36,140 nt of DNA from the NCBI GenBank assembly GCA_028288595.1, contig JAQBNK010000142.1, positions 1 to 36,140 of the forward strand, written 5' to 3'. The notes under the pieces are model-generated. The model was not told the DNA's origin, did no database searches, and saw nothing but the letters and a program-made list of their open reading frames with translations. Source of the DNA: Chitinophagaceae bacterium. Its GTDB lineage: Bacteria > Bacteroidota > Bacteroidia > Chitinophagales > Chitinophagaceae. Shown in pieces: positions 1 to 36,140 of the stretch (within the stretch, counting starts at the first letter, position 1; every line of letters begins with the position of its first letter). Both the position numbers and the translations under genes were made by a program.

Positions 1-2
1 TA

Positions 3-143
3 AAGATTACATCGCACCGCATCAAAACCTGGGAGCAATTTTTATCATGGCGTATAGAAGAGCGGAAGAAAGAAGATCGTAGGGTTTTCGTTTTCAGTAT
101 TCGGCTTTCGGAATTCAGATTCAGCACTCAGGTAGAATTTTAG
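3..143 (+). other. Possible C-terminal tail of a gene entering from the left edge
   Basis: Frame 3 is open from the window edge to a TAG at 141-143 and would encode 46 residues. The first ~28 are rich in Arg, Lys, Glu and Trp (for example RIKTWEQFLSWRIEERKKED) and look like a charged C-terminal helix. The rest runs into the inverted repeat and looks non-coding. Frame 2 is also open to a TAG at 80-82 (26 residues), so the real frame is uncertain. No family is recognised. The next gene is on the opposite strand, so any gene here converges with it. Confidence 0.25.
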
Positions 144-182
144 CGAAAGAACGCTACTGAAAACCGAATTCCGAAAACCGAA
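100..182. repeat. Imperfect inverted repeat built on TTCGG/GAATTC
   Basis: The left arm at 100-116 and the right arm at 166-182 are reverse complements at 16 of 17 positions (core TTTCGGAATTC against GAATTCCGAAA). Weaker pairing continues inward through TTCAG (120-124) and CTGAA (157-161). About 32 bases separate the arms. The element fills the gap between two convergent coding regions and has no T-run typical of a terminator. It may be a dispersed intergenic palindrome, but only one copy is in this window. Confidence 0.55.
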
Positions 183-192
183 ATTCCTCGAA

Positions 193-450
193 TCAATTCT
201 CAAAAAAAGTTGTCTGCTCATTATCCCATAATTCCTCATATTCATCAGCCTGCTCTTCGGTTAGTTTATCAATTACCTGGAAAAGGGGATCGGATTTTCT
301 CTTCCAGAAAGACTTTTCATCATCACCACGCTGAAGGATAAAAATGCAATGATCAGTTTCCATGAGCGTCTGAATTAAGGTAACCTCGCTGTTCTCTTTT
401 TCTCTTATCAAATAAAATTCATCTGTCTCCAGGTTGGCATAGGTATTCAT
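193..450 (-). CDS. Small acidic hypothetical protein (85 aa)
   Basis: This encodes an 85-residue protein of unknown function. It has no signal peptide or membrane segment. It is strongly acidic towards the C-terminus, which carries a run rich in Glu and Asp (EEQADEYEELWDNEQ), and has a short basic patch in the middle (KSFWKRKSD). It is probably a soluble cytoplasmic protein. The ATG at 448-450 is the natural start, and codon use resembles the neighbours. It lies on the same strand as the metallo-hydrolase upstream, but 134 bases separate them, so co-transcription is unclear. I recognise no domain. The frame is open and no better alternative exists on either strand, so a real but unassigned gene is likely. 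Confidence 0.6.
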   Translation of the reverse strand: MNTYANLETDEFYLIREKENSEVTLIQTLMETDHCIFILQRGDDEKSFWKRKSDPLFQVIDKLTEEQADEYEELWDNEQTTFFEN

Positions 451-496
451 CTGTTCAGATTTTTATTTAGTGAATTGCCAGGTGAAACGCTTGTGA

Positions 497-524
497 TAGA
501 GCAGGTTTTGAGAACTCCGCTCTA
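497..524. other. Short stem-loop in the gap between two minus-strand genes
   Basis: TAGAGC at 497-502 pairs with GCTCTA at 519-524, and a GG/CC pair can extend the stem inward. There is no T-run on either strand, so it is not a standard terminator. It lies in the 134-base gap between the end of the metallo-hydrolase and the start of the small acidic protein. It could be a processing or regulatory hairpin, or chance. Confidence 0.25.
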
Positions 525-584
525 CCACGGTTTCAAAAGCTATCTTTTAAGGTTCAATCAATTAAACTTCAAATTACGAACCAT

Positions 585-1229
585 TCAATTAAAACTACAA
601 AAAGGATTGTGCTGTTTTTCATGCCCGATAGTAGTTGAAGGGCCGTGTCCCGGATATACAATTGTTTCGTCGGGAAGTGTAAATAATTTCTCGTGGATGC
701 TTTTTAGTAACTGTTCTGCATTGCCGCCGGGAAGATCACTGCGGCCCACACTTTCAAAGAAAAGAACATCGCCTGCAATTACAAATCCGTTGGTTGAAGA
801 ATAAAAACATATACTGCCCGGTGAATGGCCGGGCGCCAGTAAAATTTGCAATTCTTCATCTCCCAGCTTAATCGTATCGCCCTCTTCCAGGAAATGCAGC
901 GGGCCGGTATAATTATCAAATCCAAGACCGTACATTAATGCTGATTTTGAGGCCATTTCCAGTACCTGTTCTTCGTCTTTGTGAAGAAAAGGTTCAAGTC
1001 CAAACTGCCCGGCTACCAGCTTATTTCCGAATACATGGTCAAGGTGACAATGCGTGTTAAGCAACTTTACCGGCGTTAATTCGTTTTCATTTAAATATTT
1101 ATTTAAGGTCTCGTACTCAGCGCTGAAATAAAAACCGGGGTCTATAATAAGTGTTTCCCTTTTTTCGTTCGAAAGTACATACGTGTTTTCCTGGAAGGGA
1201 TTAACCGTAAAAGATTGAACTCTAATCAT
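585..1229 (-). CDS. Metallo-beta-lactamase-fold hydrolase (glyoxalase II-like)
   Basis: This encodes a 214-residue soluble hydrolase of the metallo-beta-lactamase superfamily, closest in layout to glyoxalase II-like proteins. The metal-binding motif THCHLDH is at residues 59-65 (His60, His62, Asp64, His65). It is followed by APGHSPGS (third His), AGDVLF (bridging Asp) and YPGHG near the C-terminus (last His). A GRSDLPGG stretch after the bridging Asp is common in this subgroup. The substrate cannot be read from the sequence; a thioester or other ester is plausible. I chose the ATG at 1229; a TTG three codons upstream (1238) is in frame but less likely. The next gene diverges from it 58 bases away. 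Confidence 0.88.
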   Translation of the reverse strand: MIRVQSFTVNPFQENTYVLSNEKRETLIIDPGFYFSAEYETLNKYLNENELTPVKLLNTHCHLDHVFGNKLVAGQFGLEPFLHKDEEQVLEMASKSALMYGLGFDNYTGPLHFLEEGDTIKLGDEELQILLAPGHSPGSICFYSSTNGFVIAGDVLFFESVGRSDLPGGNAEQLLKSIHEKLFTLPDETIVYPGHGPSTTIGHEKQHNPFCSFN

Positions 1230-1287
1230 ATTTATCAACAGTTATTTGTCGCTAATTGTGCTAATTTTAAAAATCTAAAGATCGGGT

Positions 1288-4200
1288 ATGCAAATTAATC
1301 GTTCAGGACTTGGTTTTGGGGTCCTTTTTCTCTTCTTTATTTCTCCCTTGTTTGCGCAGGTAAACACAGTAGAATTTGGCCGCAACAGGGTTCAGTATAA
1401 AAAATTTCAGTGGAAGTTTTACCAGTCGCCTAATTTCAACTCGTATTTTAATCAGAACGGGCTGGAGCTGGGTAAATATGTAGCGCAATTAGCTGAAGCT
1501 GAGTTGCCGCAAATTGAAGAAGCTGTGGAATATTCCTTACAGCGCCGGGGAAACATTATCATCTATAATAATTACGATGATTATAAAACAAGCAATCTTG
1601 GACTTGGGATAGATTATCAAAATGCAGGCGGGGTTACCCGGCTTGTAAATAATAAACTGGTTGTTTATTTTGATGGTAATCATAATAACCTTCGCCGGCA
1701 GGTAAGGCAGGGAATAGCCCGGATGCTTACAGACAACGTTTTATTTGGCGATGATCTTGGCGAAATTGCCAGTAACCAGGCTTTGCTTGATCTTCCAAAA
1801 TGGTTAACTGATGGTTATGTTTCTTATGTGGCTGAACCGTGGAGCACTCAAAAAGATGATGAATTAAAAAGTGCGATACTAAGCGGTGATTATAATAATT
1901 TTTACCAGTTCGCTTTTACAAAACCAGACCTGGCCGGCCATGCTTTCTGGTATTATATCGCTGAAAAATATAAGAAAGAGAACGTTACTTACTTGTTATA
2001 CCTGGCTCGTATCTACAAAAATTTGAATGCCGCATCACTCAAGATCACGAAGAAAAAATTTAAAGCCGTTCTGGCTGATTTCATGCAGTTTGAACAGGAC
2101 AAATACTTCCAGGATATAAAACAAAGGAGAGATGTACCCAAAGGAAAATTAACCGTGGTTGAAGAGGTTACTAAAAAAGATTTCTTCCGCTTCCAGGCAA
2201 ATCCTAATCCCAGGAGTAATGATTATGGGGTAGTTGAATTTAAAGACGGTGTTTATAAAGTTAAGCTTGTAGAAAATTTTGACGAGGGGAAAATATTATT
2301 AAAATATGGTGTGAGAACAAACCTGGGCGATATCAACCCCAACTATCCTGTACTGGCATGGGACACAAAGGGAACGCGATTACTGGTGATGTATTGGAAA
2401 AACGGAAGCCTTAATATGTTTGTGTACGATATATTGTTGAAGATGAAACGCTTTGAGCAAAAGATAGAAGGCTTTCAACAAATCGTAGACGCCGGCTTTA
2501 TGCTGGATAACAATACCCTTGTATTGAGTGCCGTTAAAAATGGCCATACTGATATTTATACTTATAAGATCGACAATGGCAAAACAGAACAGATCACCAA
2601 TGATATCTATGACGATTTAGATCCTGTATTTGTTTCGTTCCCCAACCGTTCTGGTATTATCTTTTCTTCCAACCGCCCTTCACCGAATGCACCAACAGGC
2701 GATACTGTTTTACCCAGCAGAAACCGTTATAATATTTTCCTGGTAGATTTTCTGAATGAAGGAAAGTTCCGGCAGATCACGCAGCTTACCAATATGAAGT
2801 TTGGGAGTGCCCGTTATCCTGCCCCTTATAATTTAAACCATTTCACTTTTGTTTCCGATGAAAATGGAGTGGGTAACCGCTGGGCCGGATTTTTTGTTAC
2901 AGAAAGAAATGGTCTTGATACATTGTATTATGTAGGTGAAGATGTGCTGCGAAATCCCGCGACTAAAGAACTTGATTCCACCCTTAAAGCCTGGAGGAAA
3001 CCTGAGCCGGATAGTATCAGCTATTTCTCGGTATACAAAGATTCCACTTATAGTTTTCCGATTACAAATTATCAAAGCAGCTTGTTAGAAACAAGAGTAG
3101 CAGGTAATAATGGAATGGTAAGCGAAGTGAGAAGAGAAGGTGATTACAAATTTCTTTACAAGCTGAAAGTGGATTCTCTTGCTTTGCGCCGGCGAAATAT
3201 AAATGCCAGGCCAACGGATTATATACGCAAGCAGATGACCCAGCAAAGAGCCTCTGCGGGAAAGGTTATCAATTATAATAAAGCCGACTCGGCAAGAAAT
3301 AACGCTCCGAGTTTTCAGTCTGAATTTCAAAATGAAAAACTGGATAGTGCGGCTATCAGAACGAATGCAATTTTATCGGCGCCCCAACAGCAATCCGTAC
3401 TTAGCAAGTCAAAACTTTTTGATTACCGGTTAAAGTTCAATGCAGATTATGTATTGAGCGGCATTACCAATAATATCCTGGTAAACCGTTATCAGCCTTA
3501 TGCACACGGAGCCGGACCTATACAATTAAATAACGGTAATGATGTGAACTGGAGTTTCCGTGTGGGTATCAGCGATATAATGGAGGATGTAAAAGTGATT
3601 GGGGGATTCCGCTTTGGAACTTCGCTCACAGATAAAGATGCCTTCATTTCGTTCCAGAATTTCAGGAAACGTGTGGATTGGGGGTTTACCTATTACAGGA
3701 GCAACGTGAAAGACTTCAGCGGATTTTTTGGTAATGATCCCAATTCTATTCCCGAAGTATTTAGCAATAATGTAATAACAAATCTCTACCAGGTAAATGT
3801 TGCTTATCCTTTTAATGAAGTAAAGAGTCTTAGAGCCATTGTTGCACTGCGTAAAGACAGGGGCGTTATCCGTCCGTTTATCAGGCAGACCGGTGTGCCC
3901 GATGATACCGGTATCGCATTACCTTACCCCGATAGTGTAACTAAATACCTGCTGACAAGATTTGAATACGTGCATGATAATTCCCTTAATCCTGCGCAGA
4001 ATATCTGGAACGGATTACGCTGGAAAATATACATGGATATCAATATGCCGGTGGGCAATAGCGGAAATGCCGAAACATTTAATTTAGGCACTGACTTCCG
4101 TTATTATAAAAAGATCTATCGCAATTTTATCTGGGCAGGACGTGCAGCCGCCGATCTTTCGTGGGGTAATCGCAAAATGCTCTATTACCTGGGTGGCGTA

Positions 4201-4677
4201 GATGGTTGGATCAATCCAAAATTCAATACACAAAATCCAATCGCAGGAGATCAGACTTATGCGTTCCAAACGCTGGCTGTTAATATGAGGGGATTTCAAC
4301 AAAACCTTGCAAACGGTAATAATGCGGTGGTGTTAAACAGTGAATTCAGGTTACCCGTGTTTACTACCTTTTTCAATAAGCCGATCAATAATGCTTTCGT
4401 CAGAAATTTCCAGTTAATTCAGTTTGTAGATCTGGGAACAGCCTGGAACGGAAAATACAACGGTATTAAACGCCCCGGCATTGCGGTTTCCCAGGCAGGA
4501 ACGCCAATAATTGTAAGAGTAAAAGCCGGCGGTATCGGTCCCTTTGCCGGGGGATATGGTTTTGGTGCACGAAGTACCTTACTCGGATATTTTGTAAAAT
4601 TTGATGCTGCATGGGATATGAGAGGATTCTTTAGAGGTAAACCCATATACTACCTTGCCCTTGGACTTGATTTTTAA
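1288..4677 (+). CDS. Secreted TolB-like propeller / outer-membrane barrel protein with degenerate peptidase-like N-terminus
   Basis: This encodes a 1129-residue envelope protein. Residues 1-23 form a signal peptide ending LFA|Q. Residues ~25-290 resemble a gluzincin-type peptidase domain: a helix around 135-147 sits where HExxH is expected, and WLTDGYVSY (172-180) sits where the usual W-x-x-E-G third-ligand segment would be. However, the sequence VRQGIA replaces HExxH. Residues ~330-560 carry WD40/TolB-like propeller blades (for example QITNDIYDDLDPVF, IIFSSNRP). A polar linker follows. Residues ~730-1129 look like a surface-antigen (D15/Omp85-like) beta-barrel with a C-terminal aromatic (YYLALGLDF). 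It probably sits in the outer membrane with the propeller in the periplasm. Function is unknown. It is monocistronic, with a terminator directly behind it. Confidence 0.75.
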   Translation: MQINRSGLGFGVLFLFFISPLFAQVNTVEFGRNRVQYKKFQWKFYQSPNFNSYFNQNGLELGKYVAQLAEAELPQIEEAVEYSLQRRGNIIIYNNYDDYKTSNLGLGIDYQNAGGVTRLVNNKLVVYFDGNHNNLRRQVRQGIARMLTDNVLFGDDLGEIASNQALLDLPKWLTDGYVSYVAEPWSTQKDDELKSAILSGDYNNFYQFAFTKPDLAGHAFWYYIAEKYKKENVTYLLYLARIYKNLNAASLKITKKKFKAVLADFMQFEQDKYFQDIKQRRDVPKGKLTVVEEVTKKDFFRFQANPNPRSNDYGVVEFKDGVYKVKLVENFDEGKILLKYGVRTNLGDINPNYPVLAWDTKGTRLLVMYWKNGSLNMFVYDILLKMKRFEQKIEGFQQIVDAGFMLDNNTLVLSAVKNGHTDIYTYKIDNGKTEQITNDIYDDLDPVFVSFPNRSGIIFSSNRPSPNAPTGDTVLPSRNRYNIFLVDFLNEGKFRQITQLTNMKFGSARYPAPYNLNHFTFVSDENGVGNRWAGFFVTERNGLDTLYYVGEDVLRNPATKELDSTLKAWRKPEPDSISYFSVYKDSTYSFPITNYQSSLLETRVAGNNGMVSEVRREGDYKFLYKLKVDSLALRRRNINARPTDYIRKQMTQQRASAGKVINYNKADSARNNAPSFQSEFQNEKLDSAAIRTNAILSAPQQQSVLSKSKLFDYRLKFNADYVLSGITNNILVNRYQPYAHGAGPIQLNNGNDVNWSFRVGISDIMEDVKVIGGFRFGTSLTDKDAFISFQNFRKRVDWGFTYYRSNVKDFSGFFGNDPNSIPEVFSNNVITNLYQVNVAYPFNEVKSLRAIVALRKDRGVIRPFIRQTGVPDDTGIALPYPDSVTKYLLTRFEYVHDNSLNPAQNIWNGLRWKIYMDINMPVGNSGNAETFNLGTDFRYYKKIYRNFIWAGRAAADLSWGNRKMLYYLGGVDGWINPKFNTQNPIAGDQTYAFQTLAVNMRGFQQNLANGNNAVVLNSEFRLPVFTTFFNKPINNAFVRNFQLIQFVDLGTAWNGKYNGIKRPGIAVSQAGTPIIVRVKAGGIGPFAGGYGFGARSTLLGYFVKFDAAWDMRGFFRGKPIYYLALGLDF

Positions 4678-4698
4678 TTTGTAGTGACTGAATAAGAA

Positions 4699-4724
4699 AA
4701 GCCTTGCTGTCGCAGGGCTTTTTT
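4699..4724 (+). terminator. Rho-independent terminator after the propeller/barrel gene
   Basis: The stem AAGCCTTGC (4699-4707) pairs with GCAGGGCTT (4712-4720) through one G-U pair, with a four-base loop and a T-run to 4724. It begins 21 bases past the stop codon and isolates the efflux operon from the upstream gene. Confidence 0.85.
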
Positions 4725-4765
4725 ATTTGCCAGGGGCCATTTATCAAAAAAAAATTACTTTTTTT

Positions 4766-4805
4766 TATGGAAACTTTGGTTACATGATAAGTTTCCATAG
4801 TTTTG
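4766..4805 (+). promoter_or_regulatory. Promoter of the efflux operon with overlapping TetR-type operator
   Basis: A perfect 11-bp inverted repeat, TATGGAAACTT (4766-4776) and AAGTTTCCATA (4789-4799), is separated by 12 bases. The Bacteroidota promoter elements lie on it: TTTG at 4775-4778 fits the -33 element and TAGTTTTG at 4798-4805 fits TAnnTTTG at -7, with exactly 19 bases between them. The TetR start codon is 20 bases past the -7 box. A repressor bound to both half-sites would cover both promoter elements, which implies autoregulation of the whole operon. The regulator-operator pairing is inferred from position. Confidence 0.75.
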
Positions 4806-4825
4806 CAATCCAAAATCGTGGAAAA

Positions 4826-5452
4826 ATGGAAATGAAGGAAAGGATACAGCAAAAAGCGGAAGAGCTGTTCAGGCTATATGGCATTCGAAGCGTTACCATG
4901 GATGAGATAGCCTCGCACCTGGGTATTTCAAAAAAAACCATCTACCTGTCTTTTGCAGACAAAGAAGAAGTGGTGAGAGCCGTTTTCGATGCCATGTTAT
5001 CGGAAAATAAAAATTGTTGCATGGAGGGAAGAAATAGTGCATTAAACCCGGTGCATGAAATATTTCTTGCTTTCGACCAGATGCAGGTGATGATGGATAA
5101 TATGAACCCCTCTATTCTTTTTGATCTTGAGAAATACCATCCTGAAGTTTTTAAAAAGTTTCATGAATACAAATACTCTTTCCTGTACGACATTATTAGA
5201 AAAAACCTGGAGTGGGGTGTTGAGGAGGGATTATACCGCGACGATATTAATATTGATATACTTACCAGGTTCAGGATAGAAAGTGCAATGATGGCTTTTA
5301 ACCCACAGGCGTTTCCCGACAATAAGAAGCATTTTATGCTGATACAAAAAGAGATCACAGAACATTTTTTATATGGCGTGGTATCAGCTAAAGGCAGTAA
5401 ACTAATAGAAAAATATAAAAAGAAAAATCAACCTAAACCTTTATTAAAATGA
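4826..5452 (+). CDS. TetR/AcrR family transcriptional repressor of the efflux operon
   Basis: This encodes a 208-residue TetR-family regulator. The N-terminal helix-turn-helix is clear: VTMDEIASHLGISKKTIYLSF at about residues 23-43, followed by ADKEEVV, as in the family. The C-terminal ~150 residues are the variable ligand-binding and dimerisation part. I placed the start at the ATG at 4826 (MEMKERIQQKAEEL), because the upstream in-frame extension to 4727 translates the promoter and operator. The gene heads a four-gene operon, and its stop overlaps the TolC start by four bases (ATGA), so translation is probably coupled. By position it should repress its own operon through the palindrome at 4766-4799, with induction by a drug-like or metabolite ligand that cannot be predicted. 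Confidence 0.9.
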   Translation: MEMKERIQQKAEELFRLYGIRSVTMDEIASHLGISKKTIYLSFADKEEVVRAVFDAMLSENKNCCMEGRNSALNPVHEIFLAFDQMQVMMDNMNPSILFDLEKYHPEVFKKFHEYKYSFLYDIIRKNLEWGVEEGLYRDDINIDILTRFRIESAMMAFNPQAFPDNKKHFMLIQKEITEHFLYGVVSAKGSKLIEKYKKKNQPKPLLK

Positions 5453-6843
5453 GGAGCCTAAGACTTTTAATTATTTGTATGGCAATATTAACCGCTATAC
5501 AATCGGAGGCGCAGAACAAGTACGAATTAACCGTTAGAGATGCGGTAGAACTGGCATTTAAAAATTTGACTGATGTAAAGAATGCACAGATAGATTACCA
5601 GTTACAGGAAGCGAAAAACAAAGAAATTGTTGGCCAGGCTTTACCCCAGGTTAGTGCGAATGCAGGTTTAAATCATTACCTCTCCTTACCCTCTATTCTG
5701 TTCCCCGATGCTAGTTCAACCGCTGTTTATTCCATTCTGAAAAATGAAGGAGTAAAAGATGGCAACGGCATGCCGATCACTAAAGTACCTGATCCTACCA
5801 TGCGACAGGTAAGTTTTCAGCAACCCTGGAACGCAAATTTGGGAGCAACAGTATCTCAATTACTTTTTCAGCCGGATGTGTTTGTTGGATTACAGGCCAG
5901 GAAAGTTGCATTAGATTATGCGGCGTCTAATATAGAGCAGGTGAAGGCAAGAGTAAAAGATTCTGCTTACAAAAGATACTATGCGATTCTGATTGCAGAA
6001 AAGCAAACATATTTCCTAAGCGAAAGTATCAAGCGATTAGAAAAATTATACCACGACGATTCTGTACTGTATAAAAATGGTTTTGCTGAGAGGCTTGACC
6101 TGGATAAAGTTCAGGTACAATTAACAAATCTCAGAACAACTTATAACATTGTTCAAAGTGGCGTGCAGTTAGCTTACGGTGCTTTAAAGTTTGCATTAGG
6201 ATTAAATCAAAAAGATACCGTTGTTTTAAAAGAAGATCTCACGGTAGATAAGATCAAAGAAGGGGTTCTTGATGACAATTTTAAATATGACGACAGGCCG
6301 GAAATCCGTACCCTGTCTTACACACGCAGGTTGCAGGAACTTGATCTGAAAAGAAATAAATTAGGTTACCTGCCTACTGTTTCGGCCCAGGGAAATTATG
6401 GGATTAGCGGAATGGGACAACAATTTATTACAAATAGCAGCACTAACTGGTTTAAGAGTTCTTTCATAGGGCTGAATTTAAATCTTCCCATCTTCGATGG
6501 TTTTCAGCGCAAGTATAAAGTGAAGCAATCTCAACTGAATATTCAAAAACTGGATAATGTAATCAGCCAGGTAAAACAGGGAATAGATTTTGAACAATTC
6601 GCAACGAAAGAAAGTTTAAAAAGTTCTTTATTAAATCTTGATGCGCAGGAACGGAATATAGAACTCGCAGAAAGAGTATACACTGCTACAAAAAAGAAAT
6701 TTGAGCAGGGCCTTGGCTCCAGTTTTGAAATTCTGCAGGCTGATAATGATTATCAAACAGCTCAATCAAATTATTTCAGCGCCCTATATAATGCGATCGT
6801 AGCTAAAGTAAGCTACCAGCATTCCTTAGGTAAACTAAACTAA
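5449..6843 (+). CDS. TolC-family outer-membrane efflux channel
   Basis: This encodes a 464-residue TolC-like outer-membrane protein, within the usual family range. It has an N-terminal signal peptide (about residues 1-21, ending SEA|QNK). Two long alpha-helical repeats follow, visible as heptad-like stretches such as DAVELAFKNLTDVKNAQIDYQ and the matching second half (ELAERVYTATKKKFEQGLGSS). They flank beta-strand segments (LGATVSQLLFQPDVF and FIGLNLNLPIFDGF). The PIFDGF and FEQG-type motifs recur in Bacteroidota TolC proteins. It would form the trimeric exit duct for the RND pump encoded two genes downstream. The start overlaps the regulator stop by four bases and only 27 bases separate its stop from the adaptor start, so co-expression is strongly implied. 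Confidence 0.92.
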   Translation: MRSLRLLIICMAILTAIQSEAQNKYELTVRDAVELAFKNLTDVKNAQIDYQLQEAKNKEIVGQALPQVSANAGLNHYLSLPSILFPDASSTAVYSILKNEGVKDGNGMPITKVPDPTMRQVSFQQPWNANLGATVSQLLFQPDVFVGLQARKVALDYAASNIEQVKARVKDSAYKRYYAILIAEKQTYFLSESIKRLEKLYHDDSVLYKNGFAERLDLDKVQVQLTNLRTTYNIVQSGVQLAYGALKFALGLNQKDTVVLKEDLTVDKIKEGVLDDNFKYDDRPEIRTLSYTRRLQELDLKRNKLGYLPTVSAQGNYGISGMGQQFITNSSTNWFKSSFIGLNLNLPIFDGFQRKYKVKQSQLNIQKLDNVISQVKQGIDFEQFATKESLKSSLLNLDAQERNIELAERVYTATKKKFEQGLGSSFEILQADNDYQTAQSNYFSALYNAIVAKVSYQHSLGKLN

Positions 6844-6870
6844 CACACCTAAACACCTTAAATGATCTTT

Positions 6871-8079
6871 ATGAAATTATTCGTTAAGTATGTTACGGTT
6901 CTTTCACTTGTTTTTCTTACCGCATGCGGCGGAAGTAAAAAAGAGGAGACCGCTACTGTTACAGAAAAAAGAACAAAGCTTGAAAAACTAAAAAAGGACC
7001 AGTTATCTATTGCTGATCAAATAAAAGCACTTGAAGCAGATCTTGCTGTGCAGGATCCAACTTCAGCAAATACAGGTTCTGCAAAACTGGTTAGCGTTAT
7101 GCCCTTAAGCGTTCAGTCGTTTGCACACTATATAGACCTGCAGGGAAAAGTGGATGCTGATAATATTTCTTATGTATCTCCGAGATTGGGACCTGGACAG
7201 GTAAAAGCAATCTTTATAAAAAAAGGTGATCACGTTAGAAAGGGCCAGCTGCTTTTAAAGTTAGATGATGCCATCCAGCGCCAATCTATAACAGCGGCAA
7301 GGCAAAGTATTGAGACGATTAAAACACAGCTCGCCTTTGCAAAAGATGTATATAACCGCCAGAATAATGTCTGGAAGCAGGGCATAGGAACTGAAGTGCA
7401 GGTACTGACTGCTAAAACAAACGTTGAAACTTTAGAAAAGCAATTAAGAGCTGGGGAAGAAAATATAAAGACCATGCAGGAACAGGCTAATGCTGCAAAC
7501 ATTTATAGTGATGTTTCAGGCATTGCCGACGAGGTGAATGTAAGAATGGGCGAAATGTTTACAGGTTTTGCTGGAGCAGTTCCGCAGATAAAAATTGTAA
7601 ATACCAGCAGCCTTAAAGTTGTTGCCCAGGTGCCTGAAAACTATGCATCAAAAGTAAAAATGGGTGCGCCGGTTTTGGTTATACTTCCGGATGGAAATTC
7701 AACACCGATAAAAACGGTGATCTCTTTATCCGGGCAATCCATCGATCCGAATAACAGGAGCTTTATTGCTGAAGCAAAAATTCCTTACAGTCCCCAGGTT
7801 CGTCCTAATCAAATTGCACAAATAAGAATACAGGATTACGCAATTGCTTCAACACTTGCAGTACCGGTAAATACGGTCCAATCTGATGAAAACGGTAAAT
7901 ATGTTTTTATCGCGGCGAAAGAAGGAGATAAAATGGTTGCCAGGAAAAAATCAATCGGTGTTGGTGAATTAAATGGTCAGCTGATAGAAGTGAAAGTTGG
8001 TTTAAAAGAAGGCGATCAATTAATTACTGATGGTTACCAGAGTTTATACGAGGGCCAGGTAATTAGTGTGGTTAAATAA
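6871..8079 (+). CDS. RND efflux periplasmic adaptor (membrane fusion) lipoprotein
   Basis: This encodes a membrane fusion protein of about 402 residues. The N-terminus (MKLFVKYVTVLSLVFLTAC) is a lipoprotein signal with lipobox LTAC and Cys at residue 19. An ATG nine bases upstream (6862) is in frame and equally usable. After the Cys comes an unusual charged coiled-coil stretch (about 30-60), then the usual order: a biotinyl-lipoyl half-domain (GQVKAIFIKKGDHVRKGQLLLKLDD), a helical hairpin, the second half-domain (VSGIADEVNVRMGEMF), a beta-barrel domain and a membrane-proximal domain ending in VKVGLKEGDQLITDGYQSLYEG. It links the inner-membrane RND pump to TolC. The early coiled coil precedes the standard domains and is not needed for the canonical fold. 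Confidence 0.92.
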   Translation: MKLFVKYVTVLSLVFLTACGGSKKEETATVTEKRTKLEKLKKDQLSIADQIKALEADLAVQDPTSANTGSAKLVSVMPLSVQSFAHYIDLQGKVDADNISYVSPRLGPGQVKAIFIKKGDHVRKGQLLLKLDDAIQRQSITAARQSIETIKTQLAFAKDVYNRQNNVWKQGIGTEVQVLTAKTNVETLEKQLRAGEENIKTMQEQANAANIYSDVSGIADEVNVRMGEMFTGFAGAVPQIKIVNTSSLKVVAQVPENYASKVKMGAPVLVILPDGNSTPIKTVISLSGQSIDPNNRSFIAEAKIPYSPQVRPNQIAQIRIQDYAIASTLAVPVNTVQSDENGKYVFIAAKEGDKMVARKKSIGVGELNGQLIEVKVGLKEGDQLITDGYQSLYEGQVISVVK

Positions 8080-8173
8080 ATGAGGCGATAGATGATCAAT
8101 ATTATACAGTACAAGAGTGCGACGCCTGTGGTGTTGAAGAGAATTACAAAAGTTGACTACAAAAAAATTTCAC

Positions 8174-11100
8174 ATGAAAATATTTGAGGGTGTAACAAAA
8201 AAGTTTAAACAGTTTAAACCGACGAGTTGGTCGGTGGATAATAAAACTGTTATTTATGTGATCACCATTTTAATTACTGCTTATGGACTTACGAAGTTCA
8301 ATACCATGCCGAAGGAACAGTTTCCTGATATTGTGGTACCAACTATTTCTGTTACGACAATCTATTTTGGTAACTCCGCAAGAGATATTGAGAACCTGGT
8401 AACAAGACCGATTGAAAAACAAATAAAAGGTATCAGCGGCGCCAAAGTAAATAAGGTGACCTCAACGTCTCAGCAGGATTACAGCCTGATAATCGTTGAA
8501 TTCGATACCGACGTAAAAACAGAAATTGCTAAACAGAAAGTAAAAGACGCATTAGATAAAGCGAGGTCCGATCTTCCTACAGACCTTACCGAGGAACCGA
8601 ATGTTGCAGAGTTCGATTTTAGCCAGATGCCTATTATGTTCGTTAACATCAGCGGTAATTACGATGGTATTAAACTGAAACAGTATGCTGATAAAATGCA
8701 GGATCGTTTCGAGGAAATGAAACAGATCAACAGGGCTGAAATTGTGGGAGCGCCGGAAAGAGAGATCCAGATCAATGTGGATCCATATAAGATGGAAGCT
8801 GCTAAACTTACTTTCAGCGATATTGCCAATGCGGTAAATTATGAGAATAGAGATATCAGTGGCGGGCTTGTAGAAGTTGGCGAAATGAAACGCACCATTC
8901 GAATCAAAGGCCAGTTTACTACGGCCATGAACATGAATGATATCATTGTAAAAAATGTTCAGGGCGCACCAATCTATTTAAGAGACGTCGCAGAAATAGT
9001 AGATACTGTAAAAGAAACAGAAAGCTATGCACGGTTAGACGGTCAGAATGTAATTACCCTCAACATTGTAAAACGTGCCGGCGAAAACCTCATCAACACA
9101 GCGGATGGGGTGAAGAAAATAGTGGCGGATATGCAAACTGCGCATGAGCTTCCTCCCGATCTGAAAGTAGTGATAACAGGCGATCAGAGTAAACAAACTA
9201 AAACATCATTTAATGAACTGGTAAATACGATCATTATTGGTTTCGTTTTAGTGTTGCTCATCCTGATGTTCTTCATGGGCGTTACCAATGCATTCTTTGT
9301 TGCCCTGAGTGTTCCCTTATCTGTGTTTGTCGCTTTTATGTTTTTACCACTGGGAGATTTACTGATCGGCTCACCCATAACCCTCAACTTTATTGTACTG
9401 TTTGCGTTGTTATTCGGGCTCGGAATAATTGTGGATGATGCGATCGTGGTAATCGAAAATACCCATCGTATTTATAACAACGGGAAGGTCCCGATTGTCC
9501 GCTCTGCAAAAGAAGCAGCAGGGGAAGTTTTCGTTCCCGTACTTGCGGGAACAGCTACGACACTGGCTCCTTTCTTTCCTTTATTGTTATGGAAAGGACT
9601 GATCGGTAAGTTCATGATCTATTTGCCGGTGATGCTGATATTAACCCTCACTGCATCATTAATAGTAGCCTTTATCATGAACCCCGTGTTTGCTGTTAGC
9701 TTCATGAAACCTGAAGGCAGGCAATATGAAAAACCTAAAAAATATATTTTTAAAACCTGGTGGTTCTGGACCTTCCTCGCATTTGGAGTGCTCTTTAATT
9801 TAGCCGGCTGGCATGGCATGGGTAACTTTTTCATCTTTATCGATCTGATGGTGATGCTGGAAGCCTTCCTGCTAAGGAACGTGATTCATTATTTCCAGGA
9901 AAGAGTTTTACCCGGCCTGATGAACCGTTACGAAAAATTACTTCGCTGGGTGTTGATAGGAAAGAGACCTGCATACATGTTCGCTTCTTTATTCGGATTA
10001 TTTTTTATAGCTATTGTAGCATTGATCATTCGAAATAATCCAAAACCTTTCTTTCCCAGCGGTGACCCGCATTTTGTATATGTATATTTAAAAATGCCTG
10101 TCGGCACTAAAGCAGCCACTACAGATTCTGTTACAAGAATTTTAGAAGGGCGTGTACGCAAAGTATTAGAAAAAGAAAAACCCGGCGCACCCGGTAGCGT
10201 TGTAGAAAGTATTATTTCGAACGTTGCCATCAGTGCAAATAACCCGAGAGATAACAACAGGAGTACACAATCCAATTTAGGAAGGCTGCAGGTTTCATTC
10301 GTAGAGTTTGATAAACGTAATGGAAAAAGTACCGCACCTTATTTAACACAAATAAGAGATGTGGTGCAGGGTATTCCCGGTGCTTCAGTAGAAGTTGGAC
10401 AGGAAGATGCAGGCCCTCCCACAGATCCTCCTGTTAATATTGAAGTGGTAGGGGACAATTTTGAATCAATCTCCAAAGTTGCGCTTGATCTTAAAAATTA
10501 TCTTGATACCAATAAAGTAAACGGCATCGAAAATTTATTACTCGATGTTGATCTGCTGAATCCTGAGATCACTATAAATGTAGACAGGGAAAGAGCGTTG
10601 CGTGAAGGTATAAGTACGGGACAGATCGGTATGGCGATTCGTACTGCAGTATTTGGCCAGGAAGTAAGTAAGCTGAAAGATGGTGAAGATGAATATAAAA
10701 TTCAGTTACGTTATAATGAGCTGACACGAAATAATATTGCTGACCTCATGAACATGCGTATCACTTTCCGTGATTTTAATTCCGGCGCTATAAGACAGGT
10801 TCCATTAAACGCGGTTGCAACTGTTGATTATACAAATACAACGGGTGCTGTTAAAAGAAAAAACGTTAAACGTACCATCCAGTTACAATCGATGGTGCTC
10901 GATCCAACTATGACGCCGGTAATTAATAAAGAACTGGCCACAAAAATTGAAGACTTTAAAAGCAGGTCAAAAATTCCTGCAGATGTAACGATTAAACAAA
11001 CAGGTGAAAGTGAACAACAGGCAGAAACAATGAGCTTCCTGGGAACCTCGCTTATTCTCGCATTGTTATTAATCTTTCTGATACTTGTTCTGCAGTTTAA

Positions 11101-11746
11101 TAGTTTAAGCAAACCGTTTATCGTATTAACAGAAATATTTTTCTCTATCATAGGCGTGTTTCTTGGCTATGCAATTACAGGAATGACGATGGCAACCATC
11201 ATGGTGGGTGTTGGTATTATAGGCCTGGCGGGTATTGTAATTAAGAACGGGATCCTGTTAATTGAATTTACAGATGAACTGCGGGGAAGAGGCATGCGAA
11301 CACGGGAAGCTGCGATACAGGCGGGAAGAATTCGTATCATACCTGTACTGTTAACCGCACTGGCAACTATCTTAGGATTGTTACCGCTTGCTGTTGGATT
11401 TAATATTGATTTCGTTTCTTTCTTCCAGCATCTTAACCCGCATATTTTCTTTGGCGGAGACAGCGTCGTTTTCTGGGGACCATTAAGCTGGACCATCATT
11501 TTCGGGTTAATATTTTCTTTCTTCCTCACGCTCGTAATGGTGCCGAGCATGTATATCATTTCACAGCGGTTAAGAAGACCGATGGAGAGATTCTATGGCA
11601 CAAAATATATCGCGTTGTTAGGTTTTCTCGGACCATTCTTTTTCATTTTTGTCGGAATTATGTTTGGCGTTAGAAGATTACAGGGCAAAAAAGTCTGGAT
11701 GGGAAGATTAAAACCTGAGCCGGTAAGAAGACCAGTTTTAGTTTAA
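8174..11746 (+). CDS. RND-type multidrug efflux pump (AcrB-like), enlarged
   Basis: This encodes a proton-driven inner-membrane RND transporter of 1190 residues; typical AcrB-type pumps are about 1020-1060. The TM4 proton-relay pair is present in GIIVDDAIVVIEN (Asp421-Asp422), and the TM10 lysine in GIVIKNGILLIEF (Lys1024). Two periplasmic loops with porter and docking segments follow TM1 and TM7. Extra length comes from two places: residues ~520-567, between the first and second halves, add hydrophobic segments (WWFWTFLAFGVLF and FFIFIDLMVMLEAFLL), and the C-terminus has one more (YIALLGFLGPFFFIFVGIMFG) before a basic tail. The ATG at 8174 is preferred; an in-frame TTG lies at 8153. A 94-base gap precedes the gene. 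It ends the operon at a strong terminator. Confidence 0.93.
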   Translation: MKIFEGVTKKFKQFKPTSWSVDNKTVIYVITILITAYGLTKFNTMPKEQFPDIVVPTISVTTIYFGNSARDIENLVTRPIEKQIKGISGAKVNKVTSTSQQDYSLIIVEFDTDVKTEIAKQKVKDALDKARSDLPTDLTEEPNVAEFDFSQMPIMFVNISGNYDGIKLKQYADKMQDRFEEMKQINRAEIVGAPEREIQINVDPYKMEAAKLTFSDIANAVNYENRDISGGLVEVGEMKRTIRIKGQFTTAMNMNDIIVKNVQGAPIYLRDVAEIVDTVKETESYARLDGQNVITLNIVKRAGENLINTADGVKKIVADMQTAHELPPDLKVVITGDQSKQTKTSFNELVNTIIIGFVLVLLILMFFMGVTNAFFVALSVPLSVFVAFMFLPLGDLLIGSPITLNFIVLFALLFGLGIIVDDAIVVIENTHRIYNNGKVPIVRSAKEAAGEVFVPVLAGTATTLAPFFPLLLWKGLIGKFMIYLPVMLILTLTASLIVAFIMNPVFAVSFMKPEGRQYEKPKKYIFKTWWFWTFLAFGVLFNLAGWHGMGNFFIFIDLMVMLEAFLLRNVIHYFQERVLPGLMNRYEKLLRWVLIGKRPAYMFASLFGLFFIAIVALIIRNNPKPFFPSGDPHFVYVYLKMPVGTKAATTDSVTRILEGRVRKVLEKEKPGAPGSVVESIISNVAISANNPRDNNRSTQSNLGRLQVSFVEFDKRNGKSTAPYLTQIRDVVQGIPGASVEVGQEDAGPPTDPPVNIEVVGDNFESISKVALDLKNYLDTNKVNGIENLLLDVDLLNPEITINVDRERALREGISTGQIGMAIRTAVFGQEVSKLKDGEDEYKIQLRYNELTRNNIADLMNMRITFRDFNSGAIRQVPLNAVATVDYTNTTGAVKRKNVKRTIQLQSMVLDPTMTPVINKELATKIEDFKSRSKIPADVTIKQTGESEQQAETMSFLGTSLILALLLIFLILVLQFNSLSKPFIVLTEIFFSIIGVFLGYAITGMTMATIMVGVGIIGLAGIVIKNGILLIEFTDELRGRGMRTREAAIQAGRIRIIPVLLTALATILGLLPLAVGFNIDFVSFFQHLNPHIFFGGDSVVFWGPLSWTIIFGLIFSFFLTLVMVPSMYIISQRLRRPMERFYGTKYIALLGFLGPFFFIFVGIMFGVRRLQGKKVWMGRLKPEPVRRPVLV

Positions 11747-11763
11747 TAATTTTATCAGTTATA

Positions 11764-11795
11764 AAAAAAGCACTCTTGTTTAAGAGTGCTTTTTT
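11764..11795. terminator. Strong terminator after the efflux operon
   Basis: A perfect 14-bp stem, AAAAAAGCACTCTT (11764-11777) against AAGAGTGCTTTTTT (11782-11795), has a four-base loop. A/T runs on both sides make it usable in either direction. It begins 17 bases past the pump stop. Confidence 0.92.
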
Positions 11796-11817
11796 GTTTC
11801 CGGTTAAACAATTCTAT

Positions 11818-11960
11818 TCGGCATGCTTGCGACGCTCCTTTCAGCTCCTGTGCTAATGGGATCTGCAGTTTAGCTGCGCATAGAAACATGGCTGCATTTA
11901 TAGTGTTCTTTGTGTATTCCCTTGTGTCCTTTTTGGTAAACATTCTTTGCGGACACAGGT
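11818..11960. repeat. Decayed intergenic repeat-like sequence
   Basis: Between two terminators lies about 170 bases without a gene. Read on the minus strand, 11897-11938 gives AAAAGGACACAAGGGAATAC followed by ACAAAGAACAC, a low-complexity phrase of ACACAA-type steps. Its first part (11818-11860) contains GCGACGCTCCTTTCAGC. A related phrase, ACGTTCCTTTAGC, occurs at 16090-16102. Two short open frames cross this stretch in opposite directions but look non-coding. I read it as remnants of dispersed intergenic repeats. Confidence 0.35.
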
Positions 11961-11970
11961 ATAATGCAAT

Positions 11971-11996
11971 AAAAAAGCCGGGCAACCTGCCCGGCC
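11971..11996 (-). terminator. Terminator of the glycine-zipper gene
   Basis: GCCGGGCA (11977-11984) pairs perfectly with TGCCCGGC (11988-11995) around a three-base loop. The run of A at 11971-11976 is the T-run on the minus strand, which suits the minus-strand gene that ends at 12017. Confidence 0.9.
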
Positions 11997-12016
11997 TCCA
12001 GTACACCTGAACCAAA

Positions 12017-12319
12017 TTAATGAACGCGTTTATATTTTGTTTTAGCCGGAAGATGGCCATATTTTTTTGTCCTGTGCTTACCATATAAATAACCGGCACC
12101 GCCGCCTACAGCGCCACCTACTAAAGCACCGCTTGCTTTATGCGTAATAAGAGCACCTGCTACAGCACCTGCACCAGCGCCTATCAGTGTACTTTTCTTA
12201 GTACGGCTGGGATGTGTTGTTTTAGATTTTATTTTTGTTTGCGCCTGTGTTGAAGTATAAACACCCGGAACAATGGCTAAACCAATTGCCAGGCCTAATA
12301 CGTGAATCATCTTTTTCAT
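12017..12319 (-). CDS. Small secreted glycine-zipper protein
   Basis: This encodes a 100-residue exported protein. A signal peptide (about residues 1-27, ending STQA|Q) is followed by a basic stretch, a glycine-zipper segment from about 44 to 80 (GAGAGAVAGALITHK then GGAVGGGAGYLYG), and a basic tail rich in Lys, His and Tyr. Glycine-zipper segments of this type insert into or lie against membranes, as in YmgG-like or SmpA-associated envelope proteins; the exact role is unknown. The zipper closely resembles the one at the C-terminus of the lipoprotein at 16325-16909, including the spacing of the His and the GGG-GY step, so the two are probably paralogous modules. It has its own terminator and is separated from the CAT gene by 135 bases. 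Confidence 0.75.
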   Translation of the reverse strand: MKKMIHVLGLAIGLAIVPGVYTSTQAQTKIKSKTTHPSRTKKSTLIGAGAGAVAGALITHKASGALVGGAVGGGAGYLYGKHRTKKYGHLPAKTKYKRVH

Positions 12320-12454
12320 AATAAGTTTTTTTATTTCAAATATTGTATAAAGGGTAATGCTAAAACCCTGCCAAGTGTGTAAATCATTGATCTTTAATAT
12401 TTAACAAAGCGTACAGTAGCCAGTAATGCCGCATAAATGCATCAAAATTGAGTT

Positions 12455-13084
12455 TTATCTTTCATTTAATAATTGCTGAAAAAGATTCACGAATTCCCCC
12501 ACATGGTAGCCATCCATAAGCGCATGATGTGCATGAACAGACACCGGCATTGTCCTGGTTCCATGACTATCTTCAGTCATTTTACCAAACGAAATTTTAG
12601 GAATGCTATCCTTAAATGAAAAAGCCCTTGCGTGGGAAAGAGAAGTAAAGTTCAGCCATGGAACTGAGGAGTAGTGGATCACATTCTCACCGGATACCGC
12701 AGGTATCAGCCCTTTTGAGTTTTGTACCTTATCAATTTCCTGCTGCGCACTTTTCTCAAACGAAGAGAAGTCTTCATGATAATCCATATAAGCAAAACCA
12801 AATGTTCCGTCTTCCCTGTTGATCGTTGGCGATGCATGAACAGCATCATACAGAATGGCATCGTCGCCTTCTATTCTATACCGGAAAGGTTCGATAGCAT
12901 TTGCTGCAATGAGTGATTTGTGCAGGTAATAAAGAAAAAACGAAATGCCAGCAGCTTTTGTTTTGTGATAGGCTATTGTACAATCTGCGTGGATACATAC
13001 ACCAAAAAATGGTTCTTCAAACTTTCTGAAAAAATGGAAATGATCTTTGCGCTTCCATGTTTCTAAGTCCAGCTTTTGTTTCAT
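12455..13084 (-). CDS. Chloramphenicol acetyltransferase-family protein
   Basis: This encodes a 209-residue member of the CAT (type A) family, close to the usual ~215. The catalytic signature HHALMDGYHVG is near the C-terminus; by comparison with CAT, His187 is the catalytic base and Asp191 the structural partner. Also visible are the early segment RKDHFHFFRKF and the central PWLNFTSLSHA stretch, which match the CAT SFTSF-like region. It would transfer acetyl from acetyl-CoA to a hydroxyl. Whether chloramphenicol is the substrate is uncertain, since many chromosomal Bacteroidota members are uncharacterised. Its start overlaps the stop of the HAD gene by one base (TGATG), so the two are translationally coupled. 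No terminator was seen after it. Confidence 0.87.
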   Translation of the reverse strand: MKQKLDLETWKRKDHFHFFRKFEEPFFGVCIHADCTIAYHKTKAAGISFFLYYLHKSLIAANAIEPFRYRIEGDDAILYDAVHASPTINREDGTFGFAYMDYHEDFSSFEKSAQQEIDKVQNSKGLIPAVSGENVIHYSSVPWLNFTSLSHARAFSFKDSIPKISFGKMTEDSHGTRTMPVSVHAHHALMDGYHVGEFVNLFQQLLNER

Positions 13085-13770
13085 CAGGGCAAGTAAGTCA
13101 AAATTTCTTTCAGGTTACTTACTTCCTTAAAATTTTCATGATCCACATGGTGCTCTACCTGCTCATGCGCCCATGTGGTATGATAAGGCACATGGTATCC
13201 GTGACCACCAATAGCAAGTACGGGAAGCACATCTGATTTTAAAGAATTGCCTATCATTAAAAATTCAGAAGGATGAATGTCGAGGTGTTTGATTAGTTTC
13301 TGATAGTCCTTCTCTTTTTTATCAGACATGATCTCTATGTGATGAAAATAATGTTCAATACCAGAATTCTTCAATTTTCTTTCCTGGTCAAGCAAATCGC
13401 CCTTTGTAGCAACTACCAGCCTGTATCTATCTTTTAAAGCCACCAGAATTTCTTCAACGCCTTCCAGTAATTCTATTGGTCTTGCCAGTAGAGCTTTACC
13501 AAAATCAATGATCCTTTCTATTCCTGAAACATCAATGGTTTTATCGGATATTTTTAAGGCAGCTTCTATCATTGAAAGTGTGTATCCTTTTATTCCATAG
13601 CCATATAAGGGGAGATTTTTAATTTCTATTTCAAGCAGTTCTTTTGAGATAGTATGATGAGGAAGATAATTTTCCATCAGTATACAAAATTCTTTTTCCG
13701 TTTCCTGGAAGTAAGGCTCATTAATCCAAAGGGTATCATCCGCATCAAACGCTATTACCTTAATACTCAT
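13084..13770 (-). CDS. HAD-superfamily phosphatase
   Basis: This encodes a 228-residue haloacid dehalogenase-type hydrolase. Motif I is FDADDTLW (nucleophile Asp9, general acid Asp11). Motif II is in the stretch LVVATKG (Thr), followed by the Lys of motif III (EKDYQKLI) and motif IV as IGNSLKSDV. The helical cap between motifs I and II (residues ~20-90) places it in subclass I, like YjjG or phosphoglycolate phosphatases. The substrate is not predictable; a small phosphorylated metabolite is likely. I chose the ATG at 13770 because the longer frame to 13851 runs through the promoter-like TATCTTTG box. It heads a two-gene unit with the CAT-like gene. Confidence 0.88.
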   Translation of the reverse strand: MSIKVIAFDADDTLWINEPYFQETEKEFCILMENYLPHHTISKELLEIEIKNLPLYGYGIKGYTLSMIEAALKISDKTIDVSGIERIIDFGKALLARPIELLEGVEEILVALKDRYRLVVATKGDLLDQERKLKNSGIEHYFHHIEIMSDKKEKDYQKLIKHLDIHPSEFLMIGNSLKSDVLPVLAIGGHGYHVPYHTTWAHEQVEHHVDHENFKEVSNLKEILTYLP

Positions 13771-13790
13771 AATTCTTTTTTGTGGGGGCG

Positions 13791-13798
13791 CAAAGATA
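13791..13798 (-). promoter_or_regulatory. Possible -7 box of the HAD-CAT operon
   Basis: The minus strand reads TATCTTTG here, a full match to TAnnTTTG, 20 bases upstream of the HAD start codon. No convincing TTG element sits at the preferred distance, so the promoter call rests on the -7 box alone. Confidence 0.4.
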
Positions 13799-14052
13799 TA
13801 AGCATTTTTTTTGCTCGGGAGTAAAGACAAGTTGCAGAGATTCCCCGTCATGGCTGTTAGCCTGGTTACTACACTTAAACTAATTGAGTACTGCTGTTAA
13901 GAAGATTTGTGATATGTCGTAGTAATGAGCAATAAGATCATTACTGCTAACATGTTATGATATTTTTCCGGCCCGGAGGAGTTTTGCTTTCAGGCTGCTG
14001 TTGGTATGGTGGTATAAACTTTGTTTCACTTGGTGTAAATAAAAAGAGGCAT

Positions 14053-16005
14053 ATGAAAAGAGGATTCCTTTTGTTGTTTGGCTGTATTATGTCAGCCTCA
14101 GCAATAATAGCACAAACAGTATCTATATCTTTTGCAGGTAGTAACAATAACAATTCCGCCCGGAATTACCAGGCAGTTGTAGATGGAAGAAGCTATTCAT
14201 CCAACGGAACCAACAGCAGGATAGGAAGCACAGGACAGCAGGTTATCACTCTCACTAACCTGCCACTGGGTACGCATAATCTGGAGATTTACAGGGCCAA
14301 TTCGGACGATGTATACAATGCAGGTAGTAATAATAGAGCTATCTATTCCAATACTTTTCAATTAAGGCAGGGATATGATATGTTTATAACAGTAAGAGCC
14401 GGCGGACAGGTTTCTTTTAGTGAAAGACCTTACACAGGCAATGGTGGTTATGGTAATAATAACGGCGCTTATGGTAACAATAATAATATGAATGCCACGG
14501 CGATGAGCAATGCTACTTTTAACCAGTTGTATCAAAGTGTGAGAGGAAAAATTCTTCAACCATTAAAAGTGACAGCGGTCAGAAATGCATTCAACAATAA
14601 CAGTTATTATTTTACTACCACACAGGTTGGCCAGTTATTATCCCTGGTGAATAGCGAATCTAACCGGCTTGAACTGGCAAGGTTGTCCTATTCGCACATT
14701 GTTGATCCAACTAATTTTTCTCAGCTATATGATTTATTCAACAGTCAGTCCAGCAGGGATGCATTAGACAATGAAGTAAGGATAAATGGCAATGTTAATG
14801 GTGGCTACAATAATAACAATGGTGGCTACAATAATAACGGTGGATACAATAATGGTAATAATGGTGGGAATAATTATCCTAACAACAGGGTAGCAATTGA
14901 TGCTTACCAGTTCAATAATTTTCTGCAAAATGTAAGAAGCAAATTTACACAGGCAGGTAAAATAAGTGCCATCAGGGATGGTTTTAGCGGAGATAACTAT
15001 TATACCACTGTGCAGGTAAGGCAATTACTTTCTATGGTAAATGCAGAGATTGAAAGATTATCGCTTGCTAAACTTTCATGGAGCCATGTTGTTGATGTAA
15101 ATAACTTTTCTTCATTGAACGACTTATTCAATAGCCAGTCCAGCAGGGATGAGCTTAACAATTATATTAACGTGAATGGTGGCGGAGGTATAAACACCGG
15201 TATAAATAATAACACCGGTATAAATAATAATGGTGGTTATAATAACAATAATGGCGGTTACAATAATGGCAATAATAATAACAACGGTGTTTATGATAAC
15301 GGCAGTTATAGTAACAATCCCTACAATAACCGCATTGCCATGGATACTTACCAGTTCAACCAGGTATTACAAAATGTTAACAGCAAATGGACGCAGCCTT
15401 CCCGCGTTACAGCTGTAAGAGATGCATTTAATACATCTGGTTATTATTATAGCACGGCACAGGTTAGACAATTACTCTCTGGTATAAATGCTGAATCAGA
15501 CAGGTTAAGCTTAGCCAAATTGTCTTATGCAAGGGTTTCTGATCCTGCATCTTTTTCTTCTTTGTATGATTTGTTTAATACCCAGTCCAGCAGGGACGAT
15601 CTGAATAGTTTTATAAGAGTAAATGGCGGATCTAATACAGGCGGAACAATTAATGTTCCCGGCACAACAAATAATGATTACCCCTATAATAACAGGGTAG
15701 CTATGAATGATGTTGCATTTAATCAACTATTGCAAACGACCCGTGACCATATATTCCAGGTTAGTAAAGTAAATGCGCTCAGAGATGCATTTAGTAATAC
15801 AGCATATTATTTTTCAGCCAGCCAGGTAAGACAATTGTTATCCTTAGTAACCAGCGAGGCCAGCAGGCTTGAACTGGCGAAATTGTCCTATAGAAACATC
15901 ACTGATCCTTCTGCATTTATGCAGCAGTTATATGATCTGTTTCCCAGCCAGTCGAGCAGGGATGAACTAAATGTTTACATCACTAGTAGCAATAGATACT
16001 ATTAA
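14053..16005 (+). CDS. Secreted protein with four tandem DUF4476 domains
   Basis: This encodes a 650-residue exported protein. A signal peptide covers residues 1-20 (ending IIA|QTV). An N-terminal beta-rich region (~21-130) follows, then four copies of a ~92-residue helical domain at about 151-242, 280-372, 427-518 and 549-645. Each copy has the DUF4476 pattern: F-x-x-L/V-Q start, a QVxQLLS step, E-xx-RL-x-LAKLS, and a closing LFxSQSSRDxL. The linkers are almost pure Asn, Gly and Tyr. Proteins with one DUF4476 are common in Bacteroidota, but their function is unknown. I placed the start at MKRGFLLL (14053); the frame is open 32 codons further upstream but that part is not signal-like. A terminator lies just after the stop, so the gene is probably monocistronic. 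Confidence 0.85.
   Translation: MKRGFLLLFGCIMSASAIIAQTVSISFAGSNNNNSARNYQAVVDGRSYSSNGTNSRIGSTGQQVITLTNLPLGTHNLEIYRANSDDVYNAGSNNRAIYSNTFQLRQGYDMFITVRAGGQVSFSERPYTGNGGYGNNNGAYGNNNNMNATAMSNATFNQLYQSVRGKILQPLKVTAVRNAFNNNSYYFTTTQVGQLLSLVNSESNRLELARLSYSHIVDPTNFSQLYDLFNSQSSRDALDNEVRINGNVNGGYNNNNGGYNNNGGYNNGNNGGNNYPNNRVAIDAYQFNNFLQNVRSKFTQAGKISAIRDGFSGDNYYTTVQVRQLLSMVNAEIERLSLAKLSWSHVVDVNNFSSLNDLFNSQSSRDELNNYINVNGGGGINTGINNNTGINNNGGYNNNNGGYNNGNNNNNGVYDNGSYSNNPYNNRIAMDTYQFNQVLQNVNSKWTQPSRVTAVRDAFNTSGYYYSTAQVRQLLSGINAESDRLSLAKLSYARVSDPASFSSLYDLFNTQSSRDDLNSFIRVNGGSNTGGTINVPGTTNNDYPYNNRVAMNDVAFNQLLQTTRDHIFQVSKVNALRDAFSNTAYYFSASQVRQLLSLVTSEASRLELAKLSYRNITDPSAFMQQLYDLFPSQSSRDELNVYITSSNRYY
15177..15330 (+). 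repeat. Low-complexity AAT/GGT repeat encoding an Asn/Gly linker
   Basis: Imperfect iterations of GGTGGTTATAATAAC-like units encode the linker between the second and third DUF4476 domains. Similar shorter tracts lie at about 14440-14490 and 14797-14880. The units are codon-phased (multiples of 3), so length changes would alter linker length without breaking the frame. Confidence 0.7.
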
Positions 16006-16026
16006 CAACGAACAACAAAGAGAATT

Positions 16027-16056
16027 AAAAAAGCCATTGTATTCAATGGCTTTTTT
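16027..16056. terminator. Terminator after the DUF4476 gene
   Basis: A perfect stem AAAAAAGCCATTG (16027-16039) pairs with CAATGGCTTTTTT (16044-16056) around a four-base loop. It begins 21 bases past the stop codon. Confidence 0.92.
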
Positions 16057-16324
16057 TAATGGCATACAGTAAGCTCATGTTTTCTCTAACGTTCCTTTAG
16101 CATCTGTCTTTAAACATATTTGAAAGCACGAGGTCAAACCTAGAAGCATTCTTTAATAAGATCTTTCATTACGTTAATGCTTTTTTGTTAAGTATTATTC
16201 GAAATAAAACACTGGTTTTTAATGATCAAAAACGAAAAATGTTAAGTATGCACTGATTCTTTTGAATGGCACAATTTTCTCTAATACAGCTACAAACCCG
16301 ATTATTAATTTTAAAAACATCCTT
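16057..16324 (+). other. AT-rich upstream region of the glycine-zipper lipoprotein
   Basis: There is no gene in this 268-base stretch. It begins with a repeat-like phrase (16068-16110, sharing ACGTTCCTTTAGC with the region at 11832), then AT-rich sequence. A weak -7 candidate TTCTTTTG lies at 16257-16264, about 60 bases before the ATG, without a good -33 partner. The lipoprotein promoter must lie here because a terminator closes the upstream gene. Confidence 0.4.
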
Positions 16325-16909
16325 ATGAAAAAAATTATTCCTATTCTTAGTATTGTTGTCATAGCTGCAGCAGCATGTAACAGCAAGCCCTCAAATAATG
16401 CGGGTAAACCAGGTGAAGAAATAAGTTTTAAAGTTTCTGATACTTCAGGCCTTTCTGAATTTAAAAACTGGAAAGCAAAACAAAATGCAACGGCTGAATA
16501 CCAGCGTGAATTTTCAACTGCGCAGGTTCCGCAAACACAACCGCAGATTATCTATGTGCAACAACCCGCAGCGCCGGTAGTGCATCATACAAGTGCTCCG
16601 GCGAGAAGATCAAGTTCACGCAGTGTAGCACATCATACTTCTTCACGCAGTTCATCAGGTTCAGGTAACTCCAGTGTTTACCAGAGCGGATCTGCAACAA
16701 CAGCGCCTGTATATGCTCCTATACCTCAGAAAAAAGGATGGAGTAAAGCAGCAAAAGGTGCAGCAATCGGTGGTGGTGCCGGGGCTGTTATCGGAGCGGT
16801 TGTTTCTAAACATAACCGTGTGTTGGGTGGTGCAATAGGTGCTATACTCGGTGGCGGTGGTGGTTACGTACTGGGCCGTTCAGCAGATAAAAAAGATGGC
16901 AGATACTAA
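16325..16909 (+). CDS. Glycine-zipper lipoprotein
   Basis: This encodes a 194-residue lipoprotein. The signal MKKIIPILSIVVIAAAAC has a lipobox with Cys at residue 18. A low-complexity middle follows, rich in Gln, Pro, Ser and His (including a QPQIIYVQQPAAP stretch and several Ser/Arg-rich runs). The C-terminal glycine-zipper domain (about 140-188) begins after KKGWSKAAKGAAIGGGAG, ends with GGGGGYVLGRSADKK, and matches YmgG-like zipper families. It is likely anchored in the outer membrane facing the periplasm. I started it at 16325; the open frame extends upstream to 16262 but lacks a signal-like start. Its zipper resembles that of the protein at 12017-12319. Function is unknown; a structural or stress-related envelope role is a guess. 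Confidence 0.8.
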   Translation: MKKIIPILSIVVIAAAACNSKPSNNAGKPGEEISFKVSDTSGLSEFKNWKAKQNATAEYQREFSTAQVPQTQPQIIYVQQPAAPVVHHTSAPARRSSSRSVAHHTSSRSSSGSGNSSVYQSGSATTAPVYAPIPQKKGWSKAAKGAAIGGGAGAVIGAVVSKHNRVLGGAIGAILGGGGGYVLGRSADKKDGRY

Positions 16910-16927
16910 AAGAATAAATAACCAGGT

Positions 16928-16961
16928 AAAAAAACCCGTACATATTTGTGCGGGTTTTTTT
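16928..16961. terminator. Bidirectional terminator between lipoprotein gene and Gfo operon
   Basis: The stem ACCCGTACA (16934-16942) pairs with TGTGCGGGT (16947-16955) through one G-U pair. An A-run on the left and a T-run on the right let it stop transcripts from both convergent genes. Confidence 0.9.
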
Positions 16962-16977
16962 ATTGCGAAATAATATG

Positions 16978-18414
16978 CTATGCATTTTTATTAACCACGT
17001 AATTAGTTCCATAAGGATAACGTTGCGGCCTTGATAATAATTTATTCGCTTCAACATTATTTTTAAAAACTTCTTTTGCAGGATCCCAGTACAATTTTTT
17101 TCCGGTTTTCATAGCTGCATGCGCAATAAGGCATGCACTGCACGAACGGTGTGCTACTTCGGCCGGACTAATGTTCTGCTTTTTATTTAAAATAGAATCA
17201 AGCCAGTTACCATGTTGTTCGGGACTTGCATACAAATGAGTTTCATTTGGACCGATTACCGATGTTAATATTTTAGGATTACTTGCGTTGAACGCTTTGT
17301 TTTGGGTGTTATTACCGGATGTTGGGTCTGAAGCAGTAACGCCAACATTACCTCTGGAAACAAATATCCATCCATCACTTCCTTCGAACCTTATTCCATT
17401 CGGATCTTTCCCGCTGATGTACATTTCAACTCCATTCGCATATTTAGCTTTTACCTGGAAATCTCCATGGACATTCCATAAACCTTGTTTAGGAAATTCT
17501 GCTGTTGCTTCAACTTCAACCGGTCCTGTTAACTCCGTGTTCATACCCCAGTGTGCAATATCTATATGATGCACGCCCCAGCCGGTGATCATCCCTGCGC
17601 CAAACTGTTCGCAGCGTAACCATCCACCACGCGAGTTTGGATCAGTAAGTGAATGAACGCGGTCAAGTGTATAATAAACATATGGAGTAGAGCCCAGCCA
17701 CATATCATAATTAAAATTAGCGGGCACCGGCATCTCGGTTGTTATACCACCAGGAGGATCGCCCGGCAATCCAACGCGAACGGTATGCAGTTTTCCTATC
17801 CTGCCATTTCTTACAAGTTCGCAGGCCTGTTTAAATTGGGGCCACGGATTTAGCGAACGTTGCTGGCTGCCCAATTGAAAAACCACTCCTGATTTACGCA
17901 CAACATCACTCATTGTTCTGCCTTCTTCGATTGTAAGAGAAGTAGGTTTCTGACAATAGATATGTTTGCCTGCAAGTGCCGCTTCAATAGCAGGTTGTGC
18001 ATGCCAGTGATCCGGCGTGCTGATGATCACTGCATCAATATCTTTATTATGAAGAAGGTCGTGATAATCATCATAAATTTTTACATCGATATAATTTGAT
18101 TGGCCTGTTTTCTTTTCATACCATCCTTCAATCATTTTTTTTCCGCTTTCAAGACGTGTCCGATCTACATCGGCAACCGCCATGATGCGGGCCGTATCAT
18201 ATTTAAATGTCTCAGCCAGATCATGTGTGCGGGCTATGCGGCCAATTCCAATCTGCCCGATATTTACCTTATTACTCGGCGCATTTTTTCCGAATACGGA
18301 AGCTGGAACAATAGTCGGGAAACCCGTCATGGCCACCCCGCCAACTACAGCACTTTTGGCTGCGGTCTTTACAAAGTCTCTCCTGCTGAATGATTTGTTG
18401 TTATTTTTATTCAT
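16978..18414 (-). CDS. Tat-exported Gfo/Idh/MocA-family oxidoreductase
   Basis: This encodes a 478-residue NAD(P)-dependent oxidoreductase with a twin-arginine export signal (SRRDFVK at residues 9-15, then a hydrophobic Ala/Val/Gly stretch). The Rossmann segment is IGQIGIGRIARTHD, and the family's active-site Lys lies in HIYCQKPTSLTIEEG (the EKP-like motif reads QKP here). Residues after ~200 form the C-terminal alpha/beta domain with substrate contacts (WGVHHIDIAHWG). The Tat signal implies that folded protein with bound cofactor is exported to the periplasm. It is the last gene of a three-gene unit, 36 bases after the ThuA gene. In this context it probably oxidises or reduces a sugar or glycoside; the exact substrate is unknown. 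Confidence 0.9.
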   Translation of the reverse strand: MNKNNNKSFSRRDFVKTAAKSAVVGGVAMTGFPTIVPASVFGKNAPSNKVNIGQIGIGRIARTHDLAETFKYDTARIMAVADVDRTRLESGKKMIEGWYEKKTGQSNYIDVKIYDDYHDLLHNKDIDAVIISTPDHWHAQPAIEAALAGKHIYCQKPTSLTIEEGRTMSDVVRKSGVVFQLGSQQRSLNPWPQFKQACELVRNGRIGKLHTVRVGLPGDPPGGITTEMPVPANFNYDMWLGSTPYVYYTLDRVHSLTDPNSRGGWLRCEQFGAGMITGWGVHHIDIAHWGMNTELTGPVEVEATAEFPKQGLWNVHGDFQVKAKYANGVEMYISGKDPNGIRFEGSDGWIFVSRGNVGVTASDPTSGNNTQNKAFNASNPKILTSVIGPNETHLYASPEQHGNWLDSILNKKQNISPAEVAHRSCSACLIAHAAMKTGKKLYWDPAKEVFKNNVEANKLLSRPQRYPYGTNYVVNKNA

Positions 18415-18450
18415 AATGGCAAGTTATAGTGTGATGTAATTTTTTGTTGA

Positions 18451-19296
18451 TCAATATCGTAAGGGTGTATCTCTTGAATCTGCATACGCTTTTTTAAAAT
18501 CCAGTTTTTTTGCCTGGCCCGCAATGAATTTTATTCCCTGGAAAATATGATTGATGAAAACAGGCTCCATATAATTTTCTTTGTTGTGCCCAAGTGCAGT
18601 GATCCAAACATTACCGCCGTCGTATTGCTGGTACCATACGGAAGGGTAAAGTTCTGCATAGGGTGCTGAAAACGTTTTGATCTTATCTGCTTCGTTTTGA
18701 TTCAGGGTAGTAAAATCATGTGCCATTAAAACTTTAATCCCCGGATAAAGTTCCTTAGCAAAATAACATTCATCCGCTCTTTCCCAAACTTTAGGAACAC
18801 CTTGTACAGACGGATGAGAAGGGTCAATTACTTTTTCAGTAAAGGTTTGATTTTTGGCGTGCCAAGCAAAAGTTCCGCCCAGCATTTGTTTGAACCATTT
18901 CCAGTTTCGTTCTGTACCGGTTACAGAATGTATGCCTACGAAACCTCCGCCAGCTTCGATGTAACGCATAAAAGCTACACGCTGCGCATCAGTATCGAAG
19001 ACGTCATTATTAGTGCTTGGAAAAATGAGCATCGTGTATTGCTTAAGATTGTCTTCTGTAAAAATGATAGCAGTATCTGATACATCTACTTTGAAACCAT
19101 TTTCCTGTCCCAGCTTTTGAATGCATTTAACGGCATTTGGAATATTATCATGCACATAGCCCTTACCATTTTTTATATAGACCAGCACTTTAATATTCTT
19201 AAGCGGATCTTTATCTTTTGCTATTGCCGAAAAACAACAGGATAAAAGCACCAGTAGTAAAAAAGCTTTACAGGTATTTTTTAAAATTGATATCAT
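18451..19296 (-). CDS. Secreted ThuA-domain protein
   Basis: This encodes a 281-residue protein with an N-terminal signal (LLLVLLSCCFSAIA); the LLSC step could also be a lipobox. The rest is a ThuA-like domain with a class I glutamine amidotransferase-like fold: KVLVYIKNGKGYVHD near the start, LIFPSTNNDVF, then GGGFVGIHSVTGTERNW and GGTFAWHAKNQ, ending in ITALGHNKENY. ThuA proteins occur with Gfo/Idh/MocA oxidoreductases in 3-keto-sugar and trehalose/sucrose use in other bacteria, but their catalytic role is not settled. It lies between the DUF6807 gene (15-base gap upstream) and the oxidoreductase (36-base gap downstream), clearly one operon. Confidence 0.9.
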   Translation of the reverse strand: MISILKNTCKAFLLLVLLSCCFSAIAKDKDPLKNIKVLVYIKNGKGYVHDNIPNAVKCIQKLGQENGFKVDVSDTAIIFTEDNLKQYTMLIFPSTNNDVFDTDAQRVAFMRYIEAGGGFVGIHSVTGTERNWKWFKQMLGGTFAWHAKNQTFTEKVIDPSHPSVQGVPKVWERADECYFAKELYPGIKVLMAHDFTTLNQNEADKIKTFSAPYAELYPSVWYQQYDGGNVWITALGHNKENYMEPVFINHIFQGIKFIAGQAKKLDFKKAYADSRDTPLRY

Positions 19297-19311
19297 GGAT
19301 TTATTTTAGTG

Positions 19312-20583
19312 TTATTTTAATTTAATTGTGATTACAGGCGGGTTTGCAAATGCCTGCCATGCAGCCTCGGCTCTTTCTTTTGATACATGTCCGTTATAAA
19401 CAAGAAAACGATACTTCAATACGTAATCCTGCCCCGGGTTCAATGCCCAGCTTTTATCTTTTGTAGGAGAGAAATTCGCATATACGTCGCCACGGCCATT
19501 CATTTTTTCGGGCCATATCCTTAATGGTTCAGGATAGTTATAATTGGTAGGGTAACTCATCATTACTGCACCTGCATAATCATCATCAATACTTCCCTGT
19601 ACAATAACCCAGCGTGCTTTTGAACCATCGGCATCTTTACGGGTTTTACCTTCTGAAGTGAGGGTCTCGCTATTGGTATCATTCCATTTTTCTGTTGCTC
19701 TCCACCCGAGCCCGCCATAACGATACTCTTCTAAAACCACGGGACTAACAGAAGCACAATTTAATTGTATGGTGATATCAGCAATATAGTAATCTGCATT
19801 TTCCCGGGGTTGATAAATACGCACAGTTTGCATTTCATTCAACGCTGCTTTTTCACTCCCATCTTTTTTAAAAGCAACATGCTCGTGCAAAGCCTGGAAG
19901 TCTGCATAAACAGGTCCATCATTTATAGATACGAAATTGGCAAAACGAACAGTACCCTGTTTACTTTTCAGGTTCCAGAAATCAACGGTGTCTTTTTCAA
20001 ACAGCACATGTGTCCAGGGATCCCATAAGCCAAAATGATGATAATGATCAGGAGCATTTATGCGGGTTAGTTCCTGCCCGTGCGGGGACCATAAAGGATG
20101 AATGAAACCACTCCGTTTAAAAACCGTATCAACACCCGTTGGCGGATACATGGTTTTATAATTATAACGTAAAAGGTTTTTATTTTTTGAGGCGATGGTT
20201 AAGAAACCATTTTCTGCAGTAGAAGTAATATGTTCTGTAATTTGATAAGGCCTGCCTTTAGTCAATTCAAAGACCCTTTTTTTGCCTGTACTATTGCTGA
20301 TGATCCAGTATAAAATTCTCTGCCCTTTATTTTCAATTTGATATAATACCGGGATCCTGTTATTTCCCTGCACTTCCACCATCGCGATCGAGGAGTCAGG
20401 GAGAAAACTAATTGCATCCAGGTTAATATGAACCGGAATATCCAGGCCGGCCATGTCTTTTGCCAGGTCAACTTCAACGGTGGCAATTTTTTGTGCCACT
20501 AATGAAACAGGGATGGTATACGCAAAAAATAGAAAAACGGTCGGGCAAAATGATCGCAGCATTTTATGAAAGGCGGTTCTCAT
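19312..20583 (-). CDS. Secreted DUF6807/PmoA-like protein
   Basis: This encodes a 423-residue exported protein of the DUF6807 family (also annotated as PmoA-like). The signal peptide ends near LVAQ (about residue 31); a second ATG at 20562 gives a shorter, equally good signal. The diagnostic block is HPLWSPHGQELTR followed by DHYHHFGLWDPW, with several His likely to be metal or substrate ligands, and later EYRYGGLGWRATEKWND and RWVIVQG. The family is frequent in Bacteroidota and Planctomycetota beside Gfo/Idh/MocA and ThuA genes, which fits a role in carbohydrate breakdown; the link to methane oxidation in the family name is not supported here. It is the first gene of the operon. Confidence 0.85.
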   Translation of the reverse strand: MRTAFHKMLRSFCPTVFLFFAYTIPVSLVAQKIATVEVDLAKDMAGLDIPVHINLDAISFLPDSSIAMVEVQGNNRIPVLYQIENKGQRILYWIISNSTGKKRVFELTKGRPYQITEHITSTAENGFLTIASKNKNLLRYNYKTMYPPTGVDTVFKRSGFIHPLWSPHGQELTRINAPDHYHHFGLWDPWTHVLFEKDTVDFWNLKSKQGTVRFANFVSINDGPVYADFQALHEHVAFKKDGSEKAALNEMQTVRIYQPRENADYYIADITIQLNCASVSPVVLEEYRYGGLGWRATEKWNDTNSETLTSEGKTRKDADGSKARWVIVQGSIDDDYAGAVMMSYPTNYNYPEPLRIWPEKMNGRGDVYANFSPTKDKSWALNPGQDYVLKYRFLVYNGHVSKERAEAAWQAFANPPVITIKLK

Positions 20584-20883
20584 ATGCGCAGCAGCAGTTT
20601 ATTGCAATCGAAATGGTGTCCTTAATGTAATGCGACTTTAAGATAAGAACTCTTCCAGCAATAAGCTTCAACAATTAATTTTTTTTGCTGGCTTATAGCA
20701 AAAAATGGGTCGCCTGGAAAGGCGACCCGTACCAAATCTGATTGCCAGCTGTTGCTAACAAAGCGGCAAAAATATCTTTTGAAATATTCCGGGGAAAGGA
20801 AATGAGGTGAATGCCACTTTTATAGCGACCAAATGAAAAAAAACTTTGAATATAAAAATGCTAATGCTAATTAGTTTCCAGCG
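20584..20883. other. Intergenic region upstream of the DUF6807-ThuA-Gfo operon
   Basis: There are 300 bases without a gene. The stretch must hold the operon promoter, but I found no clear TAnnTTTG box on the minus strand. It contains the terminator of the ABC exporter gene (20700-20728), and otherwise only AT-rich sequence with no strong repeat or RNA-like fold. Confidence 0.5.
20700..20728 (-). terminator. Terminator of the ABC exporter gene
   Basis: GGGTCGCC (20707-20714) pairs perfectly with GGCGACCC (20721-20728) around a six-base loop. The A-run at 20700-20705 gives a T-run on the minus strand. It lies about 155 bases past the exporter stop. Confidence 0.75.
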
Positions 20884-22704
20884 TTATTTTACCTCCTGCA
20901 TCAGCACAAGGCGATGATAAATACCGCCTTTATTGAGTAACTCTTCGTGAGTTCCACGCTCTGCTATTTCGCCTTTTTGTAATACGATGATTTCATCTGC
21001 ATGACGAATAGTGCTTAGACGGTGCGCAATAACGATCGAAGTTCTGTTCTGCATCATTTTATTGATTGCATCCTGAACAAGTCTTTCACTTTCTGTATCA
21101 AGGGAAGAAGTTGCTTCGTCTAAGATGAGAATCGGCGGATTTTTTAAAACGGCTCTTGCTATGGTTAACCTTTGTCTTTCACCGCCGCTTAATTTGGTAC
21201 CTCTGTCACCTATATTAGATTCGAACCTGCCTTCTTTATTAATGATAAACTGGTATGCATTTGCAATTTTTGCCGCATCTTCTATTTCTGAAATTGTTGC
21301 TTCAGCCTTTCCCAGTGCAATATTATTCGCAATGCTGTCATTAAATAAAATTGGCTCCTGTGTTACAATACCCATTTGATCGCGGAGAGATGAGAGCGAA
21401 TACTCTTTAATATTTATTCCATCTATTAAAAGTTCCCCACTGCTGACATCATGAAATCTCGGAACAAGATCGGCCAGGGTAGATTTACCCGCTCCTGAAG
21501 AGCCCACAAGGGCAATGGTCTTGCCTTTTTCAATAACGAAACTTATGTTTTTAAGTATAACAACATCTTCGTACTGGAAACTAACATTTTTGAATTCTAT
21601 CTTATCCGAAAAGTTTTGTAATTGTTTTGGATGTAAGGGATCAGTAACAGTAACAGGCGTTTGTAGTACTTCTTCTATTCGTTTTATCGCGGCGGCACCA
21701 CGCTGGGCATTATAAAAAGCAGTTGACAAAGACTTGGAAGGATTAATGATCTGGGTAAAGAAAAGAATATAGGTGATAAAGCTATCAGCTCTTAACCCCG
21801 CTGAGTTATTTAGCACAAGTTGCCCGCCGAACCATAATATGCAACACAAAACTGCTACACCTAAAAATTCGGATAATGGCGAAGCCAGGTCCCGCCTGAA
21901 ATTCATTTTATTGCGAATATGATTTAATGTATTATTCGTTGAAAAAAATTTTCCACCGAGTAATTTTTCTGCGTTAAATGCTTTTATTACCCGCAAGCCT
22001 GTTAACGTTTCATCCAGTATGGACATTAAAACGCCAAGTTGTTCCTGCGATACAGTGGACTGTTTTTTTAATGAACGGCTTACCCGGCCAATGATAAAAG
22101 CAGTTACGGGTAATAATACAAGAAGGAATAAAGAAAGTACAGGGCTCAGGAAAATTAAGGCGACCAGGATAATGATTATGGTTAGCGGATCTTTCATTAA
22201 CCCCTCCATTGTACTCATCACACTCCATTCAATTTCATTGGCATCGTTGCTCATCCGGCTGATAATGTCGCCTTTACGTTGTTCCGTAAAGTAGCCGATA
22301 GGAAGTTCAAGTATCTTTCCATACAGGTCAGAACGCAATTTCGTCATTACATAATTTCTCATTGGTGCTAATACCCGGTATGAGAGGTAGGTGAACATGT
22401 TTTTGAAAAAGATAGATACGATGATCAGCAGGCAAATGACGGCTAAAGCATATGTTTCGCCATGGATTCGGATCAAGCTGCTTAAATAAAATTTAAGGTA
22501 TTGCAAGACGCCGGTCGCAGAAAAATCCACTGCAGGAGCAGAATGAACAAGTTGCTCTTTTCCGAACAACAATTGCAGGAAAGGTGCCAGCATCGCAAGC
22601 GATACCAGCGAAAAAAGAACCGAGAGAAGGTTGAACAAAACATAAAGAAAAATGTTCTGTTTTTTATCCCTTAAATAAAAAAATATCCTTGAAAAACGCT
22701 TCAT
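20884..22704 (-). CDS. MsbA-like ABC exporter (fused membrane and ATPase domains)
   Basis: This encodes a 606-residue half-transporter. An N-terminal membrane domain with about six TM helices (from FLYVLFNLLSVLFSLVSLAML onward) is followed by an ATPase domain: Walker A GSSGAGKST (~398-406), signature LSGGERQR (~504), Walker B LILDEATSSLD (~524) and the H-loop IVIAHRLST. It would act as a homodimer exporting a lipid or other hydrophobic molecule, as MsbA does; the substrate is not certain. I placed the start at the ATG at 22702-22704 (MKRFSRIFFYLRD), because the longer frame to 22923 runs into rbfA. It diverges from rbfA with only 61 bases between start codons. Confidence 0.9.
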   Translation of the reverse strand: MKRFSRIFFYLRDKKQNIFLYVLFNLLSVLFSLVSLAMLAPFLQLLFGKEQLVHSAPAVDFSATGVLQYLKFYLSSLIRIHGETYALAVICLLIIVSIFFKNMFTYLSYRVLAPMRNYVMTKLRSDLYGKILELPIGYFTEQRKGDIISRMSNDANEIEWSVMSTMEGLMKDPLTIIIILVALIFLSPVLSLFLLVLLPVTAFIIGRVSRSLKKQSTVSQEQLGVLMSILDETLTGLRVIKAFNAEKLLGGKFFSTNNTLNHIRNKMNFRRDLASPLSEFLGVAVLCCILWFGGQLVLNNSAGLRADSFITYILFFTQIINPSKSLSTAFYNAQRGAAAIKRIEEVLQTPVTVTDPLHPKQLQNFSDKIEFKNVSFQYEDVVILKNISFVIEKGKTIALVGSSGAGKSTLADLVPRFHDVSSGELLIDGINIKEYSLSSLRDQMGIVTQEPILFNDSIANNIALGKAEATISEIEDAAKIANAYQFIINKEGRFESNIGDRGTKLSGGERQRLTIARAVLKNPPILILDEATSSLDTESERLVQDAINKMMQNRTSIVIAHRLSTIRHADEIIVLQKGEIAERGTHEELLNKGGIYHRLVLMQEVK

Positions 22705-22765
22705 GAATTCATTACAGCTTAAAACCTGCAAAGTAACTAATTTTACCACCAATAAACAGTTAACA

Positions 22766-23143
22766 ATGGAGGAAGGAAAAAGACAAAGGCAGGTAGCAAG
22801 CGTCTTACAGGAAAATCTGAATGATATCTTCAGAAGATTAGGTATGAGTATGCTTGATGGAGGTATGGTTTCTATTTCTTCAGTCAAAATAACGCCCGAC
22901 CTTTTAGAGGCACGTATATACATTAGTCTTTTTAAAGTAGCCGATGAAAATGCTACTATGAAGAAAATAGAAGACAGGGCCTGGGAAGTGAAGAAAGAAC
23001 TGGCAGAAAGAATTAAGCACCAGGTGCGCAGAATACCTGTTTTACATTTTTTTAAAGATGATACGCTTGATAACGTGTTTAAAATGGAAGAACTCCTTAA
23101 TAAAATTAAAAAGGAAGATAAAGATCAAGGCAACGAAGATTAA
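22766..23143 (+). CDS. rbfA: 30S ribosome-binding factor RbfA
   Basis: This encodes a 125-residue RbfA-like protein needed for maturation of the 16S rRNA 5' end and for cold adaptation. The N-terminal KRQRQVASVLQENLNDIFRRLG, the middle VSISSVKITPDLLEARIYISLF and the C-terminal RRIPVLHFFKDDTLDN match the single KH-like domain of the family. The ATG at 22766 is preferred; the frame is open upstream to 22703, but that part overlaps the divergent promoter region. The downstream permease starts 18 bases after the stop, in the same frame, so the two genes are probably co-transcribed. Confidence 0.93.
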   Translation: MEEGKRQRQVASVLQENLNDIFRRLGMSMLDGGMVSISSVKITPDLLEARIYISLFKVADENATMKKIEDRAWEVKKELAERIKHQVRRIPVLHFFKDDTLDNVFKMEELLNKIKKEDKDQGNED

Positions 23144-23161
23144 TCTCTAAACTATCCTGAA

Positions 23162-24391
23162 TTGTATTTACTGTTTGCATGGCGATATTTCAAGTCAAAA
23201 AAATCGATCAATGCTATTAATATCATTGCATGGATCAGCGTTCTGGCAATTGCCGTAGGAACCGCGGCATTAATTATTGTATTAAGTGTTTTCAATGGAT
23301 TTGAAGGGTTGGTAAAAAGTCTTTACGGAGATTTTTATGCTGATGTGAAGGTCGTATCGGTCTCAGGCAAATATTTTCATTTTACAGATGCAGATAAAAA
23401 GAAGTTATTCCAGGTAAATAGTATTACTGGGATCAGCCGGGTTATTGAAGAAAAGGCGCTGCTGGCGAATGGCGATTACCAGGCGATTCCTTATATAAAA
23501 GGCGTTGATACTTCTTACATAAGAATTAACAATATAGACAGGCACCTCGAAAAAGGAAAATATGAATTGGGAACTACCGATGCTCCCAAACTGGTTTTGG
23601 GTTCGGGGATAGCAAACGCAATTGGGGCAAACCCGGGTCTTAATCTTGAGCAGCTTACTATCTACCTGCCAAACAGGGATGCGCATGGAACGTCAATTGA
23701 TCAGGCAATGCTTTCTTATAACGCAACAACGGCAGGAAGTTTTACCATTCAACAGGAATTCGACAATAAATATGCGTTCACCAATCTTGCATTTATGCAA
23801 TACATGCTGAATTTGCAGGCTGATGAATGTACTGCTCTGGAGATAAAGACAAATTTGCCGGATGATAATGCCATTACTGAAATCAAAAAAAAGATCAGTG
23901 AAGTGTTAGGAAAAAATTTCGCGGTGCAGACCCGTTTCGAGCAAAATCAAAGTCTTTACACCGTGATGGAGGTGGAAAAGTGGGTTGTTTATGGTATTCT
24001 TTGTTTGATCCTGATTGTTGCGGCTTTTAATATGATAGGAGCTCTTACTATGCTTGTTCTTGAAAAGCAAAAAGATATTGCTGTGTTGAAAGCAATGGGA
24101 ATGAATAATACTTCGGTACAAAAACTTTTTTTATATGAAGGATTGGTTTTGGCTGGAATAGGCGGCACTGCAGGTCTATTAATTGCAGTGATAACATGTG
24201 TATTGCAGGTAAAATATAAGCTGATTAAGTTAACCGGGGGTTCGTTCGTGATCGATTATTACCCGGTAAAAATGCTTCCCGGCGACTTTATTTTGGTCTC
24301 AGCTACTATTTTACTTGTAACGGTTTTTGCTTCCTGGTTTCCCTCGAGAAAAGCTTCTTTGCAACTTTTTTCTTTAAAGAGTCAGAATTAA
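23162..24391 (+). CDS. LolC/LolE-like ABC transporter permease (FtsX/MacB fold), TTG start
   Basis: This encodes a 409-residue inner-membrane permease. Its N-terminus (YLLFAWRYFKSKKS, then TM1 INIIAWISVLAIAVGTAALIIV) is typical of LolC/E lipoprotein-release permeases. A long periplasmic domain (~60-275) and three C-terminal TM helices follow (VVYGILCLILIVAAFNMIGA, the AGIGGTAGLLIAVITC segment, and FILVSATILLVTVFASWF). There is no ATG in a suitable place; the TTG at 23162 gives exactly the expected family N-terminus, so I accept it. It lacks an ATPase domain; the LolD partner is not in the window. The stop overlaps the convergent transketolase stop by four bases. Confidence 0.88.
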   Translation: MYLLFAWRYFKSKKSINAINIIAWISVLAIAVGTAALIIVLSVFNGFEGLVKSLYGDFYADVKVVSVSGKYFHFTDADKKKLFQVNSITGISRVIEEKALLANGDYQAIPYIKGVDTSYIRINNIDRHLEKGKYELGTTDAPKLVLGSGIANAIGANPGLNLEQLTIYLPNRDAHGTSIDQAMLSYNATTAGSFTIQQEFDNKYAFTNLAFMQYMLNLQADECTALEIKTNLPDDNAITEIKKKISEVLGKNFAVQTRFEQNQSLYTVMEVEKWVVYGILCLILIVAAFNMIGALTMLVLEKQKDIAVLKAMGMNNTSVQKLFLYEGLVLAGIGGTAGLLIAVITCVLQVKYKLIKLTGGSFVIDYYPVKMLPGDFILVSATILLVTVFASWFPSRKASLQLFSLKSQN

Positions 24392-25230
24392 TAATCGCCC
24401 AGCGTTACCGGTAGCTGATCAAGTGCTTTTTTCAATTGTTCATCATTAGGAGCTATCCCATGCCATTCATGTTTGCCTTCCATAAAATCTACTCCCTTGC
24501 CCATGATAGTATGCATTAAAATGCATGTTGGCTTACCCTTTCCTGTAAGTGTTTTCGACTTATCTAATGTGTTAACCACTTCATTCATATCATTACCATT
24601 CATTTCCAGCACCTGCCAGTCAAAAGCCTCAAATTTTGCCCGTAAATTTCCAAGTGATAATACTTTTTCAGTAGGTCCGTCTATTTGCTGACCATTAAAA
24701 TCAATAGTGGAAATAAGGTTGTCAACTTTATTGGCAGAAGCAAACATAACCGCTTCCCATATTTGTCCTTCCTGTAATTCACCATCTCCATGCAGAGAGA
24801 ACACTGTTTTATCATCCCCATTCATTTTTTTTGATAATGCCGCGCCTATGGCTACACTTAATCCCTGTCCGAGTGAACCACTGGCCACCCTTATTCCGGG
24901 CAAGTGTTCATGCGTGGTGGGGTGTCCCTGCAGTCTTGAATTAAGTTTACGAAAACTACCCAGTTCCGGGGTTGGGAAATATCCGCTTCTTGCAAGAACC
25001 GAGTAAAAAACAGGGGAAATATGGCCATTTGAGAGAAAAAATACATCTTCTCCTACGGCATCCATCGAAAAATGGGGATTATGCTCCATAGTATTGAAAT
25101 AAAGAGCGGTCATAAAATCGGCGCATCCAAGCGAGCCTCCCGGGTGGCCGCTTTGCACTGCATGAACCATACGGACAATGTCTCTTCTTACCTGTGATGC
25201 AATGTTTTGAAGCTGGCGAACATCAGTCAT
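24388..25230 (-). CDS. Transketolase, N-terminal subunit
   Basis: This encodes a 280-residue protein covering only the thiamine-diphosphate-binding half of transketolase. The TPP/Mg site is HGDGELQEGQIWEAV followed by STIDFN. Earlier blocks are AVQSGHPGGSLGCADF and GHPTTHEHLPGIRVASGSLGQGLS; HEWHGIAP lies near the C-terminus. The other half (pyrimidine-binding and C-terminal domains) is normally a second protein of ~310 residues, and it is neither upstream nor downstream here. The two subunits together interconvert pentose phosphates in the non-oxidative pentose phosphate pathway. It is apparently monocistronic. It converges with the permease, with overlapping stop codons and no visible terminator between them. 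Confidence 0.9.
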   Translation of the reverse strand: MTDVRQLQNIASQVRRDIVRMVHAVQSGHPGGSLGCADFMTALYFNTMEHNPHFSMDAVGEDVFFLSNGHISPVFYSVLARSGYFPTPELGSFRKLNSRLQGHPTTHEHLPGIRVASGSLGQGLSVAIGAALSKKMNGDDKTVFSLHGDGELQEGQIWEAVMFASANKVDNLISTIDFNGQQIDGPTEKVLSLGNLRAKFEAFDWQVLEMNGNDMNEVVNTLDKSKTLTGKGKPTCILMHTIMGKGVDFMEGKHEWHGIAPNDEQLKKALDQLPVTLGDY

Positions 25231-25405
25231 TTTTTAAAACTTTATGGGCAAATCTATTATAAAATAAAAAGCAGAGGCAAAAACAAGTGCCATTTTGGAT
25301 TAAAAATTGAGTGCCTTGAACTATAGAATTTAATAAAATTTAACTATTTTGCAGGCCCTTACCCCCCAAAGGACAGTGCAGCATGATTAATAAAAACTAC
25401 CCTAC

Positions 25406-26569
25406 ATGGAACAAATTTTAATTGGAGGGATATTCGCTTTTTTGGTTACTTTTTACGCAATTCCGGTAATAATTAATATAGCACAGGAAAAAAAGCTATA
25501 TGACCTTCCAAATGAAAGGAAGATACACAAGATTCCCATCTCATCCTTAGGCGGAATTGGAATATATAGTGGATTTGTGCTGAGCCTGTTTATAGTATTA
25601 GCTATAAATCATGCGACCAGTGAGTTTCAATATTATCTTGCTGCTTTTTTCATTATTTTTTTCTTAGGGGTAAAAGACGATTTAGTGGTTATCTCTCCAT
25701 TAAAAAAATTTATTGGCCAGTTATTAGTGGCTACTATCCTCATTTTCAAAGGCCACTTGCTGATTGGTAACATGCATGGCTTTTTTGGAATAAATGAACT
25801 TGATCCTACGTCCAGTTGTTTACTTACTTATTTTACAATGATCGTTGTGATCAATGCATTTAACCTGATTGATGGAATTGATGGCTTAGCAGGAACATTG
25901 GGAATGATATCATGTTGCATTTTCGGCTCTTTATTCTTCGTAAATGGTAATGTACCCTATGCGATTCTTTCGTTTACATTGGCAGGTAGTCTTTTGGGTT
26001 TCCTGATTTATAATTATCAACCGGCTAAGATATTCATGGGTGATACAGGTTCAATGCTGATCGGGCTGGTTAATGTAATACTTGTAATTAAGTTCATTGA
26101 AATTGCTCCTTCGTTTCATACAACTGTAATAAATTCAGCACCTGCCGTAGGTTTTGGAATTCTATTATTACCATTAATGGATACGCTGCGGGTATTTAGC
26201 ATTAGAATATTTCATAGAAGGTCACCATTTAGTCCTGATAGAAATCACGTGCACCATTTGTTACTGGATCGCGGCATGTCTCACAGAAATATTACTTTTT
26301 CAATCGCTGCTGCAAGCATGTTTTTTGCCGTCATTGCCTTTGTAGCGCAACCATTCGGCTCCACACTACTGATCATATTTATGGCAGCCTTATTTTTCTC
26401 AGGTATTTGCTTATTGTATCTTAACAAACCAAGATACCAGTTAAGAGTCATCAACAATATCATCAATGAGCCTGCAATGGAAGCGGCAGAAAAGGATATG
26501 AAGCTGGTGACATTTTTTTCTCCGGCTATCAATATGTCTGAAAACGTGGAAGAGGCCAGTAATAATTAA
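25406..26569 (+). CDS. WecA/MraY-family glycan phosphotransferase
   Basis: This encodes a 387-residue multi-span membrane enzyme of the polyprenyl-phosphate N-acetylhexosamine-1-phosphate transferase family. Conserved cytoplasmic loops are visible: YDLPNERKIHKIPISSLGGIG, FFLGVKDDLVVISPLKKF (the Asp pair), NAFNLIDGIDGLAG, AKIFMGDTGSMLIG, and the His-rich DRNHVHHLLLDRG typical of WecA rather than MraY. About ten TM helices are apparent. It would start O-antigen, exopolysaccharide or teichoic-like glycan synthesis by loading a sugar-1-phosphate onto undecaprenyl phosphate. No other glycan genes adjoin it. The C-terminal ~50 residues are polar and probably cytoplasmic. Confidence 0.9.
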   Translation: MEQILIGGIFAFLVTFYAIPVIINIAQEKKLYDLPNERKIHKIPISSLGGIGIYSGFVLSLFIVLAINHATSEFQYYLAAFFIIFFLGVKDDLVVISPLKKFIGQLLVATILIFKGHLLIGNMHGFFGINELDPTSSCLLTYFTMIVVINAFNLIDGIDGLAGTLGMISCCIFGSLFFVNGNVPYAILSFTLAGSLLGFLIYNYQPAKIFMGDTGSMLIGLVNVILVIKFIEIAPSFHTTVINSAPAVGFGILLLPLMDTLRVFSIRIFHRRSPFSPDRNHVHHLLLDRGMSHRNITFSIAAASMFFAVIAFVAQPFGSTLLIIFMAALFFSGICLLYLNKPRYQLRVINNIINEPAMEAAEKDMKLVTFFSPAINMSENVEEASNN

Positions 26570-26598
26570 TACTGACTTTCTGAAACAAGCCTTTTCTT

Positions 26599-26606
26599 TA
26601 GCTTTG
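26599..26606 (+). promoter_or_regulatory. Possible -7 box upstream of frr
   Basis: TAGCTTTG matches TAnnTTTG fully and lies 20 bases before the frr start. At -33 only a weak TTTC is present near 26577. The two genes may still be co-transcribed, since the gap is just 57 bases. Confidence 0.45.
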
Positions 26607-26626
26607 CCGCTGTTAAATCCTAAATT

Positions 26627-27190
26627 ATGACTGAAGATCTTAACCTGATCATTGAAGACATGGCGTCTTCTATGAAGAAAGCCATATCTCATCTTGAAAT
26701 CGAACTGGTTAAAATTCGGGCGGGGAAAGCAAGTCCGGCAATGCTTGATGGAATAACTGTTGATTATTATGGATCACCTACGCCTATTAACCAGGTGGCA
26801 AATGTCACTTCTCTCGATGCCAGAACTTTAAGTATTCAACCCTGGGAAAAAAATACAATTCAGGGGATTGAACGAGCTATTTTAATGGCAAATATTGGCG
26901 TAACTCCGCAGAATGATGGGATTCAGATCAGGTTGTTCATGCCTCCGCTAACAGAAGAGAGAAGAAGGGAATTGGTAAAAAGAGCCGCTGCTGAAGGAGA
27001 AAATTCAAAGATTGCCATCCGCAATATCAGAAGGGATGCAATGGAAGAAATTAAAAAACTTCAAAAGGACGGGTTAAGTGAAGACCTTGCTAAAGGAGCG
27101 GAAAAAGAAGTACAGGAAACAACCGATAAACACATAGAACTTGTAGACCGGCACCTCGCTGCAAAAGAAAAAGAAATGATGACCGTCTAA
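26627..27190 (+). CDS. frr: Ribosome recycling factor
   Basis: This encodes a 187-residue ribosome recycling factor, matching the usual ~185. The three-helix-bundle core shows MKKAISHLEIELVKIRAGKAS at the start and TEERRRELVKRAAAEGENSK followed by RNIRRDA in the middle; the second domain contains YYGSPTPINQVANV and LSIQPWEK. With EF-G it splits post-termination ribosomes. A terminator overlaps the end of the convergent permease gene, closing the transcript. Confidence 0.97.
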   Translation: MTEDLNLIIEDMASSMKKAISHLEIELVKIRAGKASPAMLDGITVDYYGSPTPINQVANVTSLDARTLSIQPWEKNTIQGIERAILMANIGVTPQNDGIQIRLFMPPLTEERRRELVKRAAAEGENSKIAIRNIRRDAMEEIKKLQKDGLSEDLAKGAEKEVQETTDKHIELVDRHLAAKEKEMMTV

Positions 27191-27215
27191 ATGGTCTAAA
27201 TAATTAATGATAATG

Positions 27216-27244
27216 AAACTAACTCAGCGTGGGCTAGTTTTTTT
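27216..27244 (+). terminator. Terminator of frr
   Basis: AAACTAACTCA (27216-27226) pairs with TGGGCTAGTTT (27230-27240), with one mismatch and one G-U pair, a three-base loop and a T-run to 27244. The right arm lies inside the last codons of the convergent permease gene. Confidence 0.65.
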
Positions 27245-28105
27245 ATTTACCATGTAAACGCCACCCAATATTATTATCAGACATCCTGCCTGCCACGGAG
27301 TGATCCACTCCTTTCTTAAAAATCCCCACAAAATGGCAACAACCGGTATTGCATAAGTTACCAGTGATGCAATCACAGAGCCTGCTCTTTTAACCAACAT
27401 ATAAAACAAAATCGTTGCTAGTGCGGTACCGGCTACCCCAAGTACACAGGATGCAAGTGTAGAGGCTGAGAGAATTTTATAACCCGGCAGGTTAAAGAAC
27501 CCGGTAAAAAAAAGAATAATCAGTGAAGCAGGGATCAGGAAAATAAATGCCAGTGAGGCGACAGACAAAGCATTAACAGTTTTTAAATGCCGTCCTACCA
27601 AGTTAACATTCACTCCATAAAAAACAGTTGCGATCAAAGCAAAAGAGGAGTAATAGATGTATTGAAAAGAAACAGGTTGTGTTCCTACAAAAGGGAGCAA
27701 GCAGAGTCCTGTAAAACCTATCACAACTCCCACCACGACATTTTTTTTCAATTGAAGATCAAAAAATATTACCCCCAGCATGATTGTAAAAAGCGGAGTA
27801 AGGGCATTAATAATTCCTGCAAGTGAACTGTCTATATAAGTTTCCGCCAGGCAAAATAGAAAAGCAGGAAAGAAACTACCAATTAACCCCGACAGGAATA
27901 CATAACCTTTCTTTTCCCGGGGTATTTTTTTCCAGGCGGTCCATCCAAAGGGGAGTAATATTACCCCGGCACTTAATATTCGAAGAGATGCTACCTGGTA
28001 AGCCGATAAATTATCCAACCCGATCTTCATCAAAATAAACGAGCTGCCCCAGATAAATGATAGAATTATAAAAAGGAGCCAAACAAAGAATTTACTTTGC
28101 ATCAA
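27224..28105 (-). CDS. EamA/DMT-family transporter
   Basis: This encodes a 293-residue membrane protein of the drug/metabolite transporter (EamA) superfamily. Ten TM helices fit as two five-helix repeats, the first beginning FVWLLFIILSFIWGSSFILMK (the WGSSF step is typical), the second VLGVAGTALATILFYMLVK. The C-terminus is short and basic. Substrates in this family range from amino acids to drugs and nucleotides and cannot be predicted. It is divergent from mscL (42-base gap) and converges on frr. Confidence 0.9.
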   Translation of the reverse strand: MMQSKFFVWLLFIILSFIWGSSFILMKIGLDNLSAYQVASLRILSAGVILLPFGWTAWKKIPREKKGYVFLSGLIGSFFPAFLFCLAETYIDSSLAGIINALTPLFTIMLGVIFFDLQLKKNVVVGVVIGFTGLCLLPFVGTQPVSFQYIYYSSFALIATVFYGVNVNLVGRHLKTVNALSVASLAFIFLIPASLIILFFTGFFNLPGYKILSASTLASCVLGVAGTALATILFYMLVKRAGSVIASLVTYAIPVVAILWGFLRKEWITPWQAGCLIIILGGVYMVNKKTSPR

Positions 28106-28147
28106 GCCAGAATTTTGGGATTGAATTATCTTTACTAAAAAACACGA

Positions 28148-28570
28148 ATGGGGTTTTTAAAAGAATTTAAAGAATTTGCGATCAAAGGTAATGTGATAGA
28201 CCTTGCTGTTGGTGTAATTATCGGTGCAGCTTTTAATAAGATCGTGGATTCAGTAGTTAATGACCTTGTAATGCCTCTGCTTGGAATTTTCTTTAAAGCC
28301 GATTTTAGCAATGTATACATCCCCTTATCTAAAGCAGTTCCAAAACATATATCACTTGTCGAAGCAAGAAAGCTGGGGCCGGTATTTGCCTGGGGTAACT
28401 TCATTACCGTTCTGCTGAATTTTGTCATATTAGCTTTCGTCATATTCTGGTTTGTTAAAGCAATCAATGCATTGAGACGGCGTCACGAAGAAACAACTAC
28501 TGACCCACCGCTTCCTAACGCTACAGAAAAATTACTGACTGAAATAAGGGACGCACTTGTAAAGAAATAG
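28148..28570 (+). CDS. mscL: Large-conductance mechanosensitive channel MscL
   Basis: This encodes a 140-residue MscL, the homopentameric channel that opens under hypo-osmotic shock. [20 protein letters not shown] is the N-terminal amphipathic helix leading into TM1 ([20 protein letters not shown]). The periplasmic loop is followed by TM2 ([20 protein letters not shown]) and a C-terminal charged bundle (RRRHEE and a final coiled helix). Length and order match the family. A near-consensus TATCTTTA lies 13 bases before the start codon. Confidence 0.97.
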
Positions 28571-28573
28571 TTG

Positions 28574-28645
28574 CCACGGACAAATACAGAATGAAACTGC
28601 CAACTGGCAACATCAACTCCCGGCTACTAATCCCGATAACCGTGG
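28574..28645. repeat. Inverted repeat in the mscL-scpA gap
   Basis: CCACGG (28574-28579) is inverted as CCGTGG (28640-28645). Inside and just outside lie two direct copies of AACTGCCA (28595-28602, 28648-28655) and a short TGCCA/TGGCA hairpin. The 142-base gap before the scpA start otherwise holds no gene. The opening phrase GCCACGGACAAATACAG resembles the decayed intergenic phrases seen elsewhere in the window. Confidence 0.3.
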
Positions 28646-28712
28646 ATAACTGCCAGCTTGTTTAAAATGAGTTTTGCAGTTTTTCCGTTTTCTTTGTACA
28701 AACAGTGAAACA

Positions 28713-29510
28713 GTGAATACGGCCAATTATCAAATCAAATTACCACAGTTCGAAGGACCATTTGATCTTCTTTTATTTTTTATTGAAAGAGATGAGCTGG
28801 ACATTTATAATATCCCTATCACCCGTATCATCAAAGATTTTACCGATTATATACACACCAAGGATAAACTGAATATCGAATTAAGCAGCGAGTTCATTCT
28901 CTTCATTTCTACTTTAATGCGCATTAAAGCAAAAATGCTTTTACCTCGTAAAGAAATAGATGCGTCGGGCAATGAGATCGATCCGAGACAAGAGCTGATC
29001 GATAAAATACTTGAGTATAAAAGGTTTAAAGAAGCCGCTGTTCAAATGGCTGATATGGAAGCCATGAGAATGCTGATGGTCAAACGCGGCAATTTGCAGC
29101 GTGAAATTTCGATGGTTGGTGAAGAAGCTTCGGAAGGAACAGAAATTCAAACCGTCACTTTGTTCAAACTGATGAAGACGTTTGAACGGATAATGCAGCG
29201 TGTGCAGGACCGAAACAATAAGCCGGTACATACCGTGGTAAGGTATAATTATACGATGGAAGAAAGCCGGGAACATATGATGAGCCTGGTAGAAACTGAA
29301 AAAACAGTACCATTCGAAAAATTATTTGATGTTTGCCAGAACCGGATTCATGCAATATTTCTTTTTCTTTCGATGCTGGAACTTGTACAGGGGAAATACA
29401 TGACAATCATCATTGGAGAAGGAAGAAATAATTTTATTGTTGAATGGAACCCCGACAGGCAGGAAGAAGTAAATACAGATGCCGGGACTGATTCTACTGA
29501 AAACATTTAA
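28713..29510 (+). CDS. scpA: Segregation and condensation protein A
   Basis: This encodes ScpA, the kleisin subunit of the SMC-ScpAB condensin complex. The N-terminal block YQIKLPQFEGPFDLLLFFIERDELDIYNIPI is diagnostic, followed by ELSSEFILFISTLMRIKAKMLLP. The C-terminal winged-helix region includes FEKLFDVCQNRIHAIFLFLSMLELVQ. I chose the GTG at 28713 (265 residues) because it places the start just before the conserved block; the frame extends to a TTG at 28674. ScpB and SMC are not in the window. The gene converges on dxs with 46 bases between them. Confidence 0.93.
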   Translation: MNTANYQIKLPQFEGPFDLLLFFIERDELDIYNIPITRIIKDFTDYIHTKDKLNIELSSEFILFISTLMRIKAKMLLPRKEIDASGNEIDPRQELIDKILEYKRFKEAAVQMADMEAMRMLMVKRGNLQREISMVGEEASEGTEIQTVTLFKLMKTFERIMQRVQDRNNKPVHTVVRYNYTMEESREHMMSLVETEKTVPFEKLFDVCQNRIHAIFLFLSMLELVQGKYMTIIIGEGRNNFIVEWNPDRQEEVNTDAGTDSTENI

Positions 29511-29514
29511 TCGA

Positions 29515-29553
29515 TTACCACGTTTCAGAAATGTTTCTATGTGTCCATGTGCA
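29515..29553. repeat. Decayed repeat phrase between scpA and dxs
   Basis: The gap reads CACGTTTCAGAAATGTTTCT followed by ATGTGTCCATGTGC. Read in reverse it gives CACATGGACACATAGAAACA, similar in style to the ACACAA phrase at 11897-11938 and the CCACGGACAAATAC at 28574. No terminator hairpin with a T-run is visible between the convergent genes. Confidence 0.3.
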
Positions 29554-29556
29554 AAT

Positions 29557-31491
29557 TTAGCCTGCGATAAAATTGTTTACGGTAACACTATCTTTCATCA
29601 TTTCTTTTACAGTTTCAATAATTCCCTGCGCATCATAACCGCATTCACGGTGAAGTTCTTTAGGGGACCCATGTTCAATAATTCTATCAGGAATCCCAAG
29701 CATTTTAATTTCAGCAGTATAGTTATTAGCAGACATGAACTCTAATACTGCACTTCCGAACCCACCTGTTATAGCTCCGTCTTCAACAGTAATTATTTTT
29801 TCGAATTTAGTGAATACGTCGTGCAGCAAAACTGCATCCAGCGGTTTAACAAAGCGCATATCATAATGTGCAGGATCAAGCCCGATCGTACGTAATTCAC
29901 GGATGGCAGTGGTGACGAAATTACCAGGATGGCCCAGGCTTAATATGGCAAGGTCTCTTCCATCTTTTATTTTTCTCCCTTTGCCTATTTCTATTTCAGT
30001 AAAAGCTGTTCTCCATTCGGGCATAACGCCTTCACCCCGTGGATAACGAATTACCATAGGATGCGGTAAAGAAGAAAGTTGTGCTGTATACATCAGGTTA
30101 CGCAATTCCTGCTCATTCATTGGCGAACTGATTATCATATTTGGAATGCAGCGGAAGAAAGGAATATCATATGCACCATGATGCGTTGGCCCATCTTCCC
30201 CAACAAGCCCGGCCCTGTCTAAACAAAACACTACCGCTAAATTTTGTATTGCCACATCATGCACCACCTGGTCATAGGCCCTTTGCATGAAGGAAGAATA
30301 AATATTACAATATACCCGCATGCCCTGTGTTGCAAGACCTGCACTTACTGTAACAGCATGCTGTTCGCAGATACCTACATCAAATGCACGATGCGGCATT
30401 TTTTCCATCATATATTTTAACGAAGAACCACTTGGCATGGCGGGCGTTACTGCCATAATTTTTTCATTCTTTTCAGCCAGTTCTATTATACTGTAACCAA
30501 ATACATCCTGGTATTTGGGTGACTGAGGCGTTGTAAAAGTTTTCTTTACTATCTCACCTGTTACTTTATCAAATAAACCGGGAGCGTGCCATTTGGTTTG
30601 ATCTTTTTCAGCTAATGCATATCCTTTTCCTTTCACTGTTACTATATGTAATAATTTGGGTCCGGGAATATTTTTCAGATCCTGTAGTGTGTCAACCAGT
30701 TTGGTAATATTATGTCCGTCGATCGGTCCAAAATACCTGATGTTTAATGCTTCAAATAAATTGCTGCTTTTACTTACCATCCCTTTGATAGAGGCTTCCA
30801 GTTTACTCGCCATATCACGGGTAAATCTTTTTCCTACGGGTAGTTTGCCAAGCAAGTGCCATACATCGTCCCGAAACTTATTATACGTCTGCGAAGTGGT
30901 AATATCTGTCAGGTATTCTTTTAGTGCACCAACATTCGGGTCAATGCTCATACAATTATCATTCAACACAATTAATACATCCGAATCCGCAACGCCGGCA
31001 TGGTTCAGCGCTTCAAAAGCCATTCCTGCTGTCATAGCCCCATCACCAATAACAGCCACTGTTTTGCGCTCTTCATTTTTGTATTTTGCTGCCATTGCCA
31101 TTCCCAAAGCAGCGGAGATTGAAGTAGAGGAATGTCCTACACCGAAAGTATCATATTCACTTTCTGAACGTTTTGGAAAACCACTAAGTCCTTTGTATTT
31201 CCTGTTGGTAATAAAGTTATCGCGGCGGCCGGTTAGTATTTTATGTCCGTAAGCCTGGTGACCTACATCCCAAACCAATTGATCGTAGGGTGTATTGTAA
31301 ATATAATGGAGTGCTACAGTTAATTCTACCACACCCAGGCTTGCACCAAAATGGCCTCCATGAACACTTACTACATCTATTATATATTGGCGTAATTCAT
31401 CACAAACACGGAACAGGTCGTCCTTACTTAACTTCTTTAGATCGTTAGGGTTATTTATGGTTTTGAGTAAGGATCCTGGTAAAATCTCCAT
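29557..31491 (-). CDS. dxs: 1-deoxy-D-xylulose-5-phosphate synthase
   Basis: This encodes a 644-residue DXS, the first enzyme of the MEP isoprenoid pathway, which condenses pyruvate and glyceraldehyde 3-phosphate with thiamine diphosphate. The TPP-binding block VIGDGAMTAGMAFEALNHAG ends in LIVLNDN. Earlier HGGHFGASLGVVELTVALHY contains active-site His residues. The second half has GICEQHAVTVSAGLA (catalytic Glu) and DRAGLVGEDGPTHHGAYD. Length is normal for the family. The ATG at 31491 directly precedes the conserved PGSLLKTINNPNDLKKLS. It is probably monocistronic. Confidence 0.97.
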   Translation of the reverse strand: MEILPGSLLKTINNPNDLKKLSKDDLFRVCDELRQYIIDVVSVHGGHFGASLGVVELTVALHYIYNTPYDQLVWDVGHQAYGHKILTGRRDNFITNRKYKGLSGFPKRSESEYDTFGVGHSSTSISAALGMAMAAKYKNEERKTVAVIGDGAMTAGMAFEALNHAGVADSDVLIVLNDNCMSIDPNVGALKEYLTDITTSQTYNKFRDDVWHLLGKLPVGKRFTRDMASKLEASIKGMVSKSSNLFEALNIRYFGPIDGHNITKLVDTLQDLKNIPGPKLLHIVTVKGKGYALAEKDQTKWHAPGLFDKVTGEIVKKTFTTPQSPKYQDVFGYSIIELAEKNEKIMAVTPAMPSGSSLKYMMEKMPHRAFDVGICEQHAVTVSAGLATQGMRVYCNIYSSFMQRAYDQVVHDVAIQNLAVVFCLDRAGLVGEDGPTHHGAYDIPFFRCIPNMIISSPMNEQELRNLMYTAQLSSLPHPMVIRYPRGEGVMPEWRTAFTEIEIGKGRKIKDGRDLAILSLGHPGNFVTTAIRELRTIGLDPAHYDMRFVKPLDAVLLHDVFTKFEKIITVEDGAITGGFGSAVLEFMSANNYTAEIKMLGIPDRIIEHGSPKELHRECGYDAQGIIETVKEMMKDSVTVNNFIAG

Positions 31492-31679
31492 TCAGTGGTG
31501 TTTAAAAGTGTAAAAGTAGTATTTTGAAAGCATTAAGATGTTAAAGTACAAACCCCGTAACCCGCAGTTTAGTTCGCTTAGAACGCTTACCACTGGCTTT
31601 TTACCAGACAGCCACCAAATGTACCAATTATCAAAAATCCCGCCGGGTTTAAGGGTATCAAAACTAAATTCGTAGACTT

Positions 31680-32741
31680 ATGTTTAAGAAAATTCCGGTG
31701 TATTGGTGGTGCCAGATTTTTGGATGGAGCACTTATTTTATCGTTAACTGCTTCTATTATTATATTCTTTATACGCCACGTAATAAACCGAATCCAAATT
31801 TTCTGTTTATCCTGTTACTGGATATTTGTTTAGGTATTTTCATCACGCAACTCAATCGCTTTATTATCCGGCGGTTTAAACTGCTTGATTTTTCTTTGCC
31901 CAGGCAGATAGAATACCTGATGATAAATACCCTGGTGTTCGCTTTTTTATGGGGTGCTATTTCGGTAACAGTTAACAGCAATTTTCATCTTGAATCTGAA
32001 AAGTCTCAACAGCTTTCTTTCCTCAATAAATTTACCATTGCCTCTTTAAGTTCTTTTTCCCTTTTGCTGGTGTGGAACCTTTTATACTTCACCTATCATT
32101 ACATCAAAAAAAGCCGTACAGAGCAGCTTGATAAAATAAGACTTGAAAGTATGGTGAAAGAACTGGAGCTTAAAACCATCAAGGCACATATTAACCCGCA
32201 TTTTATTTTTAATGCATTGAATAGTATAAGGGCTTTGGTTGACGAAAACCCTGGCCGTGCCCGTACCGCTATTACAGAGCTGAGTAATATTTTACGCAGC
32301 AGCATGCAGGCAGAAAAAATGGAAACAACAACGCTTGAGAAAGAACTAAACATTGTAAAAGATTATCTCGCCCTGGAGCACATACGTTTTGAAGACAGGC
32401 TCCAGGTTGAATATGATATTGATGAGGATACCCTCGATCAGCAGGTGCCGCCAATGATGCTTCAGACATTGGTTGAAAATGCTATCAAACATGGTATCAG
32501 TAAACAGGTAAGCGGGGGGAAAATTTATATCCGGTCAGACTTTAAAAGTGATTACCACGAACTCGTGGTGCAGAATACTGGTCACTTAAATGGTTCTGTT
32601 GCAAACTCCGAAGGTTTCGGTGTTGCCAGTACTTATAACCGGTTGCAACTATTATATGGAAGCAAAGCCTCTTTCAGGATCCGGGATGTTGCAGGAGGTC
32701 TGGTAGAAGCAAGGGTGATCCTTCCTGTCCAAACAAACTAA
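31680..32741 (+). CDS. LytS-like sensor histidine kinase (His_kinase family)
   Basis: This encodes a 353-residue membrane sensor kinase. Four TM helices occupy residues ~10-140 (for example FLFILLLDICLGIFI and TLVFAFLWGAISV), with only short extracytoplasmic loops and no recognisable sensor domain. The kinase core starts with KAHINPHFIFNALNSIRAL (phospho-accepting His174), followed by LRSSMQ and the ATPase motif PPMMLQTLVENAIKHG (N-box), ending in GFGVASTYNRLQLLYG. The response regulator follows 32 bases later, so this is a cognate pair. The stimulus is not predictable; in this group the membrane segments themselves usually sense. Confidence 0.93.
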   Translation: MFKKIPVYWWCQIFGWSTYFIVNCFYYYILYTPRNKPNPNFLFILLLDICLGIFITQLNRFIIRRFKLLDFSLPRQIEYLMINTLVFAFLWGAISVTVNSNFHLESEKSQQLSFLNKFTIASLSSFSLLLVWNLLYFTYHYIKKSRTEQLDKIRLESMVKELELKTIKAHINPHFIFNALNSIRALVDENPGRARTAITELSNILRSSMQAEKMETTTLEKELNIVKDYLALEHIRFEDRLQVEYDIDEDTLDQQVPPMMLQTLVENAIKHGISKQVSGGKIYIRSDFKSDYHELVVQNTGHLNGSVANSEGFGVASTYNRLQLLYGSKASFRIRDVAGGLVEARVILPVQTN

Positions 32742-32773
32742 TTAACTTTAACTGCACATAAAAAAAATGCTCT

Positions 32774-33508
32774 ATGCCTCTTAAAGCCATTATCATTGAT
32801 GATGAACGACTGGCCCGGTCAGAACTAAAAAAATTACTGCAGGACTTCCCTGATATCGAGGTAATGGATGAAGCGTCTAATGCCGATGAAGGAATTGAAA
32901 AAATTGAAACACTGAACCCTGACATTATTTTTCTTGATATTCAAATGCCGGGAAAAACAGGTTTTGACTTGCTTGCTGAATTAGAAAAAACGCCCAAGGT
33001 GATCTTTACTACCGCATATGATGAATATGCGCTGAAAGCATTTGAAGTAAATGCGTTGGATTATTTATTGAAGCCCATTGAACCCAAGCGTCTTACTGAT
33101 GCGATCCATAAGTTACAGTATGAGATCAATCGTGAAAAAGAAGGATTAAATGGTCTGGTGAACCGCGGCCCGCTAACCGAAATTGACCAGGTGTTTGTAA
33201 AAGATGGCGAACGCTGCTGGTTTGTTAAGCTTGGTGAAATAAGATTATTTGAAAGTGTAGGTAACTATGCAAAAGTATTTTTTGCTACCCACAAGCCACT
33301 GATATTAAAATCATTGAATGCACTGGAAGAAAGACTGGATGATCGCATGTTCTTTAGGGCAAACAGAAAACATATCATAAACCTTCGGTGGATAGAAAGA
33401 ATAGAACCCTATTTTAACGGGGGGCTGCTGGTGGAATTAAAAGGAGGAGAGAAAATAGAAGTGAGCCGCAGGCAAACTGTTAAGTTTAAAGAAATGATGT
33501 CTTTATAA
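32774..33508 (+). CDS. LytTR-family response regulator
   Basis: This encodes a 244-residue two-component regulator. The receiver domain (1-~120) contains the acidic pair in IIIDDERLARSEL, the phosphorylation site Asp55 in IIFLDIQMPG, Thr in FTTAYDEYA, and the Lys of LKPIEP. A short linker joins it to a LytTR DNA-binding domain (~145-244: VFVKDGERCWFVKLGEIRLFES, then FFRANRKHIINLRWIERIEP). LytTR proteins bind direct repeats with a short spacing. It forms an operon with the kinase and ends at a strong terminator. Confidence 0.95.
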   Translation: MPLKAIIIDDERLARSELKKLLQDFPDIEVMDEASNADEGIEKIETLNPDIIFLDIQMPGKTGFDLLAELEKTPKVIFTTAYDEYALKAFEVNALDYLLKPIEPKRLTDAIHKLQYEINREKEGLNGLVNRGPLTEIDQVFVKDGERCWFVKLGEIRLFESVGNYAKVFFATHKPLILKSLNALEERLDDRMFFRANRKHIINLRWIERIEPYFNGGLLVELKGGEKIEVSRRQTVKFKEMMSL

Positions 33509-33530
33509 TAAGATTCAAATCATAATTTCG

Positions 33531-33560
33531 AAATCCGGGTAAACATTACCCGGATTTTTT
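33531..33560 (+). terminator. Terminator of the two-component operon
   Basis: AAATCCGGGTAA (33531-33542) pairs perfectly with TTACCCGGATTT (33546-33557) around a three-base loop, with T-run to 33560. The next start codon is only 11 bases beyond, so the M28 gene needs either its own promoter overlapping this hairpin or readthrough; TAATTTCG at 33523-33530 is a near match to the -7 consensus. Confidence 0.9.
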
Positions 33561-33571
33561 AATATCAGCGC

Positions 33572-34861
33572 ATGAGAAAATTTATCAATACCGCTATTGC
33601 AGCGTGTCTCATCTTTTTTGCAGGTGCACAATCAGGTAAAAATATAAACCTGATCTCGACTGATGAAGTCAGAAGAATTGAAACTGTACTTTCATCTGAT
33701 GCAATGGAAGGTCGTAAACCATTTACTGCTTCGATAGACAGGGCGGCGGTATTTATTGCAGACGAGTTTAGAAAAGCAGGATTGCAGCCATTAACAGGTT
33801 CGAAAACTTTTATTCAGCCTTTTAGTATGGTAAGAACGAAGTTTATGAGTGCAACAGCAACATTTGACGCAGCTCCAATTGATCAGAAAAATATTATGAT
33901 CTTCACTTCACAACCTGATCTGAATATAAATGAAAGGAGTGGTTATACTTTCGCTGACATCACGAAAGGTGCAACATTTAACCAGGAAGTATCGAAGTAT
34001 GTTTATTCAGGAAAAAATTACATTGTACTTGTAGACTCATCATTTGCTGCCAATTTTCCAAGACTTGCCCGAATGAAGAGCCAGGCATTCAAAGCGGATA
34101 ATTCCGTAGTCTTTATTTTAGGAAGTTTAAAGCCACAGCAATTCTATATTTCAGCTAAACATGAAATAACAGAACAAAAACTGGCTAATGTCGTTGGCGT
34201 TATTCCGGGTAAAACCAAGCCTGGTGAGTATGTTATTTTTTCAGGACATTATGATCATCTGGGAATCGGGAAACCTGTTAATGGGGATTCTATTTATAAT
34301 GGTGCTAACGATGATGCAGCCGGAACCACTGCTGTTATTATGCTGGCCAACTATTATAAAAAATTAAACAACAACAATCGTACGCTTGTATTTGTAGCTT
34401 TTACTGCTGAAGAAATGGGTGGCTTTGGTTCGCAGTATTTCTCCCGGCAGTTTGATCCGGCGAAAGTCATCGCCATGTTTAATTTAGAAATGATCGGAAC
34501 AGAATCCAAATGGGGAAAGAATTCAGCTTACATAACCGGGTATGAAAAAACTGATATGGGAAAAATATTACAGAGTAATCTGGAAGGAACTTTGTTCCAG
34601 TTTTATCCGGATCCTTATACACAGCAGAATTTATTTTACCGGTCAGATAACGCAACCCTTGCGAGGTTAGGTGTTCCGGCACATACTATTTCAACTTCTA
34701 AAATGGATTCAGAGCCTAATTATCATAAAGTAAGCGATGAAATATCTACGCTTGATATGGATAACATGGCAGAGATCATTAAAGCCATTGCCATCAGTGC
34801 GCAAAGTATTATTAGCGGTAAAGACACTCCGTCCAGGGTAGACACAAGCCAGCTGAGATAA
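33572..34861 (+). CDS. Secreted M28-family metallopeptidase
   Basis: This encodes a 429-residue exported peptidase. The signal peptide ends near FFAGAQ (about residue 20). The M28 zinc-site blocks are visible: SGHYDHLGIG (His), NGANDDAAGTTAVIMLA (bridging Asp), TAEEMGGFGS (catalytic and ligand Glu), NLEMIGTE (Asp position filled by Glu as in many members) and NYHKVSDE (last His). It is probably a di-zinc aminopeptidase in the periplasm or outside. Length fits the family. It stands directly behind the terminator of the LytTR operon; no co-regulation can be inferred. Confidence 0.9.
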   Translation: MRKFINTAIAACLIFFAGAQSGKNINLISTDEVRRIETVLSSDAMEGRKPFTASIDRAAVFIADEFRKAGLQPLTGSKTFIQPFSMVRTKFMSATATFDAAPIDQKNIMIFTSQPDLNINERSGYTFADITKGATFNQEVSKYVYSGKNYIVLVDSSFAANFPRLARMKSQAFKADNSVVFILGSLKPQQFYISAKHEITEQKLANVVGVIPGKTKPGEYVIFSGHYDHLGIGKPVNGDSIYNGANDDAAGTTAVIMLANYYKKLNNNNRTLVFVAFTAEEMGGFGSQYFSRQFDPAKVIAMFNLEMIGTESKWGKNSAYITGYEKTDMGKILQSNLEGTLFQFYPDPYTQQNLFYRSDNATLARLGVPAHTISTSKMDSEPNYHKVSDEISTLDMDNMAEIIKAIAISAQSIISGKDTPSRVDTSQLR

Positions 34862-35016
34862 GGATCATTATCTTTTCATATTTAAAATGTGCAGCGATTT
34901 GTTCGCCTGTACATTTTTATATAATTACCTAAAACTGGTTTTTTAACCTATGTTGATATCTCTTATCGCTTAATTTACAGTATACTACACTATTTTCGCA
35001 GTGCAACCCAACCTTG

Positions 35017-36140
35017 ATGAGAACAGTTCTTGTTTTCCTTCTTTCTTTTTATTGCTATACCCTTACCGCACAGGATAACCTGCAGTATACTAATTATCTT
35101 AAACAGAATTCTGCCAGCTGGAACGATGGACTTTCAGGGATCGAAAATGTAATCGATAAAGAATTACTGAAGAGCCAGTTAATATTAATTGGAGAAAATC
35201 ACGGTGTACAGTATACTCACGAACTCCAATTTGATCTGCTGAAGTATTTGAAACAAAAAACTAATTTCCGCTACTTATTGGTGGAGCTTGGCTACCTGGA
35301 TAAGATCTATATTAACAGGTATTTGTCTACAGGGAACGAAGCCATATTAGATACCTTCTTTAAACTGCATCCCGCCACTTTTTTTTATAACCAGAGTGAG
35401 GCAAGATTTTACAGGCAACTATACATTTTAAATAAAAATCTGCCTGAAAAAGAAAAGATCCGTGTTCTTCCATTAGACCTTGAATTTTCCTATAAGGAAG
35501 CAATTCATTTTTTGCAGCAACAGGTGTTTGCTGATGTTCCCAATTCAATGAATATTTTAGCTGGTATCAACCTGAAAGAAGATTCAGTCATGGGTGTAGT
35601 TGATAAATTTATTGCTGCCGGTAAGATTTTCCAGTCAAGGGATAAGGACTTTAAAAAACTACTTGGCCCGGGGTATGAAGATGCGGTATGCCTTTTCAGG
35701 AATATTGAAAATTATTTTGAGTGCCGCCTGAATCATAAACCCCAGGTAAGAGATTCGATTATGTCTGATAACCTGGAGTATTACATGAAGACCTTTCATA
35801 TAAAAAATGAACATATGCTGGGTCTGTTCAGCAGCTTTCATGTAAAACAGGAAGATCAGCCCGGCGATCCAAAACTGGCAGCAATTGTAAGGAAGAAACA
35901 ACTGGTAAGAGGCATAGTGTCTATCGTATCTGTATATAACAAAGGGGAGATCATGATGCCTGTGCAATCTTTATCGAATGAGACGCTGGTAAATGGAAAA
36001 ATGTTCGTCATAAAAACTAATGTGAACGATGGCTCTTTAAACCAGCCTGTTAAAGATCTTGAGATGCTCGATAATTTTATGCATTCAAAAGCAATGCTTT
36101 TCAGGCTTGATAGAAATAAAAGCCCGTTCAATAATTCTCA
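35017..36140 (+). CDS. Secreted EreA/ChaN-like protein, cut by window end
   Basis: The frame is open from the ATG at 35017 to the window end (374 codons, no stop), so the gene is truncated here. A signal peptide ends near LTAQ (residue ~19). The sequence resembles the erythromycin-esterase/ChaN-like (TIKI) fold: LILIGENHGVQYTHE (residues 55-69), LVELGYLDK (Glu90), RDSIMSDNLEYYM (245-257) and the late His in GLFSSFHVK (His274). In EreA the corresponding Glu, His and Arg residues are catalytic. The substrate is unknown; erythromycin resistance must not be assumed. It lies 155 bases after the M28 gene. Confidence 0.8.
   Translation, partial: MRTVLVFLLSFYCYTLTAQDNLQYTNYLKQNSASWNDGLSGIENVIDKELLKSQLILIGENHGVQYTHELQFDLLKYLKQKTNFRYLLVELGYLDKIYINRYLSTGNEAILDTFFKLHPATFFYNQSEARFYRQLYILNKNLPEKEKIRVLPLDLEFSYKEAIHFLQQQVFADVPNSMNILAGINLKEDSVMGVVDKFIAAGKIFQSRDKDFKKLLGPGYEDAVCLFRNIENYFECRLNHKPQVRDSIMSDNLEYYMKTFHIKNEHMLGLFSSFHVKQEDQPGDPKLAAIVRKKQLVRGIVSIVSVYNKGEIMMPVQSLSNETLVNGKMFVIKTNVNDGSLNQPVKDLEMLDNFMHSKAMLFRLDRNKSPFNNS

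Follow-up and report, generated by a model that had tools for sequence, protein, structure and literature searches.

The window, the whole 36,140-nucleotide stretch analysed here, comes from a bacterium of the family Chitinophagaceae and carries on its plus strand a frame open from the ATG at 14053 to the stop codon at 16003-16005, with a product of 650 amino acids. This start was preferred over an upstream ATG of the same frame at 13957 because the signal-like stretch begins at 14053. The protein consists, in order, of an export-type N-terminus, a beta domain, an Asn/Gly tract and four DUF4476 domains (beads) separated by three linkers, and it ends six residues past the last domain (Table 1). 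Pfam placed DUF4476 (PF14771) in four stretches of the protein (E 7.4e-61, 202.9 bits against a cut-off of 22.5), and in the profile search every one of the four copies exceeded the cut-off singly. The domain borders used here are those of our own DUF4476 profile. A hairpin 3' of the gene, listed on the minus strand only but with its T run visible on the plus strand, is likely the transcription terminator.

Table 1. Features of the DUF4476 array gene and of its neighbours in the window
Feature	Position	Strand	Basis or remark
Gene run, presumably a TetR-type regulator, outer-membrane efflux protein, membrane fusion protein and RND transporter	4727-11746	+	
Small protein with a glycine-rich stretch	12017-12319	-	
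CatA-like O-acetyltransferase	12455-13084	-	
DUF4476 array gene	14053-16005	+	
Signal peptide, aa 1-20, MKRGFLLLFGCIMSASAIIA, followed by Q	14053-14112	+	Judged visually in the translated frame; signal peptidase I type probable
N-terminal beta domain, aa 22-126, eight predicted strands	14116-14430	+	Model and alignment of 27 rows
Asn/Gly pre-linker ahead of domain 1, 23 aa	14434-14502	+	aa 126-149 pLDDT <50
DUF4476 domain 1, aa 151-243	14503-14781	+	Pfam, own profile, single-domain model (mean pLDDT 93.1)
Linker 1, 38 aa; 21-nt tandem repeat x2.9 at 14797-14853	14782-14895	+	aa 243-278 pLDDT <50
DUF4476 domain 2, aa 282-373	14896-15171	+	Own profile; closest to domain 3 in trees
Linker 2, 56 aa; 18-nt repeat x2.1 (15193-15230), 21-nt x2.0 (15226-15266), overlapping 15-nt x2.7 (15241-15281)	15172-15339	+	aa 376-427 pLDDT <50
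DUF4476 domain 3, aa 430-522	15340-15618	+	Own profile, trees
Linker 3, 28 aa; no repetition beyond chance	15619-15702	+	aa 525-548 pLDDT <50
DUF4476 domain 4, aa 551-644	15703-15984	+	Own profile
13-bp hairpin with flanking A and T runs	16027-16056		3' of the gene
Glycine-zipper lipoprotein-like gene	16322-16906	+	Next gene

The four DUF4476 copies are 50-61% identical to each other in protein and 53-63% in DNA, and are thus true but old duplicates. All four retain Gln41, Arg55, Leu58 and Asp68 (present in 69, 64, 64 and 67 of the 69 copies in the family set, respectively), so that no bead looks decayed, and they vary mildly at Lys60, Tyr63 and Asn71. Within the domain, helical hairpins two and three resemble each other (in domain 1 and its copies, QLLSLVNSESNRLEL and QLYDLFNSQSSRDAL); comparison of hairpin sub-profiles with hhalign gave P values of 0.024-0.11 (0.042 for the second against the third), which is suggestive only of an internal hairpin repeat. 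The genome holds one further DUF4476 match, a single-copy gene on another contig (L005, G000:C77, 601-1770), and the ORF directly after it is, we assume, truA.

Among the neighbouring genes, relatives of the glycine-zipper lipoprotein-like gene lie near a DUF4476 array at three other loci (L073, L076 and L080). We considered it as a functional partner of the array and kept it as a lead only: the family occurs in 19 of the 20 genomes checked, at one to six places in each, and the matches in G361 and G417, two genomes discussed below, are on other contigs than the array. The small protein on the other side, which has a second glycine-rich stretch, is weakly similar to the same product (E 2.8e-4). 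The CatA-like O-acetyltransferase reached at best 125.2 bits against an NCBIfam cut-off of 300; it is a distant CatA relative and not a recognised chloramphenicol resistance gene.

Predicted fold, export and the beta domain

AlphaFold2 predicted the single bead, from an input of the four window copies and two of the related array L065, as six helices that may be read as three hairpins; the five single-bead models had mean pLDDT values of 93.1, 91.7, 74.5, 58.0 and 52.7. The full-length model, built from only two sequences (mean pLDDT 62.6, pTM 0.26), contained four helical blocks and eight N-terminal strands (E22-27 to E120-126), and its pLDDT fell below 50 over most of each linker. Confidence in the beta domain was modest, with loops 29-36, 51-62 and 83-93 also below 50. 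These predictions give good support to a beads-on-a-string architecture of folded homologous domains and disordered linkers. The original prediction, of four tandem homologous helical domains joined by Asn/Gly-rich linkers of different length, holds in each of these parts. Structural comparison identified no close counterpart: a Foldseek search with the single bead returned nothing at E up to 0.001 (best E 0.3), the best match of the full model, a chain of the type IX translocon entry 8gl8 (E 0.0023, TM 0.17), was set aside as a generic helical match, and the PDB sequence matches of the whole protein (E 0.16), the DUF4476 profile (E 0.05, Csm2) and the beta domain (E 0.062) were attributed to chance.

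In 62 of 70 distinct DUF4476 frames the N-terminus opens with basic residues and runs on into a hydrophobic stretch. In the window protein the putative signal ends in Ala followed by Gln, a pattern of signal peptidase I cleavage, and it also includes a lipobox-like Cys11 (LFGC, aa 8-11). A cysteine at position 11 within the hydrophobic stretch, often as L-x-[SG]-C, occurs in 10 of the 62 signal-like N-termini, namely those of the window protein itself (L035), L040-L043, L046, L048, L075, L116 and L021. From its sequence, outer-membrane lipidation of the window protein is conceivable. The beta domain could be aligned over 27 rows, at 19-52% identity to the window row, and is shared by single-copy relatives. 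In the window protein it matched no Pfam family over the cut-off, and none at E up to 1. Among the relatives, 16 of the 27 rows matched CE2_N (PF17996) at E up to 1, the best at 5.6e-6; a rescan of 10 relatives' rows, which did not include that best row, gave two matches at E up to 0.01, the higher at 21.9 bits against a cut-off of 27.9. The relatives' domains thus have a weak, below-cut-off similarity to CE2_N and CBM77, carbohydrate-associated beta-sandwich families, which the window copy lacks.

A rival reading is that the protein acts outside the cell, as a surface adhesin or as part of the biofilm matrix. An export-type N-terminus followed by repeated domains on flexible linkers is consistent with such a role, as are the faint carbohydrate-associated resemblance of the relatives' beta domains and the occasional lipobox-like cysteine. 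However, Cys11 sits very early for a lipoprotein signal, and the closest relatives of the window protein (L065, L066/L036 and L113) have Gly or Ala in its place. The whole protein also contains no type IX (Por) secretion tail (NCBIfam at E up to 0.1, Pfam at E up to 1), and a weak match to this tail appeared in just 2 of 27 N-terminal fragments (best E 0.13). Type IX cargo would carry a C-terminal sorting domain, and here the last DUF4476 domain lies only six residues from the end. We regard this reading as improbable.

Repetition in the linker DNA

The linkers differ sharply from the domains in composition. Asn, Gly and Tyr make up 84, 75 and 50% of linkers 1 to 3 and 74% of the pre-linker, and Asn and Gly together account for just 12% of the DUF4476 domains. 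Tandem Repeats Finder reported five rows for the 36-kb window, of which four fall within these linkers. Their periods are 21, 18, 21 and 15 nt, and none has more than 2.9 copies (range 2.0-2.9); linkers 1 and 2 contain in-frame direct repeats of 21 nt at period 21 and of 20 nt at period 18. Shuffling the order of the codons gave a tandem score at or above the observed one in 2, 6 and 138 of 500 shuffles for linkers 1 to 3 and in 24 of 500 for the pre-linker. When synonymous codons were shuffled so that the peptide was kept, the corresponding counts were 25, 79 and 177 of 500, and 364 of 500 for the pre-linker. The repetition of linkers 1 and 2 is thus genuine, but it mostly reflects the peptide, since synonymous shuffles match it as well or nearly so, with linker 1 borderline. 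Similarity between linkers followed the same pattern. Linkers 1 and 2 were more alike than in any of 500 codon-order shuffles, and 385 of 500 synonymous shuffles were at or above the observed likeness; for the pre-linker and linker 2 these counts were 0 and 54, and for linkers 1 and 3, which are weakly alike, 26 and 332. The remaining three pairs did not stand out (93, 375 and 212 of 500 codon-order shuffles).

The original prediction had described the linker DNA as repetitive in multiples of three, and had proposed that slippage could change linker length without a frameshift. The first claim stands for linkers 1 and 2 in the qualified sense given above, and fails for linker 3, which is no more repetitive than chance. 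Any repeated peptide encoded in an open frame would show such codon phasing, which alone is no evidence. The second claim would make the gene a contingency locus, in which slippage in AAT/GGT tracts varies tether length at high frequency within a population. Contingency loci typically have a short unit repeated in tandem many times almost without change; the window linkers hold 2.0-2.9 copies of units of 15-21 nt, and nothing in their DNA points clearly to recent slippage. The in-frame direct repeats, the borderline score of linker 1 and the differences in linker length among relatives lend this explanation some plausibility, but the low copy number, the ease with which synonymous shuffles reproduce linkers 2 and 3 and the likeness of linkers 1 and 2, and the near-invariance of two other subfamilies across genera (below) all oppose it, and the copy-number difference seen among relatives is that of a whole domain. 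We accordingly rejected an origin of the linkers by recent slippage, with the reservation for linker 1, and a slippage-driven switch appears very unlikely. The case shows that linker repeats which keep the frame are not, by themselves, enough for a contingency locus. A linker element that is mobile or spread through the genome was also discarded: one 20-nt degenerate spelling of the NGGYNN pattern occurs four times in the 4.1-Mb genome, always in this gene, and its reversed control does not occur at all.

Array size and history among relatives

With the own genome included in each count, the DUF4476 profile matched 44 of the 59 genomes of the relatives search and 34 of 395 genomes spread over the phylum, and the whole protein as query matched 177 of 394 genomes of the family. 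Copy number among relatives ranges from one to five domains. The 28 distinct frames with at least two domains comprise seven with two, eight with three, ten with four and three with five, a count taken from best-match loci that is biased to arrays and includes the window and frames cut by contig ends. Other families of the order likewise have frames with two to three copies, and two genomes of genus g130 (G511 and G727), from the same class but outside the order, have three DUF4476 matches in one frame of about 345 aa, indicating that tandem copies are not restricted to the family. The array is patchy within a genus: 6 of 20 genomes of the related genus g67, G361 included, match the G361 protein, and 14 do not.

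Genomes of two species of that genus permit a direct comparison at one locus. The array of G361 (L066) consists of three domains joined by linkers of 27 and 18 aa, and that of G417 (L113) of four, joined by linkers of 21, 11 and 16 aa; both are draft genomes, G417 being about 79% complete. The loci are syntenic, with eight neighbours at 73-87% identity and a ninth cut by the contig end, and the array protein itself is only 59% conserved. Domain number and linker length therefore differ within one genus at one syntenic locus. Assembly collapse as the cause of the difference is thought unlikely, the two middle copies of G417 being 73% identical in DNA. The array of G419 (L065) is cut by the contig end inside its third domain, and G420 has a more distant protein with two domains. 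Other subfamilies show the opposite behaviour. In the five-domain proteins of G344 and G282 (genus g108) and G311 (g123), the domains cluster by position, every cluster being starred in the tree, and the linkers measure 16-18, 10, 13 and 12-13 aa. The four-domain proteins of G286, G347 and G319 (g115) and G026 (g27) have one to three neighbours in common pairwise and linkers of 10-12, 13 and 17-19 aa, the last domain of G347 being cut by the contig end. Both subfamilies thus show almost no variation in copy number or linkers from genus to genus. The four-domain protein L072 of G369 (g108; linkers of 29, 20 and 15 aa) was examined as an orthologue that had changed copy number and rejected, as it has no neighbours in common with the five-bead proteins of its genus. 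The expectation that the protein is length-variable is thus borne out between species, with linkers and domain number not invariant within a related genus, and does not extend to every subfamily.

Trees of single beads suggest how the window array may have grown. Window beads 2 and 3 are sisters (97/82 in one tree and 93/89, unstarred, in a second), and the middle beads of L113 and L066 adjoin them. Bead 3 of L066 and bead 4 of L113 group together (96/63) within a starred group that holds bead 2 of L065. First, middle and last beads of this clade tend to fall into separate classes, with window beads 1 and 4 and bead 1 of L065 only loosely placed and several forks unstarred. Judged from these sequences, the window lineage probably duplicated its middle bead. 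On the simplest reading, the ancestor would have had three beads, and its middle unit would have been duplicated twice, once in the window lineage and once in G417; a single ancestral duplication with later loss or conversion is the alternative and may also account for the trees.

Such changes could also be neutral, bead number and linker length drifting with little effect while the protein works through its beta domain and a single bead, in the manner of single-copy relatives. Consistent with this possibility, single-bead relatives with a recognisable version of the same beta domain are present in many genomes, copy number covers the whole range from one to five, and the array protein is less conserved than its neighbours between G361 and G417. 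However, the strongest signature residues are kept in all four window copies, and the positional copies of the five-bead group are conserved across genera, which together suggest selection on each bead. We consider neutral elaboration rather unlikely.

Possible function and comparison with known systems

The explanation that we prefer, and to which we give about an even chance, is that the gene encodes an exported, non-enzymatic multivalent scaffold that changes by gain or loss of whole units on a species timescale. The protein would be exported by the Sec pathway and cleaved by signal peptidase I. Its beta domain is predicted to fold ahead of four independent six-helix beads on disordered Asn/Gly/Tyr tethers, and may hold the protein to the envelope or to a glycan. 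Each bead could act as a binding module, such that bead number would set avidity and linker length would set reach. With about 0.36 nm per residue of extended linker, the combined reach of the three linkers would be no more than about 44 nm in the window protein, compared with about 17 nm in G417. A whole unit of bead and linker, in the window clade the middle one, would occasionally be gained or lost over the timescale of species, and the gene would not behave as a fast slippage switch. Multivalent binding is deduced here from shape and multiplicity only, and the conserved polar residues could instead be catalytic or purely structural. It is conceivable that the repetitive Asn/Gly linkers serve as exchange points for the gain and loss of linker-plus-bead units, making the protein an evolvable avidity ruler: closely related strains would then have different numbers of beads and a different reach, and would thereby tune their binding to the envelope or to an environmental polymer; we offer this extension as a speculation with a rather small chance of being correct.

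The window protein joins a functionally uncharacterised family as a new member. A search of the open-licence literature found no functional work on bacterial DUF4476 and no molecular function for the domain, which is present in bacteria and has been reported in spiralian animals. The bacterial arrays form a natural series, from one bead up to five, and the three- and four-bead pair at the same locus could be used to test the role of one bead.

Several known systems resemble the window protein in part. By VIA-align, the bead superimposed on 5h78_A with a Z of 8.9 (95 aligned residues, rmsd 2.7), and its stacked helices resemble those of the designed helical repeat DHR14 and of HEAT-like solenoids; the Foldseek E of 0.3 is insignificant and the Z is within the range common for helical bundles, and no homology is claimed. 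Lophotrochin of spiralian animals has an N-terminal part reported to resemble DUF4476, but it is an animal protein expressed in ciliary bands, with a C-terminal motif of its own, and the sections of its description considered here mention no tandem array or bacterial role (PMC7441323). Close counterparts are the orthologues L066 and L113, which have the same signal-like N-terminus, beta domain and first, middle and last bead classes, and are 44% identical to the window protein over 535 aligned columns and 43% over 657, respectively; they differ in having three or four beads, shorter linkers (11-27 aa) and no neighbour genes in common with the window. Among the DUF4476 proteins of the Bacteroidota, many relatives likewise begin with a signal-like N-terminus and continue through a beta domain and a linker to DUF4476 at the very C-terminal end. 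Outside this bacterial family, those in the phylum-wide sample mostly carry one copy per frame, whereas the window protein carries four, separated by long linkers rich in Asn, Gly and Tyr.
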